From Calothrix sp. NIES-4101 (GTDB lineage: Bacteria > Cyanobacteriota > Cyanobacteriia > Cyanobacteriales > Nostocaceae): a stretch of 64,000 bases of DNA. The position numbers and the translations under genes were made by a program. The notes under the pieces were generated by a model that saw only the letters and a program-made list of their open reading frames with translations, was not told the DNA's origin and did no database searches. Numbering within the stretch: position 1 is the first letter of the stretch; the number at the start of each line of letters is the position of its first letter. The stretch is taken from contig AP018280.1 in the NCBI GenBank assembly GCA_004296455.1, positions 2,294,001 through 2,358,000 on the forward strand. Direction: 5' to 3'. This document shows, piece after piece, positions 1 to 64,000 of this stretch.

Positions 1-41
1 TGGTTGTACAAGAATTAAGTTTTCTTTAGAAAAATTCACCT

Positions 42-764
42 ATGTCGTTGATGCTACCAACTTGGTTGACTCCTAGTCATTTTTTCATGCTGGGATTACA
101 AATATTATTTGCGATCGCTCACAGTGGGGGGGCTGCACTGCGTCCTTGGGCAGAAAAATACATTGGCGCAAGGCTATATCGCATTATCTTTGCCTTAGTC
201 AGTTTGCCATTGGCTGTCATCTTGATTATTTACTTTTTTAATCACCGTTATGATGGTTTGCAACTTTGGCAAGTCCAAGGACTAGTGGGGATGCAAACTT
301 TTGTTTGGGTGCTGTCAGCAATTTCGTTTTTCTTTTTATATCCTGCTACCTTCAATCTACTAGAAATCGCCGCCATTCAAAAGCCCCAAGTTCATCTCTA
401 CGAAACTGGGATAATTCGCATTACACGACATCCACAAATGGTAGGACAAATTATGTGGTGTATTGCTCACACTCTATGGCTCGGCACAACATTTACTTTA
501 GTGACATCATTCGGTTTAATTTTGCACCATTTGTTTGGGGTTTGGCATGGGGACAGGAGATTACTCGCTCGCTATGGCGACGGCTTTGCATCTGTCAAAG
601 AACGTACTAGTATAATTCCCTTCCTTGCAGTTTTTGATGGTCGTCAGTCTTTGAAATGGCAAGAATTTCTCCGTCCTGCCTATTTTGGCGTGACTGTATT
701 TGTTTTGTTATTGTGGTGGTTGCACCCCCTACTAATGCAGTCAACTAGTAAAATACAATTATGA
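42..764 (+). CDS. NnrU / 15-cis-zeta-carotene isomerase-like membrane protein
   Basis: A 240-residue integral membrane protein of the NnrU family, which includes the plant haem-dependent isomerase Z-ISO. Hydrophobic segments lie near residues 14-30, 46-66, 84-104, 138-165 and 213-232. Candidate haem-ligand histidines are H27 in an AHSGG context, H130 in the RHPQ motif, H162/H163 and H169. NnrU proteins were first linked to nitric-oxide respiration, and cyanobacterial members are often proposed to act in carotenoid isomerisation. No other carotenoid gene lies nearby, so the substrate is inference. The ATG at 42 begins a complete N-terminus. The downstream gene is 394 bases away and need not be co-transcribed. 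Confidence 0.75.
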   Translation: MSLMLPTWLTPSHFFMLGLQILFAIAHSGGAALRPWAEKYIGARLYRIIFALVSLPLAVILIIYFFNHRYDGLQLWQVQGLVGMQTFVWVLSAISFFFLYPATFNLLEIAAIQKPQVHLYETGIIRITRHPQMVGQIMWCIAHTLWLGTTFTLVTSFGLILHHLFGVWHGDRRLLARYGDGFASVKERTSIIPFLAVFDGRQSLKWQEFLRPAYFGVTVFVLLLWWLHPLLMQSTSKIQL

Positions 765-1158
765 ATCTGACACAAATAAGCTTGACAGCCGTTACTGAAA
801 GTAGTTTTTTAGCAATTTCTTTTCAGCAATTGCAGCAGAATCAATGTAGGATGAATTGAAGTAGCTATCAGTCAGGGATCGCTTTCGGTTCGTTTGCTCG
901 GTTGCTTTTAATTGAGAACAACCACTACACATTGGTTGGAAATCAGCCGAAAAGTACGATTATCTATAGGATTTTCCGTAGGCGATCGCGCTACTTCCGG
1001 TAATGGCAACAGTTTACGCATTAGAGAACTAATAGAGTTAAAATCAGCAAATTCTTCCCATTCATGAAATTGGTTCTCAAAAGCTGTTTTATTTACCTAC
1101 ACATTACTTCTACTGATAGCTACTTTGATATAAAAACCCTATAAGTCTCAGAGGCATC
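765..1158. other. Intergenic region with a possible minus-strand coding remnant
   Basis: No convincing gene lies here. On the minus strand an open frame runs from about 1101 down to a TAA at 908-910. Its translation looks protein-like (a WEEF segment near the start, LISNQ near the end), but it has no start codon at its 5' edge and only a short internal ATG. It could be a degraded gene or chance. A HIP1 octamer lies near 983-990. Confidence 0.25.
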
Positions 1159-1533
1159 ATGGTGTTGTCGGTTAGTGAGCGGACATTTACTCAAGAAGTT
1201 TTAGAATCTCCTGTTCCTGTTTTAGTAAATTTTGAAGCGCCTTGGTGCGGTTTGTGTCGCATCATCCATCCGTTACTATTACAGTTTAAAATCCAATGTC
1301 AAGAAGATATCAAACTAGTCAGAATTAATGCTGATGATAATTTCAAATTATCCAATAATTATCGACTCACATCTCTACCAACTTTGCTTCTGATTGAAAA
1401 TGGTCATGTCCGACAACGACTAGAGGGATTTCGCGGGCGAGATGACTTGTTATTGGCTTTAGAAGCCATCAAAACTTCCTACATCAAATATCCCCAGAGA
1501 TATAACCAGCCAATACTTACAAATGTGGAATAA
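1159..1533 (+). CDS. Thioredoxin-like protein with a CGLC active site
   Basis: A 124-residue cytosolic thioredoxin-fold protein. The active site reads WCGLC (C30 and C33) instead of the usual WCGPC. The cis-proline of the fold is seen in the SLPTL segment (P74). The expected beta-alpha order is intact, with a charged extension of about 20 residues after the fold. Both redox cysteines are present, so disulfide reductase activity is likely. Replacing proline by leucine between the cysteines normally shifts the redox potential, so this is probably a specialised paralogue and not the main TrxA. A GAGG box lies about five bases upstream of the ATG. The gene appears to be monocistronic. Confidence 0.85.
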   Translation: MVLSVSERTFTQEVLESPVPVLVNFEAPWCGLCRIIHPLLLQFKIQCQEDIKLVRINADDNFKLSNNYRLTSLPTLLLIENGHVRQRLEGFRGRDDLLLALEAIKTSYIKYPQRYNQPILTNVE

Positions 1534-1646
1534 TTCTTAGACACCATAGAGTAGATGTGGCAAAAAATGTCTAGATTTTCTTGCATTTATCCTAGACTCT
1601 GAGGTTAGGAATAGATATTTTCATCCAGTCCTCTTGCCTCTAATAG

Positions 1647-1713
1647 AAACCGCAGAACTGCGACTGCTGGTATGAGAGTCATACTGTGTGTCGCATTTTT
1701 ATCTCTGCGGTTT
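1647..1713. ncRNA. Candidate structured RNA: three stacked helices
   Basis: Three nested inverted repeats share one axis. The outer arms 1647-1656 and 1704-1713 (AAACCGCAGA and TCTGCGGTTT) pair over 10 bp without mismatch. The middle arms 1659-1664 and 1690-1695 (TGCGAC and GTCGCA) pair over 6 bp. The inner arms 1670-1675 and 1679-1684 (GTATGA and TCATAC) pair over 6 bp around a GAG loop. This could be a small RNA, a processed leader or trailer element, or an unusual terminator for the upstream gene. Both strands would fold equally well, so orientation is unknown. I cannot assign it to a known family. Confidence 0.35.
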
Positions 1714-2280
1714 TCATAATCAACTCAAACATCGTAAATTCATTTAGTTGTCCTCAAAATAAAAATAATTAACTTTAGTCCTCTTGCTCACCCATGCTTT
1801 CCAGACTCGAGAAATATTCCCAAAGAAAATAGTAATATTTGAGTAATATTTTTTGCTTAAATTCTGACTGGAATTCACAGAACACGAGACTGGAGAATGT
1901 TCTCAATAATGATTTTATTTTCATTTACAGTCAGCATAAACTAGTAATTCATAATGAAAAGTATTAGCAATTACTCCGAGAAAAAGCATAAAGATGCCAT
2001 ACCAAGCGACAAATCATGAGTTAAGTTTGAAATAGATTTATGAGTCATTTGTGATTTCTGAGGCAAGTTTTGAGTGTGCCGAAGCCTTTTGTGATGGGAA
2101 ACAACAAGTTGCGTCTTGATGCTGTACAGGACTCAATATTTCCGGTTTTCATGCAGCATCCTATCAGGGTAGCAACTTCAGTTTACTTTGCACTCAAGGC
2201 TACGCAAAAGCGAGAAAGAAAAGCCACTACAGGATACAGTACAAAATCTGGTTCAGAATCTAAAAGCAAGCTTAACGACT

Positions 2281-2302
2281 CCACACGAAACTGTTCGGGT
2301 GG
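2281..2302 (+). promoter_or_regulatory. Hairpin in the ndhF leader
   Basis: The arms CCACACGAA (2281-2289) and TTCGGGTGG (2294-2302) pair with one mismatch around a 4-base ACTG loop, 84 bases before the ndhF ATG. A short T-rich stretch follows. It could be a leader structure, a processing site or an attenuator. Confidence 0.3.
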
Positions 2303-2386
2303 GGTATTTTATGCTAGAAGGTGTGTGTCACAATTATTAACAGTTCCGACAACTTAATCAAGAAATCTATAAAGTAGGCGTCAGTG

Positions 2387-4471
2387 ATGGAAGTAATCTA
2401 TCAGTATGCCTGGCTAATTCCGGTACTCCCACTGCTTGGGGCAATGCTGGTCGGGCTAGGATTAATCTCATTGAATCAGGTGACAAATCGTCTGCGACAG
2501 CTTAATGCCGCATTAATCATCTCGCTGATGGGCATGGCGATGGGACTATCGATCGCCATATTGTGGAGCCAAATTCAAGGACACCCACCCTACACCCATA
2601 TCTTTGAATGGGCTTCAGCAGGTAATTTTCACCTCAGCATGGGCTACACGATTGACCATCTGACAGCCATGATGTTGGTCGTTGTCACGACCGTAGCTTT
2701 TTTGGTAATGATATATACCGATGGCTACATGTCACATGACCCAGGTTATGTCCGATTTTATTCTTACCTCAGCTTATTCGGTTCATCGATGCTGGGGTTA
2801 GTAATTAGCCCAAACCTAGTCCAGATTTATATTTTCTGGGAACTAGTAGGTATGTGTTCGTACTTGCTGGTTGGTTTTTGGTACGATCGCAAAGCCGCAG
2901 CCGATGCCTGCCAAAAGGCTTTTGTCACTAACCGTGTTGGTGACTTTGGTTTGCTTTTAGGGATTTTGGGGCTATTTTGGGCGACAGGAAGCTTCGAGTT
3001 TGATGTCATGGGCAGCAGGCTCGCGGAACTCGTACAAAATGGTTCGGTCAGCAATTTTCTCGCTATTCTGCTGGCAATTTTAGTCTTCCTGGGTCCAGTC
3101 GCAAAATCAGCACAATTTCCCCTCCATGTCTGGCTTCCAGATGCGATGGAAGGGCCAACACCGATTTCCGCTCTCATCCACGCCGCCACAATGGTTGCAG
3201 CAGGTGTATTCCTGGTAGCGCGGATGTATCCAGTATTTGAACATGTACCCGCAGCAATGAATGTGATTGCTTTTACGGGTGCATTTACAGCGTTTTTGGG
3301 AGCGACGATCGCAATTACCCAGAACGATATCAAGAAAGGCTTGGCTTACTCCACCATCTCCCAACTTGGCTACATGGTGATGGCGATGGGAGTAGGTGCA
3401 TATAGTGCCGGACTTTTCCACCTGATGACCCACGCTTACTTCAAAGCGATGTTGTTCTTAGGTTCGGGTTCGGTAATCCACGGTATGGAAGGTGTTGTAG
3501 GTCACAATCCTGCCCTGGCACAAGATATGCGATTAATGGGTGGATTACGGAAATACATGCCAGTTACCGGTTTTACATTCCTAATTGGTTGTTTGGCAAT
3601 TTCCGGTATCCCTCCGTTTGCTGGTTTCTGGTCGAAGGATGAAATTCTCGGTGCGGCATTTGCAGCTAACCCGTTATTGTGGTTTGTTGGCTATGCAACT
3701 GCTGGTATCACCGCATTTTATATGTTCCGTATGTATTTCTCCACCTTTGAGGGTGGATTCCGGGGTACAGATAAGAAAATCATTGAGAAACTTGAGAAAG
3801 CGGCAACCATTTTAGTTGCAGGGGAAGCGCCCGCACCTAACTTTGGTCCCGGAGCCATGAAGCAGGGCGAATTAGCGGCTACAGGTGGCGGACATCACGA
3901 TGATCATCACCACAGCAGCGAACCTCATGAGTCGCCTTGGACAATGACGCTACCTTTGGCAGTGTTGGCGATTCCTTCGATTTTGATTGGTTTGGTGGGT
4001 ACGCCCTTTGCCAACTACTTTGAGGAATTTATTTACTCCCCCAACGAAACCTTGGCGGAAGTCATGGAAAAAACTGCCGAATTTGACATTAACGAGTTTT
4101 ATGTCATGGCAGGTAGTTCGGTGGGTATTTCCTTAATTGGGATTACTCTGGCTTCCTTGATGTACTTGATGAAGAAAATTGACCCCAGTGCGATCGCATC
4201 CCAAATCAAACCACTATACGAGCTTTCCCTCAATAAGTGGTATTTCGACGATATTTATCACAAAGTCTTTGTTTTGGGCTTGCGCCGTCTAGCTCGTCAA
4301 GTTATGGAAGTTGACTTCCGTGTTGTTGATGGTGCTGTTAACCTGACAGGTTTCTTTACCCTCGTCAGTGGCGAAGGTTTGAAATATATCGAAAATGGTC
4401 GCGCTCAGTTCTATGCCTTGATTGTGTTTGGTGCAGTTTTAGCATTAGTGATTATCTTTGGTGTCACTTGA
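2387..4471 (+). CDS. ndhF: NAD(P)H-quinone oxidoreductase subunit 5 (NdhF)
   Basis: A 694-residue polytopic thylakoid protein, the large proton-pumping antiporter-like subunit of the NDH-1 complex that passes electrons from ferredoxin to plastoquinone. The central Proton_antipo_M domain is clear, with the motifs VGMCSYLL, GPVAKSAQFPLHVWLPDAMEGPTP and SALIHAATMVAAGV. A His-rich loop (around residues 505-515) precedes the C-terminal domain, which carries the long lateral helix expected of NdhF. A GTG lies one codon upstream at 2384, but the ATG at 2387 gives the usual MEVIYQ start. Pairing with ndhD downstream fits an NdhF1/NdhD1 module of NDH-1L, used in respiration and cyclic electron flow. 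Assigning the F1 subtype rests on this neighbour. Confidence 0.95.
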   Translation: MEVIYQYAWLIPVLPLLGAMLVGLGLISLNQVTNRLRQLNAALIISLMGMAMGLSIAILWSQIQGHPPYTHIFEWASAGNFHLSMGYTIDHLTAMMLVVVTTVAFLVMIYTDGYMSHDPGYVRFYSYLSLFGSSMLGLVISPNLVQIYIFWELVGMCSYLLVGFWYDRKAAADACQKAFVTNRVGDFGLLLGILGLFWATGSFEFDVMGSRLAELVQNGSVSNFLAILLAILVFLGPVAKSAQFPLHVWLPDAMEGPTPISALIHAATMVAAGVFLVARMYPVFEHVPAAMNVIAFTGAFTAFLGATIAITQNDIKKGLAYSTISQLGYMVMAMGVGAYSAGLFHLMTHAYFKAMLFLGSGSVIHGMEGVVGHNPALAQDMRLMGGLRKYMPVTGFTFLIGCLAISGIPPFAGFWSKDEILGAAFAANPLLWFVGYATAGITAFYMFRMYFSTFEGGFRGTDKKIIEKLEKAATILVAGEAPAPNFGPGAMKQGELAATGGGHHDDHHHSSEPHESPWTMTLPLAVLAIPSILIGLVGTPFANYFEEFIYSPNETLAEVMEKTAEFDINEFYVMAGSSVGISLIGITLASLMYLMKKIDPSAIASQIKPLYELSLNKWYFDDIYHKVFVLGLRRLARQVMEVDFRVVDGAVNLTGFFTLVSGEGLKYIENGRAQFYALIVFGAVLALVIIFGVT

Positions 4472-4503
4472 TTCAGCATTTTTCTGCCCAAAAAAATAAA
4501 TTT

Positions 4504-4528
4504 AAGCTTGCTTCAGCAGGCTTTTTTT
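4504..4528 (+). terminator. Rho-independent-type terminator after ndhF
   Basis: Arms AAGCTTGCT (4504-4512) and AGCAGGCTT (4515-4523) form a 9-bp stem with one T-G wobble and a 2-base loop, followed by a run of T to 4528. It lies 33 bases after the ndhF stop, so ndhD probably has its own promoter in the rest of the gap (4529-4799), or is reached by partial read-through. Confidence 0.75.
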
Positions 4529-4799
4529 ATTACTTGATATTCCAGAAGGCAATCGCCAGCAAATTGGTTTCCCCAAGCAGTTGAGCAAAACTAGGAAAAT
4601 ATTTCTGGGGTAAGATGTATTTTCCTGCAAAAAGTTAATAATAATTAACTAAACTCAGAAGTAAAACTCCAACTACCTTCACATATTTTTATTTTTATTA
4701 AATCAACCTAATAAACAAGACCAAAACGACAAAAAACTGCTAGTAAATAGCTAGTGGATGATAGCCGAACTTCATTATTCGTTACTAAAATAATTTCCG

Positions 4800-6377
4800 A
4801 TGAATACAGCTAATTTTCCGTGGCTGACAACGATAATTCTCCTGCCCATTGTGGCATCGTTAATAGTACCCATCATCCCGGATAAAGACGGCAAAACGGT
4901 GCGTTGGTTCGCTTTAATAGTTGGACTCATTGATTTTGCACTCATAGTTTGCGCGTTTTACACCGGATATGACTTTGCCAATCCAGATTTACAGTTGTTT
5001 GAAAGCTACCCTTGGGTGCCGCAACTGGGTTTAAATTGGTCGGTAGGGGCAGATGGTTTATCAATGCCTCTGATTGTTTTGACTGGATTCATTACAACGC
5101 TGGCAATTTTAGCAGCTTGGCCCGTGACACTGAAGCCAAAACTCTTCTATTTCTTGATTTTGGCAATGTACGGCGGACAAATTGCCGTTTTTGCAGTCCA
5201 GGACATGCTGTTGTTTTTCCTTGTCTGGGAACTCGAACTAGTACCTGTTTACTTTTTGCTATCGATTTGGGGCGGTAAAAAACGCCAGTACGCAGCCACC
5301 AAGTTTATTTTGTATACAGCAGGTGGCTCGTTGTTTATCCTGCTGGGTGCATTGACAATGGGCTTCTATGGCAATACTGTCACATTTGATATGCAGGCGC
5401 TCGCTGCTAAAGACATTGCCCTGAACCTACAATTATTGCTCTATGGTGGGTTTTTGATTGCCTATGCGGTTAAATTACCCATTATTCCCCTCCACACCTG
5501 GCTACCTGATGCCCATGGCGAAGCAACAGCCCCTGTCCACATGCTGCTGGCTGGTATTCTCCTGAAAATGGGTGGATATGCCTTAATTCGCATGAATGCT
5601 CAAATGCTCCCCGATGCTCATGCTTATTTTGCGCCTGTGCTGGTGATATTGGGGGTAGTAAATATCATCTATGCCGCATTAACATCATTTGCCCAGCGTA
5701 ACCTCAAACGCAAAATCGCCTACTCATCAATCTCCCACATGGGATTTGTCACCATTGGTATTGCTTCCTTCACCGATTTGGGATTGAGTGGAGCTGTATT
5801 ACAAATGGTATCCCACGGTTTAATTGGGGCAAGCTTGTTCTTCCTGGTTGGGGCAACGTACGATCGCACCCACACCCTGATGTTAGATGAAATGGGTGGT
5901 GTTGGTAAGCGAATGCAAAAGATTTTTGCGATGTTTACCACCTGTTCGATGGCATCTTTAGCATTACCGGGGATGAGCGGTTTCGTCGCCGAGTTAATGA
6001 TATTTGTAGGTTTTGCGACTAGCGATGCTTATAGTCCGACGTTTAAAGTCATTGTCGTCTTTTTAATGGCGATCGGTGTTATTCTCACACCAATTTACTT
6101 GTTATCAATGCTCCGGGAAATTTTCTACGGGCAAGAAAACGAAGAATTAGTAGCCCATCAAGCACTCATTGATGCTGAACCTCGCGAAGTCTTCATTATT
6201 GCTTGTCTGTTAATCCCCATCATTGGTATTGGTTTATATCCAAAAATCTTGACTCAAGTGTACGATTCCACTACCGTACAACTCACGGCTAGATTGCGGG
6301 ATTCCGTACCAACGATTGCGGCGAAAAATACAAGTAATACTTTGTCTTTGAGTGCGCCAGCGATTGGTTTTAAGTAG
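4800..6377 (+). CDS. ndhD1: NAD(P)H-quinone oxidoreductase subunit 4 (NdhD1)
   Basis: A 525-residue polytopic NDH-1 membrane subunit with about fourteen hydrophobic segments. Diagnostic motifs include the membrane glutamate in [17 protein letters not shown], the lysine-containing segment [22 protein letters not shown], and [15 protein letters not shown]. It works with NdhF as a proton channel in plastoquinone reduction. Length and motif order match the NdhD1/D2 type and not the CO2-uptake types NdhD3/D4, consistent with the neighbouring ndhF. No strong Shine-Dalgarno precedes the ATG at 4800. A 328-base gap containing a terminator separates it from ndhF. Confidence 0.93.
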
Positions 6378-6404
6378 TTCCCAAATTTAGTTACATAGAA
6401 CTGT

Positions 6405-6438
6405 AGACGCGGTAGATATCTATCGCGTCTTTAATTTT
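6405..6438 (+). terminator. Terminator-like hairpin after ndhD1
   Basis: A near-perfect 26-base palindrome at 6405-6430 (outer arms AGACGCG and CGCGTCT, inner TAGATATCTA, one G-T wobble) is followed by a T-rich tail. It begins 28 bases after the ndhD1 stop. Confidence 0.65.
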
Positions 6439-7376
6439 ATTTTCTAGATGTCGCAGTCTCAATACTGATGATTGTATAGGTTGCTACAGAATTTCTTCAT
6501 TACCATATTTCTAGTAACCAATAATACTTTTTTAGGATATCTTAATAATGCCTCTGCCTAAATGGCAACATCTCGTACTTGTACTTAGTTATCTTCAGTT
6601 ATTAGTCAAGCGATTTTGGGATTTACTTTAGGGTTGTGAATTGGAATCAGTGTTTTTATGGCTGGCAACTGTAAAAGAGATTGAGTTCTAATTCAATGAA
6701 GATGGGATTAGGGTGAATCTACTGTACTTGGTAATTTATGTCACAAATCCAGCGATTACTTGTCTAAAATCGTGCAGATTACTGACTGATTCTGGTGTAT
6801 TTTGATCTTGAATAGCCGCCCTTATTATTTTAAAAAGTAATATTTAGAGCTATAAATATCCAGCGATCGCAATCTGCACTGAATTACACATATGATATAG
6901 CTGTAATTTAGACTAGGTTTAGATGTTACTTGCCATTTACAACCGCACAGGAAACTACAAAAATCTATTGCTCAATACTAAAAAACCGTTTAATGTTGCG
7001 ATAGTTTACGTAAATGTATCCTTAACAACAGATGAGTGTGAATTATTGTGCTATTTGTAGCTTTTCCGTGGTTGACAAGTACTCATTCTGAGTTAGTCTT
7101 AAGGCTGATTCAAATAAGTAAAATCACCACCTATCACGACAGAGAAAGCATAAAGATAAACTTAAAGCTTAAACATCCTGTCCGATATATTGAGTCGTTA
7201 AAGTGAATTGTTTGATACGGCAACAAAAATCCCTATAGACTACTTTAAGCAAGTAGTTAGCCTGGGAAATCCGAAATCTCTAGAATTTGTACTGTTTAGT
7301 TTACAATACCAGTTCATGAGAGAATCTAAAGAAAATATAAAGTACACCGTTTGCATGTGGTGTTAGGAGGACATAA
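6439..7376. other. About 940 bases without a recognised gene
   Basis: AT-rich, with a HIP1 octamer near 6863-6870. The only small open frame noticed (27 codons from 6548) has no recognisable features. The right end must hold the promoter and leader of the small gene at 7377, which has a strong ribosome binding site. I see no repeats, tRNA or clear structured RNA. Confidence 0.4.
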
Positions 7377-7721
7377 GTGTTTCTGAGATTAGCCCAACAA
7401 CATAGACAATTCGTTCAAGACCTGGTCATGAACTTGCAAGCACTGGCAATAGTGCTGGAACGTCGCGGATATCCTGCGTCTTGTTATACCTGTGGCGACC
7501 AAATGAATAGTGCTTCATTTATGGTAAGTCTGGGGGAAAATCACTTAATTAGGTTCTTAGTATCTGATTATGGGATCACCTGGACAGAAATGCGTGATGA
7601 TCGCGAATTAATGAAATTAGAGGGAGCAGAAGCTGTAAATCAGTTACAAGAGCTAGCTAATATCGTTAAACATTCGATGCAAGTTAGTAATGGTAACAAA
7701 GCCCTTGCGAAAAGGCACTAA
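7377..7721 (+). CDS. Small uncharacterised protein, probably cytosolic
   Basis: A 114-residue soluble protein of unknown function. The GTG start at 7377 is fixed by a strong AGGAGG box at 7365-7370, six bases upstream. Residues 1-35 look helical. A CYTCGD segment carries two cysteines spaced CxxC (C37 and C40), and the centre (FMVSLGENHLIRFLVSDYG) looks like beta strands. A second helix ends the fold before a basic tail. The strong ribosome binding site and ordinary composition argue that the gene is real. It stands alone between two long gaps. I do not recognise a characterised family. Confidence 0.7.
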   Translation: MFLRLAQQHRQFVQDLVMNLQALAIVLERRGYPASCYTCGDQMNSASFMVSLGENHLIRFLVSDYGITWTEMRDDRELMKLEGAEAVNQLQELANIVKHSMQVSNGNKALAKRH

Positions 7722-8182
7722 AAATCTGTATATTTACTGAAGTGCTGGAAAGTAAGGATAATGATTAAATGGCACTATTGGGAATCGCTAATTGCTAATC
7801 GCTAATTGGTATAAATATTGGGAAATATTAACCTATCTAGCTTTTAGTCTTTAGCTATTACCCTCTGAGTTAATTTTTGAGCAGGTATTATTTTCATTTT
7901 GCAAGGCTCAATTATTTGTGTTTCGGTATCAAAAGCCGACTGGTTGATTTCAACAGTGCTGTGGCTAAATAATTTCAAGTTTCTGTCGCACTGAGTGAGC
8001 AGGTGCCAATGTGGGGATAATTTTTTGAGTTGAATATTTGACTAAAGTGAGATTGCTCGCCACGTTACGCTCGCTCTGTTAAAGAATTTAATAGTTTCCA
8101 GGAATCACAGCCCTAAATTTCACCTTTCTTGTTATGCTATTTCAGGTGTCGTAGCTCACTTAGATAGCCTAAGCAGTTAAAG
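7722..8182. other. Gap with a short heptanucleotide array
   Basis: No gene seen. At 7786-7806 three consecutive heptamers read CGCTAAT, TGCTAAT, CGCTAAT. The remainder is AT-rich leader sequence of the thioesterase gene. Confidence 0.45.
7786..7806. repeat. Heptanucleotide tandem repeat, three units
   Basis: Three adjacent 7-base units with a single alternating first base (C, T, C). The 7-base periodicity matches the short tandem repeats known from heterocystous cyanobacteria and recurs at 35175, 35554 and 52961 with different unit sequences. Confidence 0.7.
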
Positions 8183-8671
8183 ATGTCTGAAGAAAAAACA
8201 AGTCAACACTCTTTACCAACCAGTGCAATTACCAGTTCTTCTGCTGCTACATTCGAGAATTGGTTTGAGTACCCTGTGCGCGTTCATCCACACCATACAG
8301 ACTATGCTGGTATTGTTTGGCATGGTACTTATTTAACTTGGTTGGAAGAGGCGAGAGTTGAATATTTGCGATCGCTTGGTGTCAACTTTGCTGATTTGGT
8401 TGCTTTAGGTTGCGATTTACCTGTTATCGATTTGTCAGTACGTTACCATCGCTCTCTACAGATGGGGATGACGGCAGTTCTCAAAACCCGGATGGATGAC
8501 TTGAAGGGGGTTCGCATCAATTGGGATTATGTGCTGGAATCGGAAGACAGGCAAGAATTATACATAACAGCTAGAGTTACTTTGGTGGCAGTGGATAGAG
8601 AACGTGGTAAGATTATGCGTCAACTTCCCGCCAATGTTAAAGATGCGCTGACAAAGGTAGTCCGTAATTAA
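8183..8671 (+). CDS. Acyl-CoA thioesterase of the 4-hydroxybenzoyl-CoA thioesterase (hotdog) family
   Basis: A 162-residue single hotdog-domain protein preceded by a low-complexity Ser/Thr-rich segment of about 27 residues. The family signature is clear: HTDYAGIVWHGTYLTWLEEAR, with the catalytic-type aspartate in TDYAG. Such enzymes hydrolyse acyl-CoA thioesters. In cyanobacteria one hotdog enzyme releases 1,4-dihydroxy-2-naphthoate for phylloquinone synthesis, but this sequence does not closely resemble the Synechocystis Slr0204 sequence as I recall it, so that role is not claimed. The substrate is unknown. The gene stands alone on the plus strand and faces the small membrane-protein gene. 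Confidence 0.8.
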   Translation: MSEEKTSQHSLPTSAITSSSAATFENWFEYPVRVHPHHTDYAGIVWHGTYLTWLEEARVEYLRSLGVNFADLVALGCDLPVIDLSVRYHRSLQMGMTAVLKTRMDDLKGVRINWDYVLESEDRQELYITARVTLVAVDRERGKIMRQLPANVKDALTKVVRN

Positions 8672-8867
8672 TAACTTAGGGACGTGCATTAAATTGTAGC
8701 GACTTGCGGAAAACAGCATTAAATATTTACGAAAACCAAATAATTCCCTACTTACCTTCTAGTGTTGGCTCTGTTAATCCTTTTATTCAGAATACTGGGA
8801 AAGTGCTAGAAGAGGGTTAAAGGGTTAGTATTTCTACTGTCCAAAAATTCTGGAAAGCTTGACTACG

Positions 8868-8905
8868 AGGAGAGTTGTTGCCTTCACAACTCGACAACAA
8901 CTCCT
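8868..8905. terminator. Hairpin between convergent genes
   Basis: Arms AGGAGAGTTGTTG (8868-8880) and CAACAACTCCT (8895-8905) pair with bulged bases around a 14-base loop. It touches the stop codon of the minus-strand gene. There is no strong T-run, so it may be a weak bidirectional terminator. Confidence 0.4.
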
Positions 8906-9102
8906 TATCGACTAGGTTGAGAAAATTGCCCTGGCATTTGCGTAATAAAGTTCCATATATCTTGCGGTTTAATGCCATAACCTACTTGTAGGAGAAAAAC
9001 CATCCCAGCAATTATCAATGCATTGAAGACAGTGGTTTTAATAATCTTGAGCAAAAATGTAAAAACCACCCAAGCAATGATTAATGCATAAACGAAAAGC
9101 AT
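8905..9102 (-). CDS. Small two-helix membrane protein, unknown function
   Basis: A 65-residue protein consisting almost wholly of two hydrophobic segments (about residues 3-19 and 26-42), followed by a short polar tail containing IKPQDIWNFI. An AGGA box lies about 11 bases upstream of the ATG. The pattern fits a small cyanobacterial inner- or thylakoid-membrane protein. I recognise no named family. It lies downstream of dxr on the same strand, but 190 bases and two hairpins separate them, so an operon is unlikely. Confidence 0.6.
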   Translation of the reverse strand: MLFVYALIIAWVVFTFLLKIIKTTVFNALIIAGMVFLLQVGYGIKPQDIWNFITQMPGQFSQPSR

Positions 9103-9260
9103 ATATGTTGATTTCCTTGATTAATAGTGCAAATCGGCTCTTAATTTAATTAATTTTCATAGCTAAATAATTACCCGTAGTTTAGCGTATCCATCGCAAC
9201 TGTAAAGCCTACGGGATAGTGTATCAAAAATATAATCTACAATCCAGTATCAAAACCTCA

Positions 9261-9283
9261 GAAACGTAGCAATGCTACGTTTC
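9261..9283 (-). terminator. Hairpin just downstream of dxr
   Basis: A perfect 11-bp inverted repeat (GAAACGTAGCA / TGCTACGTTTC) with a single central base lies 13 bases after the dxr stop on the minus strand. The following minus-strand bases are moderately T-rich. A second, looser inverted repeat (CCCGTAG/CTACGGG) lies at 9174-9215. Confidence 0.5.
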
Positions 9284-9296
9284 CATGATTGGTATT

Positions 9297-10493
9297 TTAA
9301 CGTAAAGAAATTACCTGCGGACTATTTTCTAATTGCTTAGTTGTATTTAAAACTTCTTGCCTTGCCCAGCTATCGGCTGTCAAAATGTCTTCTAAAGTAG
9401 GATGAGAATGATTGTCGGATTGATGGCGATCGCAAGCCATTTCGATAACTCTGGGTATATCTAAGAACTTGATTTTCTCATCTAAAAACAGGGCTACGGC
9501 TTGTTCATTGGCTGCATTTAAAACCGCAGGCATGGAACCACCCGCACGACCAGCCGCATATGCTAAATTCATACAAGGATATTTATGATGATCAGGTTCG
9601 CGGAAGCTTAAATTTCCGGCTTTGACTAAATCAAGGCGTTCCCAATCAGTATAAATACGTTCGGGGTATGACATTGCATATAGTAAAGGTAAGCGCATAT
9701 CTGCCCATCCCAACTGCGCTAAGACCGAGGTATCTTGAAGTTCTATAAGTGAATGAATGATACTTTGGGGGTGGATGACAATTTCAATGTCTTCGTAACC
9801 CTTGCCAAATAAATAATGTGCCTCAATTACCTCCAAACCCTTATTCATCAATGTTGCGGAATCGACAGTAATTTTCCGCCCCATCGACCAATTTGGATGT
9901 TTTAATGCATCAGCTACCGTAACATTTGCTAAATCTTCAACTGCCCAGTCGCGGAAAGCACCACCAGAAGCCGTCAAAATAATCTTACGTAAACCCCCTT
10001 GTGGTACGCCTTGCAGACATTGAAAAATTGCGGAATGTTCGGAATCGGCAGGTAATAATTTTACTCCGTATTTCTCAACTAAAGGTAAAACGACGGGAGC
10101 ACCTGCAATTAGGGTTTCTTTATTTGCCAGGGCAATATTTTTACCTGCTTTAATGGCGGCGATTGTTGGTAGTAAACCTGCACAGCCAACAATACCAGTA
10201 ACAACGCTTTCAGAGTCGCCATATTGGGCAACTTCCACAATTCCCGCATCCCCAGCGAGTAAAATAGGTTGGGGATTGAGGTCTTTAAGTGCTTCTTTGA
10301 GGTATGGTAGTTTATTTTCAGCACAGATAGCGGCAATTTCTGGCTTGAACTGGCGAATTTGCTCCGCCAGCATTTCCACATTGTTACCCGCAGCTAACCC
10401 CACAACTTGGAATTTATCGGGATTTTGCGCCACAATATCTAACGTTTGGGTTCCGATTGAGCCTGTGGAACCTAAAAGAGTAATTTTTTTCAC
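9297..10493 (-). CDS. dxr: 1-deoxy-D-xylulose 5-phosphate reductoisomerase
   Basis: A 398-residue cytosolic enzyme that converts 1-deoxy-D-xylulose 5-phosphate to 2-C-methyl-D-erythritol 4-phosphate with NADPH, the first committed step of the MEP isoprenoid pathway. The N-terminal [15 protein letters not shown] is the NADPH-binding loop. [11 protein letters not shown] and the metal and substrate segment [16 protein letters not shown] are intact. The mobile-lid region with HPNWSMG, followed by [15 protein letters not shown], is also present. Length is normal. The ATG at 10493 fits the family start. The divergent DUF2079 gene begins 165 bases away, and the two promoters share that gap, which contains a HIP1 site. 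Confidence 0.97.
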
Positions 10494-10658
10494 AATTTTT
10501 TCAAGATTGACGGATACTTACACTATAAATTGCTGGGGTGCAGAGATTAAGGAAGCGATCGCATTTAGCTAAAATATCGTTCTTCCTGTTGGCTTGTTGA
10601 GATTTTACACAGAAAATAACTTCAGCAAATAACCACAAGCAGATTCAGCCTTCCAATA

Positions 10659-12065
10659 ATGGGAAAAAGAGAGTTGAGTAATTTAAATCACAATATTACC
10701 CTTAGTTTGCCTGGGATAATTAGTATAAGTACTTTTATCCTGTTTATTTGTGGCAGCTTACGACATCTTCTCTTCCAATCTCACGCCTTTGATTTAGGTA
10801 TTTTTGACCAAGCTGTTTACTTGATTAGCCAGGGTTTAACACCAATATCTACCTTTATGGGATACCACATTCTCGGCGATCATGCAGCTTATATTTGGTA
10901 TCCTTTAGCATTGCTTTATAAGATTTATCCGATTATTTACTGGTTATTCGCCGTACAAGCCCTTGCCTTATCTTTAGGAGCATTACCAACGTGGCATTTG
11001 TCACGTCAAGCTGGGTTGACGGAAAAACAAGCCGTGACAATGGCGCTGGTGTATTTGCTATACCCTGTAGTTTTTAACGTCAATTTATTCGACTTTCACC
11101 CCGAAGTCATTGCTTTACCGACACTGTTAGCTGCTATATGGAGCGCTAGAGCAAAGCGTTTTTGGTGGTTTTGCTGGAGCATTATTGTCATTTTGGGTTG
11201 TAAGGCTGTGCTTTCACTGACGGTTGCAGCAATGGGTTTCTGGTTGCTCGTGTTTGAAAAGCGTCGTTGGTGTGGTATCTTAGCTCTGATTCTGGGTATT
11301 TCCTGGTTTGCGATCGCATCTGGGGTAATTATTCCCACTTTTAGCGGTAAGGAAGCGGCAGCAGTGGGAAGGTATAGTTATTTGGGCGATTCAGTCTTTG
11401 ATATTGCTAAGAGTTTACTTTTAAAGCCGGGATTAATATTTGCGAATCTCTTCAATTTTAGTAATCTAATTTATTTACTATTACTCATACTGCCCATTGC
11501 TTGGGGAGTTTCCTACTCATCTGCCACACCATTAATTGCAGCAATTCCTTGTATTGGCTTAAATTTAATTACTGACTACCAACCACAAAAAGATTTAGTT
11601 CATCAATATTCACTGCCAGCTTTACCATTTTTACTATTAGTCGTCATCACAACTTTAGCAACTGGTAAAGGATGGCTACGTAGTCCAAAATTTATCATTC
11701 TTTGGTCGTTACTGACATTTTTATTATTAGCAAAATTTACGTATTTTGGTAGTATCTACCTCAAAAAGCTTGATGCTTGGCAAGCAACACAAACAGCAAT
11801 TTCCCTAGTCAAAACAAAAGGTAGTGTACTCACAACTGGGGCAATATCAACCCATCTCAGCCACCGACAATTAATCAAACTTGCTTACTCTGAACAACCA
11901 TTGGATGAATTGACTCAGTTTGATTATATATTGCTAGATACTCGTTACCCAGGATTTGGGAATACACCGGAGTCAGCAAGTAAAATGGTGAATTTCCTGC
12001 GAAGTCATGCCGACTTCAACCTGCAACATGAAGATAATGATATTTATTTGTTTCACAGGAAATAA
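10659..12065 (+). CDS. DUF2079 family polytopic membrane protein
   Basis: A 468-residue membrane protein with about ten hydrophobic segments. The DUF2079 hallmark lies near the N-terminus: SHAFDLGIFDQAVYLISQG. It is followed by the HPEV segment after NVNLFDFH, a loop typical of GT-C-like folds. DUF2079 proteins are thought to resemble GT-C glycosyltransferases that use polyprenyl-phosphate sugars, but activity is unproven. A polar C-terminal domain of about 80 residues follows the last helix. Only two bases separate its stop from the next ATG, so it is almost certainly co-transcribed with the PIG-V-like gene. Confidence 0.8.
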   Translation: MGKRELSNLNHNITLSLPGIISISTFILFICGSLRHLLFQSHAFDLGIFDQAVYLISQGLTPISTFMGYHILGDHAAYIWYPLALLYKIYPIIYWLFAVQALALSLGALPTWHLSRQAGLTEKQAVTMALVYLLYPVVFNVNLFDFHPEVIALPTLLAAIWSARAKRFWWFCWSIIVILGCKAVLSLTVAAMGFWLLVFEKRRWCGILALILGISWFAIASGVIIPTFSGKEAAAVGRYSYLGDSVFDIAKSLLLKPGLIFANLFNFSNLIYLLLLILPIAWGVSYSSATPLIAAIPCIGLNLITDYQPQKDLVHQYSLPALPFLLLVVITTLATGKGWLRSPKFIILWSLLTFLLLAKFTYFGSIYLKKLDAWQATQTAISLVKTKGSVLTTGAISTHLSHRQLIKLAYSEQPLDELTQFDYILLDTRYPGFGNTPESASKMVNFLRSHADFNLQHEDNDIYLFHRK

Positions 12066-12067
12066 GG

Positions 12068-13351
12068 ATGGGGAAAACAATTAGGGTAAAGTCATTATTT
12101 TTCAAAGCTACAAAGATAGCGACAAGTGAGCTATTTTTTCCAGCATCGATGTGGCTATTGAGTCGTGTGACTATTTGGATAGCGATGTTATTACTGGCAC
12201 CACTTTTACCAACCCCATCGGGAGGAGTTGCCGCAACTTTTAGTTTGAGTGTATTTGATGGCTGGGATAGCAATCACTATCGAATAATTGCTAATTCTGG
12301 TTACGAATATGTCAATGGTAAAGGTAATATTGCGTTTTTTCCCCTATTCCCATTGATTTTGCGCTTGCTGATGAATATTGGAGTGCCATTTGAGATTGCC
12401 GGTATACTGGTGAATAACCTGGCATTTTTCGGCTTTGTGTACATCTTGTACTTTTGGGTCAAGCAATTCCAGAATCAAAGCATAGCACGCTGGACAGTAG
12501 CGATCGCAACGTGGTTTCCGGCATCGATGTTTGCAGGTGTTATTTATACAGAAGGTTTATATTTATTACTTAGTACCGCCGCGTTACGTTCATTTGATTG
12601 CAATCGCTATACTCAAGCAGCACTGTGGGGTGTATTCGCAACTGCGACACGTCCGACGGGGATGGCTTTAATACCTGCATTTATCCTCTCAGCTTGGAAA
12701 CAGCGTAAACCTCCCTTAGCCTACGTTGCGGCTTTTGTTACAGCCACAGGTATCATTATTTTCAGTACTTATTGTTTGATTCAACACAATGACCCGATAG
12801 CATTTATTAATGCTCAAAAAGGCTGGCGAGGCTCTCTAGGATTTACTTGGAAGCCTTGGTGGAAAATGTTGATGCAAATTATTATTGGTAATTACAACTA
12901 TAAACAAGGTTATATAAAAGACATTTTACATCCTTGTATTTTCCTAGTCATAATTGCTTGTGGTGGCTGGTTGTGGCGCGATCGCCATAAAATTAGTGCC
13001 GCCCAGCGAGATTACGGATTTGGTTTTTTATTTTTGGGTTTGTGGTTGTTGGCGGGAGACCCTTTAATTAATACCATCTCGGTCTTTGGCAGCCTCTATT
13101 TACTCTGGCGCTATCGTCAAGAACTCACACCATTAAGTTTATTTTATGGTTTCTGTGGTCTGGGATTACTAATGGTTTCCGGTGGAACTTGGTCTTTAAG
13201 TCGTCTTGTTTATGGGATTGTACCGCCAATGATTGCCTGGGGGATTTTGCTATCGCGTCATCCTCGTTGGGGATATATGACTTTAGGATTTTGCGCCCTT
13301 TTATTATTTACCTTTTCGTTACGCTTTGCCCAAGAATTGTGGGTGGGATGA
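12068..13351 (+). CDS. PIG-V-like GT-C mannosyltransferase-family membrane protein
   Basis: A 427-residue integral membrane protein with about ten hydrophobic segments. Family signals include the acidic first-loop motif FDGWDSNHYRIIANSGY, then FFPLFPL, NNLAFF, and the conserved TEGLYLLLS and ATRPTG segments. Eukaryotic PIG-V adds mannose to GPI anchors from dolichyl-phosphate-mannose. Bacterial relatives probably glycosylate lipids, glycans or proteins on the periplasmic side. It is the second gene of a two-gene operon with the DUF2079 protein and a clear paralogue of the protein at 16952-18244. Donor and acceptor are unknown. Confidence 0.8.
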   Translation: MGKTIRVKSLFFKATKIATSELFFPASMWLLSRVTIWIAMLLLAPLLPTPSGGVAATFSLSVFDGWDSNHYRIIANSGYEYVNGKGNIAFFPLFPLILRLLMNIGVPFEIAGILVNNLAFFGFVYILYFWVKQFQNQSIARWTVAIATWFPASMFAGVIYTEGLYLLLSTAALRSFDCNRYTQAALWGVFATATRPTGMALIPAFILSAWKQRKPPLAYVAAFVTATGIIIFSTYCLIQHNDPIAFINAQKGWRGSLGFTWKPWWKMLMQIIIGNYNYKQGYIKDILHPCIFLVIIACGGWLWRDRHKISAAQRDYGFGFLFLGLWLLAGDPLINTISVFGSLYLLWRYRQELTPLSLFYGFCGLGLLMVSGGTWSLSRLVYGIVPPMIAWGILLSRHPRWGYMTLGFCALLLFTFSLRFAQELWVG

Positions 13352-13432
13352 ATAAGAACTCTGATGGAGAGGGGGAGACGTGACAAGTTATACCAATTTT
13401 CCAACAAAAGAAAGCAACAGATAGTGACGCGG

Positions 13433-13490
13433 AGATGGAGAGACATGGAGATTTATTTTTATGTGTTGCCAGATTTTGGAGAAACGATAT
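13433..13490. repeat. Dispersed repeat, copy 1 (58 bases)
   Basis: This segment, from AGATGGAGAGACA to GAAACGATAT, is nearly the same as 57565-57621, with about six substitutions and one indel. Both copies lie between genes and in the same orientation. Open frames crossing them are unlikely to be genes. The origin (mobile-element remnant or intergenic repeat family) is not clear. Confidence 0.65.
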
Positions 13491-13536
13491 TAGGAGTAGC
13501 GGAGTTTCCCGTATGTCAGAATTTGCAAATAAAAAT

Positions 13537-13557
13537 CCTCCAGTTATTGACCGGAGG
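13537..13557. terminator. Bidirectional terminator between convergent genes
   Basis: CCTCCAGT and ACCGGAGG pair with one mismatch around a 5-base loop. A-rich sequence on the left and AT-rich sequence on the right provide T tracts on either strand. It lies between the PIG-V-like gene and the first deacetylase gene. Confidence 0.65.
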
Positions 13558-13603
13558 AATATAAAAATAACAAAAAAAGTAAAAATTTAGAGAACTAGAG
13601 CAA

Positions 13604-14509
13604 CTATTTTTTCGCCACTGCTTGTAATGCTTTGTCCTCAAGTTCCAACATTTCTGGCAAAGTCACAAAACGATAGCCAGAAGAGCGAAATTTCTGAATC
13701 ATATCAGGCAAAGCTTTAACTGTACTATCACGAACACCACCACCATCATGCATCAAAACAATTCCACCAGGTTTGGAAGTACGCATAACATTACTGATCA
13801 GACGGGGTGCGGCAGGGCGCTTATAGTCATGGGAATCAGCCGACCACATAATCACTGAATACTTTTTACTGCGAGCATAGGCAGCAGGTCCATTGCCTAA
13901 AACCCCTCCAGGTGGGCGAAATAAATTTGTCTTTACACCAGTAACTTTATAAATAATTTCTTCTGTAGCATCAATTTCATAAGCCGCAGCTTTGGGATTT
14001 AAACGATGATACCAATGATGCCAGGTATGGTTAGCAATTGTATGACCTTCCGCGACAATTTTTTTGCCAATTTCCGGAAAGTTTTTCATATTTCTACCAA
14101 TAACGAAAAAAGTACCCTTAACATTATTTTCTTTGAGGATACTTAATATCTGCTCTGTATATTTAGGCCAAGGCCCATCATCAAAAGTTAGAGCGATTAT
14201 TTTATCACTAGCGTTGGGCTTAACTGCATTCAAAGTTGTTCCTTGATAGCGTTTGGGAATTGCTTGATAAACACCTTTTTGTTTGGCTTCTTCTTGCCAG
14301 GTATTTAACATTTGCTTTTTAATTTCTGTCACACGCTGAACTGTGGTAGCTGGTGCTGCTAAACTACTTGCAATTACGCTTTGCCCAAGACTGTTACTGA
14401 AAGAACTTTGCTGAGTTGGTATCATTATCCCCACCACCAAAGTTAATATTAAAGCTGCTAGCCCAAATAAAACAAATTTTGGTAATCTAAACAATCTCTT
14501 AGTGTTCAC
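13604..14509 (-). CDS. Polysaccharide deacetylase (NodB homology), copy 1
   Basis: A 301-residue protein with an N-terminal hydrophobic signal or anchor (residues 10-30), a linker of about 70 residues and a carbohydrate esterase 4 domain from about residue 100. The catalytic motifs are complete: TFDDGPW (general base and metal aspartates), NHTWHH (metal histidines), RPPGG, WSADSHDY and LMHDGGG. The enzyme should remove N-acetyl groups from peptidoglycan or an extracellular polysaccharide in the periplasm or at the cell surface. The next gene upstream encodes a close paralogue. Their shared architecture points to tandem duplication. The exact substrate is not readable. Confidence 0.9.
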   Translation of the reverse strand: MNTKRLFRLPKFVLFGLAALILTLVVGIMIPTQQSSFSNSLGQSVIASSLAAPATTVQRVTEIKKQMLNTWQEEAKQKGVYQAIPKRYQGTTLNAVKPNASDKIIALTFDDGPWPKYTEQILSILKENNVKGTFFVIGRNMKNFPEIGKKIVAEGHTIANHTWHHWYHRLNPKAAAYEIDATEEIIYKVTGVKTNLFRPPGGVLGNGPAAYARSKKYSVIMWSADSHDYKRPAAPRLISNVMRTSKPGGIVLMHDGGGVRDSTVKALPDMIQKFRSSGYRFVTLPEMLELEDKALQAVAKK

Positions 14510-14832
14510 GCCATAGCTCCTTCACCCGTTAATTGAACCTGCATAATTTTTCATTTGCGATCGCAAAAAATAATCAACTCAGGTTTATTCAAAAGTCATC
14601 TAAAATCATTGAGTAAGTCTTTCGAGTAATACAAACAAATACAGAGTAACAGATATCACGCTGATAATTAGTCAACTATGGTTATTTGGCTATACAACCA
14701 AGTAACCTGATTTAAATTTGGTTGTATTGCAGTAAAAAGTATACTTATGAATATATCCATAACAACTATCTACCAATGAAGCGATCGCTCCGGAAAGATA
14801 GCTTTGCAGGGCAAAATTTTGGTGAGGAAAAA
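14510..14832. other. Gap between the two deacetylase genes
   Basis: 323 AT-rich bases with HIP1-type sites near 14559 and 14781. It should carry the promoter of the downstream deacetylase gene. I see no gene and no strong hairpin. Confidence 0.4.
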
Positions 14833-15741
14833 TTACTTTTTCTTCACCGCAAGCATTTGTAATTGCTTATCCTGTAACTCCAAAAGTTCGGGAATTGTAA
14901 CAAAACGATAACCCTTCTTTCTTAAGTTATTGATGATTTGCGGTAAAGCTTGGACTGTGTGTGAGCGATTTCCACCACCATCATGCATGAGTACGATTCC
15001 GCCAGGTCTAGCTTCTCGCATCACATTATTGATTAATTTAGGAACACTAGGTCGAGAGTAGTCAACAGAATCAGATGACCACATAATACTGGCATACTTC
15101 TGATTTTTTGCATAAGCGTATGGACCATTTGTTTTGATTCCACCAGGTGGACGGAATAAACTAGTTTTTACTCCTGTCACTTTATAAATTAAATTTGATG
15201 TATTATCAACCTCAAAAGCTGAAGCTTGCGGGTTCATGTAGTGATACCAGTGATGCCAAGTATGGTTGGCAATAGTATGACCTTCTGCTACAACTCTTTT
15301 ACCCATATCTGGATGTTCTTGTAGCATTTGTCCGACAACGAAAAATGTGCCTTTAATATTATTTTTTTTCAGAATATCGAGAATTTGTGATGTACTTTGG
15401 GGCCAAGGGCCATCATCAAATGTGAGGGCAATTACTTTCTCGCTAGCAGGTAATTTTGCTTCTACAAATGTTGTACCTTGGAAGCGTTGGGGTATATTCC
15501 TAACACCTTTGGTTGATGCTTCTTTTTGCCAACTAGTAAGCATGGAAGATTTTATCCCTTCAATACTTTCTTCTGTTAGGGCTGGAAGTGATAAATCTTT
15601 AATATTTATTGTTTCCTTACTGTGCGTTTCCGAGTTACCAGGAATTACTGGTAACATTAATCCCAAACCCAAACAGCCAGTAATACCCAGCAATGCAATT
15701 AATGTGTTTTGCGACCAACCAAAATGCTTTTTGTTCTCCAC
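14833..15741 (-). CDS. Polysaccharide deacetylase (NodB homology), copy 2
   Basis: A 302-residue paralogue of the protein at 13604-14509 with the same plan: N-terminal hydrophobic anchor (about residues 10-30), linker, then a CE4 domain. TFDDGPW, NHTWHH, RPPGG, WSSDSVDY and LMHDGGG are all present, so it should be active. The two domains are very similar, while the anchors and linkers have diverged, suggesting altered localisation or regulation after duplication. A GGAGGAG-type ribosome binding site lies just upstream of the ATG. The 1.2-kb gap upstream presumably contains its promoter. Confidence 0.9.
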   Translation of the reverse strand: MENKKHFGWSQNTLIALLGITGCLGLGLMLPVIPGNSETHSKETINIKDLSLPALTEESIEGIKSSMLTSWQKEASTKGVRNIPQRFQGTTFVEAKLPASEKVIALTFDDGPWPQSTSQILDILKKNNIKGTFFVVGQMLQEHPDMGKRVVAEGHTIANHTWHHWYHYMNPQASAFEVDNTSNLIYKVTGVKTSLFRPPGGIKTNGPYAYAKNQKYASIMWSSDSVDYSRPSVPKLINNVMREARPGGIVLMHDGGGNRSHTVQALPQIINNLRKKGYRFVTIPELLELQDKQLQMLAVKKK

Positions 15742-16951
15742 TTCACAATCTCCTCCACGTCTCTAATCACGAACCACCGCGAGCGATCATCGCGGCGCGG
15801 CACTTCATAATAATTATTTTTGAGATACTTTATAGATACTTTCAGATATTGAATACCTAATTTACTTCCGCTAATTTTTGAAACTTAACCTAACTGTTCA
15901 CAAATAATACAAATATTCTACAGATAGATTTTTTGCCTTTATTATGTGCAGAGAAAATATTTTCTCTCCCAAAAATCAGTAGGATGATGCTAGATGCTTC
16001 AATCCAAGCAACTTAGTTGCTTGATTCTTCTGGTTGAGTTTCTCAGTAGTCTCTTTCCCGATTTGAGTGATTATGTCTTGAAATAACTTAGCTAATTACT
16101 CAACTTAATAAGAATTGAAATAAATTAAATCATGATGATTAGATTACATTCATTAAAATCTAAAATCGTAAGTCTAAGTTATATTCGCAACATTGTATAT
16201 TTTACTGCCTCATTTTAGGACTTCCTGGAAAAAAAATATTAAGTTTTTGGATGTCACATAGTTTACATCAATATTTCTATAATCCGCTAGAACATATTTA
16301 GACGATATTATTTTTAGATACAACTTCTCATCTGAAATTTTTCATCTCAAGTTTGCTGTTGAGAAGAAATAGACTTTACGGCTTTGCCTCCTGAATTAAA
16401 TAATACAAGTATTCTACTGAGGACTATTAAACCATCTGATTTCTGAGTATATTACTATCGATGCAAAGCGTTGATTTGCTTATGCCCCAAGACATCACCA
16501 AACAAATAATTAATTTAATTAATCAATTACTCTCATCTCATTGATATTACATGTCAAGATTAATGCTTACCGTAATATCACTGTTTTTTACGTTAACACG
16601 GTCACTCATCTCCGAGATGCTATCTAAACAAAATCGCATTTTAGAAATGTTCAACCATTCTCTACTTCAATAGATAGTAGTATTTCATACATCAAATCTA
16701 AGTAAGGGAAGTTATTAACAGTATAGACTAGTACAAGTAATGATGTAGTCAAAATAACTACTAAAGTTTGATTTTGTGGTTAGATGCTGGTTTAATTTTT
16801 GCGAAGGGTAGAATTTAGAAATCAATGAGACAAGAAGAATGCAACCCAGAGAGTAATTAAAGTACTAGTACTTTTAAAGATTAATATAAGGCATTTATTT
16901 TCGGAAGCAATAGTAAAATGACAAATATTTAATAAAATCAATACTTTTGTG
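15742..16951. other. 1.2-kb AT-rich gap without a recognised gene
   Basis: I see no open frame longer than 60 codons. A perfect 9-bp palindrome around one base (CAAGCAACT / AGTTGCTTG, 16005-16023) and a GC-rich patch near 15778-15806 stand out. A short frame from 16460 (27 codons) has no recognisable similarity. It may contain promoters, a decayed gene or small RNAs, none of which I can demonstrate. Confidence 0.4.
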
Positions 16952-18244
16952 CTAAGCGAGCCAAAAATTCTGAGCAAAGCGTACGCAAAATAGAGCTAGT
17001 ATTAAACCACCAAAAGCCATTACAGCGTAGGCCCAACGAGGATATTTACTAAATAAAAGACCAGATGCAATAAACAGAGGTGCGATCGCATATACATATC
17101 TTTCCACAGAAGCGGTCAATCCGGTGTTGAGGGCAATCCCATAGGAGAAAAAGCCATAAATAGCGCTGACTAGAGGTATTGACGAGCGATAGCACCACAG
17201 TAGGTACAAACCACCAAAAATCAAGACAATTTTAATTAAGGAGTCGCCAGCCATTAGCCACAGGAGGAACCAAAGTAGAAAGAAACTGTAGCGCACCTTG
17301 GTGTCACCAATTTTTTGACGAAAGCGCAATAGTAAACAACTACTGATGATGATAATCGCAAACTGTAGGAGATACCAAGGGTCTTTGATATCGGTGAGAG
17401 CTACGTTTTTCCCACCAATGACAATCTGCATAAGCATATGCCACCAACCCTGCCAAGCAAAACCCGCAGAGGTACGCCAACCTTTTTGAGCATTGAGAAA
17501 AGCTAATGCATCGCCAAATTTAATCAAACAGTACAAGCTGTATAGCAATACGCCACCAGCGACGGTGAAACTAGCAATGTAAGCTGTGATTGGGCGTTTT
17601 TGTTTCCAAGCGCTGAGGAAAAAAGCTGGAATTAAGGTTATCCCTGTGATGCGGGTTGCAGTTGATAATGCACCCCAGAATCCAGCCCAAGCATATTGTT
17701 TTCGCTCGAAAGCCCGTAAAGCTGAGATGCTAAAGAAGAAAAATAGTCCTTCGGTATACATGACTGTGCCATATATCGAATAAGGACACCATGCCATAGT
17801 TGCTGTTGCCCAACGGGCTATATTTTGATCGTAACGTTCTTCAACCCAGGCGTATAGAACTATTAAGGCAGCAAAAAAAGCTAAATTATTGATTAGTAAT
17901 CCGGCAACTACTACTGGGATTTTTATCTGTGTTAATGCCCAAATTAATAAGGGATATAGTGGAAAAAAGGCAACTGAATATTGAGTTTTTGTGAAATCCA
18001 GACCGTAGTTATAGCCCCTCGTTACAATTTGGTAATACCAAGCACTATCCCAAGCAAATAATACATCCCACCAACCATATTGATGAATATTAATATGCAA
18101 TGTCTTGGCGGCGATCGGCATGACTGCAAACATAACAAAAAAAATTATGAAGCGGCTGATTAGCCACATGAGTGCTGGAAACCAAAAATTTTTATAATTG
18201 AATTTATAATTAATTGTAGTGAGAAATATATTGATATTAAACAC
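16952..18244 (-). CDS. PIG-V-like GT-C mannosyltransferase-family membrane protein, second copy
   Basis: A 430-residue polytopic membrane protein paralogous to that at 12068-13351. Matching landmarks are FAWDSAWYYQIVTRGYNY, FFPLYPLL, NNLAFF, MYTEGLFFFFS and TATRITG. The two copies also share a FLNAQKGWR segment in the second half, good evidence of common descent. Its start lies 55 bases after the stop of the ArnE/SMR-like gene, so the genes are probably one transcription unit. A role in moving a hexose from a polyprenyl-phosphate carrier to an envelope acceptor is inference from family and neighbours. Confidence 0.8.
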   Translation of the reverse strand: MFNINIFLTTINYKFNYKNFWFPALMWLISRFIIFFVMFAVMPIAAKTLHINIHQYGWWDVLFAWDSAWYYQIVTRGYNYGLDFTKTQYSVAFFPLYPLLIWALTQIKIPVVVAGLLINNLAFFAALIVLYAWVEERYDQNIARWATATMAWCPYSIYGTVMYTEGLFFFFSISALRAFERKQYAWAGFWGALSTATRITGITLIPAFFLSAWKQKRPITAYIASFTVAGGVLLYSLYCLIKFGDALAFLNAQKGWRTSAGFAWQGWWHMLMQIVIGGKNVALTDIKDPWYLLQFAIIIISSCLLLRFRQKIGDTKVRYSFFLLWFLLWLMAGDSLIKIVLIFGGLYLLWCYRSSIPLVSAIYGFFSYGIALNTGLTASVERYVYAIAPLFIASGLLFSKYPRWAYAVMAFGGLILALFCVRFAQNFWLA

Positions 18245-18299
18245 AGTTTTCTTAGTTAATAGTTATTTATTTAATGCTTAATTTTATTTTTTCCTAATT

Positions 18300-18668
18300 T
18301 CATTTATTCCAAACTACTAAAATTACTCCAGCAACAATAAAACTCAATCCCATTAAACGCATGACAGGAATTGATTCTTTAAAGATTAAAAAACCAATTA
18401 AAACAGAAAAAACATATACAAGTGAAGCAGATGGCCCAGCAACGCTGAGATTTACACGTGTTAAGAGTAAGATGTAAGCGATCGCGCCTAAACCATAACA
18501 ACCTAATCCAATTAATAATTCGGGTGTCGTGATAATACCAGTAATTTGATTAAATGGATGAGCAAAATCTAATTTCCCTAGTTTTGCAGCACCCATTTTT
18601 AAAAATAATTGTCCCATGACGCTGGCAAGAACTGATATTAACAATACAGCACATTCTTGTGGATTCAC
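18300..18668 (-). CDS. Small four-helix EamA/SMR-type membrane protein (ArnE/ArnF-like)
   Basis: A 122-residue protein with four hydrophobic segments (about 5-22, 48-70, 75-95 and 100-118), the size of one half of an EamA transporter or an SMR subunit. The ending FKESIPVMRLMGLSFIVAGV is typical of the DMT superfamily. ArnE/ArnF relatives flip undecaprenyl-phosphate sugars. Its place between a GtrB/ArnC-like GT2 and a GT-C enzyme supports a lipid-linked sugar flippase over a drug exporter. The start is GTG at 18668, with an AGGGA box about eight bases upstream. Confidence 0.72.
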   Translation of the reverse strand: MNPQECAVLLISVLASVMGQLFLKMGAAKLGKLDFAHPFNQITGIITTPELLIGLGCYGLGAIAYILLLTRVNLSVAGPSASLVYVFSVLIGFLIFKESIPVMRLMGLSFIVAGVILVVWNK

Positions 18669-18874
18669 GCAGTTTTCCCTAGATACTTACTATTTGAAAT
18701 GGTGATTATTCAATAGTCAGGAGTTGAAATAATCAATTGATTGAGGATGATGATACATAGACGCGGTGACAGAGTGATTATGTTTATGCAAATTCCCAAA
18801 TAATTCCGTAATTAAGCAATATCTATTTTAAATATTATTTACCCCGATTATTCATTCTGCATTTTATATTTTTT

Positions 18875-19858
18875 CTACATTCTGGCATTTGATGAATTAT
18901 AAACAGAAACATGAGATGGTGATATTACGCCAGCAACTTCTTTTACAGTATATATGGGACGACCTTTGACTTCTTCATAAATGCGTCCAATATATTCGCC
19001 CAAAATCCCAATACAAAATAACTGCACTGAACCTAAGAAAAATAGAGCAATTGTAATTAATGTAAAACCAATTAATGGTGTTGTACGGTCAAATAAACGC
19101 CAGTAAAGCACTAGTAATATCATCAGTAATGCAATACATGCTGATAACATACCTAAATACGTAGCAATACGTAGAGGTACTTTAGAAAGTGAGACTATCC
19201 CATTAACTGCAAGTGCCCAAGATTTACCAAATGTATATTTTACTTCACCAGCAAAGCGGGGGTCGCGTTCAAATTTTACTGCGGTTTGTCGGAAACCTAC
19301 CCAAGCACGTAAACCACGAATGTAACGGTTACGTTCAGGCATGGTATTGAGAACATCAACTACCTGTCTGTCCATCAAGCAGAAATCCCCTGTATCCGCA
19401 GGAATATCAACATCTGCAAGCTGCCTTAAAACTCGGTAGAAACAATATGCCATCAAACGTTTAAACCAATTTTCTCTTTTGCGCGATATCCGTTGTGCAT
19501 AGACGACATGATAGCCCTGCTGCCATTTTTCAATCATAGATATCACAAGTTCAGGTGGGTCTTGCAAGTCAGCATCCATGACGATCGCAACTTTACCACG
19601 AATAAAGTTTAAACCTGCGGTGACAGCAACTTGATGACCAAAGTTACGGGCAAAACTCAGGTAATTGACTCGACTATCGAGACGGTGAAGTTCACGCATC
19701 AAGTTTAAGGAATTATCTTGGCTACCGTCATCAACTAGGATTAATTCCGACTCGCCATCTAACTGTTCCATAACACCAGTCAAACGACGATACATCTCGT
19801 GGATGTTTGCTTCTTCGTTATATATGGGGATAACGATGGAGTAAATGGGTTGAATCAC
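18875..19858 (-). CDS. GT2 polyprenyl-phosphate glycosyltransferase (GtrB/ArnC/DPM1-like)
   Basis: A 327-residue protein with a cytosolic GT-A domain (about residues 1-225) and two C-terminal hydrophobic segments (about 233-255 and 265-290). Catalytic landmarks are [21 protein letters not shown], the metal-binding DADLQDPPE, and [11 protein letters not shown]. The family transfers a sugar from a nucleotide sugar to polyprenyl phosphate on the cytosolic face, and the C-terminal helices hold it in the membrane. Downstream genes encode a possible flippase and a GT-C transferase, giving a plausible three-step pathway. Which sugar is used cannot be told. Confidence 0.88.
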
Positions 19859-20130
19859 GATAATTTTGGGAATGGGAAAATGGGTAAAGTTTCAGAGGAT
19901 GGGGTGGAGTAGAAATAATTATTTTAACTTCATAATTTTGACCTGGCGGAACTGAATCAGCTATTGTTGCTGTCAGTTCAGATGCATCTAAAATAGTAAT
20001 ACATTAGTAATACACATTCGCTTTTGGGACTGACAGGAAATTTTGGGAATTATACCAAATCTTTCATGCTTATCCTCTTTCTGTTCTCACTCTGCGTATT
20101 TCTAGCTCTCCTTACCCTTTTCCCACTCCC

Positions 20131-20868
20131 TTATCTTTTCTGGGCGACAACCAATGCTGATACTCCAAATGGCAAACTCAATTTACCCATAAAATGACGT
20201 TCGCTAGCAAATAGGAAAGCTAAAAACTGATTAACTAGGGGTGATGGCACACTTAAGTCGTTGCTAATTTGAGATTTTTTTTCTAGTTTGAGGAATTTCT
20301 GTAATAAACGCACTCCAGCAACGAGCGGAAACAAGAAAGTATTAAAGTAACTACTGTAACGGATAGAAAAATCTGCTTGACGGACAACTTTTTGTAAACC
20401 CCGTAAACGATAGCGACGTTTGTGATGGTTGATATCGTCGTGATGACTCCACAAAAATTGATATGCCGGCACAGTTAATATTATCCAACCACCAGGTTTT
20501 AAATGCGATCGCAATGCCGACAGTGCAGCCAAATCATTATCTAAATGTTCAATCACATCAAACGCCACAATTAAATCATACTCACCTGCAAACGGAATTT
20601 GATCCGGCAAACTTCCCAACCTCACAGAGGTAACTTGACGCTGATTGGCAAACTCACAAGCGGTTGCATCCAATTCCATTGCGGAAACTTCACCATGACG
20701 CGCCAGCATTCGTAAGTTCCCACCTGTTCCACATCCAGCTTCGAGAATTTTCGCATCTATCGGCAGATGTATTTTGCGAATAACTCTGTCAAGTATCTGA
20801 CGACGGGCAACAAACCACCAATGTTTATCTTCGACAGTTGCGTATTGTAGATAAAAGTCTTTTTCCAT
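20131..20868 (-). CDS. Class I SAM-dependent methyltransferase
   Basis: A 245-residue cytosolic protein with the Rossmann-fold SAM-binding motif I ILEAGCGTGGNLRML (about residues 40-54), the acidic end of strand 2 (MELDA) and motif IV DLIVAFDVIEHLDND (about 96-110). This is the UbiE/Methyltransf_11 type. A C-terminal part of about 90 residues with hydrophobic stretches follows. The substrate is unknown. Its position upstream of the GT2 gene on the same strand suggests a role in modifying a glycan or lipid. A 270-base gap separates the two, so co-transcription is possible but not shown. Confidence 0.83.
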   Translation of the reverse strand: MEKDFYLQYATVEDKHWWFVARRQILDRVIRKIHLPIDAKILEAGCGTGGNLRMLARHGEVSAMELDATACEFANQRQVTSVRLGSLPDQIPFAGEYDLIVAFDVIEHLDNDLAALSALRSHLKPGGWIILTVPAYQFLWSHHDDINHHKRRYRLRGLQKVVRQADFSIRYSSYFNTFLFPLVAGVRLLQKFLKLEKKSQISNDLSVPSPLVNQFLAFLFASERHFMGKLSLPFGVSALVVAQKR

Positions 20869-20913
20869 AAATGATCAGAACTTACCACACTCTCGGAAAA
20901 AAAATAAAAGCCA

Positions 20914-20999
20914 ATCGGGTTTTTCTCATTGAGAAAACCCGGTCTCTGGGATTTACTATGCTGAATGAGGATTCTGCATAGCAGAGAAACCGGGTTTTA
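20914..20999. repeat. Nested palindromic intergenic repeat
   Basis: A CGGGTTTT...AAAACCCG hairpin (about 20916-20941) is followed by a second arm with AGAGAAACCGGGTTTT (20983-20998), which pairs back to AAAACCCGG. A CTATGC/GCATAG pair lies inside. AACCGGGTTT palindromes are widespread intergenic repeats in cyanobacteria. This one lies between the end of the glutamate synthase gene and the start of the methyltransferase gene and may also act as a terminator. Confidence 0.65.
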
Positions 21000-21040
21000 A
21001 AAACTTCTTAGAGTTGGCAACAGGGAGAGGTTATGCAATC

Positions 21041-24000
21041 CTAAACAGGGCTTAATTCCTTTTCATACTGGGGATTTGCTTCGGGACCATCAGCTTCTGA
21101 CGGTGGCACAACTTGCCAGAATTTTGCTAGGTATTCTTGCCAGTTTGCCAAAATCATTTTTGCTTTTGGTGAACCTGTGCGTTCTACATGTGCCTGAATC
21201 AAGTCTTGGAGTTGCTTTTCTCCAGCTTGGGTAGTTATCCTTTGAATCTTGACGATTTCCGGGTTGACTAATTCGGAAAAACCACCAGATTCATCCAAGA
21301 AGTATCCTAGTCCTCCTGTCATCCCAGCAGCAACGTTACGTCCGACTTTACCCAGGACAACAACTACACCACCCGTCATGTATTCGCAACAGTGGTCTCC
21401 TGCTCCTTCAATCACCGCCGTTGCTTGGGAATTACGCACCGCAAAACGTTCCCCTGCTAACCCATTAGCGTACAAGTATCCACCTGTCGCCCCATACAAA
21501 CAGGTATTGCCAATAATCACATTTTGTGATGGGTCATATGTGGCATTGGCATGAGGTTTGATGATGATTTCACCACCATTCATCCCTTTACCGACATAGT
21601 CGTTTGCCTCCCCTTCGAGAGTCAAAATCATTCCCGGCAAGTTAAATGCACCAAAGCTTTGTCCAACGCTACCATTGAAGTTGAGGTTGATTTGCCCCTC
21701 AAAACCATTGTCACCGTATTGGGATGCGATCGCACCTGCTAGTCTAGCTCCCACGGTGCGATCGGTGTTGACGATTTTGATGTTTTTAGTGATGCTGGAT
21801 TGGTTGCGAATGGTGGCTTGAATCTCTGCATCAGCAAGTAATTGGTCATCAATGACATCTCCGTTGCTGTGGACGACTTCGTGCTGTAACCAAGTCCGGT
21901 TTTCGCGAGTATCGGGAAGCTTTAACAAGCAATCAAGGTTGAGTGCCTCGGTTTTGGTTAAACTTGCACCGGCACGGGTTGTCAATAAGTCTGCGCGTCC
22001 GACAACATCGACCAGGGAACGATAACCTAGACGTGCCAGCAAACTCCGAACTTCTTCAGCAATGAAATAGAAGAAATTCACGACATGTTCGGGCATCCCA
22101 TTAAAGCGTTTCCGCAGTTCTTCTTTTTGGGAAGCGACACCGACAGGGCAATTATTGGTGTGGCAAATCCGCGCCATAATACAACCTTCGGCAATCATGG
22201 CAATGGAACCAAAACCGTATTCTTCGGCACCCATTAATGCACCTATCAATACGTCCCAACCACTCTTCAAACCACCATCAACCCGGAGAATGACTCTGTC
22301 GCGCAGTTGATTTTCCATCAGGACGCGGTGAACCTCTGTTAATCCGAGTTCCCACGGAGAACCTGCGTGTTTAATTGAACTTAGTGGAGATGCGCCTGTA
22401 CCACCATCATGTCCGGAAATTTGGATGATGTCGGCGTTGGCTTTGGCTACCCCAGCCGCGATGGTGCCGATACCAATTTCCGCAACTAACTTCACCGAAA
22501 CCTGTGCTTGGGGGTTAATTTGGTGCAGGTCAAAAATTAGCTGTGCCAAATCTTCAATCGAATAAATATCATGGTGCGGTGGCGGTGAAATCAATGTGAC
22601 ACCAGCTTTAGAACGTCGCAACATGGCGATGTAGGGACTAACTTTTGCACCTGGTAACTGTCCACCTTCACCCGGTTTTGCACCTTGAGCAATTTTAATT
22701 TCGATTTGCTTGGCACTCATTAAGTATTCAGGTGTCACTCCAAACCGTCCCGATGCGACTTGCTTAATGGAACTAGTCGCAGTGTCGCCATTCCGCAACC
22801 CTTTCAGATGCGGGAGGATTTGCGATCGCCCATCTTTGACATCATCGACAACTTTGTAGCGTACGGGGTCTTCACCACCTTCACCAGAGTTAGATTTACC
22901 ACCAATGCGATTCATGGCGATCGCCAGAGTTTCGTGGGCTTCCCGCGATAATGCCCCTAAGGACATGCCACCAGTACAGAAGCGCTTGACGATTTCGCTG
23001 ACAGGTTCCACTTCTTCAATCGGGATGGGCTGGCGATCGCTCTGGAAGTCGAGTAAATCCCGTAATGCAGTTACAGGACGGTTTTCCAGGTGTTTCTGGT
23101 AAACTTCGTAATGGTCATATTGCTTGCCATCAACAGCTTTGTGTAGCGCTTTCGCCAGTTCGGGGCTGTTCATATGGTACTCGCCACCGGGGCGATATTG
23201 AACAAAACCCAAGTTTTCTAACTTCTTAATGTTGATTTCCGGGAAGGCTTTGCAGTGGAATGATAAGACTTCCTGAGCGAGTTCCCGGATACTCAAACCA
23301 CCAACACGGGAGGTTGTACCCCGGAATCCTAACTCTAATAAATCCGCACCAATCCCTATGGCTTCAAAGATTTGGGCTGCTTGATAACTAGCCAGCAAAG
23401 AAATACCCATCTTCGAGAGAATCTTCAATAAACCGGCTTCGACAGCTTTACGGTAATTCTTCTGGGATTTCTCCAAGCTCATCGCCGCAATCTTACCCCG
23501 TTCCATAAATTGCTGGGTTCTGGGGTCTGCCCACCAATCCTCTACGGTTGCCAATGTCATGTAAGGACAAACCGCATCAGTACCGTAGCCAATTAGACAG
23601 GCAAAATGATGCGTACTCCAACACTGAGCAGTATTAACGACAAGGGATGTTTTGGTTCTTAAGCCTTGTTGAATCAGGTAATGGTGAACTGCACCGACTG
23701 CAAGTAGGGGAGGAATATAGGTATTTTCGGCGCTGGCACCTGTGTGGTTTTGGTCACTGAGAATTAAAATCTCCACACCCGATTTCACGGCATTTGCGGC
23801 TTGTATTTGTAATGCTTCCACTGCCGCTTTTAAGCCATCGGGACCGGAGGAAATAGTAAACAGGGTTGATAATTCTTGGGTTTGGAAGGATGACTTTTGA
23901 ATCGCGGTTAATTCATGGATCAGTAAAACAGGTGAATCCAATTTTAACCGTCGGGCATATTCGGCTTTCGGGTCGAGTAAATTACCCCTTGCCCCTAATT

Positions 24001-25789
24001 CCACCTTCAATGACATTACCAAACTTTCCCGTAATGGGTCAATTGGGGGGTTTGTCACCTGGGCAAACCTTTGTTTGAAATAGTCGTATAGTAGGTGCGG
24101 TTTTGTCGATAGTACCGCTAGGGGGATATCGTCGCCCATGCAAAATGTCGGTTCTTTGCCATCCTGCGCCATTGGCTGGATAATCATTTCCACATCTTCA
24201 GTGGTGTAACCAAAGGCTGTTTGCTGACGCAGGAGGGCTTGACGGTCGATAGTTACTTGTCCTCTGTCATTGATGGCTTTACCATTTCCATTGACTGATG
24301 ACAAATGACCATTGCCATTGACTGATGACACATGACCATTGCCATTGCCATTGCCAGCGACTAATGTGTTGAGGTCTTGACGATATTGACGCAACCATTC
24401 ACCGTAGGGTCGTTGCTTGGCAATACGCTGCTTAATCTCCCAATTTTTCAAGACTTCGTGACTGTCCAAGTCAACTGCGATCGCTTGCCCTGGGCCTAAG
24501 CGACCTTTTTCCACTATATCTTCTTCGGGAAATTCAACTACACCCGCTTCCGATGCCACAACTATGTAGTCATCTTTGGTGATACAGTAACGAGCAGGTC
24601 TTAAACCATTGCGATCGAGGGTTGCTCCAACTTTTTGCCCATCACTAAACACCAGCAAGGCTGGGCCATCCCAAGCTTCTTGCATTCCACTGTAGTATTC
24701 GTAAAAATCGACAATCTCTGGGTAATTACGTAGGTCTGGCTGATTATTATATGCTTCCGGCACCATGATCATGAGTGCTTCTAAGGGGCTACGTCCCGAT
24801 CGCACCATTACCTCAAAGACATTATCTAATGTTGCCGAGTCGCTATTATCAATTTGTACAAAGGGTTTGAGTTCGTCAAAGCGGTTTTCCCAAATGGGAT
24901 GATTCAAACTGGATTCACGCGCTGTCATCCAGTTAATATTACCTAACAAAGTATTAATTTCGCCATTATGACCTAACAACCGCATTGGTTGGGCGAGGGG
25001 CCATTTGGGCATAGTATTAGTGCTGAAGCGGCGGTGGTAAACCGCAAAAGCACTGGTAAAAGCTGGATTTTTTAAATCCTCATAAAATTCTCCCAAAACA
25101 GCCGATCGCACCATGCCTTTATAAACAATAGTTCGGCTTGATAGGGAAGCAATGTAAAAGTCTGGGGAGATTTCAGCTACAGCTTTCACTAACCGACGAC
25201 GGGCAATATATAGTTGCCGTTCTAATTCATCACCGCTTTTGTCTGCTGATGTTAATAATACTTGCTGCATTAAAGGCAAGTTTTCACGGGCTTGTATACC
25301 CAATAAATCTGGTTTGACTGGTACTTCTCGCCAGCCTACTACTATTAATTTTTCTTCGGCAGCAACCTGAACAAAAATATTACGTATTTTCTCAGTTAGC
25401 TGTGCATCCTGAGGTAAAAAAAGCATCCCAACAGCATTCCTGCCATTGTTAGTAAAATCTTGATTTAGTGCCGTTAGTAAATGTATTTGATTTGACTCTA
25501 TTGCCTGTTGGAACAACTGCCAAGGAATCGCAGTCAAGACACCTGCACCATCGCCAGAATCGCGATCGGCGCTACAACCACCACGATGCTCTAAACATGT
25601 TAAAGCTGTTAAGGCTTTCTCAATAATTTCATGACTAGCCTGATTTTGACGATGGGCAATAAAGCCTACACCACAAGCATCGCGTTCTTCTACCAACCAT
25701 CTTTGTCCTTGATACATACACCTAGATGAACTATCTGAATTTTCCGCAATTGTCATTGTCTGCTCTTGATTTGTTGACTCGTTATTCAT
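21041..25789 (-). CDS. glsF: Ferredoxin-dependent glutamate synthase
   Basis: A 1582-residue enzyme making two glutamates from glutamine and 2-oxoglutarate with electrons from ferredoxin, the second step of the GS-GOGAT nitrogen-assimilation cycle. The N-terminal class II amidotransferase begins at C39 (DACGVGF) after a cleavable propeptide. The central domain, the FMN synthase domain ([13 protein letters not shown], then [10 protein letters not shown]) and the C-terminal beta-helix follow. The [3Fe-4S] cysteines are spaced CX5CX4C around [10 protein letters not shown]. The insertion before SSIKQVASG, with [11 protein letters not shown], looks like the ferredoxin loop, and no small NADPH subunit lies nearby. 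Both favour the ferredoxin type. An Asn-Gly-rich insert near residues 477-506 is unusual. Confidence 0.93.
24291..24356 (-). repeat. In-frame tandem repeat inside glsF
   Basis: Two 27-base units (24291-24317 and 24318-24344) differ at one base and are followed by two TTGCCA hexamers. They encode nine-residue units of the NGNGHLSSV type. The array preserves the frame and probably sits in a surface loop between the amidotransferase and central domains. The near-identity of the units suggests recent slippage. Confidence 0.85.
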
Positions 25790-26566
25790 AAACTATCCCT
25801 GATACCAACCCACTGTGATTTTTACCACCTGTTTCGCCAAAGTTTTTTAAACAAAGCAATGGAACACAGTCAATGGAAAATTTTAGTTAATGTCGAAATT
25901 TAGAGAAAAAAAATTCTAACTCCGGGTTTTATTTTTAAACTTTTACCCGTGTTAAAATCATACCGTTATTTTTGGGGTTTACCCTGAGTTCGGCGAACTA
26001 CATTTCTCACCCAAACAATTTTTTATTTACGCCTTCAAACTATGTATTTTCCCAATTTCCTTGTCCCAATCAAAACTGGCTTTCAGGTATAGTCTTTTGT
26101 GACATCCTGAATAAAGTTCGTGTCAAATTTTCACTCGATTATCGAGCTGAAAAGCTTCTCATTCAGCAACAAAATCAGCGTATTACACTACATACCCATT
26201 TGACAATTCCTAACTGTATCTTTTGTTGTTAATCGATTGATGTCGATTATCCTTTGTCACCTGCATTGCTACCAGTTCTACCCCACTTAAGTAGCAACCA
26301 TGAGTGAGGACTGAACATCTTAAGTTCCCAACAATTACCAAGACCGTAGCCAATATTTGGCTTGTAGATATTTGGTTTGCACTAGTGTTGTTAGGTACAT
26401 CTATAGCGCACTTTTAAATTAGGAAAATTACTTTTTTGGCTTACAAGAGACAAAAACCCATATTTACATTAACATGTTCTCGCTTAAAAGTAATGTCATT
26501 ATTTTCTGATATTTCCGAAAATAGCTCGGAAATATCATCAAATCCAGTGTTGACCAAAAACTATCA
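25790..26566. other. Divergent promoter region between glsF and the phosphodiester glycosidase gene
   Basis: 777 AT-rich bases. An 86-codon open frame (25972-26232) has no ribosome binding site or recognisable motif. No unambiguous NtcA box (GTA-N8-TAC) was seen near glsF, though the region should carry its promoter. The notable element is the perfect inverted repeat at 26507-26537. Confidence 0.4.
26507..26537. promoter_or_regulatory. Perfect 12-bp inverted repeat upstream of the glycosidase gene
   Basis: TGATATTTCCGA (26507-26518) and its exact complement TCGGAAATATCA (26526-26537) flank a 7-base spacer. The end is 29 bases before the ATG at 26567. It could be a hairpin in the leader or an operator for a dimeric regulator. 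There is no T-run after it. Confidence 0.5.
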
Positions 26567-28681
26567 ATGCTCAGTAGCAAAAACATAATGCAAAAACCGC
26601 AAAAACACTTAGCTCAGCCTTGCCAGGAAATCCTTCAAAAAGCTAATATCAAGCTTGATCGAAAATGCCTGTTATTAATAATTTCTAGCATACTGTGTTT
26701 AACGACTTACAATCATCCAGCGATCGCGCAAACACAAATTCCTGCCAATCCAGGCATAAAAACACCACCAATTCCCAAGAATCCGAATTTGCCATTATCA
26801 CCAGTAAAAGGTGCGATCGCTAATGGTAATCAAATTGCCCTCAACGGTAGAATTCTTCCAGGTGTCTGGTTTCAACGCCAAACAGGTAAAAACCAAATTA
26901 CTACTCATATTGGGGATGGTTCCTTAAAGCAGTTAATTGGTATAGAACTACTAGATACCAACATTCCCACAAAACAACCAATAAAGTGGTTTTCTGCCAA
27001 TGCCAAACCGCAAATTTTGACAGCCCAATTAGCGGGAAGTTATCGTTATCTAGATATTACAAATTTAGCCACAACAGCAGGCTGGCAAATTAAAGTTCAA
27101 GGTAACGTATTAAATATTACTAGTCCGCCATCAAGAATTACTAACATTGGCGAAGCTAGCTATAGAACAACCATGCAAATGTCGGTAACAAATGAGAAAC
27201 CGCCAGTTCCGAGACAGGTGTCCGAAGCTAAAACAGTTACCATCAATCTTGATCGCCCCACACCTTGGCAAGTGCGCCAAGAACTACCAGTCAAAAGAGT
27301 TGTAGACCCCGATGCTGTGAATCCTCAACCCACAGCCCCTCCCAACCGCGAATGGACAATTATTCTCGATGGAATTGCAGACCCGGCATTAGTTCAGCGT
27401 TACACACCAGTACCACCGCCATCCATTCCTCAACCCAACCCACTTAAACAGCTACCAGTACCCCCCATCACCCCAACTCCACAGCCAGAAACCACTGTCA
27501 CGCAGGTAGAAGTTGTCAATAATCAAACACTGATTCGTGTCAGTGTCCCCTTTGGCTTTGCCCCGCGTATTCAATCGACATCAAACCCATCAGCCCTAAC
27601 TGTAGAAATTCGTCCCGATGCATTATTACCGCGTAATATTACTTGGGCACCAGGGTTACGCTGGCGACAACAATGGGTAAATTTAGGGCAAGATCGCTTC
27701 CCAATTGTTTGGTTAGAAGCAAACCCGCGTAACCTGCAACTAAAACCCATAGTTTCTAATTCCGATACACTCATTGGTACAGCACCCTGGATTCAGACAG
27801 CGCAAAAATACTTAGCAGTAGCTGGTATCAATGGCGGCTTCTTTAACCGTAATAATAGATATCCTTTGGGTGCAATTCGCAGTAACGGGCAATGGTTATC
27901 CAGCCCAATCTTAAATCGAGGTGCGATCGCCTGGAATGACTCTGGGCAATTTTACTTAGGTCGTCTCACTCTCGGAGAAACATTAGTCATCAAAGAAGAT
28001 AATCTCACCTTATCGAGAATGCCGATAAGTAGTGAGCAACCCATACTATTTCTCAATAGTGGCTACGTTCAAAGCGGACTTGCTCGATACACACCAGCCT
28101 GGGGACAGACTTACACACCACTTACTGATAACGAAAGTATAATTGTTGTCGAAAATAACAAAATTACTCGGCAGCTATCTGCAGGTAAAGCTAACGAAAA
28201 CCCCATCCCCATTCCCACTTCTGGCTACTTACTCACCATGCGGGGCAAAGCACCCACAAATTTTACTTTTCCCATTGGAGCCAACGTCAGTATTAAAAGT
28301 GGCACCATTCCCGCCGATTTTAATCGCTACCCCCATATTATTGGTGCAGGACCACTACTAGTACAAAATCGTCAAGTTGTCCTCGATGCCAAAGCTGAAA
28401 AATTTAGTGATGCATTTATTCGTGAAAAAGCCATCCGTAGTGCCATCTGTACAACCTCCAATGGCAATGTAATTATTGCATCCACCCACAACCGTGCCGG
28501 AGGAGCAGGTCCCACCCTCGCCGAAAACGCCCGACTAATGCAGCAAATGGGCTGTATCAATGCCCTCAATTTAGACGGAGGAAGTTCTACCAGTCTCTAC
28601 TTAGGCGGACAACTAATTGATCGTTCCCCCAGTACCGCAGCCCGTGTTCATAATGGGATTGGTATTTTCTTCAAAAAATAG
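26567..28681 (+). CDS. Secreted phosphodiester glycosidase family protein (NAGPA domain)
   Basis: A 704-residue exported protein. A hydrophobic signal segment (about residues 34-55) ends in an AIAQ cleavage-like site. An N-terminal module with NGRILPGVWF and a WFSANAKPQIL segment resembles copper-amine-oxidase-N-like stress modules. A Pro-rich linker (about 225-310) follows. The C-terminal NAGPA domain carries INGGFFNRNNRYPLGAI, GAGPLLVQNR, and the conserved end with AICTTSNGNVI and LNLDGGSSTSLYL. The family cleaves sugar phosphodiesters, and bacterial members are linked to exopolysaccharide processing. An alternative ATG at 26588 would only shorten the cytosolic leader. Neither start has a clear Shine-Dalgarno. 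Confidence 0.85.
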   Translation: MLSSKNIMQKPQKHLAQPCQEILQKANIKLDRKCLLLIISSILCLTTYNHPAIAQTQIPANPGIKTPPIPKNPNLPLSPVKGAIANGNQIALNGRILPGVWFQRQTGKNQITTHIGDGSLKQLIGIELLDTNIPTKQPIKWFSANAKPQILTAQLAGSYRYLDITNLATTAGWQIKVQGNVLNITSPPSRITNIGEASYRTTMQMSVTNEKPPVPRQVSEAKTVTINLDRPTPWQVRQELPVKRVVDPDAVNPQPTAPPNREWTIILDGIADPALVQRYTPVPPPSIPQPNPLKQLPVPPITPTPQPETTVTQVEVVNNQTLIRVSVPFGFAPRIQSTSNPSALTVEIRPDALLPRNITWAPGLRWRQQWVNLGQDRFPIVWLEANPRNLQLKPIVSNSDTLIGTAPWIQTAQKYLAVAGINGGFFNRNNRYPLGAIRSNGQWLSSPILNRGAIAWNDSGQFYLGRLTLGETLVIKEDNLTLSRMPISSEQPILFLNSGYVQSGLARYTPAWGQTYTPLTDNESIIVVENNKITRQLSAGKANENPIPIPTSGYLLTMRGKAPTNFTFPIGANVSIKSGTIPADFNRYPHIIGAGPLLVQNRQVVLDAKAEKFSDAFIREKAIRSAICTTSNGNVIIASTHNRAGGAGPTLAENARLMQQMGCINALNLDGGSSTSLYLGGQLIDRSPSTAARVHNGIGIFFKK

Positions 28682-28939
28682 AGAGAACTCAGTAATTCCC
28701 CCTCAGAACTGTCTTTGTAAAAACATCAAAATAAGTTTTGATTAAGTTCATGAAGAATTGGTATAGACACAGTAAATATGTCAGGTGTTGATTACACTGC
28801 CTCTTGTGATTTTGCTATGTTTACCAAAAGTGGCTGAATTGCTGATTTGTACGGTTGCGATATTGTGTCTTTTTTTTTCATCAATTGATTATGTAATTAA
28901 TTGGCTCATCACGTTATGTCCCCCAGAAAAGAGGTAACA

Positions 28940-29356
28940 ATGGCTCAAGAAACAGCGCAGGTAAACACAATGCCCCTTCCAACTTCTGTAACTCCCCGAG
29001 GTGTAGCAGCTACAGAGTTGCGTCCTTGGGGATCATTCACAATTTTGGAAGAAGGACGAGGTTATAAAATTAAGCGTATCGAAGTTAAACCAGGACATCG
29101 TCTCAGCTTGCAAATGCACCATCACCGCAGCGAACATTGGATTGTTGTTTCTGGAACTGCTAAAGTTGTGTGTGGTGATGCAGAAGTGCTTCTTAGCAAT
29201 AACCAATCTACCTATGTTCCTCAATGTACAGCACATCGTTTAGAGAATCCTGGTGTCATCCCTCTGGTCTTGATTGAGGTACAGAATGGGGAATACTTAG
29301 GCGAAGATGATATTGTTCGCTACCAAGATGATTATGCTCGGACTGAGAAGAAGTAA
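28940..29356 (+). CDS. Cupin protein of the type II mannose-6-phosphate isomerase family
   Basis: A 138-residue single-domain cupin equal to the C-terminal isomerase domain of bifunctional ManC/AlgA proteins, without the nucleotidyltransferase half. RPWGSFTILEEG, the metal motif QMHHHRSEHWIVVSG and the second motif VPQCTAHRLENPG are intact. It probably interconverts mannose-6-phosphate and fructose-6-phosphate, or binds a related sugar. The ATG at 28940 has a GAGG box at the right distance. Upstream in-frame codons (from 28901) lack one. Its neighbour also acts on glycans, which fits a sugar-nucleotide supply role, but the two are 258 bases apart. Confidence 0.85.
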   Translation: MAQETAQVNTMPLPTSVTPRGVAATELRPWGSFTILEEGRGYKIKRIEVKPGHRLSLQMHHHRSEHWIVVSGTAKVVCGDAEVLLSNNQSTYVPQCTAHRLENPGVIPLVLIEVQNGEYLGEDDIVRYQDDYARTEKK

Positions 29357-29396
29357 TTATTCCTGAGGAAAATGGTCATCAGGTAATATGCTGCCC

Positions 29397-29431
29397 ATAG
29401 CAGTTAGTTTTGCTTAAAAGCTAACTGCTAT
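29397..29431. terminator. Strong hairpin after the cupin gene
   Basis: Perfect 11-bp arms ATAGCAGTTAG (29397-29407) and CTAACTGCTAT (29421-29431) enclose a 13-base loop, 40 bases after the stop. The T-run expected of an intrinsic terminator is lacking, so it may be a 3' end stabiliser. Confidence 0.5.
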
Positions 29432-29621
29432 CACTTTGAAGTGAGGAAGTATAACTGAAAATTTTTATTGTTGCCTATCCTGAGTTACAAGATATTTTCG
29501 CAATTGCTTTTGAGCATAAATATTTGGAATAATGTATGGTCAGCCATCTGCAAGCTTAGAATCGAAGATGGGATTTTTAATGACCCATTTTTAGAGCGAA
29601 ATTTATTTTGCCATTTAACTT

Positions 29622-29957
29622 ATGATTAGCATTAGCCCCACTGCGATCGCCGAAATTAAACGAATGCAGTCAAAACAGCAAAAATCAGACATTTGGTTTC
29701 GTTTAACCGTAAAATCTGGTGGCTGTTTTGGATTATTTTACGATCTATCATTTACAGAAAATCTGGCAGACAGCGAACGTACTTTCAACTGTAATGGCAT
29801 CCAAGTGGCGATCGATACCGAAAACCTCACTTATCTGAACGGGTTAACCCTCGATTACTCAGAAGACCTCGTCGGCGGTGGTTTTCGCTTCCACAACCCA
29901 CAAGCCACATCAATTTGCGGCTGTGGCAATTCTTTTTCGCTAGATAACAATGAATAA
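29622..29957 (+). CDS. HesB/IscA/ErpA-family iron-sulfur cluster assembly protein
   Basis: A 111-residue A-type carrier. The three ligand cysteines are C35 in the GGCFG segment and C99/C101 in the CGCG end motif. The fold segments (ISISPTAIAEI near the start, GFRFHNP before the end) fit IscA. It should accept Fe-S clusters from the SUF system and pass them to apoproteins. The C-terminus continues nine residues past the motif, slightly longer than usual. It lies 196 bases before rpsL on the same strand, so read-through into the ribosomal cluster is possible. Confidence 0.88.
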   Translation: MISISPTAIAEIKRMQSKQQKSDIWFRLTVKSGGCFGLFYDLSFTENLADSERTFNCNGIQVAIDTENLTYLNGLTLDYSEDLVGGGFRFHNPQATSICGCGNSFSLDNNE

Positions 29958-30153
29958 TCGGCAATTCTCAATTAGTTTCCTACTCTCATGCGGATTTGTT
30001 CCAGAAAGCAAGTTAAAAATTAATCATCAAAACCCCAGTGATAGCAGCATTTAAGCCCTGATCTTAAAAATTAATTTGCAAAACAATCTTCAAAACGATA
30101 TAATCAGGATTTGTTAAAACTTAGACCACAAACAGCTTTATTCGCTGTAACTC

Positions 30154-30537
30154 ATGCCAACCATACAGCAGCTTATCAGAACCGAACGCGAAAAAGCGCG
30201 TCAGAAAACTAAGTCGCCAGCTCTGAAACAATGCCCGCAACGTCGGGGAGTTTGTACCAGAGTCTACACGACAACTCCGAAAAAACCGAACTCAGCGTTG
30301 CGTAAAGTCGCGCGGGTTCGTTTAACCTCTGGCTTTGAAGTCACAGCCTACATTCCCGGTATTGGTCATAACTTACAGGAACACTCGGTTGTGATGATTC
30401 GCGGTGGTCGGGTTAAGGATTTACCCGGTGTCAGATACCACATTATTCGCGGTACATTAGATACTGCTGGGGTCAAAGACCGTAAGCAAGGCCGTTCTAA
30501 GTACGGAACCAAGCGTCCCAAACCAGCTAAGGCTTAA
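30154..30537 (+). CDS. rpsL: 30S ribosomal protein S12
   Basis: A 127-residue decoding-centre protein and first gene of the str-type cluster. The conserved [17 protein letters not shown] and [13 protein letters not shown] segments carry the lysines and proline where streptomycin-resistance changes occur in other bacteria, here in wild-type form. The basic tail ends in KRPKPAKA. Length is normal for cyanobacteria. A gap of almost 500 bases, not the usual few dozen, separates it from rpsG. Confidence 0.98.
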
Positions 30538-31033
30538 GATGCGATTTATTATTGCTGACTCGATTAATCGCCTGACAGTCTCTCACGAATTTAGGTAGAA
30601 TGGCAAAAGCAAAGGAGTCTGAGCGGTAGAGTTAGTATGCTGGCTTTCCACCCTCAGATTTGCTGCTTATAACTGATTTGATTTTAAATTAGTCCGTTGC
30701 GTAGGCGTTATTTTGATTCGCCTGCTAGTCTAATTGCAAAAATCAAGTTAAATTAGTAAAGCTTCCTCCGCAGCCTGTGCTTATTGTTTAGGTACAGAGT
30801 CATTTGAAAATGCTCTTAGCAGCATTGGCATCTTAATTTGATATTTAGGTATATAATTAATGTCGCCTTACTTGTCTGGATTGAGGACGACAAGTTGTTG
30901 AAGTCAGCGTCGCTGCAATTGTAGTGAGAAGTTAGAACCAGAAGTATTTATGACGGTAACTACCGCAATAAAAGCTTACTCGGTAATATTCCAGATAATT
31001 TCGTTGCTTTGATCGGAAATTTAAGGGTTAAAT
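30538..31033 (+). promoter_or_regulatory. Structured rpsL-rpsG gap with a candidate internal promoter
   Basis: This 496-base gap has two clear hairpins. One pairs AATTAG (30687-30692) with CTAATT (30730-30735) and, inside it, GTAGGCG with CGCCTGC. The other pairs ACTTGTC (30870-30876) with GACAAGT (30889-30895). A TATAAT at 30852-30857 could be the -10 of an rpsG-fusA-tuf promoter, although no well-spaced -35 is obvious. In Escherichia coli the S12-S7 gap is where S7 autoregulates. Similar control here is speculation. Confidence 0.45.
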
Positions 31034-31504
31034 ATGTCTCGTCGTGGTGTAATTCAAAGGCGACCAGTTCCGCCTGACTCTGTATATAATAGCCGTTTGG
31101 TTAGCATGATTATTCGCCGGATTATGCGCCACGGGAAAAAATCACTGGCTGCGCGTATTGTTTACGATGCCATGAAAACAATTGGAGAACGCACTGGTGG
31201 CGACCCCCTAGAAACATTTGAAAGGGCAGTGCGGAATGCCACTCCTCTGGTTGAGGTAAAAGCACGACGAGTCGGTGGTGCAACCTATCAAGTTCCCATG
31301 GAAGTACGCAATGAACGCGGTACAACCTTGGCATTACGTTGGTTGGTACAGTATTCTCGCCAACGTCCGGGTCGCACAATGGCAGGCAGACTCGCAAATG
31401 AGTTGATGGATGCTGCCAATGAGACCGGAAGCGCAATTAAAAAACGAGAAGAGACGCATCGGATGGCAGAAGCCAATAAAGCTTTCGCGCATTATCGTTA
31501 TTAA
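31034..31504 (+). CDS. rpsG: 30S ribosomal protein S7
   Basis: A 156-residue primary binder of the 3' major domain of 16S rRNA, contacting mRNA and E-site tRNA. The N-terminal [10 protein letters not shown] and the motifs [33 protein letters not shown] and ALRWLV identify it, and the helical end [14 protein letters not shown] is intact. A terminator-like hairpin follows directly, so fusA may be partly attenuated or separately transcribed. Confidence 0.98.
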
Positions 31505-31505
31505 G

Positions 31506-31560
31506 CGGGCGGTATGCCTACCTCACAAGATAGAGTTTTATCGTCCGTTTTTTTTGTTTT
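31506..31560 (+). terminator. Attenuator or terminator between rpsG and fusA
   Basis: CGGGCGGTA (31506-31514) pairs with TATCGTCCG (31539-31547) using two G-T wobbles, followed by eight T residues and a further T-rich run. It lies immediately after the rpsG stop. As fusA and tuf follow in the same direction, it probably tunes rather than ends transcription. Confidence 0.65.
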
Positions 31561-31711
31561 TCATCCTCTTTTAAAAAGAGAACCGATATATCGCATGGAT
31601 TTGATTTGCGGTATGTCGGATTTACAAAAAAAGGCGGTTTTCCGTAAAAGTATAGAAACTTAACAAAGTGTAATATACGAAATATATGGGCGAAAAATAT
31701 AGGAGGGAGCC

Positions 31712-33790
31712 GTGGCACGTACTATCCCGCTAGAGAAGGTACGTAATATTGGTATTGCGGCGCACATAGACGCGGGCAAAACCACAACAACAGAGAGAAT
31801 ATTATTTTACTCTGGGATAATTCATAAAATTGGTGAAGTACACGAAGGTACCGCCGTTACCGACTGGATGGAACAGGAACGGGAGCGCGGTATTACAATC
31901 ACAGCTGCCGCGATTAGTACTAGTTGGAAAGATCATCAAATTAACATTATCGATACTCCCGGTCACGTAGACTTCACCATTGAAGTCGAGCGTTCAATGC
32001 GGGTATTGGACGGTGTAATTACAGTTCTTTGTTCAGTAGGTGGCGTGCAGCCCCAGACGGAAACTGTATGGAGACAAGCAGACCGCTACAAGGTACCCCG
32101 GATTGTTTTTATCAACAAAATGGATCGTACTGGTGCAAACTTTTATAAAGTTTACGAACAAGTACGCGATCGCCTCCGTACTAACGCGATCCCCATCCAA
32201 TTACCGATTGGCGCAGAAACAGAATTTTTAGGATTGGTTGACCTGGTAAAGATGCGTGCATACATCTATACCAATGATAAAGGTACTGATATTCAAGAAG
32301 AAGATGTTCCCGCAGACATGCAGGAACTCGTAGCAGAATACCGCGCCAAATTGATTGAAGCGGTATCAGAAACAAGCGACGATCTCATGAGTAAGTACTT
32401 TGAAGGTGAAGAACTCACTGAAGAGGAAATTCATACAGCATTACGTAAAGGAACCGTAACAGGTAAAATTGTACCAGTGCTTTGCGGTTCAGCCTTCAAA
32501 AACAAAGGTGTACAACTGTTGCTAGATGCAGTTGTTGATTACTTACCATCTCCCCCAGAAGTACCGGCTATTCAAGGTACCCTGCCAAATGGTGATACCG
32601 TCGAGCGTCATGCTGATGACAGTGAGCCTCTATCTGCACTCGCCTTCAAGATTATGGCTGACCCCTATGGTCGCCTCACATTTGTGCGTGTTTATTCAGG
32701 AATCTTGAAAAAAGGTAGCTACGTTCTGAATGCGACGAAAGGAAAGAAAGAACGGATATCTCGCCTAGTGATATTAAAGGCAGATGAGAGACAGGACGTA
32801 GATGAGCTTCGCGCCGGTGATTTAGGGGCCGCACTAGGATTAAAAGATACATTAACTGGTGATACAATCACAGACGAGAACTCGCCAGTAATCCTAGAAT
32901 CTCTGTTCATTCCAGAGCCAGTTATCTCGGTGGCGGTAGAACCCAAAACCAAGAATGACATGGACAAGCTGTCCAAGGCTCTGCAATCGCTCTCCGAAGA
33001 AGACCCAACCTTCCGTGTTAGCGTTGACCAGGAAACAAACCAAACCGTAATTGCCGGAATGGGAGAGCTACACCTAGAAATACTCGTAGACCGGATGTTA
33101 CGCGAATTTAAGGTAGAAGCTAATGTGGGCGCACCACAAGTAGCTTACCGCGAAACAATTCGCAAAGCCGTCACTAGAGTAGAAGGTAAATTCATCCGTC
33201 AAAGCGGTGGTAAGGGTCAATACGGTCACGTGGTGATCGATCTGCAACCAGGGGAACCTGGAAGCGGTTTTGAATTTGTCTCCAAGATCGTTGGTGGTAC
33301 TGTACCTAAAGAGTACATTGGACCGGCGGAAGCGGGGATGAAAGAAAGTACCGAATCCGGTATCTTAGCTGGATATCCCCTGATTGATGTTAAAGCAACT
33401 CTGGTTGATGGGTCTTACCATGATGTAGACTCTTCAGAAATGGCTTTTAAAATTGCTGGTTCAATGGCAATGAAAGAAGCTGTAATGAAGGCTTCGCCCG
33501 TACTACTAGAACCCATGATGAAAGTTGAGGTAGAAGTACCGGAAAACTTTCTTGGGGATGTGATGGGAGACCTTAATTCCCGTCGCGGACAAATAGAAGG
33601 CATGGGATCGGAACAGGGTCTTGCAAAAGTAACTGCTAAAGTCCCATTGGCAGAAATGTTTGGCTACGCTACTGACATTCGGTCTAAGACCCAAGGTCGT
33701 GGTATCTTCTCAATGGAGTTTAGCCATTACGATGAAGTCCCTCGCAACGTTGCCGAGGCAATCATCGCTAAAAGCAAAGGGAACGCATAA
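31712..33790 (+). CDS. fusA: Translation elongation factor G
   Basis: A 692-residue GTPase that drives ribosomal translocation. The G motifs are complete: [13 protein letters not shown] (P-loop), the RGITIT effector, DTPGHVDF and NKMDR. Domain II and the later domains ([35 protein letters not shown]) are all in order. The GTG start at 31712 is fixed by an AGGAGG box at 31701-31706, five bases away. The tuf gene follows after 26 bases, so the two are co-transcribed. Confidence 0.98.
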
Positions 33791-33816
33791 CTTAAAGATA
33801 AAGGAAACGAGTATTC

Positions 33817-35046
33817 ATGGCACGCGCAAAGTTTGAACGGACTAAACCCCACGTTAACATTGGTACTATCGGTCACGTTGACCATGGTAAAACCACTTTA
33901 ACCGCAGCTATCACCATGACCCTTGCGGCTCTGGGAAATGCAGTAGCAAAAGCTTATGACCAAATTGATGCCGCTCCAGAAGAACGGGCACGTGGTATTA
34001 CGATTAACACTGCACACGTGGAGTACGAAACAGAAAATCGTCACTATGCCCACGTAGATTGTCCTGGTCACGCTGACTATGTGAAGAACATGATCACTGG
34101 TGCAGCACAGATGGACGGTGGTATTTTGGTTTGCTCTGCGGCTGATGGTCCCATGCCCCAAACTCGCGAACACATCCTGTTGGCGAAGCAAGTAGGTGTA
34201 CCCAGCTTGGTTGTCTTCTTGAATAAAGAGGACATGGTGGACGACGAAGAACTATTAGAACTCGTAGAATTGGAAGTCCGCGAACTCCTCAGCAGCTACG
34301 ATTTCCCTGGTGATGATATTCCCATCATTAAAGGTTCTGGCTTGCAGGCATTGGAAAAAATGACTGCGGCTCCCAAGACCCAACGTGGAGAAGACAAGTG
34401 GGTAGATAAAATCTACGAATTGATGGATGCTGTCGATTCTTACATCCCTACTCCGGAACGTGACATTGATAAGCCTTTCTTGATGGCGGTAGAAGACGTA
34501 TTCTCCATCTCAGGTCGTGGTACAGTTGCTACTGGACGGATTGAGCGTGGAAAAGTCAAAGTTGGCGACAACGTTGAGTTAGTTGGTATTAGAGATACTC
34601 GTGCGACAACTGTAACTGGGATCGAGATGTTCAAGAAGAGCCTCGAAGAAGGTATGGCTGGCGATAACGCTGGTTTACTGCTTCGCGGTTTGAAGAAGGA
34701 AGAAATTGAGCGCGGTATGGTTTTGGCTAAACCGGGTTCTATCACTCCTCACACCGACTTTGAAGGTGAAGTATACGTTTTGACCGAAAAAGAAGGTGGT
34801 CGTAAGACTCCTTTCTTTGCAGGCTATCGTCCTCAGTTCTACGTGCGTACCACTGATGTGACTGGAACCATCGAAGCATTTACCTCTGATGACGGTAGTG
34901 CCGCAGAAATGGTTATGCCTGGAGACCGGATTAAAATGACTGTGAAGTTAATAAACCCGATCGCAATTGAACAAGGTATGCGCTTTGCGATTCGTGAAGG
35001 CGGTCGTACCATTGGTGCTGGTGTTGTTTCCAAAATTGTTAAATAA
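33817..35046 (+). CDS. tuf: Translation elongation factor Tu
   Basis: A 409-residue GTPase delivering aminoacyl-tRNA to the ribosome. [30 protein letters not shown] and NKEDM are the G motifs, followed by beta-barrel domains 2 and 3 ([42 protein letters not shown]). An insertion of about ten residues around [10 protein letters not shown], seen in cyanobacterial and plastid EF-Tu, accounts for the length above the enterobacterial 394. It is followed by a terminator and then rpsJ. Confidence 0.98.
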
Positions 35047-35070
35047 CACTTGGCGTTTTAGTTAAATATT

Positions 35071-35106
35071 AGAGCGGGGATGATATAATACGTCTCTGCT
35101 CTTTTT
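35071..35106 (+). terminator. Terminator after tuf
   Basis: AGAGCGGGGA (35071-35080) pairs with TCTCTGCTCT (35093-35102) using two wobbles around a 12-base loop, then five T residues. It lies 24 bases after the tuf stop. Confidence 0.75.
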
Positions 35107-35174
35107 ATATCCCCAAATCTTATTTTGGATTCTAGATTTTGGACTTGAACTTGAAGACTTGAACTTGCAAATTA

Positions 35175-35195
35175 AATCCAAAATCCAAAATCCAA
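35175..35195. repeat. Heptanucleotide array between tuf and rpsJ
   Basis: Three AATCCAA units and a partial fourth lie 30 bases before rpsJ. A complementary stretch with TTTTGGATT near 35123-35131 could pair with the array, and a short TTGAACTTG direct repeat lies between. This would place an inverted repeat in the rpsJ leader. Confidence 0.75.
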
Positions 35196-35228
35196 AATCT
35201 CAAATCTGTAGAACCAGGAAAACTTAAG

Positions 35229-35546
35229 ATGGCAACGCTACAACAACAAAAAATCAGAATTCGTTTGCAAGCCTTTGATCGCCGTTTATTAGATACCTCT
35301 TGCGAAAAGATTGTAGATACAGCTAACCGTACAAACGCAACAGCTATTGGTCCGATTCCTCTACCAACAAAACGTAAGATTTATTGCGTATTGCGATCAC
35401 CACACGTTGATAAAGACTCACGAGAGCATTTTGAAACCCGCACCCACCGTCGCATCATTGATATTTACCAACCTTCTTCTAAAACGATTGACGCATTGAT
35501 GAAATTAGATTTGCCATCTGGTGTTGATATTGAAGTTAAATTGTAA
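35229..35546 (+). CDS. rpsJ: 30S ribosomal protein S10
   Basis: A 105-residue 30S head protein that doubles as the NusE antitermination factor. [22 protein letters not shown], the [10 protein letters not shown] loop and the [21 protein letters not shown] region are complete. In cyanobacteria rpsJ commonly follows tuf, as here, instead of heading the S10 operon. A terminator after tuf and a repeat array in the gap suggest it is at least partly uncoupled from tuf. Confidence 0.98.
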
Positions 35547-35553
35547 TTGGTTG

Positions 35554-35590
35554 ATAGCTAATAGTTAATAGTGATAGTTAGTAGTTGATG
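35554..35590. repeat. Degenerate heptanucleotide array after rpsJ
   Basis: Units ATAGCTA, ATAGTTA and ATAGTGA follow in register, then a shifted TAGTTAG copy. A complementary, degenerate stretch (AACTACTAACAACT type) lies near 35645-35672, so the pair may fold back. Confidence 0.55.
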
Positions 35591-35711
35591 GCAAAAGTTT
35601 AGTTATTGGTTTCGCCTTTTTTAACTATTCTCTCTCCACAAAAAAACTACTAACAACTCACCAGCAACTATTAAGCAGTACCTAGCCAAAATAGATAGTG
35701 TAAATGATTAC

Positions 35712-35743
35712 AAAGCCTGGAGAAATATTTCTCAGGGCTTTTT
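35712..35743 (+). terminator. Terminator downstream of rpsJ
   Basis: AAAGCC pairs with GGCTTT and GAGAAA with TTTCTC, separated by a wobble and one mismatch. A T-run of five follows the 3' arm from within GGCTTTTT. It probably ends the str-type cluster. Confidence 0.75.
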
Positions 35744-35839
35744 AATTGCAGCAAAACAAAATGATAAGATTTAAGAGTAATACGGGGAAAATTAAAGACT
35801 GAATAGCTAATTAACGATTAAATTTATACCAGAGTAAAA

Positions 35840-36487
35840 ATGTCTTCATCTAAAATTGCAGTTCGCGAGCTACCTCTGTTCCCGTTACCGGAAGTAGTTT
35901 TGTTTCCCACCAGACCTCTACCCCTGCATATTTTTGAGTATCGTTACCGAATCCTGATGAATACGATTTTGGAAAGCGATCGCAGGTTTGGAGTGTTGAT
36001 GGTTGATCCGATTAAAGGCAAAATCGCCAACGTTGGTTGCTGTGCAGAAGTGATTCATCACCAGCGTCTACCAGATGACCGAATGCATATGGTGACATTA
36101 GGACAACAGAGGTTTCGGGTTCTCGAATACTTGCGCGAGAAGCCTTACCGAGTTGGTTTAGTTGAATGGATTGAAGACGAGCCCCCAGGCCAGGATTTAC
36201 AGCCCATTGCCACAGGTGTCGAACAACTTTTGCGGGATGTTGTTCGTTTATCTGCAAAGCTGACTGACCAAAATATTGAATTGCCTGAAGACTTACCCAA
36301 TTTGCCAGTAGAGCTATCATACTGGGTTGCCCATAATCTACATGGTGTACCTTTGGAACAGCAAGCATTATTAGAAATGCGATCGACTGCTACACGTTTA
36401 GAACGGGAGGCGGAAATTTTGACTTCGACTCGCAATCATCTAGCTGCTCGCACCGTTCTGAAAGACACATTTAACCAGAAATTATAA
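35840..36487 (+). CDS. Lon N-terminal (PUA-like) domain protein
   Basis: A 215-residue protein matching the substrate-binding N-terminal domain of Lon without the ATPase or protease. RELPLFPLPEVVLFPTRPLPLHIFEYRYR is the signature start, and GVLMVDPIKGKIANVGC and the MVTLGQQRFRV segment complete the PUA-like barrel. A helical C-terminal part (about 120-215) follows. Stand-alone LonN proteins are common in cyanobacteria and are proposed to bind proteins or peptides. The function is unknown. It has its own leader after the terminator at 35712. Confidence 0.87.
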   Translation: MSSSKIAVRELPLFPLPEVVLFPTRPLPLHIFEYRYRILMNTILESDRRFGVLMVDPIKGKIANVGCCAEVIHHQRLPDDRMHMVTLGQQRFRVLEYLREKPYRVGLVEWIEDEPPGQDLQPIATGVEQLLRDVVRLSAKLTDQNIELPEDLPNLPVELSYWVAHNLHGVPLEQQALLEMRSTATRLEREAEILTSTRNHLAARTVLKDTFNQKL

Positions 36488-36633
36488 GTACACTTTTCAA
36501 CTAGCTGTTAGCTGGTGAGAGCAAAATAAGTAATGATTGTTCTCTATATGCCTATTTAAAATCTCAAATTGTTACCCAAAAGCTAACAGCAACCAACTAT
36601 TAATCATTGATAACTATTACCTCCAACAACTAA

Positions 36634-37506
36634 CTAAATGGCATCAGTTGACAGCACATTGTAGCTACCAAAAATTTTTAGGACTTCAGTGTAATTTAAT
36701 AATTCCCGCAATGCTGACTGCATTAATGGTTGGTGAATGCTTGCTTCAATGTCGATAAAAAATAAATATTCTCCTAAAGAGCGCTTTGTGGGACGCGACT
36801 CAATCCGACTGAGATTAATTCCTAGATGTGCAAATACTTGCAGTGTTTTTGCTAACGCCCCAGGTACGTTAGCAGGAACACTAAATGCAAAGGAAGTATG
36901 ACTGGCATTCATGGGGGATGCTAAAAACGACTCTACATTACTGTTTTGACTAACTACCCAAAAACGAGTACAGTTTTCAGGACTGTCATTTATATCCCTA
37001 GCTAATACTGGTAAGTGATAAAGCTGTGCGGCTCTTTGTGAAGAAATTGCAGCAGCGCTTAAATCTGTTTCTAGCCTTTGAAGTGCTTCGGTTGTCGAAT
37101 TAGTTGCTATGGTCTGAACATTCGGAAGAAAACGTTCTAACCATCTTTGGCATTGTGCTAAGGCTTGGGGATGCGAATATACAGTTTGGATATTCTCCAA
37201 ATCAGTGGCACAAGAAATCAGTACGTGAACAATAGGCATGACCAAAGCTAAACTAATTTGTAAATTGTCTAACTGCCACATAGCATCCATTGTCATTGTC
37301 ACGCTACCCTCAATCGAATTTTCTGCGGGTACTACAGCTAATTTTACCTGCCCTTCTGCTACAGCTTTGATGGATTGGGCAATGCTGGGATAGGGACACA
37401 AAATAGCAGTCTCAGCTCTTGTCTTCGTCAGCCATTCTATATAAAAAAGCGCCGCCTGTTCACTATAATTCCCTGGAGGCCCTAAATGTGCGATTGATAA
37501 ATTCAT
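36634..37506 (-). CDS. pheA: Prephenate dehydratase with ACT domain
   Basis: A 290-residue cytosolic enzyme converting prephenate to phenylpyruvate in phenylalanine synthesis. The catalytic half begins AHLGPPGNYSEQAA and contains VVPAENSIEGSV and the active-site NCTRFWVV. The C-terminal ACT domain carries the phenylalanine-sensing GALAKTLQVF and ESRPTKR motifs, so feedback inhibition by Phe is likely. I take the ATG at 37506 (MNLSIAHLG) as the family-like start. An in-frame ATG at 37527 would add seven residues. It converges with the Lon-N gene. Confidence 0.95.
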   Translation of the reverse strand: MNLSIAHLGPPGNYSEQAALFYIEWLTKTRAETAILCPYPSIAQSIKAVAEGQVKLAVVPAENSIEGSVTMTMDAMWQLDNLQISLALVMPIVHVLISCATDLENIQTVYSHPQALAQCQRWLERFLPNVQTIATNSTTEALQRLETDLSAAAISSQRAAQLYHLPVLARDINDSPENCTRFWVVSQNSNVESFLASPMNASHTSFAFSVPANVPGALAKTLQVFAHLGINLSRIESRPTKRSLGEYLFFIDIEASIHQPLMQSALRELLNYTEVLKIFGSYNVLSTDAI

Positions 37507-37824
37507 ATATACTCGTCTAAATTGCAAACTTAATTCATCAAACTTAATTCATAAAATTCGCTTCAATCTTCTGATACACTACTTTTAATTCAAAATTAAC
37601 GTAAATTTCGATAGTTAAGGGTATAGTCATTCAGTGTTTTTTTCAGGTTGATAGTAATTTTATTACCAGCTTTGAGGACATGAAAATCATGCTTTTTTGG
37701 CACAAATAACTCTTCATTGATTTTAGAGTCAAATAATAATTAACTGAATCGTTATTTTTTGGATATTGATAAATATCTTAAATCAAAAATACTAAAATAT
37801 TAATAAAGGTAATTTAAATAACTC

Positions 37825-38430
37825 ATGGCGACTAAGTTTATTAGCTCACAATCTGTAGAACTTGCCGTTCCAGAGCAACCAATCCCGATTCAACACTACC
37901 TCCGCCAACCACAACGTCTAGTTAATGCTTTAGTTGACTCCAGGAGAATCAAGCAACTTTCAGAAGAAACATTTCGCCTAAAAATGCGACCGCTTACTTT
38001 CATGTCATTAAGCATTCAACCGACAGTTGAAATGAGAGTTTGGCTGAAATCAAATGGAGTAATTAGGCTACAATCAATAGGCTGTGAAATTTTAGGTTTT
38101 GAGTATATTAACCAACGCTTCAATCTCAATTTAGAGGGATATTTATCTGTCGAAGAACTGTTCACAGGGACAATTTTAAAAGGTCAAGCGGAACTACAAG
38201 TAATTATAGATTTACCTGCTCCATTTTGCTTCACTCCGAAAGCGATTTTGGAAACAGCAGGTAATGGCTTATTAAAAAGCGTCTTACTCACAATTAAACA
38301 GCGATTATTACATCAGTTAATTGCAGACTATTGCCATTGGGTTGAATTACAAACTCAAGATGTACAAACTTGTGATTTAAACACTATGACCACAAGTCAA
38401 GAGTCGGGAATTAGTAGTCAAGGTTCATAG
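37825..38430 (+). CDS. DUF1997 family protein
   Basis: A 201-residue soluble protein with no signal peptide. The domain spans about residues 20-175, with FRLKMRPLTFMSLSIQPTVEMRV-like strands early and a helical end around LLKSVLLTIKQRLLHQLIADYCHW. DUF1997 is conserved in cyanobacteria and plastid-bearing organisms without an assigned function. The N-terminal QPIPIQHYLRQPQRLVNAL and the beta-rich middle resemble a START-like lipid- or ligand-binding fold, which is inference. It converges on rnhB. Confidence 0.8.
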   Translation: MATKFISSQSVELAVPEQPIPIQHYLRQPQRLVNALVDSRRIKQLSEETFRLKMRPLTFMSLSIQPTVEMRVWLKSNGVIRLQSIGCEILGFEYINQRFNLNLEGYLSVEELFTGTILKGQAELQVIIDLPAPFCFTPKAILETAGNGLLKSVLLTIKQRLLHQLIADYCHWVELQTQDVQTCDLNTMTTSQESGISSQGS

Positions 38431-38489
38431 GCTTGTTTACCTTCATCTTGGCAATTGTGATTTGTACATTCTTTGTCACTCTGACATTC

Positions 38490-39167
38490 TCATTCCTGAC
38501 TTCTTATATTGTTTTGGCAGGGACTGAAAGATTTACGGTGTAACCTTGTAACTCCGTACTCCTGTATAGCTAATAAATGGCGTTGGCTACCATAACCTTT
38601 ATTACGTGCTAAATCGTACTGTGGATAATTAATAGCCAGTCGGCAAATTAAATCATCACGCCAGACTTTGGCAACAATACTTGCGGCGGCGATCGCCACA
38701 GATAGAGAATCACCCTTAATAATAGTTTTCTGGGACATCGGCAAACCATTCACACAATGATTGCCATCAATTAAGCAAAGTGTTGGCTGTACTGAAAGCT
38801 TCAGTACAGCCCTTTTCATTGCCAGTAAAGAAGCGTACAGAATATTAAGTTGGTCAATTTCTGCAGTTGAAGCAAAACCGATTCTCCAGTCGCAGGCGAT
38901 CGCACAAATCTGATCCGCGAGTACACTGCGGCGCAATGGTGACAATTTTTTACTGTCATTAATTCCTGCTGTAATTAATTCCGAAAAAGCACTTTGTGGC
39001 AATATTACTGCTGCTGCTACCACAGGACCAAATAACGCTCCGCGTCCAACTTCATCAACACCTGCAATTAGTCCTGGCTGATTCGACAAGGTAGATAACT
39101 CTAACCAGTTTGATGTAGTTGGCAATAGAGGTAATGCAGTATCTGTTATTTGCCGTTTTTTGACCAT
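38490..39167 (-). CDS. rnhB: Ribonuclease HII
   Basis: A 225-residue enzyme that cleaves RNA in RNA-DNA hybrids and removes misincorporated ribonucleotides. The active-site segments GVDEVGRGALFGPVVAAAV (D and E of DEVGRG) and CLIDGNH are intact, as is the C-terminal NKGYGSQRHLLAI. A leader of about 30 residues precedes the domain. It starts 21 bases after the rne stop, so the two form an operon. This rne-rnhB linkage is known in cyanobacteria. Confidence 0.95.
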   Translation of the reverse strand: MVKKRQITDTALPLLPTTSNWLELSTLSNQPGLIAGVDEVGRGALFGPVVAAAVILPQSAFSELITAGINDSKKLSPLRRSVLADQICAIACDWRIGFASTAEIDQLNILYASLLAMKRAVLKLSVQPTLCLIDGNHCVNGLPMSQKTIIKGDSLSVAIAAASIVAKVWRDDLICRLAINYPQYDLARNKGYGSQRHLLAIQEYGVTRLHRKSFSPCQNNIRSQE

Positions 39168-39188
39168 AACTGCTATCCGGGCAATAGC

Positions 39189-41336
39189 CTAGGAATCAGC
39201 ATCATCAGAGGCAGAAGAACGACGACGGCGACGACGATTGGGAGTTCCAGAGGTGTCACTTTCATCACTCGCACTCATGGTTTCTTCGATTTGCTTAACC
39301 ACTGGTTCAATTTGGACTGATTCTGGCTCTTCATCCTCAACTTCTTCAATTATGGGTTCTGGCTCTTTGGTAATTTTAATTGGGGCAGGAATTGGAACTG
39401 AAGCTACAGGTACAAATGTTTCATCTGGTTCCGATGGTGGCGCAGTGGAACCTTGACCTGGTAGAGTGACATTAATGATTACGGATTTGGGATTTTTAAC
39501 TTCCCGATTTAACCGCAATAACGGTGAAACTCCCATCAATGCGTAAACATCCTGTTCATCAGTAGTCATTTCCACCGAAACAATTTCTGGTGGTTCGACG
39601 ACTGGTTTGATCGGTTCGAGCTTTGTTTTTGTGCGATGATCATAGAGTGTTCCTTTCTGAGTATCACTGCGATCGCTCCAATGGGATTTACTCACTCCAA
39701 TGGTTGGTAGTTCGGGTGTTCCTCCCATTTCCACATCACTGTCGCTATCAAAGTCGGAATCACTCACAAAAGGTATGGGATTTCCCGCTAACCTTGGTTC
39801 CTCTTTCCCATTCCCCGCATTTATACCCCCACCAATACGTTGACGGCGACGGACACGACGGTTTTTATCCCCTAGTTCTTGATAACTAGGATGGTTAATT
39901 AAATTCAAAGAATTAAACTCTGGTTCAGCATCAAAACCTTCGTTGTAGGAGTCATAACTTTCCCGTGGATAGCTTTCTCGTGGCTCATTATTAATCCGAG
40001 CTACTGGCATCCGGGGTTCTCGATGGGTTTCGCGTTGCGGCATAGGCGAAACGAAGCGTTCGGGCATTTCTGTGGGAGGGGCGGCAATCCGGGCTTCAGT
40101 TTCTCCGGGTAAATGTACCACATGTCCCAAGCCACCACAGGTTTGACAGGTTTGCCCGAACAATTCGTAAATATTTTGACCTTGACGTTTGCGGGTGAGC
40201 TCAACCAAGCCTAGTTCGGTTAACTGAGCAATTTGCGGACGCGCTTTGTCTGCCCTCAGGGCTTTATTGAAGTGTTCAAGAACGTGTAACTGGTCACGTC
40301 TCGATTCCATATCGATAAAGTCAACTACAATTACCCCAGCAATATTACGTAGACGCAATTGACGAGCAATTTCGGTTGCGGCTTCGCAGTTTGTCCAAAG
40401 TACGGTTTCGCGTGCAGTTGCCGAACGGGTAAACGAGCCAGAGTTGACATCAATAACCGTTAATGCTTCCGTTGGCTCAATAATTATATAACCACCTGAT
40501 GGTAAATCGACCCTCGGTTTTAGGGCTTCTTTAATTGCCGCACTCACGCGGAAATACTCTAAAATCGCAGCGCGATCGCGATGGTGATCGATTAACAATC
40601 CTTGGGGAGTTTGTCCACCACTCCAATTTTGTAAGTACTGCTTAACTCGCTTCAGTCCGGTACTCGAATCAACTACAATTCTGTTGACATCTGCGCCATA
40701 CATATCCCGGAGGACGCGCTGAATAAAGTCATCGTCACGGTTGAGCAATGCTGGGGCGCGGGTTGACTGTGCCTCTTGCTGAATTAATTCCCATTGCTTT
40801 TGCAGCGCTTCTAAGTCTTCAATGATTGCTTCTTCAGGTTTGCCTTCGGCTTCGGTACGTACCAATAAACCCATACCCGCAGGTTTAATCAGAATTGCTA
40901 ATGCGCGCAATCGGTTACGTTCGTTCTCGTTTCTGATGCGACGAGATAAATTTACCCCTCTTCCATAGGGCATTAAGACTACATAACGACCTGGTAAGGT
41001 GATATTACCTGTTAGTCTTGGCCCTTTGGTGCCTGTTGGTTCCTTCATTACTTGCACCAACACTTTCTGTTGTGGTGTTAGTAACTCAGTAATTGCGGCA
41101 GCACTGCGTTTTAATCGCAATGGTCCTAAATCAGTGACGTGGATAAAACCATTACGTTCAGGGTCACCAATGTTTACAAATGCGGCATCAATTCCAGGTA
41201 ATACATTTTCGACAACGCCTAAGTAAATATCACCTATTTGGTGATGCCCTGTAGCTACTACGAGTTCTTGTATTTGATCTTCAGAAAAGACAGCAGCAAT
41301 TTGATGCTGCTCGGCTATGATAATTTGTTTCGGCAT
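39189..41336 (-). CDS. rne: Ribonuclease E/G family endoribonuclease
   Basis: A 715-residue RNase E of compact cyanobacterial type. An S1 RNA-binding domain (about 35-120) is followed by the 5'-sensor and the DNase I-like catalytic part with IDVNSGSFT (D296) and VVDFIDM (D339, D342). The zinc-link cysteines are C397 and C400 (CQTC). Residues 410-700 are low-complexity and acidic, as in other RNase E C-terminal regions. The end carries an arginine run (NRRRRRRSS), which in cyanobacteria binds polynucleotide phosphorylase. It starts mRNA decay and processes rRNA and tRNA. A 1.37-kb gap lies upstream. Confidence 0.96.
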   Translation of the reverse strand: MPKQIIIAEQHQIAAVFSEDQIQELVVATGHHQIGDIYLGVVENVLPGIDAAFVNIGDPERNGFIHVTDLGPLRLKRSAAAITELLTPQQKVLVQVMKEPTGTKGPRLTGNITLPGRYVVLMPYGRGVNLSRRIRNENERNRLRALAILIKPAGMGLLVRTEAEGKPEEAIIEDLEALQKQWELIQQEAQSTRAPALLNRDDDFIQRVLRDMYGADVNRIVVDSSTGLKRVKQYLQNWSGGQTPQGLLIDHHRDRAAILEYFRVSAAIKEALKPRVDLPSGGYIIIEPTEALTVIDVNSGSFTRSATARETVLWTNCEAATEIARQLRLRNIAGVIVVDFIDMESRRDQLHVLEHFNKALRADKARPQIAQLTELGLVELTRKRQGQNIYELFGQTCQTCGGLGHVVHLPGETEARIAAPPTEMPERFVSPMPQRETHREPRMPVARINNEPRESYPRESYDSYNEGFDAEPEFNSLNLINHPSYQELGDKNRRVRRRQRIGGGINAGNGKEEPRLAGNPIPFVSDSDFDSDSDVEMGGTPELPTIGVSKSHWSDRSDTQKGTLYDHRTKTKLEPIKPVVEPPEIVSVEMTTDEQDVYALMGVSPLLRLNREVKNPKSVIINVTLPGQGSTAPPSEPDETFVPVASVPIPAPIKITKEPEPIIEEVEDEEPESVQIEPVVKQIEETMSASDESDTSGTPNRRRRRRSSASDDADS

Positions 41337-42705
41337 TCAATTTCCTCAAAAATTGGCAGCACAAACGATTCTGGAGGTTGCTTATCCATCTTTGCCTTGG
41401 CTTCCATTTTTTGTTGCTAAATAATAACAAGTTCTTTGTTCAAATCTTAATGGGGAAAGCTATCGACACAATGACAAGCGTATTTGCTGGCGAGGAGCAT
41501 TGCCTAACTACGCTTTAGTAAGCCTACGTTCCAGAACGGCTGCATAAAGTTTAAGCAATAATAATCATTCGCTCTTGGTTATTATTACTGTAATACTGCA
41601 TCCAAAAAAGTCTAAGTAAAAAGTTCTGTACGTTGCAAGAAGCAAAAACTTGTCCTGTCGGATAAGTTATTTTAAGAAGGCTTTAAAGCCAAAAGCTTGT
41701 CATGGTAGTGACTGACTGCGATGACAGAATTAAGCCACCAAACAATACAAACTGATTCTTGATTCGTTCTCAGGGTTCCTGCTATCTAATTCATGGATAT
41801 ACTACATCCCTTCCTTAGTTGACGTTTTTATGGGTGATGTCATTACGCCATTGGTGACAGTGGGGAAACCCCATAACACACTAGCCCATCTTTAACCCTC
41901 AACGTCCAGACACGGGCTAGCCGTCCGTGTTTTGTATAGACTTAAAGTTAAGTCTCTATATCTAGATTACTTAGCTTGATTATCGCTAGTGGTAATCTTT
42001 TTGGTCGGAGCTACTAAGTGACTAGTTTTTACCTTTTGTCAACCTATATTTCCAGAAATTTTCTCTAGATTTATTAAGGTTTGTCATGGCTTTGGGTCTC
42101 CTAGTCTGTCCTCCTGGGGCACATTCTCGGTCATAACAGTCCGCAAAGTCGGAAAAAACCGGATTCGGCAGCTATTTTTGAGCTTGTACAAGCTGTCAGC
42201 TTTAGCCATGTTCTAGCTTAAACTAGCCTTTAACTTTACCGAAAGGGCAATAGCAAAGAGAAGAACTTCTTACCATACCCAGAGGTTGAGCTACAGTCAC
42301 TACCTCATCTCCAGAATTCTTCGCACCTTTACGATCAGGAATTAGTAAAAATACCTACAGCACTCATAAGGTGTGGATTCGACATTCAGCAATTGTTGTT
42401 AAAAGACATAGCGAGAGTTGCTGACGGAGCTTAATTTAGCTGGCTGATTCATAAAAATAGCTGTAAGCGAGAGAGTGCTATCTAATCTACACGGTTTGTA
42501 TCCGGGAAAAATCCTAGAAATGACACTCTGAAATCTTTGCTCTTCTGCCCTGAATATTAGGGGGATGAATCAGTCCGCTCAATGCAGCGTCAGAAAATTT
42601 CTCTTCACCTCATTCTAACGCAACCTTGCAAAAAATCAATTCCTTCATGTCGGGTTTGAGGGTAACAGATTGAGTGCTTCCCCTCTTTTATGTTTAACTC
42701 CGCAT
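41337..42705 (-). promoter_or_regulatory. Very long structured region upstream of rne
   Basis: A 1369-base gap without a large gene. Hairpins cluster at its rne-proximal part: TGGGG/CCCCA (41861-41873), CTAGCCC/GGGCTAG (41881-41887 and 41914-41920) and TATAGACTTAA/TTAAGTC (41935-41953). A perfect AGCTTGTACAAGCT palindrome lies at 42181-42194. On the minus strand a run of six T sits in a short CCG/CGG stem near 42151-42163. A 21-codon frame (42022-42087, minus) has an AGGAG box ten bases ahead. Cyanobacterial rne is known to be autoregulated through a long 5' leader, and this may be its equivalent. Confidence 0.5.
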
Positions 42706-45321
42706 TTAATCCCGTAAAATCAGGGTACGTCGATGTACGTGTAAGAGTTGAAATTCTCTACCTGCAACTTTTTCTAGCATAAACAAGATGTGTTCTGGGC
42801 GCAACAGTGTTCCATCATTACGACAACTACCTAGATATCTTAATGTTGTAGCATCGCTGGTAATTGTAGCTGAATCTTCGACTAATTGTAATTCAAACAA
42901 GCGATCGCGCAGATTTACTGTATGGGTTTTGCCGGATTTTGTTGTTTGTTCCCACCAAAATTCTGCTTGTGTATTGATTATATCAATCCACGATTGCCAC
43001 TGTGCAGGGGTTGTTTCCTCCATGATGGTGACTGTGATGTCATATGCGGCATTTTCTAAAATCTGGGTTGCTGCTGGCGCTTTTAAATCAAGTTCTACCA
43101 CTTTGTATATAGGTATATCTTCTGGTAAGGCTTTCACAAGTTGTTGGCGAAAATTTTCTAGATCAACAATTTGTGTGAGTTCAAAATCAACGATTTCACC
43201 ACTACTAGTAGCACCCAAGGGCAATGCATTAGCAAGAGAAATCCGGGGATTAGGATGGAATCCTCCCGTAAAAGCGATTGGTAATCCAGCGCGTCGCACG
43301 ACACGATCAAATAGTCGCATCAGGTCTAAGTGCCCGACTAATGACATGTCACCAAGTTTACCAAACCAAATCCGTAAGCGCTGTATTTTGTTGGTGTTGG
43401 GGACAAAATCACCAATAAATTCAGGGATGGCAGGGGGTTCAATGACAATATTATGACCAAAGTCAGTACCGCAAACGCCACAGTGAGAACAGCCGTCAAA
43501 GGAACAATCGGGAACTGTAGAGGCTTCCAGGGCACGTTGTAAGTCTGCTTGCAGCCATTTTTTATCAATACCGGTGTCAATATGATCCCAAGGAAGAGGT
43601 GTATCAAGAATTGGGATATTTTGATTTTCCCCTTCTTCCTGTCTTGTTTGTGTGCTAAATACGTTCCACTCGCCATTTTCGATTTGGCGATATTTGAAAG
43701 ATAAACCAACTTCAGCAATCGCTTGTGCCCAAGCGCCAAAAGCCTTGTCTATGCTGTCATACCAAGCATCCATGCCAGCGCCAAGTTCCCAAGCTCTTTT
43801 GACAACTTTACCAAGAGTGCGATCGCCGCGTCCAATAAAGTCTTCCATTGCCGAAATACGCACGTCAGTATAATTGACTTTTACACCGCGTAGTTGACGA
43901 AATTCTCGACGTAATAATCTTTGTTTGCGCTCAAATTCGGCGGCGGCGACGGAGTGCCATTGGAACGGGGTATGGGGTTTGGGGGTAAAGTTAGAAATTG
44001 TCAGGTTAAAATTGAGAGGTTTTCTACCTTTGTCGCGGCATTCGCGTTGTAACCAAGCGACTGTTTCCACGATGCCGAGAACATCACTATCGGTTTCGCC
44101 TGGTAAACCAATCATGAAATAGAGCTTGATTTTATCCCAACCTTTTTCCCAAGCTGTTTTCACGCCACGTAATAATTCTTCATTTGTCAAACCCTTATTG
44201 ACAATATCACGCATCCGTTGCGTTCCGGCTTCAGGAGCAAAGGTTAAACCAGCTTGCCTGGCTCCACCCAAAATATTAGCAATGTTTTCGTCAAACCTAT
44301 CTACCCTTTGACTAGGCAACGAAAGCGAGATATTTTCATCCTTTAAGCGATTTTTAATTTCTACTCCGACTGCGGGCAGGGAGAGATAATCAGAGCAGGA
44401 TAACGATAGTAAGGAGAATTCGTTATAACCAGTTTCCCGCATTCCTTGATCTATGGCTGCCACAACTTTGTCAGGTTCGACATCGCGAGCAGGGCGGGTG
44501 AGCATTCCTGGTTGGCAGAAGCGACATCCTCGCGTACATCCACGTCTAATTTCAATTGTCAAGCGGTCGTGGACAGTTTCGACGTACGGAACAAGTCCAA
44601 TCGAGTATGCGGGAATTGGAGTTGCCACCCGACGCAAAATTCTGGGGGGTACATCAGGGCGGTTGGGGTTAACTGAACCATCTGCGGTTAAGTCGTAGAA
44701 TCTGGGTACATAAACTCCTGGGACTTGTGCCAAGTCGAGTAATAAGTCTTCACGACTTAAACCTGCGGCTTTACCTTCTTCTAAAACTAAACCGATTTCC
44801 GGTAGAAGTTCTTCGCCATCACCTAAGGCAATAAAATCAAAAAAGTCGGTGTAAGGTTCAGGATTCGATGTTGCTGTTTGTCCACCTGCGAAAATCAGGG
44901 GGTAGTTTCCGACATCCCGTTCTTTCCATGTCAGGGGAATTGCAGCTAAATCGAGCATTTCTAGGATATTGGTTGCTCCTAGCTCGTAACTGAGGCTAAA
45001 CCCTAAGATATCAAATTCAACTAGCGATCGCTTTGACTCAACGGCAAATAAAGGGGTTTGGGTTGCCCGTAGTTTAGCAGCTAAGTCTGTTGCTGGTAAA
45101 TAAGCGCGATCGCATAATTGATTGGGTTGAGCATTGAGAATGTTATAGAGGATGACATGCCCTAAATTCGATGCACCGACTTCATAAATTTCGGGGTAGG
45201 TTAGTACCCAGTGAACCTTAGCTTGGTGCCAAGGCTTGTGAATTGAACCCAGTTCGTTACCCAGGTAACGTGCTGGCTTAAGGATATCTGGTGTGATTAA
45301 GTCTTGTACTGCAATAGCCAC
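42706..45321 (-). CDS. TIGR03960-type radical SAM protein with a C-terminal DUF2344 domain
   Basis: An 871-residue protein. An N-terminal B12-binding-like region (about 35-200) precedes the radical SAM domain, whose cluster cysteines are C262, C266 and C269 in RRGCTRGCRFCQPG. A Cys-rich segment (CSFDGCSHCGVCG, near 605-620) could hold a second metal or Fe-S site. The DUF2344/TIGR03936 domain (about 645-850) ends the protein. The family is widespread in bacteria and often sits next to rne/rng, as here, which suggests tRNA or rRNA modification, but the reaction is unknown. Length is normal. Confidence 0.88.
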   Translation of the reverse strand: MAIAVQDLITPDILKPARYLGNELGSIHKPWHQAKVHWVLTYPEIYEVGASNLGHVILYNILNAQPNQLCDRAYLPATDLAAKLRATQTPLFAVESKRSLVEFDILGFSLSYELGATNILEMLDLAAIPLTWKERDVGNYPLIFAGGQTATSNPEPYTDFFDFIALGDGEELLPEIGLVLEEGKAAGLSREDLLLDLAQVPGVYVPRFYDLTADGSVNPNRPDVPPRILRRVATPIPAYSIGLVPYVETVHDRLTIEIRRGCTRGCRFCQPGMLTRPARDVEPDKVVAAIDQGMRETGYNEFSLLSLSCSDYLSLPAVGVEIKNRLKDENISLSLPSQRVDRFDENIANILGGARQAGLTFAPEAGTQRMRDIVNKGLTNEELLRGVKTAWEKGWDKIKLYFMIGLPGETDSDVLGIVETVAWLQRECRDKGRKPLNFNLTISNFTPKPHTPFQWHSVAAAEFERKQRLLRREFRQLRGVKVNYTDVRISAMEDFIGRGDRTLGKVVKRAWELGAGMDAWYDSIDKAFGAWAQAIAEVGLSFKYRQIENGEWNVFSTQTRQEEGENQNIPILDTPLPWDHIDTGIDKKWLQADLQRALEASTVPDCSFDGCSHCGVCGTDFGHNIVIEPPAIPEFIGDFVPNTNKIQRLRIWFGKLGDMSLVGHLDLMRLFDRVVRRAGLPIAFTGGFHPNPRISLANALPLGATSSGEIVDFELTQIVDLENFRQQLVKALPEDIPIYKVVELDLKAPAATQILENAAYDITVTIMEETTPAQWQSWIDIINTQAEFWWEQTTKSGKTHTVNLRDRLFELQLVEDSATITSDATTLRYLGSCRNDGTLLRPEHILFMLEKVAGREFQLLHVHRRTLILRD

Positions 45322-45466
45322 GTTTTGCTATCTTCTAGCTTGTTTAAAAATTACAGCAATTCACATCCAACTTAGCACTTATTAGGGGTCTTAAGATATC
45401 TCAAGCCTTCTTTTTTATACTTTTTGGTATTTGCGATTGGTATTTTGATGAATAATTTTTAGTTTG

Positions 45467-45799
45467 TCAATCCAATATGGCGATTTCTGCCTCCAAATCT
45501 AGTATTTCAAATACGCGATCAAGTTGGGTCAGTTCAAAAATTATTCTCTGGGCGGAAGAAACAGAACAAAGGCTAAAGCGCTTATTTAGCGATTGTGCAA
45601 GTTTGAGGGAAGATACTAGTGCCATTAATCCGGAGCTATCGAAGGATTCAACATCCTGGAAGCTGACTAACAAAGCCTGAGTGTCTTCATGTCTCAACAT
45701 TGTTGTCAAGTCGCGTTCAATCTCTAATGCATTTGCCGCATTCAAGTTTCCTTGAGGAGCGACTGTTGTAAATTTCGTTTGACTAAGTACTGCTTGCAT
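45467..45799 (-). CDS. STAS-domain protein, anti-sigma-factor antagonist type
   Basis: A 110-residue single STAS domain of the SpoIIAA/RsbV type. The phosphorylatable serine lies in SFDSSGLMALV (S55/S56), preceded by strands with QGNLNAANALEIERDL. Such proteins bind an anti-sigma kinase when unphosphorylated. Neither a partner kinase nor a sigma factor lies nearby. It is 145 bases upstream of the radical SAM gene on the same strand, with no evident terminator between. Confidence 0.88.
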   Translation of the reverse strand: MQAVLSQTKFTTVAPQGNLNAANALEIERDLTTMLRHEDTQALLVSFQDVESFDSSGLMALVSSLKLAQSLNKRFSLCSVSSAQRIIFELTQLDRVFEILDLEAEIAILD

Positions 45800-46176
45800 A
45801 ATTACATCCTATATACCTATTTAAAGTGTGCAAACTTTAAAGATAGATGTATTTGACCATAAACTTTTTTTTCATGCATCGACCATTCGTATTACATCTC
45901 TTTGCTGAATTTTATTGCTGGATGACTGAAGTTTAAAGATTCTTATAACCATTCAGGAAAATGTATTTAAATATACTTTTTTTACTTGCCATTCGACAAA
46001 GAATAACACAGTCAGCAGAAACGACTGTGACTTAATCTGAATTTAGTCGGGAATTAAGCATAGCTCAACTCACTCAATAACTGCGATCGCAATCACACTA
46101 AAGAATTAATTGATGTCATTTCTTATACTAAACTATGCATGGATAATTACTGTGGAAGTAGACTAGGTTTAATGTT
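45800..46176. other. Divergent AT-rich promoter region
   Basis: 377 bases between the STAS gene and the small gene at 46177, with a HIP1-type TGCGATCGCA near 46082-46091. No gene or strong hairpin was seen. Confidence 0.4.
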
Positions 46177-46371
46177 ATGCAAACAAAATATGCTATCCGC
46201 CAATTGGTAGAAAAGGCTCTGGATATCAAGAAACTGACTCCAGAAATCGAAAATGAAATTAATTATGAATTAACAGCAAGGGGCTATATTTCTGATGCTG
46301 ACTATGAGGCGTTGGAATTGTTGATGGCGGAGATGGATGCTGGGCGTATTCAATTAGTTGCTACTAGTTAG
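46177..46371 (+). CDS. Small helical protein, unknown function
   Basis: A 64-residue acidic protein predicted to be mostly helical, with no hydrophobic segment or cysteine. It has the regular composition of a true gene (LTPEIENEINYELTARGYISDADYEALELL), and similar short proteins are common in cyanobacteria without assigned function. No strong Shine-Dalgarno is seen. It stands alone. Confidence 0.65.
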   Translation: MQTKYAIRQLVEKALDIKKLTPEIENEINYELTARGYISDADYEALELLMAEMDAGRIQLVATS

Positions 46372-46522
46372 GGAGAATAATTCTTTACTGGTTTGGTGAA
46401 CCTGGGAATTTTATTGATAATATACGTATTTATACGTATGCAGAACTACGTCTTTCCGCTAGTGATCATATAATCGTGCAAATATATTCTCAATTTTTAC
46501 GCCAATTGCTCTCAGCGTCACT

Positions 46523-46891
46523 CTACAGTGCTGATTTTGAATCATCTTGAATATGTTGCCAAAGTTTTTGAATAAACTCATTTAATTTTTGTTTGGCGAC
46601 TCGCTCAAGTTCTGGTTTTGCTTCCTTCACCAGTACTTGACTGAAGAACTCGACGACTTCAGTATCCAAAGCCGCTTGAAATGAATGTACAGACCATAAT
46701 AAATCAGATGCATTTCGCAAATCGCTAACGGTTCTAGCTTCCTCGGCAAAATTGACTAGTAATAATGGACGTACCCAGCAAAGTTGGCGGGAAACAACCA
46801 ATTGAATAAGTTCTACATACAAACGATTGTCGCCATATTCTAGAAATAAAATTTGTCCCTGTTGAAACTTGAGGTTATTATCCATATCCAC
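46523..46891 (-). CDS. Uncharacterised cytosolic protein
   Basis: A 122-residue soluble protein. The first half looks like a small beta barrel (GQILFLEYGDNRLYVELIQL, then CWVRPLLLV) and the second half is helical with a charged end. An alternative ATG two codons downstream (46885) is possible. I recognise no characterised family. It lies divergently from clpS, with a 216-base gap between the starts. Confidence 0.65.
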   Translation of the reverse strand: MDMDNNLKFQQGQILFLEYGDNRLYVELIQLVVSRQLCWVRPLLLVNFAEEARTVSDLRNASDLLWSVHSFQAALDTEVVEFFSQVLVKEAKPELERVAKQKLNEFIQKLWQHIQDDSKSAL

Positions 46892-47107
46892 TGGGCATAC
46901 ACAGAGTCATACAAGTATTGCTATATTTTCGATTTTAGAGGGGAAAATAGGAAAAATTCCTAACCCCATAACCAATTGCGTTTAGTATTCGTGCAATATA
47001 TTTAGAATCAATGTTATAGAATAAATGTGATGATTGTGGAAAAGCGTGAAAAAATCTGAGCAAAGGCTCTGCTGTAGTCATAAGAAAACGTTCATAGCAA
47101 AAGAACT

Positions 47108-47389
47108 GTGTCAGTCGAAACTATTCAAAAGCCTTCAACAACCCGGAAATTAGCCCCTAGGTATCGGGTTTTGCTCCATAACGATGATTTCAACTCAATG
47201 GAGCATGTGGTACAAACCCTCATGACTACTGTGCCCAGCCTGACACAACCCCAGGCTGTGAGTATTATGATGGAAGCCCATACGAATGGTATTGCCTTGG
47301 TTATCACTTGTGCTCAAGAACATGCTGAGTTTTATTGTGAAACCTTAAAAAGTCATGGTTTAACCAGTACGATTGAGCCAGATGAGTAA
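47108..47389 (+). CDS. clpS: ATP-dependent Clp protease adaptor ClpS
   Basis: A 93-residue adaptor that binds destabilising N-terminal residues and delivers proteins to ClpC/ClpA-ClpP. Recognition residues are present: the NDD acidic pocket (N25, D26, D27 in VLLHNDDFNSMEHVV) and the MMEAHTNG loop with H58. The start is a GTG at 47108. Cyanobacteria often have two ClpS proteins, and the subtype cannot be told here. The CPBP protease gene follows after 163 bases on the same strand. Confidence 0.94.
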   Translation: MSVETIQKPSTTRKLAPRYRVLLHNDDFNSMEHVVQTLMTTVPSLTQPQAVSIMMEAHTNGIALVITCAQEHAEFYCETLKSHGLTSTIEPDE

Positions 47390-47552
47390 AATTTTGGTGG
47401 GTTGACAAATCGAATCTCGGAAACACACAATACCAAGTTTCTGTCACATTTCAGCAGATTCAAGCAAAATAATTTTTGTGGAGACGGGGCACTCAAAGCA
47501 GAATATCAAAAGTGTCAAGTTTGTACCTCCACAATTTTGTAGATAACTTGGT

Positions 47553-48374
47553 ATGAAACTTAACTTGGCTCATATTGTTGAATATCCCGCACCTATCAGG
47601 ATAATTACATTTCTATTATGCTTATTGGCGGTATGGTTACCTATTGCTATACCTATATATTTATTTATAAATGATGCGAACCTAGTCACCATTTTAACAA
47701 TGGGATTGCTTGCGATCGCATTTTTTATTTTCCTGCCACGTTGGGGTAAAATCGTTCATCAGGAATCTCATACATATCGTCGTGTTGGCTTAGAATTTAG
47801 TCGTAAAAACGGTGTTGAACTGTTACGGGGTTTAGCGATTGGATTAATTAGTATTCAATTATTATTCTTGACTCAGGCGGCATTAGGCTGGTTGGAATGG
47901 CAGCCAGGAAATTCATCTGTTGTCAGATTTATTCTGGAAGCCATACCCACAGCTTTTGGGACTGCGCTAGCTGAGGAATTATTTTTTCGCGGTTGGATAT
48001 ATGATGAGTTGGAGCGTGACTATAAATCTGAGGTGGTGCTTTGGGTAAGTGCGTTCATTTTTCCAATCTCACACTTTATTAAACCTATTCCTGAAATCAT
48101 TCGCACCTCACCACAATTTTTGGGATTGTTGCTGTTGGCATTATTATGTATTTGGGCAAAACGTTGTTTTCGTGGACGTTTGGGTTTGTCGATGGGGATT
48201 CATGCGGGGTTAATTTGGGGTTGGTATGTTGTTAATGTTGGCAAGTTGATTAAATATACGGGAAATGTTCCTATTTGGGTGACAGGTGTTAATGATAATC
48301 CTTTGGCTGGAGTTATGGGGTTAAGTTTTTTAGCAATTTTGGCTTTCTGGATGCGGGGAAAAATTCAACGATAA
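47553..48374 (+). CDS. CPBP-family intramembrane metalloprotease
   Basis: A 273-residue protein with about seven hydrophobic segments. Family motifs are complete: EELFFRGW (glutamates and arginine of motif 1), SHF in FIFPISHFIKP (motif 2 histidine) and HAGLIWGWYVVN (motif 3). These put it with the CAAX-protease and bacteriocin-processing group (ABI/CPBP), which cleaves within membranes. Its substrate is unknown. Its position just after clpS suggests a proteolysis-related unit, as is common in cyanobacteria. Confidence 0.87.
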   Translation: MKLNLAHIVEYPAPIRIITFLLCLLAVWLPIAIPIYLFINDANLVTILTMGLLAIAFFIFLPRWGKIVHQESHTYRRVGLEFSRKNGVELLRGLAIGLISIQLLFLTQAALGWLEWQPGNSSVVRFILEAIPTAFGTALAEELFFRGWIYDELERDYKSEVVLWVSAFIFPISHFIKPIPEIIRTSPQFLGLLLLALLCIWAKRCFRGRLGLSMGIHAGLIWGWYVVNVGKLIKYTGNVPIWVTGVNDNPLAGVMGLSFLAILAFWMRGKIQR

Positions 48375-48442
48375 AAATTCAGAATTTATTTGCTGTACAG
48401 ATTTAGCAGTGCTAATTCTCCATAAACTCATTGGACTTGATT

Positions 48443-48469
48443 ATCCCCGAATTTAAACAATTCAGGGAT
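48443..48469. terminator. Hairpin between convergent genes
   Basis: ATCCCCGAATT (48443-48453) pairs with AATTCAGGGAT (48459-48469) apart from one mismatch, around a 5-base loop. It lies between the CPBP protease gene and the WG-repeat gene. T tracts are weak. Confidence 0.5.
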
Positions 48470-48509
48470 GTTTGTGTTGATAAAATAATAAGTAAACAGC
48501 AAACCTTAA

Positions 48510-49610
48510 CTACTCTAAAGGATTACGAATAAAACCGCATTTACTGCTAGCACAAACATTAGCTAATCCTTCAGAAAAATTGTGTGCTTCATCGAATTGA
48601 GGTTCAATCACAAGTTTACCATTTTTGTTAATATAACCCCATTTAGAAGCTATTTTAACTGGTGCTAATCCCTCATCAAAAACCGTAGCCTCATCAAATT
48701 GTGGTTCGATAACTAAGTCACCCTTATTATTGATATAGCCGTATTTTGAGCCAACTTTTACCCTTGCTAATTCTTCCTGAAATGGAGTGGCAGCGTCAAA
48801 ATTAGCAGGAATTACCAATGTACCTTGCTTATTAATAAAGCCATATTTTTCACCGATTTTTACAGATGTTAACTCTTCTGCAAATAAATTGGCAGCATCA
48901 TACTGGGGTTGAATTACTAACTTACCTTTTTTATTAATAAATCCCCATTTTTGTGAAAATTTAACTGCCGCTAATCCATTTTTAAAAAATAAAGCATCTT
49001 CAAATACTATTGGAATTACTACTTGACCTTTTTTATTAATATAGCCATATTTATCGCCAATTTTTACAGTTGCTAATCCTTCGATAAATGAAGAAGTAAC
49101 CGCATCAAATTGTGGCTCAATAACTAGCTTACCCTTTTTACTAATAAACCCATATTTATTGCCAATTTTTACTGCCGCTAAACCGTCATCAAAGAGATTC
49201 GGTTCATCAAATTGGGGTTGAATGACAAATCTACCTCGTCTATTAATATAACCCCACTTTGAATCTAATTTCACGGCTGCTAACCCATCAGAAAAAGTCC
49301 AAACCTCCTCAAAATTAGCTTGGATAACAAGTTTACCGCGCCGATTCATAAAGCCGTACTTTTTGCCAACTTTAATTGGTGCTAATCCTTCCGAAAATTC
49401 CGAACTTTGATTAAATTTCGCTGGTATTCTGTAACGTATATTTTGAATACTTGGTACTTGCTGGCTATTTCCTATGGTTATCGAGGTATTCGCCCATGTC
49501 GGTAACACAGGTGATGACAAAGGCGCGGCGATGGGAATTACAACTGCCATAATCCCTTGTTGCAGCAGTTTCAGTAATTTTTGTTTATTGTTTTGTGCCA
49601 TGATATACAT
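48510..49610 (-). CDS. WG-repeat protein, probably exported
   Basis: A 366-residue protein with a hydrophobic N-terminal segment (about residues 15-40, PVLPTWA end) suggesting export, followed by eight complete WG repeats and a partial ninth. Each unit is about 34 residues and follows GLAxVKxxxKWGYINKKGKLVIxPQFD, with W or Y before the conserved glycine. The units are very alike, so the array has probably expanded recently or is homogenised. The function of WG repeats is unclear, and surface binding is often proposed. The ATG at 49601 is an alternative start. Confidence 0.85.
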   Translation of the reverse strand: MYIMAQNNKQKLLKLLQQGIMAVVIPIAAPLSSPVLPTWANTSITIGNSQQVPSIQNIRYRIPAKFNQSSEFSEGLAPIKVGKKYGFMNRRGKLVIQANFEEVWTFSDGLAAVKLDSKWGYINRRGRFVIQPQFDEPNLFDDGLAAVKIGNKYGFISKKGKLVIEPQFDAVTSSFIEGLATVKIGDKYGYINKKGQVVIPIVFEDALFFKNGLAAVKFSQKWGFINKKGKLVIQPQYDAANLFAEELTSVKIGEKYGFINKQGTLVIPANFDAATPFQEELARVKVGSKYGYINNKGDLVIEPQFDEATVFDEGLAPVKIASKWGYINKNGKLVIEPQFDEAHNFSEGLANVCASSKCGFIRNPLE

Positions 49611-49845
49611 GTTAATTATATTAACTTAAGCTTGGCACAAAGCTTTAAGAAAATATTTGAGTAATTTTAGTGAGATTCAATAGTAATTATTAATACACTG
49701 GTTTTTGTAAATTTATATGCCAATAACACAACACCTGTGAAGGGTTGCGATCGCGGTAGTATTTGTTTAGGAACGTAAACTCAATAACTTGTAATTCTGG
49801 TTTAACTAGGAATGATACAAATTCCTGAATATCATAGATTATCAA

Positions 49846-50478
49846 TCAAAAATCCTGGCAAGTTCCCACCAAACAAGCTCTTTCTAAATTCACCCCATTC
49901 AAATTAGCTCCTGCCAATTCTGCACAAAGCAAATTAGCTCCTGCTAAATTAGCTCCTGCTAAATTAGCCCCGCGTAAATCAGCTTCTTCTAAATTTGCTT
50001 CACCTAACAAAGCGCCCTGCAAATCTGCACGACTCATATCTGCACCCTTAAGATTTGCCCCCGAAAGATTTGCACCACGTAAATCTGCACCACGCAAATC
50101 AACACCTTGTAAGTTGGCATTTATCAAATTCGCACCGCTTAAAAAAGCAGCAGCGAGGGAAACATCACTTAATCTCGCCCCCATCAAATTGGCACCACGT
50201 AAATTGCTTCCGCGTAAATCTGCACCTGTTAAATCGGCTTGCATGAGGTTAGCACCCATCAAATTTGCCCGTAGGTTGGTTGCTTGCAAGTTAGCGCCCA
50301 TCAAATTTGCGCCTTCTAAACGCCCACCTTCAAGTTTAGATGCAGCAAAGTTAGCCCCAATTAGGGTAGCGCCAGCTAAGTTGATACGGGTTAAATCAAG
50401 GTTGGATAACTCCTCATCTTCTAGATTAGAACCTGGGAAGTTTTTCAGGGTTCCAGTACGAATTTCGTTGATATTCAT
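49846..50478 (-). CDS. Pentapeptide-repeat protein
   Basis: A 210-residue protein made almost wholly of A(D/N)Lxx repeats from about residue 30 to 205, which form a right-handed quadrilateral beta-helix. There is no signal peptide or membrane segment, so it is cytosolic. The array has about 35 consecutive units with few interruptions. Some family members mimic DNA, but no enzyme partner lies nearby and the function is unknown. The DICT-HD gene upstream on the same strand ends 52 bases before this start. Confidence 0.9.
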   Translation of the reverse strand: MNINEIRTGTLKNFPGSNLEDEELSNLDLTRINLAGATLIGANFAASKLEGGRLEGANLMGANLQATNLRANLMGANLMQADLTGADLRGSNLRGANLMGARLSDVSLAAAFLSGANLINANLQGVDLRGADLRGANLSGANLKGADMSRADLQGALLGEANLEEADLRGANLAGANLAGANLLCAELAGANLNGVNLERACLVGTCQDF

Positions 50479-50530
50479 AGATTTGGGAATAACTCACACG
50501 GTGTCGCGGAGTTACAGAGAGTTTGTTGAT

Positions 50531-51907
50531 TTACTTGAGAGAAGTACTAATTTCTGGACTTGTTTTCCCTTCATTCTCTAAACGAGAATCGAGTAACCAC
50601 ATACCAACACTAGCTTTGGGTGTCATCAGAGGTAGTTCTAAACCCTGTTGTAAGCCCATCACCAGTAAACTTAAGGCTTCCACTAGTTTAGGGTCAAAAC
50701 GCGTATTTTGTTGTTGCCTGCATTCCTCCAAAGCTTGAGTTAACATTTCTTCTTGGCTCAAACCCTGTGATGTTTTTCCATTCACTCGATATTGAAAGTC
50801 TGCTGCTAATGCCAAAATTCTTGACTCCAGAGGAATTTCATCACCTGCCAATCTTGCGGGTTCTCCGCTTCCATCCCACCATTCGCTTTGGTGAGTGATA
50901 ATTTGGGCTATGGCACGTAGTCTCGGCATAGTTCGTAATACCTGTGCCCCAGGCACTAATGGGCAAGATGGGGGAATATCTGTCGCATCTTCTTGGTAGC
51001 GCTTACTTCCAGGTGTCAGTAAACTTTCGGCATGTTGTAATGGGTCAATCCGATGCAATAATGCAGCTAGACGCGATCGCTTAATTTGCCATGCGGGTAA
51101 GTCTAATAATTGCCCAATTGTTTCTACGAGTGACATGACTTCGGATGCTGCCATGGGATTGTTAATATCAGTTGCATCCATGATTTGCGCCATCCGTAAA
51201 AAGGCTTGGATTTCGTTGGCAACCAAGTTGCGATCTAATATTTGGTGAGTAGTATTTTTCTGTTCAGTTTGCAGGTAATCGACGACGCGGCTAACGACTG
51301 CACTTAAATCTTCGGGTGTCCCTAAACGTGGTTGAATTTGGTTTTGGTATTGGGTAAGTTTTTTGGCTAGTTCGGGATTATAGTTTTGAATGTGGGAAAT
51401 TGCTAATGCGGCTGTTTCCTTGACTAATTCTGGTTCAAATGTCCATAAACCGTAGAATTTCCGCTCTAAATCTTCTTTTGGTTTCCCTGCCACCCCATAA
51501 TCAGCAGGACTCAGTTCTTGACAAAGTACCATTGCTGTGTATCTGGGAGATAAAATAATTAAATGCCATTCTTCTGAGACTGCATCCTCTGGATTTAATC
51601 CCACCAAATCCACATTAGCTAATTTACTAGTGGGGTGTTCAGCCCAACCGCTATTAGGTGCTGCCATAATGACCACCTGTTGAGCAATTTTAGCAATATC
51701 TGCATAACGATTGGCTTCTTGTAAGTACCATTTTCCCTGTTGAAAGGCTGTAATTACTAGTGGGGAGTCGTCATGGCTAAGAATATGGTCTTCGAGTGCA
51801 TGACACAGAGACACTAGGGTATTTTTAAAGTACACCCCAAAACGAATTGGTCTTTGACTATGACGGTGGGAAGTTTCGAGCTTTTGTAATATTGAGCCTT
51901 CAAGCAT
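50531..51907 (-). CDS. DICT sensory domain plus degenerate HD-type domain protein
   Basis: A 458-residue cytosolic protein. The N-terminal DICT domain (about residues 5-185; RPIRFGVYFKNTLVSLCHALEDHI and the LVITAFQQGKWYLQEA segment) is a cyanobacterial sensor usually attached to signalling modules. The second half resembles an HD-GYP phosphohydrolase with HQSEWWDGSGEPARLAGD and IPLESRILALAADF, but the HD doublet appears as HRID in AALLHRIDP, so the metal-binding aspartate is not in its usual place. It may be a pseudo-enzyme or a divergent phosphodiesterase. It lies upstream of the pentapeptide gene. Confidence 0.8.
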   Translation of the reverse strand: MLEGSILQKLETSHRHSQRPIRFGVYFKNTLVSLCHALEDHILSHDDSPLVITAFQQGKWYLQEANRYADIAKIAQQVVIMAAPNSGWAEHPTSKLANVDLVGLNPEDAVSEEWHLIILSPRYTAMVLCQELSPADYGVAGKPKEDLERKFYGLWTFEPELVKETAALAISHIQNYNPELAKKLTQYQNQIQPRLGTPEDLSAVVSRVVDYLQTEQKNTTHQILDRNLVANEIQAFLRMAQIMDATDINNPMAASEVMSLVETIGQLLDLPAWQIKRSRLAALLHRIDPLQHAESLLTPGSKRYQEDATDIPPSCPLVPGAQVLRTMPRLRAIAQIITHQSEWWDGSGEPARLAGDEIPLESRILALAADFQYRVNGKTSQGLSQEEMLTQALEECRQQQNTRFDPKLVEALSLLVMGLQQGLELPLMTPKASVGMWLLDSRLENEGKTSPEISTSLK

Positions 51908-52111
51908 GGGGAATGGAAACTTGGGGGTTTTTCACTTTATAAATTAGTGTATCAATTATGAGAGGGGAATGTTGTGACGTTTGTTTGCGCGATCGCAATT
52001 TCGATTTCAATTTGGTTTAATTTTTAGCTTAATTGTCACAGCCCAATTGGTTGGGGTAGGGCTACTGCGCCGATAATAGCTGGAGGCAGCAGCCCATTAG
52101 TGAGGAAACAT

Positions 52112-52666
52112 CTAATTGGTTGTGGAGTTTGCAGCTTGAGAAGTTTTTGTTGCTGCGCCACCCATACGAATTTCTGTAGTAAAAGAACTCATATCTAAAG
52201 TGCCGGATTGCTTTAACGAACTTACCCGCATCCGTAGGTTTTCGCTGGCAAACCAAAGTTTTTCTTCTGAAGTCGTCTCTTTTGACTCAATTGTTAATGT
52301 TAAAGACTCGTCCGCACCCAGTTTATAGTAACCTGTGAGTGGTTTTTCGGTCTGACTAACCTGGCGATATAGTTTGCCTTGATTGGGATTACTAGCATCT
52401 GGTAGTAGGAGCAAAATTACGGAACCTGTCTTCTTTTGATTTAATCGGGTTGTATCGTTCCAGTTGACTTTCAGAGCCAGTATTTGCGAATTGGGGTTGA
52501 TTTGGCAGTTTTCGCAAACTTGTACCAATTCAGCATTTGTGACAGATAGCTTTTCAAAAATGATTTCTGATTTTGCTTCTTGCATCTGCTGGGCTGTGAC
52601 TAAATGAGATGTACGGTGAGCGAACCATTTTCCTGTGCTTAATTCAAAAAATTCTTCAATATTCAT
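52112..52666 (-). CDS. CpcS/CpeS-family phycobiliprotein lyase homologue
   Basis: A 184-residue lipocalin-like protein. The MNIEEFFELSTGKWFAHRTSH start, the ELVQVCENCQI region and the bilin-contacting WFASENLRMRVS motif identify the CpcS/CpcU/CpeS family. These chaperones attach phycobilins to cysteine 84-type sites of phycobiliproteins. The end EIRMGG plus 17 Ala/Thr/Asn-rich residues is a little longer than usual. The subfamily (S, T or U) is not clear, so no symbol is given. The neighbouring NblB-like gene also concerns phycobilisomes. Confidence 0.87.
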   Translation of the reverse strand: MNIEEFFELSTGKWFAHRTSHLVTAQQMQEAKSEIIFEKLSVTNAELVQVCENCQINPNSQILALKVNWNDTTRLNQKKTGSVILLLLPDASNPNQGKLYRQVSQTEKPLTGYYKLGADESLTLTIESKETTSEEKLWFASENLRMRVSSLKQSGTLDMSSFTTEIRMGGAATKTSQAANSTTN

Positions 52667-52999
52667 TGTCTTATGGCTTATTTACTTATTTGGGGATTGA
52701 ATAGGTAAGTAGTGACAATCAAAACCAATCAAGAAAATGTTGTGTTTTCCCACAGGAAGCGCACTACGCTCTCTTCAGGTTTTATATTTAATTAAACCTA
52801 CCTGCTCAGTGACGGGATGATTTGGGAATTTTTGACTACAAATAATCACCACATTTCTGCGTCAGCCTCAATCATCTCATTATTCGGCAACGCCTTTATT
52901 TGTTACTTGTCAACGGTTAGTGGTGAGTGGTTAGTAGTTATCGCTTATTAGCTAAAGACAACCATTAACCATTACCTATTAACCATTTCCCATTAACTA
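52667..52999. other. Gap with two opposed heptanucleotide arrays
   Basis: 333 bases upstream of the CpcS-type gene. An array GGTTAGT, GGTGAGT, GGTTAGT at 52915-52935 is followed by an opposed ACCATTA-type array from 52961. It should also hold the CpcS-type promoter. No gene seen. Confidence 0.55.
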
Positions 53000-53002
53000 T
53001 TA
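52961..53002. repeat. Six-unit heptanucleotide array ending in the NblB stop codon
   Basis: Six in-register heptamers read ACCATTA, ACCATTA, CCTATTA, ACCATTT, CCCATTA, ACTATTA. The last includes the minus-strand stop codon of the HEAT-repeat gene at 53000-53002. With the opposed array at 52915-52935 it could form a long imperfect hairpin. Confidence 0.8.
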
Positions 53003-53680
53003 AACTTGATATCCGGTTTCTGCCAACCGCTTGAGAGAAATTGTTGCAGATTCCGCAACATGTGGATGATTATCTTTTTCTAGGTATTTCAGCGCCGAAA
53101 CGCTTTTTGAGGTAGGAAGATTGCCTAATGCTTCCGCCAAACGCTGCCTAACTAACCAATCCTCAGATTGGGCAAAACGCAGGATATTATCTACTGCTGT
53201 AATATCTTTGATTTCACCTAATGCCGCAATTGCAGCCTGTTGTAAAACCACTTCCGATGAATCTAAGGCATTAATTAATGCTTCACGGGCACGGACATCT
53301 TTTAAATTCCCAAGGGCTACCGCAGCGCTAAAACGTACTAGCCAGTTGGTATCTTCGTAAAGCATTCGTACCAAGAGTTCAAAGGCTCGCTTATCCTCAA
53401 GGTATCCTAATGCACCAGCAGCATCCGCACGAATACTGTAATCAGGGTCATTTTCGAGGATATTTACCAAAATCGGATATGATTCAGCCGTTTGCTTGAT
53501 GCCAAGTGCAAATACCGCCATTGCTCTGATTTGCAGTGATTCGTCATCTAGTACCTTTTTAATTAATGGTAATGCGTCCTCAGCCGAAACATCGCGCAGA
53601 TTTGCCAGGGCAACCATGCGATCGCGTAAACTTGGACTGTCTAGTTGGATTGATAGTTCTTGGATGCTGGGATTAGCCAT
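53000..53680 (-). CDS. nblB: HEAT-repeat protein, NblB-like (phycobilisome degradation)
   Basis: A 226-residue all-helical protein with about six HEAT or PBS-lyase repeats of roughly 31 residues (for example DYSIRADAAGALGYLEDKRA, NWLVRFSAAVALGNLKD, VVLQQAAIAALGEIKD). It has no signal peptide. Length and repeat pattern match NblB, related to the CpcE/CpcF bilin lyases and needed for phycobilisome breakdown during starvation. I assign the symbol from overall resemblance, and another HEAT-type phycobilisome factor is possible. It lies upstream of the CpcS-type gene on the same strand, 333 bases apart. Confidence 0.75.
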   Translation of the reverse strand: MANPSIQELSIQLDSPSLRDRMVALANLRDVSAEDALPLIKKVLDDESLQIRAMAVFALGIKQTAESYPILVNILENDPDYSIRADAAGALGYLEDKRAFELLVRMLYEDTNWLVRFSAAVALGNLKDVRAREALINALDSSEVVLQQAAIAALGEIKDITAVDNILRFAQSEDWLVRQRLAEALGNLPTSKSVSALKYLEKDNHPHVAESATISLKRLAETGYQV

Positions 53681-53772
53681 CTGAATTTAGAGTGCTCTTG
53701 CTGTGTGATTTAACTATATTAACTATTGTTGCATTTTCTCAAAATCTTGCAGCCCAACATATTTCCTTGTAA

Positions 53773-55227
53773 CTACTTTCCTGTTTGACGTTCTTGTAAT
53801 TTCAAAAGTATTTCGGCGTGCATTTCCCGGGTAATTGGGTAAAAATAGGTTAATACCAAGCCAATAACTAATGCAATCGCAGGAACAGGAGCAATAAAAA
53901 AGCGGACTATCTGTAAGACTGAATCTGGTTGAATAGGGGCAAGATTAGTTGCCGTCGGTTTAATATATCCAGCCCAACCCAAACTTTCCAGCATCAAAGC
54001 GACGGCTAAACCTAAGCAAATTTTTTGGACAAACACCACCAAACTGTAAAATATCCCTTCCCGACGCTGTCCTGTTTTCAGTTCGTCGAGTTCAATCACA
54101 TCTGGTAACATTGACCAAGGAATGAGATAAGCGCAAGAAACACCAATACCAGCTAAAACACACAACGTATACAATAAAACGATTTGACCGGGTTGGACAA
54201 AGAATAATCCGATTTGAGCAATTAGCCAAGAACTTACTCCCATCACGTAAACAGCTTTTTTACCCACATGACGACTGACGTAAGTCCAAACAAATAACAT
54301 TGCCATTGCGGTTCCTTGCACCGCCAACAATACCAAACTCACATGTAATTGTGGTAAACGCATCCAACTGACAACAAAATAAGGAATTATCCCTGCGGTT
54401 AATTGCACGGCTAACCAAGAAGATAAATAAATACCAATAACGAAAACAAAAGGAATATTGGTAAAAACTATTTTGAGTTGTTGGAGTAACGGTAAAGAAA
54501 CTGGCTGTTCTAATTGCGGGTTGCGATTGGCAACTGCTTGAGCGCGTTTTTTTGTTCCCCAGACACACAAATATATGGGTAATACGGAGATAATTGCACA
54601 TACAGCCCCCAAAACTAAAAACTGTAAAGTTCGATCTTTGGGGAAAATAGCCGTGACAATCAGGGCAATAATTAGAGACAAGATACTGCCGCCAATGGAA
54701 AAACTAAAGCGAAAACTGTTTAAACTCGTACGCTCGTCATAATCTTTAGTAAGTTCGGCAGTCAGAGCCGTGTAAGGTAAATTGACAACAGTATAAAAAG
54801 CATTAAATAAAATTGACGCAGCCGTGTAATACCAAAACAAAGCTGTTTGATTTAAACCATCATCCGCACTAAAACGGGGAACAATCCAATTTAAGAAGAA
54901 AAATATACCAAAAGGAATCGCACCCCAAATCATCCAAGGATAGCGTCTACCCCACTTACTTTGAGTGCGATCGCTCAACACTCCCACCATTGGGTCATTA
55001 ATAGCATCCCACACTTTCCCAATCAGTTGTGTCCTTCCTGCTAAACTGGGATTTAATCCCGCAACATCCGTCAAAAATGGCGATAAATAAGAGATACCAA
55101 TCATCGCAGTTATTGCAGTACCTAAATCGCCAGCACCAAAGGCAAGTTTAGTGCTGAAATTAAGTTTTTCACTTCCAGAAATTTTCTCGGAATAATCCGG
55201 CGAGGATTCATTCATACAACTTTGCAC
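53773..55227 (-). CDS. GPH-family sugar:cation symporter (MFS)
   Basis: A 484-residue transporter with 12 hydrophobic segments. GPH hallmarks are clear: FGAGDLGTAITAMIGISYLSPF near the start, the GKVWDAINDPMVGVLSDRTQSKWGRRYPWM loop and, in the second half, YLIPWSMLPDVIELDELKTGQRREG. Family members such as MelB import glycosides with Na+ or H+. The substrate cannot be told. No glycosidase gene is adjacent. It diverges from the phosphoribosyltransferase gene, with 100 bases between their starts. Confidence 0.88.
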   Translation of the reverse strand: MQSCMNESSPDYSEKISGSEKLNFSTKLAFGAGDLGTAITAMIGISYLSPFLTDVAGLNPSLAGRTQLIGKVWDAINDPMVGVLSDRTQSKWGRRYPWMIWGAIPFGIFFFLNWIVPRFSADDGLNQTALFWYYTAASILFNAFYTVVNLPYTALTAELTKDYDERTSLNSFRFSFSIGGSILSLIIALIVTAIFPKDRTLQFLVLGAVCAIISVLPIYLCVWGTKKRAQAVANRNPQLEQPVSLPLLQQLKIVFTNIPFVFVIGIYLSSWLAVQLTAGIIPYFVVSWMRLPQLHVSLVLLAVQGTAMAMLFVWTYVSRHVGKKAVYVMGVSSWLIAQIGLFFVQPGQIVLLYTLCVLAGIGVSCAYLIPWSMLPDVIELDELKTGQRREGIFYSLVVFVQKICLGLAVALMLESLGWAGYIKPTATNLAPIQPDSVLQIVRFFIAPVPAIALVIGLVLTYFYPITREMHAEILLKLQERQTGK

Positions 55228-55327
55228 TCATAATAAAATAATTAAGCTTTCCACCTTTGCGAGTTTGCGAGGTGAGGAAAATTATCTTGCACGGCTACGT
55301 CAGTATTGTTTATCAACCAGGTTGTTT

Positions 55328-55852
55328 ATGCCAGACATTTATGTTTCTTGGTCAGATTATCACCAAAAAATCGAGCAACTCGCTGCTAAAATTTACCAAT
55401 CAGGTTGGGAATTTAACCAAATTATCTGTCTGGCACGGGGAGGACTACGAGTTGGAGACATCCTATCCCGTATTTACGACAAACCACTAGCGATTTTAGC
55501 TACATCATCTTACAGTGGTGCTGGCAAACAAGAAAGGGGGAATCTCATCTTTTCTCAGCACCTAACAATGACGACTGCAACTCTAGGCTCGCGGATTCTC
55601 CTGGTGGACGATTTGGTTGATTCTGGTGTCACTCTCAAAGAAACAATTCCTTGGCTCCAACAATATAGTCAAACTCCCATAGAAGATATTCAAACTGCGG
55701 TAATTTGGTATAAAGCCTGCTCAGTAATTGCCCCAGATTATTATATTGACTATTTAGCTGATAATCCTTGGATTCATCAACCTTTTGAACCATATGAAAT
55801 GCTGTCTCCAGCAGATTTAGTTTCTAAATATACTGCTGTGAGCGCTACTTAA
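55328..55852 (+). CDS. Phosphoribosyltransferase (purine salvage type)
   Basis: A 174-residue type I phosphoribosyltransferase. The PRPP-binding motif is ILLVDDLVDSGVTLKE (about residues 94-109), and the N-terminal strand-loop ICLARGGLRVGDILSR contacts pyrophosphate. The size and the hood segment IWYKACSVIAPDYYID resemble xanthine-guanine phosphoribosyltransferases, but the base is not certain. I choose the ATG at 55328 (MPDIYVSW), since the in-frame TTG at 55265 gives a non-conserved extension. The PPK2 gene starts 15 bases after its stop, so the pair is an operon. Confidence 0.82.
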   Translation: MPDIYVSWSDYHQKIEQLAAKIYQSGWEFNQIICLARGGLRVGDILSRIYDKPLAILATSSYSGAGKQERGNLIFSQHLTMTTATLGSRILLVDDLVDSGVTLKETIPWLQQYSQTPIEDIQTAVIWYKACSVIAPDYYIDYLADNPWIHQPFEPYEMLSPADLVSKYTAVSAT

Positions 55853-55867
55853 GGAGTGTTATTTGAG

Positions 55868-56734
55868 ATGAACCACGATTATTTTTTGGTCAAACCGGGT
55901 GCAAAAATTTCTCTACAAGATTATGACCCCGAATATACGGGAAAATATCTGAATAAAATTGATGCTTCAGGGGTATTGCAAGCAGATATTGAGCAAATGG
56001 GAAAATATCAAGATATTCTCTATGCTCAAAATACTTATGCATTGCTAATTATCTTTCAAGCAATGGATGCTGCGGGAAAAGATAGCACGATTAAACAAGT
56101 AATGTCAGGTGTTAATCCCCAAGGATGCCAGGTTTTTAGTTTCAAGTCTCCCAGTTCCGAGGAATTAGATCATGATTACCTGTGGCGCATTTCAAAATCT
56201 TTGCCAGAACGGGGCAGAATTGGCATTTTCAACCGTTCCTATTACGAAGAAGTCTTGATTACACGAGTACATCCAGAAATTCTGCAAAACCAACAATTAC
56301 CTCACTTACCTCCCAAAAATAAAATTTGGAAACAACGATTTGAGGAAATTAATAATTTTGAAAAATACTTGACAAATAATGGTATTGTGATTATTAAATT
56401 TTTTCTGAATATTTCCAAAGCAGAACAAAAAAAACGTTTCTTGAGGCGAATTGAATTACCTGAAAAAAATTGGAAATTTTCAATTAATGATGTCCAAGAA
56501 CGCGCTTTTTGGGATGATTATATGAAAGCTTACGAAGATATGTTTAACCACACCAGTACCGAGTGGGCACCTTGGCATATTATCCCCAGTAATAACAAGT
56601 GGTTTGCACGCCTTGCTGTTTCCGATATCATTTGTAATCAACTCAAACAACTCAATCTTAAATATCCCATAGTCAGCGACAAGCATCGACAGCATTTGCT
56701 CCAAGCAAAAACCGCGTTAGAAAATGAAGAGTAG
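55868..56734 (+). CDS. PPK2-family polyphosphate:nucleotide phosphotransferase
   Basis: A 288-residue cytosolic enzyme that phosphorylates nucleotides with polyphosphate. The Walker A-like MDAAGKDSTIKQV (about residues 66-78) and the Walker B/lid region IFNRSYYEEVLITRVHPE are complete, and a helical end with WAPWHIIPSNNKWFARL is typical of the TIGR03709 group. I choose the ATG at 55868. The GTG at 55856 overlaps the AAGGAG box (55851-55856) that serves this start. Partnership with a phosphoribosyltransferase suggests a nucleotide salvage unit: base to monophosphate, then to diphosphate. Confidence 0.9.
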   Translation: MNHDYFLVKPGAKISLQDYDPEYTGKYLNKIDASGVLQADIEQMGKYQDILYAQNTYALLIIFQAMDAAGKDSTIKQVMSGVNPQGCQVFSFKSPSSEELDHDYLWRISKSLPERGRIGIFNRSYYEEVLITRVHPEILQNQQLPHLPPKNKIWKQRFEEINNFEKYLTNNGIVIIKFFLNISKAEQKKRFLRRIELPEKNWKFSINDVQERAFWDDYMKAYEDMFNHTSTEWAPWHIIPSNNKWFARLAVSDIICNQLKQLNLKYPIVSDKHRQHLLQAKTALENEE

Positions 56735-57028
56735 AAAATTTCAGCCAATTTTCGCAGTCAGCATTCAGGATTCAGAAGTCAAAATAATCTCATCAATTCC
56801 AGATTAGTAGATAAGAACACTGTATTTCTCCTGGCTCTGTCAGCACGAAATACATTTTTTATCTTTGTCATGAATAAATGAGTGGTATTTAGCTTGTAAA
56901 AATTGATATTCTGAATGATTGAGTCCTGAACTCGCAGTTATTTCTGGGTCAGAATTTTTAGATGTATGGACACATAATTACAATACACGTAACAAACTAC
57001 GCTTCTGTAAATTTTAATTACATGTCAT

Positions 57029-57199
57029 CTATATAGATTGCTGTGACTCAGTCACAACTTGTACAGATTCCCACGATGCCGTATGTTGCTTTCGCATTAG
57101 CACTGGCATAATCTGGCGACAATTCCCGCAAAACCAATACACTTCAGTCTTACGCACGTGACGTAAAAGTCGGTTGGAACAGCAAGGACAGTAATTCAT
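57029..57199 (-). CDS. Small zinc-ribbon protein, 56 residues
   Basis: A short frame translating to MNYCPCCSNRLLRHVRKTEV at the start, with a second cysteine pair in YWFCGNCRQIMP. The two pairs are CxxC (C4, C7 with C6 between) and C24-x-x-C27, a classic four-cysteine zinc ribbon. Between them lies a basic RLLRHVR segment. The polar tail ends SQQSI. Very similar short proteins starting MNYCPCC are common in filamentous cyanobacteria, as I recall, though their function is unknown. No clear Shine-Dalgarno is seen. Its neighbours give no clue to its job. Confidence 0.7.
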   Translation of the reverse strand: MNYCPCCSNRLLRHVRKTEVYWFCGNCRQIMPVLMRKQHTASWESVQVVTESQQSI

Positions 57200-57454
57200 A
57201 ATCATTGGTGATGCGAACTATTTTGATTGATGAAGCTATATAAGGCGATCGCATAGCCAAACCACAGCCTCATATCCATCAGCGTAAGCGCGATTTTTTC
57301 AGAATCCGCAAACAAAACTTAAAATCTTCCGAATTTCGCAATATTTCTACATACTCAAAAAGTGATTACCATCATTACTGTGCTGGCACGAAAATAACGC
57401 CAAGAGAATCGACATACAGTGATACCAATTTGAACAAAGAATGCGACAGATGAA

Positions 57455-57508
57455 TTTTGTAGAGATGCGTTTAGCGTTCGCGAAGGATAAGAGGCTATAT
57501 CGCGTCTC
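57455..57508. repeat. Palindromic intergenic repeat (TTTTGTAGAGA-CGCGTCTC type), degenerate
   Basis: A TTTTGTAGAGATGCG arm (57455-57469) and a CGCGTCTC arm (57501-57508) flank a region with TTAGCGTTCGCGAAGG. It belongs to the same type as the perfect palindrome at 59142-59169. Confidence 0.6.
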
Positions 57509-57564
57509 ATATTCTGGATGTATTGCAAACATTTTTTGAATCTGTATCAAAGATGGTGGCACAA

Positions 57565-57621
57565 AGATGGAGAGACACGGAAATTTATTTTATGTGTTGC
57601 TAAATTTTGGAGAGACGATAT
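57565..57621. repeat. Dispersed repeat, copy 2 (57 bases)
   Basis: Second copy of the element at 13433-13490 in the same orientation, with about 90 percent identity by eye. It runs from AGATGGAGAGACA to GAGACGATAT. Confidence 0.65.
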
Positions 57622-58568
57622 GCTGTTAGTAACCTTGACAGCAAATAGCAAGCAAAAAATATCCAGCGCAGATTCACAGCTTAAACGGGAAGAAATTTTT
57701 GACCTGCTTTATTCTCAGAAAATAATTCTTCTTAGACAATAGTCTCTTTTATTTTGGCTTATTCAAAATATACAATTAATATCAAGCTAATTGCTTGTTT
57801 AAAACATTAATTTTTTGGAAATTATGAATCTTTTTTCATTAGTTGATTTGTATATTCCAGATACTATATTCAGGTGACTTGAGTTCTTGTGTGTGTATAT
57901 ATTTATATAATTTATCCTAATATCTGTAATCTCTGGGACAAAGTGCTATTTTACACTTTTACCGATTGCAAGATTAAAAAAATAAATCAAATATCACTGA
58001 TTTACGGCAACTAGCTCCCATCTGATAAATTCCCTAATTACTAATTTACACTGATATTTAAAGCATAAATTTGGTGATTGCTCATGACAGCAACAATTTC
58101 AATATGCGGCATGTAACTATATTTTATTAAAAGAGTAAAATAAATTATACTTTTTAATTTTAAGTATTTAACTCTTAAAACCTGAACTAGAAAATAGCTT
58201 AAAACCCTTATATTAAGCAGATTGGTAACTTTAATGTGTTAGTTTGAAAACTGAATGAAAATAGATATTAAGGCTTGTAAAGTTTGTGTAAAGAGATATC
58301 CTGATTAATTAGAATAGACCATGTAGATTCGCAACTTGGTCACTAAAAATAAAAAATAAGTGTATGTACTGTTTTGTAGTTCTCCAGAATTCCACTAACA
58401 TTTACCTAACCAACAATTATGATTGTTGTGGGTATTAATGTCGAAAGTGTTGTGCTAGCGGAAAACTACAAGTTCAACTAAATAGTGGTAGTGCCCAGAG
58501 AGTTTCAGTGTGTGACAATAATTCAACATGGCTTTTACTAGAAATTGGCTACTTAAGGAGTGTCTGCG

Positions 58569-58844
58569 GTGAGTAAAATCCAACTTTTTACGGTTATTAG
58601 TTATGCACTAATGACTAGCTACTTTTTCTCTAATTGGATGAGGTTTTCCTTGCGTCACCCAAGTTCTTCAACAGAAGATAGTTTTTTGTCGTTTGTAATG
58701 TGCTGTATCACTACTATTTTGTGGCCCTTGATTATTCCCATGTCTATGGTAGAGATAATGAAGACAAGAAGAATAGAGTACGGTACTGCCGTTCCCGTGC
58801 TAGCGACATTATTAGCACTAAGTTTGTCACTGTATCTCAACTAA
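58569..58844 (+). CDS. Small membrane protein, unknown function
   Basis: A 91-residue protein with about three hydrophobic segments (near residues 4-20, 41-60 and 68-88) separated by short polar loops (NWMRFSLRHPSSSTEDS; MKTRRIEYG). The start is the GTG at 58569, eight bases after an AAGGAG box at 58555-58560. An in-frame GTG at 58560 overlaps that box and is unlikely. I recognise no family. It has no co-oriented close neighbour. Confidence 0.6.
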   Translation: MSKIQLFTVISYALMTSYFFSNWMRFSLRHPSSSTEDSFLSFVMCCITTILWPLIIPMSMVEIMKTRRIEYGTAVPVLATLLALSLSLYLN

Positions 58845-59141
58845 ATCTGGCAATCCATTTAGTTAAATACATCTTTCCCCCTCTATCTTGCTTTCAGTCG
58901 TCCCCTTAACTTCCAACATTCCTTGCCGTAGATTCAATTTGACTATGTTTGCACTTTGTAAACAGTCGTGTGTCACCTTTCTTCCATTTCTTCAGGGTGT
59001 ATTGTTGATTGCGTATTGTCAATAAGTCAAAAATTCCCAAGTATAAGTAAACCTAGACTTCGCTTTGTTTTCAGGTTATGGAGCTAGGTTAAAAAATAGG
59101 AGAATAACTTGCTTCTACTTCAATCTTCAGTTGCACAAATT

Positions 59142-59169
59142 TTGTAGAGACGCGATCGCGTCTCTACAA
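59142..59169. repeat. Perfect 28-bp palindrome centred on HIP1
   Basis: The 14-base half TTGTAGAGACGCGA is followed by its exact reverse complement, so the HIP1 octamer forms the centre (59152-59159). It lies just beyond the 3' end of the HtrA gene (minus strand), where it may also serve as a terminator. Similar palindromes are dispersed in Nostoc-type genomes. Confidence 0.85.
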
Positions 59170-59207
59170 TGGTTTTGGGGTTATGAATCTACTAAAACGA
59201 GTAGTGG

Positions 59208-60500
59208 TTACTGTTGTGCTTGGGTTGGGAAAGCACCTGGTCGAACTGCGATCGCTACATTTTGACCATTACGACGCAAATCCATACGTAAATCTGTGCC
59301 AATTGTGCTATTTTCAACCACTTTTTGGACACTATCAGCATCAGTAATGCTTTGACCGTTGAGTTTTTCGATAATGTCACCAGCGCGGATTCCAGCTTGG
59401 GCAGCAGGTGAGTTGGGCACAACTCTGCGGACAAGAACCCCTTTCTCTCTATCAACATTCAAGCCACTATTGGGGTCAGAATTAATATTTTCTTTCAATT
59501 CTGCCGTCAACTCCTGCATTTGGATGCCCAAGTAAGGATGTTGAACTTTACCATTGGCAATCAATTGGCTAGAAATGCGCTGTGCAGTATTAATGGGAAT
59601 TGCAAAGCCCAAGCCCTGTGCTCCTTGGATAATGGCTGTATTCATACCAATAACTTCACCACGAGCATTCAGCAAGGGACCACCAGAGTTACCGGGGTTA
59701 ATAGCTGCATCAGTTTGGATATAACTAACTCGTTTATCCCCAGCACCAATTAAGTTACTGCTACGCCCTGTAGCGCTAACAATACCAGTTGTGACGGTGT
59801 TATCTAAACCCAGGGGATTACCAATAGCGATCGCCCATTCTCCGGGTTGTAATTGGTCGGAATTACCGATGGCGACGGTTGGTAAATTATTTGCCTGAAT
59901 TTGAACTACCGCAACATCAGTTAGCTCATCCTTGCCCAAAACTTTGCCTTGGAATTTGCGCCCATCCTTGAGGATAACCTGTACCTTATCAGCACCATCA
60001 ACAACATGGGCATTAGTTAAAATTCGACCATCGGCGCTAATCAGAAAGCCTGAACCCGTACCACGTTCTAAGCGTCTTTGTTGAGGGGCTTCACCTGCCG
60101 AACCAAAAAAGCGTCGGAAAAACGGGTCATTCAACTCATCTGGGAGTGAAGCTCTCACTGTACGGGAAGCTTCAATACGTACAACTGCGGCACCAACTTT
60201 ATTGACAACAGATGTCACATAATTACTACTTGCTGGTGGGCTTAGGGGTTCAGCCTTGACTGGAGTCACCGCTAAATTCGAGACATTACCAGCTATTTTT
60301 TGTTGGCTGGAAGCAATATAACCTCCTGCTAATGTCATTCCCGAACCGAGTACTACCAAAGATAAATTCACCGCAGCCCTTCCCCAAAGATTGGCTTTGA
60401 TTTTGGTATTTTGAGAATCTGAATCAGATTTTGATATGCCAGAATTATTGCGATCGCTCTTAGGTGTGACCCTTTGTTCATCGTGTGGTTCTTTTAACAT
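59208..60500 (-). CDS. HtrA/Deg-family serine protease with one PDZ domain
   Basis: A 430-residue periplasmic or thylakoid-lumen protease. A cytosolic leader of about 40 residues precedes a membrane segment (about 42-63). The trypsin-like domain carries H165 (TNAHVVDGAD), D195 (LTDVAVVQ) and S272 (NPGNSGGPLL). One PDZ domain follows (about 315-420; VRRVVPNSPAAQAGIRAGDIIEKLNG). It degrades or refolds damaged exported proteins. Cyanobacteria have HtrA, HhoA and HhoB of this plan and I cannot choose between them. The gene appears monocistronic. Confidence 0.93.
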   Translation of the reverse strand: MLKEPHDEQRVTPKSDRNNSGISKSDSDSQNTKIKANLWGRAAVNLSLVVLGSGMTLAGGYIASSQQKIAGNVSNLAVTPVKAEPLSPPASSNYVTSVVNKVGAAVVRIEASRTVRASLPDELNDPFFRRFFGSAGEAPQQRRLERGTGSGFLISADGRILTNAHVVDGADKVQVILKDGRKFQGKVLGKDELTDVAVVQIQANNLPTVAIGNSDQLQPGEWAIAIGNPLGLDNTVTTGIVSATGRSSNLIGAGDKRVSYIQTDAAINPGNSGGPLLNARGEVIGMNTAIIQGAQGLGFAIPINTAQRISSQLIANGKVQHPYLGIQMQELTAELKENINSDPNSGLNVDREKGVLVRRVVPNSPAAQAGIRAGDIIEKLNGQSITDADSVQKVVENSTIGTDLRMDLRRNGQNVAIAVRPGAFPTQAQQ

Positions 60501-61235
60501 TTGCTCTCTAAGAAATATATTTCTATTATTTAGACTTGCTTCTACTGTAGATAAGAGTTGTGGAGTTTTTGTTGCACTGAATATTACAAGTTTACGAATG
60601 GTGCCACAAATACTTCTTTTAATCTAAGCTATATTTCGTAGAACTGCGGGCTTGTTTCAGTATTTGAAACCAAAAGCCATCAAACCATACCATCATCCTG
60701 TTACCCAGTCTGCACAACTTCGCTGAATATTATGAGCCAACAGTTATCTCTATTTAACGATAATTATTATTAATACTTCCCCTCAAGTCTTTTAATATAG
60801 GAAAAACAATAATATTTTTGTATTTAAACTCACAAAATCACAGAGAAATTCTCAAATAAATAAATACTATCTTTTTATACAAAAGAAGAGTTAAAAACAT
60901 AATTTATCATCTAGCTTTTTAATAAAGCTACTTTGATGAGACTTGAGAATTAGGCTCTCTTTAAAAAAAATCTAAAATCTGCCAAACTGGCAACAGTAGT
61001 CAATCAGTTTTGCTATTGATTGATTACCAGGTGTTTTATTTTTAAGTTTGTATTTACCAATCGAAAGCAGTCAAGAGCCTATTAAGGGTGTAATAAAAAA
61101 ATCAATACATCCCGATAAAAATCCGCAAAAATGTATTACTTATATCTTTAAAAACAAGGATTACGTGGTACAAAAGTGGATTCAAAGAACGAATAAATGC
61201 ATCAGTAAAGTTATAAATATTATCACTGTTGGAAC
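60501..61235. other. Divergent upstream region of the HtrA and kinase genes
   Basis: 735 AT-rich bases. A 63-codon frame (61048-61239, TTG start) overlaps the kinase ATG by four bases but has no ribosome binding site and no recognisable features. No strong hairpin or operator was seen. Both promoters should lie here. Confidence 0.4.
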
Positions 61236-63032
61236 ATGATAGGTCAGTTACTAGCAGGACATTATAAAGTCCTTAAAGTTTTAGGTGAGGGAGGGTTTGG
61301 GCAAACCTACATAGTTGAAGATATTCATCTTCCCGGTCATCCACAGTGCGTTCTCAAACATATTAAACCCACTAGTACCGATCCACAAATTCTAGAAACA
61401 TCTAGGAGATTATTTCAGCGCGAAGCCGAAATTCTCCAACAATTGGGTGATACTCTCAAAAATTTGCGACATGAGCCACCAACCTATAGTAAGCAAATAG
61501 GCAAAATCCCCCGGTTACTAGCTTATTTTGAGGAGAATAACGAATTTTATTTGGTTCAAGAATTTATTCAGGGACACACCCTCAGTCACGAACTGATTTC
61601 CGGTCAGAAATGGACTGAAGGACAAGTAATATTAATGCTGACTGAAATACTAAGTATTTTAGAAGTAATTCACCACCACGGGGTAATACATCGTGACATT
61701 AAACCCGACAATATTATTAGGCGAGAATCCGATGGTCAATTAGTACTAATTGATTTTGGTGCAATAAAACAGTTACGAAGTCAAACAGCAATTGGGCAGG
61801 GACAACAACGAGTGACAATTGCAATTGGTACTCCTGGTTACATGCCCTCTGAACAAACCCGACGTTTACCTCGTTCAAGTAGCGATATTTACGCTTTGGG
61901 TATGATGGGTATTCAAGCAATAACTGGAGTCAACCCCCGCGAACTTCAGGATGACCCGAATACAGGGGAAATTTTGTGGCAACATCTAACTCCTGTGACT
62001 CCAGGATTAAGTACGGTTTTGACCAAAATGACTCGCTACCATTTTAAAGACCGCTACCAGACAGCCACAGAAGCATTACAAGCGCTACAGGAATTGCGGA
62101 ATTTAGTTGAAGCGCCTACTGTCACCCCCATCACAGCGAATCCAATTACAGCGCCAATTAAAACATCAACCAACGAGCCGCAAAACTACCATACCCTGCA
62201 TGAGTTGACATTAGAATGGCACGAAGACGGGGAAATTAGAACTTGTACAATCGAAGAAAATCAACAAAGTAAAAATTTTGGTCGCATTAGAATTGGACGC
62301 GACCCTCAAGTATGCGATATTGTCATTCCCGAAGCAACAGTATCAGCTTTACATGCCGAAATATTTTTTAATGGTTCTAAGAATCGATTTTATATTCGGA
62401 ACCTCCGCCAAAAAAACCCCCCTATTATTGATGGACAGATGCTATTGGCGGGAGAAATGCCCCTGATATCGGGTAGTCATTTGCGTCTAGGTAGACAAAG
62501 ATTCACAGTTAGTAACATTAAGATTAAGCAAGTCCCGGTTGAGCGTGTTTACAGCAGCGACAACCAAGATTTACCAGTTGCATCAACCTATGAACCCATT
62601 ACTAAGACACTACCTCCACAACAGGTAATTTACTCCCAACGCCAACGAATCAGAGCCAAATCAAAACCATCAGTGATTTCACCTATACCCCAACACAAGC
62701 CTTTTGTTATGGGAATGGGAATGGCCGCAATTATTAGCATGGTGGGTGGTGTCATTTGTTTGCAAACGGGTACTGTAGGTAAAACTAGCTATTCCGAACA
62801 AAACTTTATTGCCCAACAACCAAAGCTCTGTCGGGTAATTTCCCCAACAGGTGGTAATTTCATGGCAAAACTACGTCCCGAACCACAAACCGAAATTGGG
62901 GCACTCAAACAACTGAGTCCGGGAGAAAAAGTCTTATTTATCAAAATTCGCGGTGATTTTGTGCAGGTGAGACTAGCTGATGGAACCCAAGGTTGGGTAT
63001 TTGGCGATCAAATACAGCGTTGCAATACTTGA
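61236..63032 (+). CDS. Ser/Thr protein kinase with FHA domain and C-terminal SH3-like domain
   Basis: A 598-residue protein. The Hanks kinase domain (about residues 8-290) is complete, with GEGGFGQTY, K41, IHRDIKPDN (152-160), IDFGAIKQL (173) and GTPGYMPSEQ. An FHA domain follows (about 345-440; IRIGRDPQVCDIVIPE, SALHAEI), then a single membrane segment (about 497-515) and a bacterial SH3-like domain (about 530-595). This gives a cytosolic kinase and phosphothreonine reader joined to an outer domain that may bind peptidoglycan or other envelope material. The domain order resembles PknB-type receptors, except that SH3 replaces PASTA domains. Confidence 0.92.
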   Translation: MIGQLLAGHYKVLKVLGEGGFGQTYIVEDIHLPGHPQCVLKHIKPTSTDPQILETSRRLFQREAEILQQLGDTLKNLRHEPPTYSKQIGKIPRLLAYFEENNEFYLVQEFIQGHTLSHELISGQKWTEGQVILMLTEILSILEVIHHHGVIHRDIKPDNIIRRESDGQLVLIDFGAIKQLRSQTAIGQGQQRVTIAIGTPGYMPSEQTRRLPRSSSDIYALGMMGIQAITGVNPRELQDDPNTGEILWQHLTPVTPGLSTVLTKMTRYHFKDRYQTATEALQALQELRNLVEAPTVTPITANPITAPIKTSTNEPQNYHTLHELTLEWHEDGEIRTCTIEENQQSKNFGRIRIGRDPQVCDIVIPEATVSALHAEIFFNGSKNRFYIRNLRQKNPPIIDGQMLLAGEMPLISGSHLRLGRQRFTVSNIKIKQVPVERVYSSDNQDLPVASTYEPITKTLPPQQVIYSQRQRIRAKSKPSVISPIPQHKPFVMGMGMAAIISMVGGVICLQTGTVGKTSYSEQNFIAQQPKLCRVISPTGGNFMAKLRPEPQTEIGALKQLSPGEKVLFIKIRGDFVQVRLADGTQGWVFGDQIQRCNT

Positions 63033-63236
63033 CAGAGTAAACATGAATCAAAGAAAAAGGATTTCCAGGATAAATACGCAGGAATTTGAGCTATTGGCAC
63101 AAAAATTATTATTTACTTTTCAATTTTTATCCGTAGGATACCCGTTGACTGATGAATAATGAATTGTCGGAAATAATTCTCGACAGCCATGTGACTTTGA
63201 GAAGACACAAGATCGTAAATTCATCGGAGGGGAATT

Positions 63237-63497
63237 ATGTCTTTAGAACAAGTGGATGCTTTCTATCATGTCGTAGCGTCAGACACAGGAATTTACGAGC
63301 AATACTATAATAGTTGCTGTATTCGTGGTTTTTTCGGGATTTGGAATTGGGATACAAAGAAGATTGTCAATTTTGCAGCTTCGCTGGGTTTTGAGTTTAC
63401 AGAAAGTGATCTGGATATTGCATTATTTGAAAGTGGTGCGGGAGTTGTTCAACACCCGACAAGTTCGTCTAGTTATGAACATGTCCATAGTTATTAA
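63237..63497 (+). CDS. Nif11-like small peptide, possible RiPP precursor
   Basis: An 86-residue protein. The start MSLEQVDAFYHVVASD and the later FAASLGFEFTESDLDIALF match both ends of the Nif11 domain, although the middle holds an unusual insertion with NSCCIRG and a Trp-rich segment. After the domain comes an ESGAG stretch and a Ser/His/Tyr-rich tail of about 15 residues without cysteine. Nif11 leaders precede the core in many cyanobacterial RiPPs, but no modifying enzyme is within the window. A GGAGGGG box lies six bases before the ATG. It may instead be a free-standing Nif11 protein. Confidence 0.7.
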   Translation: MSLEQVDAFYHVVASDTGIYEQYYNSCCIRGFFGIWNWDTKKIVNFAASLGFEFTESDLDIALFESGAGVVQHPTSSSSYEHVHSY

Positions 63498-63646
63498 TAT
63501 TTAGTTGTCAAGTTTTTATAATCAGGTGCGGCTCAATAATGACAATACAAATGTTACGGAGAAAGAAATACAAAGAAGAGGCAAAGAAAAATTAAGGGTA
63601 ACTGATGAGCCGAACTTTATATCATCGGTTTTTTCATCGATACAAC

Positions 63647-63755
63647 ATATACAGCAGATTCGATGTTTATGAGGTACAGCACTCAATCAAAATTCAAAGG
63701 CTTAAACGCTAACCTGAAATTTGTGTACCTCACGTACCTCAAAAGTGCTGTATAT
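63647..63755. repeat. Inverted-repeat element between the Nif11-like gene and the permease gene
   Basis: ATATACAGCA (63647-63656) and TGCTGTATAT (63746-63755) are exact inverted copies. Inside, GAGGTAC (63671-63677) faces GTACCTC (63734-63740). The size of about 109 bases suggests a MITE-like or repetitive intergenic element. The 62-codon frame across it is not accepted as a gene. Confidence 0.6.
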
Positions 63756-63877
63756 TGGGAATTATTTAGGGATGTTACCGAGTCGCATCTCGAATTTGTT
63801 GTTTTGATTTATATTCATGAAGACGAACTTAATATAAGGTTAGGGTATTAACCCCAGATGAACGCAGATTCGATCGC

Positions 63878-64000
63878 ATGAATGATTTTTTCCTCATTAA
63901 GTATGCACCGGAGATTTTCCAACGTACCGGAGAACATCTATTTTTGGTGATGGTTTCAATTGGTGTGGCGACAGTTGTGGGAATTCCCTTAGGTATTTTG
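63878..64000 (+). CDS. ABC transporter permease, osmoprotectant (OpuBB/ProW) type, 5' fragment
   Basis: Only the first 41 codons are present, since the window ends. MNDFFLIKYAPEIFQRTGEH, then the first hydrophobic segment LFLVMVSIGVATVVGIPLGIL, matches the N-terminus of the glycine-betaine/choline/proline permease family. The start is the ATG at 63878. The rest of the operon, probably the ATPase and binding protein, lies beyond the window. Confidence in the family is moderate, because only one segment can be seen. Confidence 0.65.
   Translation, partial: MNDFFLIKYAPEIFQRTGEHLFLVMVSIGVATVVGIPLGIL

Follow-up and report, generated by a model that had tools for sequence, protein, structure and literature searches.

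Very small mobile repeats of cyanobacteria were reportedly described by Elhai and colleagues in 2008. That work is a reference in PMC3733652. A second point of comparison is the end of transcripts. According to PMC13289151, cyanobacteria lack Rho, how most of their transcripts end is an open question, and only 22% of the transcription units of Synechococcus elongatus resemble canonical intrinsic termination. In one survey (PMC8355165), 98% of the termination sites that were identified correctly were no more than 80 nt from the stop codon.

Here we examine a hairpin in a window of 64,000 nucleotides, the whole stretch of DNA analysed, from Calothrix sp. NIES-4101. It occupies positions 1647-1713 of the + strand, between trx, encoding a thioredoxin-fold protein of 124 aa (1159..1533, +; Pfam Thioredoxin PF00085, E 7.6e-21), and an ndhF-type gene for an NADH dehydrogenase subunit of 695 aa (2384..4471, +; Pfam Proton_antipo_M, _C and _N, and tblastn in relatives), which begins with a GTG start codon at 2384. 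The hairpin starts 113 nt past the trx stop, on the trx coding strand, and is separated by 670 nt from ndhF on the same strand. Of the 217 family genomes, own included, 215 have a trx match with E<=1e-20. The trx-ndhF order is kept in 30/30 of the best-scoring loci of these 215 genomes, own included, and in 81/81 loci of a second, overlapping set made up of the window and the best 80 of 155 loci.

None of the 81 intergenic stretches is longer than the one here (850 nt); in the remaining 80 loci they measure 176-703 nt. Two same-genus relatives (L012 and L013) have 426 and 444 nt; in the collection, the other members of the genus match Calothrix elsteri CCALA 953 and Calothrix sp. CSU_2_0. Alignment to these two loci leaves a segment of about 400 nt without counterpart (1534..1925, approximate boundaries). 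Clear homology starts at about 1925, and the hairpin falls inside the unmatched part. Upstream of trx, a perfect 14-bp inverted repeat (859-872/1112-1125) is present with 239 nt between its arms; the 291-nt stretch that contains it has no second copy in the own genome.

Three helices without mismatch, of 10, 6 and 6 bp, make up the hairpin and lie along a single axis, exactly as the earlier note on this DNA had described it. The outer helix, P1, pairs AAACCGCAGA (1647-1656) with TCTGCGGTTT (1704-1713) over 10 bp, and P2 pairs TGCGAC (1659-1664) with GTCGCA (1690-1695) over 6 bp, both seen in the sequence and in the RNA fold. P3 is the hairpin GTATGA-GAG-TCATAC (1670-1684), with 6-bp arms at 1670-1675 and 1679-1684 and a GAG loop. 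The internal loops are 2/8 and 5/5. Immediately 3' of the P2/P3 stem lies a terminator-like, U-rich stretch, TTTTTATC (1696-1703, +). In the minimum free energy (MFE) structure of the + strand, one C-G pair and three G-U pairs form across the 5/5 loop and close part of it. When both strands are folded, G-U pairs lengthening P2 and P3 are confined to the + strand RNA. The MFE of 1647-1713 is -28.2 kcal/mol on the + strand (z -5.09) and -26.5 kcal/mol on the - strand (z -6.58), and 0 of 200 shuffles were as low in either case.

To place these values, we counted nests, defined by mismatch-free helices no shorter than 10, 6 and 6 bp, internal loops with no more than 10 nt a side and an overall span near 90 nt. 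These thresholds were chosen once the hairpin was already known. One such nest occurs in the 64-kb window versus none in 20 window shuffles. A single nest, the hairpin itself, is found in 800 kb of the own genome, and none in 60 local dinucleotide shuffles of 400 kb each (24 Mb). When the helices are relaxed to 8/6/6, nests occur at 3 places in the 800 kb versus 13 in the 24 Mb of shuffled sequence. The hairpin is not a chance product at the 10/6/6 strictness, with thresholds set post hoc, and the earlier judgement that it was unlikely by chance is borne out by the absence of such nests from the shuffled 24 Mb. Its stability is ordinary for the non-coding DNA of its own genome. Outside ORFs of at least 100 aa, with RNA genes left unmasked, the 800 kb contain 22 loci in which a 70-nt window on either strand folds to -28 kcal/mol or lower; with a limit of -25 kcal/mol there are 78.

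As far as we searched, the hairpin appears to be an orphan. In the own genome, blastn returned, besides the hairpin itself, five matches of 14-20 nt with no such hairpin around them by eye; the 457-nt segment matched at 40 more places, each time over a short length and never with an E below 0.036, and a covariance model found a single copy, with one further match (E 3.5) taken as chance. The same approach detected the hairpin in 0/2 other genomes of the genus. Across the family, the DNA search of 217 genomes (own included) gave matches of 20-26 nt in 3 of the 216 others and no homologue of the hairpin. These three matches (L008-L010) overlap the 3' side of P1 in surroundings without such a hairpin and were set aside. 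The family covariance-model search, run with stricter filters on 208 genomes (own included), gave matches in 2 of the 207 others, at E 0.69 and 0.88, which we take as chance. In the phylum (386 genomes, own included), DNA matches of 26-33 nt were found in 3 of the 385 others, all outside the hairpin. Among 80 named loci that share this gene order, the covariance model gave two matches only, both non-significant (E 2.6 and 4.3). First-look candidates were scored for at most 4 (family DNA), 24 (family model) and 2 (phylum DNA) per genome, which, together with the stricter filters, means that a diverged relative could be missed; covariance model R1, made from a single sequence given twice, favours near relatives.

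Phages and plasmids gave no match. Viral contigs and genome contigs gave no exact match to patterns that permit near-identical arms only, and a pattern with spacers of 15-45 nt gave zero matches, which excludes only copies spaced more closely than the hairpin, whose own spacer is 47. Comparison with RNA family models agrees with the earlier statement that the hairpin matches no RNA family: Rfam 15 gave 0 matches above the gathering threshold in the window, and none of the four matches in a permissive scan of 1534-2383 overlaps 1647-1713. No paper on the hairpin or on the trx-ndhF intergenic region was among the literature matches listed, judged by titles and abstract openings. A striking hairpin, far beyond shuffled expectation, can therefore still be an orphan. 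Since it is an orphan despite its low folding z-score, a z-score alone should not be taken as a sign of a conserved RNA.

The orphan state bears on whether the hairpin has any function. It may have no present role and be a structural accident or a relic in non-coding DNA that was gained recently, such as a palindromic mobile element that has decayed and is left without its other copies; we regard this as a serious though lesser possibility. Such an origin agrees with the single copy and the lack of a homologue in what was searched, and with a lineage-specific stretch in which none of six peptides tested is a recognisable trace of a coding sequence. Furthermore, the hairpin is bracketed by an exact 11-bp direct repeat, AGTCCTCTTGC, at 1627-1637 and 1777-1787, which may be an insertion trace or chance. 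Against a relic, no terminal inverted repeats are visible by eye at the edges of the bracketed stretch, and nests of this strictness were absent from the shuffled sequence. Moreover, all three arm pairs are perfect, yet the internal loops contain no Watson-Crick pairs in register, and the 5/5 loop pairs only when shifted. A perfect palindrome in decay should instead show scattered mismatches. A repeat or mobile element was rejected on the single copy (blastn and covariance model) and the lack of phage or plasmid matches. A coding remnant was likewise set aside: six of the 12 stop-to-stop frames in 1550-1967 were tested, and their best matches (E 0.036 to a PHROGs family of unknown function, E 0.13 in Pfam) are taken as chance.

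With its structure, its intergenic position and a G+C content of 46% within visibly AT-rich flanks, the hairpin could also be a small non-coding RNA, either on its own or processed from the 3' untranslated region of trx. We consider this unlikely. A scan for sigma-70-like promoters only, on the + strand from 1534 to 1647, gave no site of at least 9/12, the searches above yielded neither a relative nor an Rfam match, and the flanks fold unremarkably (z -0.26 for 1534-1646 and -0.63 for 1714-1920). That a young, species-specific structured RNA, be it a small RNA or a regulator derived from the 3' untranslated region, has arisen in the newly gained trx-ndhF segment seems more doubtful still.

The reading that we favour, at about even chances, is a lineage-specific 3'-end hairpin of the trx transcript, perhaps a redundant one; the functionless relic comes next. 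The arrangement of the P2/P3 stem and UUUUUAUC argues for it, as does the density of stable hairpins between convergent genes. In the 800 kb, loci with a 70-nt MFE of -25 kcal/mol or lower occur at 0.68 per kb between convergent ORFs (16 loci, 23.4 kb), 0.47 per kb between tandem ORFs (42 loci, 88.5 kb) and 0.25 per kb between divergent ORFs (13 loci, 51.5 kb). The excess of convergent over divergent regions (binomial p = 0.008) is expected if many stable hairpins mark transcript ends. Against this reading, in tandem regions 25 of the 42 lie closer to the 3' end of the upstream gene, a slight excess only. At the locus itself, the P2/P3 stem alone (37 nt) folds at -15.4 kcal/mol, and with its tail at -16.0 kcal/mol (z -3.4), a stable stem-loop directly followed by the U-tract. 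On the + strand the U-rich stretch adjoins this stem; the - strand carries no equivalent U-tract by eye. The absence of the hairpin from the two same-genus relatives was counted for a lineage-specific element, and the restriction of the G-U pairs to the + strand RNA also speaks for a trx 3'-end hairpin.

We propose that this genome gained some 400 nt immediately behind the trx stop, or changed them beyond recognition. As RNA polymerase leaves trx, the 37-nt P2/P3 stem would fold, and UUUUUAUC behind it would favour release or pausing. Readthrough transcripts could also close P1 into a stable 67-nt stem, which might mark or protect the RNA 3' end. Both the transcription through the hairpin and its effect on RNA ends are what we infer from the sequence. 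In a classic terminator P1 has no role, because its 3' arm comes past the U-tract.

Function is made less likely by how far the hairpin lies from the stop codon, by its lack of conservation and by the outcome of a 30-nt rule. Modelled on PMC13289151, this rule requires at least 4 U in the 8 nt past a 30-nt window that folds below -10 kcal/mol. The hairpin fails it; the P2/P3 stem, at 37 nt, needs a longer window. Its start at 113 nt past the stop also lies beyond the 80-nt range of the survey (PMC8355165), and this argues against a terminator, as do the stronger z-score on the - strand (-6.58 vs -5.09) and the low share of canonical intrinsic termination in Synechococcus elongatus (22%, PMC13289151). 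The stable stem-loop and the U-tract agree with an intrinsic terminator, and the 30-nt rule does not; the elaborate terminator raised as one option in the earlier note may still be right.

Closer to ndhF, a conserved 11-bp stem-loop (arms 2278-2288/2295-2305, +) is followed by an ATTTTAT tail, the whole spanning 2278..2312. It aligns in 80 of the 81 loci (window included), where an ATTTTAT-like tail and a conserved GGTGTGTGTCACAATTATTAACAG-like block follow; the remaining locus (L111) lacks the anchor motif and was dropped ahead of alignment. The window copy of the stem has one A-G mismatch. Stem-loop, tail and the strongly conserved GGTGTGTGTCACAATTATTAACAG block together occupy 2278-2343, upstream of ndhF.

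Covariation was assessed with 66 distinct rows and 500 shuffles, on a structure drawn from that same alignment. Paired cells reach 93.0% versus a shuffled mean of 90.2, two-sided changes 22 cells versus 4.0, and the covariation score 0.163 versus 0.109, values that 0/500 shuffles attain in each case. Shifting the partner by 1 to 3 columns lowers pairing to 34-57%. On the other side, the four pairs with two-sided changes were reached by 50/500 shuffles and the 13 further pair types by 71/500, and pairs 15/41 and 23/33 fail in 21/66 and 15/66 rows. On both strands of 1534-2383, only 2309-2316, at this conserved element, passes the hairpin and U-tract rule. The stem-loop at 2278-2312 is therefore likely the usual, ancestral trx terminator and a better candidate than 1647-1713, and the block past it is likely the ndhF promoter or leader. 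With this second stem-loop and U-tract before ndhF, the hairpin would probably be redundant and under little constraint.

The same element weighs against reading the hairpin as a cis-regulatory leader of ndhF. The hairpin lies upstream of that gene on the same strand, but at a distance of 670 nt, with the terminator-like stem-loop (2278-2305) and the conserved block intervening, and without a significant match in the 80 loci that keep the gene order. We consider such a role very improbable, and the leader element raised earlier finds no support. Overall, the hairpin is real, an orphan as far as searched, and probably ordinary.

Among palindromes of other cyanobacteria, one in Iningainema tapete (L127:5657-5729) has an outer stem, GAACCACAGA/TCTGTGGTTT, that resembles P1, but its middle helix is not kept, and the covariance-model match is at chance level (14.9 bits, E 2.6). 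No palindrome of this type occurs in 800 kb of the Calothrix genome. The Iningainema region contains repeated ACACAGATGG-like units about 2.3 kb past its trx and looks like a dispersed repeat. With the repetitive extragenic palindromes and very small mobile repeats of cyanobacteria, our hairpin shares being a short, intergenic, palindromic element of a filamentous cyanobacterium. In contrast to them, it is single-copy with no repeat family found, and the several dispersed copies expected of such elements were not seen by blastn or covariance model. It differs from an intrinsic (Rho-independent) terminator in its long, two-part stem with a 5/5 internal loop, in the outer 10-bp helix that closes over the U-tract, and in its place 113 nt past the stop, outside the 30-nt rule and with another terminator-like element downstream. 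The likeness consists in a stem-loop followed by UUUUUAUC, downstream of a gene and on its coding strand. With its orphan hairpin followed by a conserved terminator-like stem-loop, this locus would make a small test case for cyanobacterial termination.
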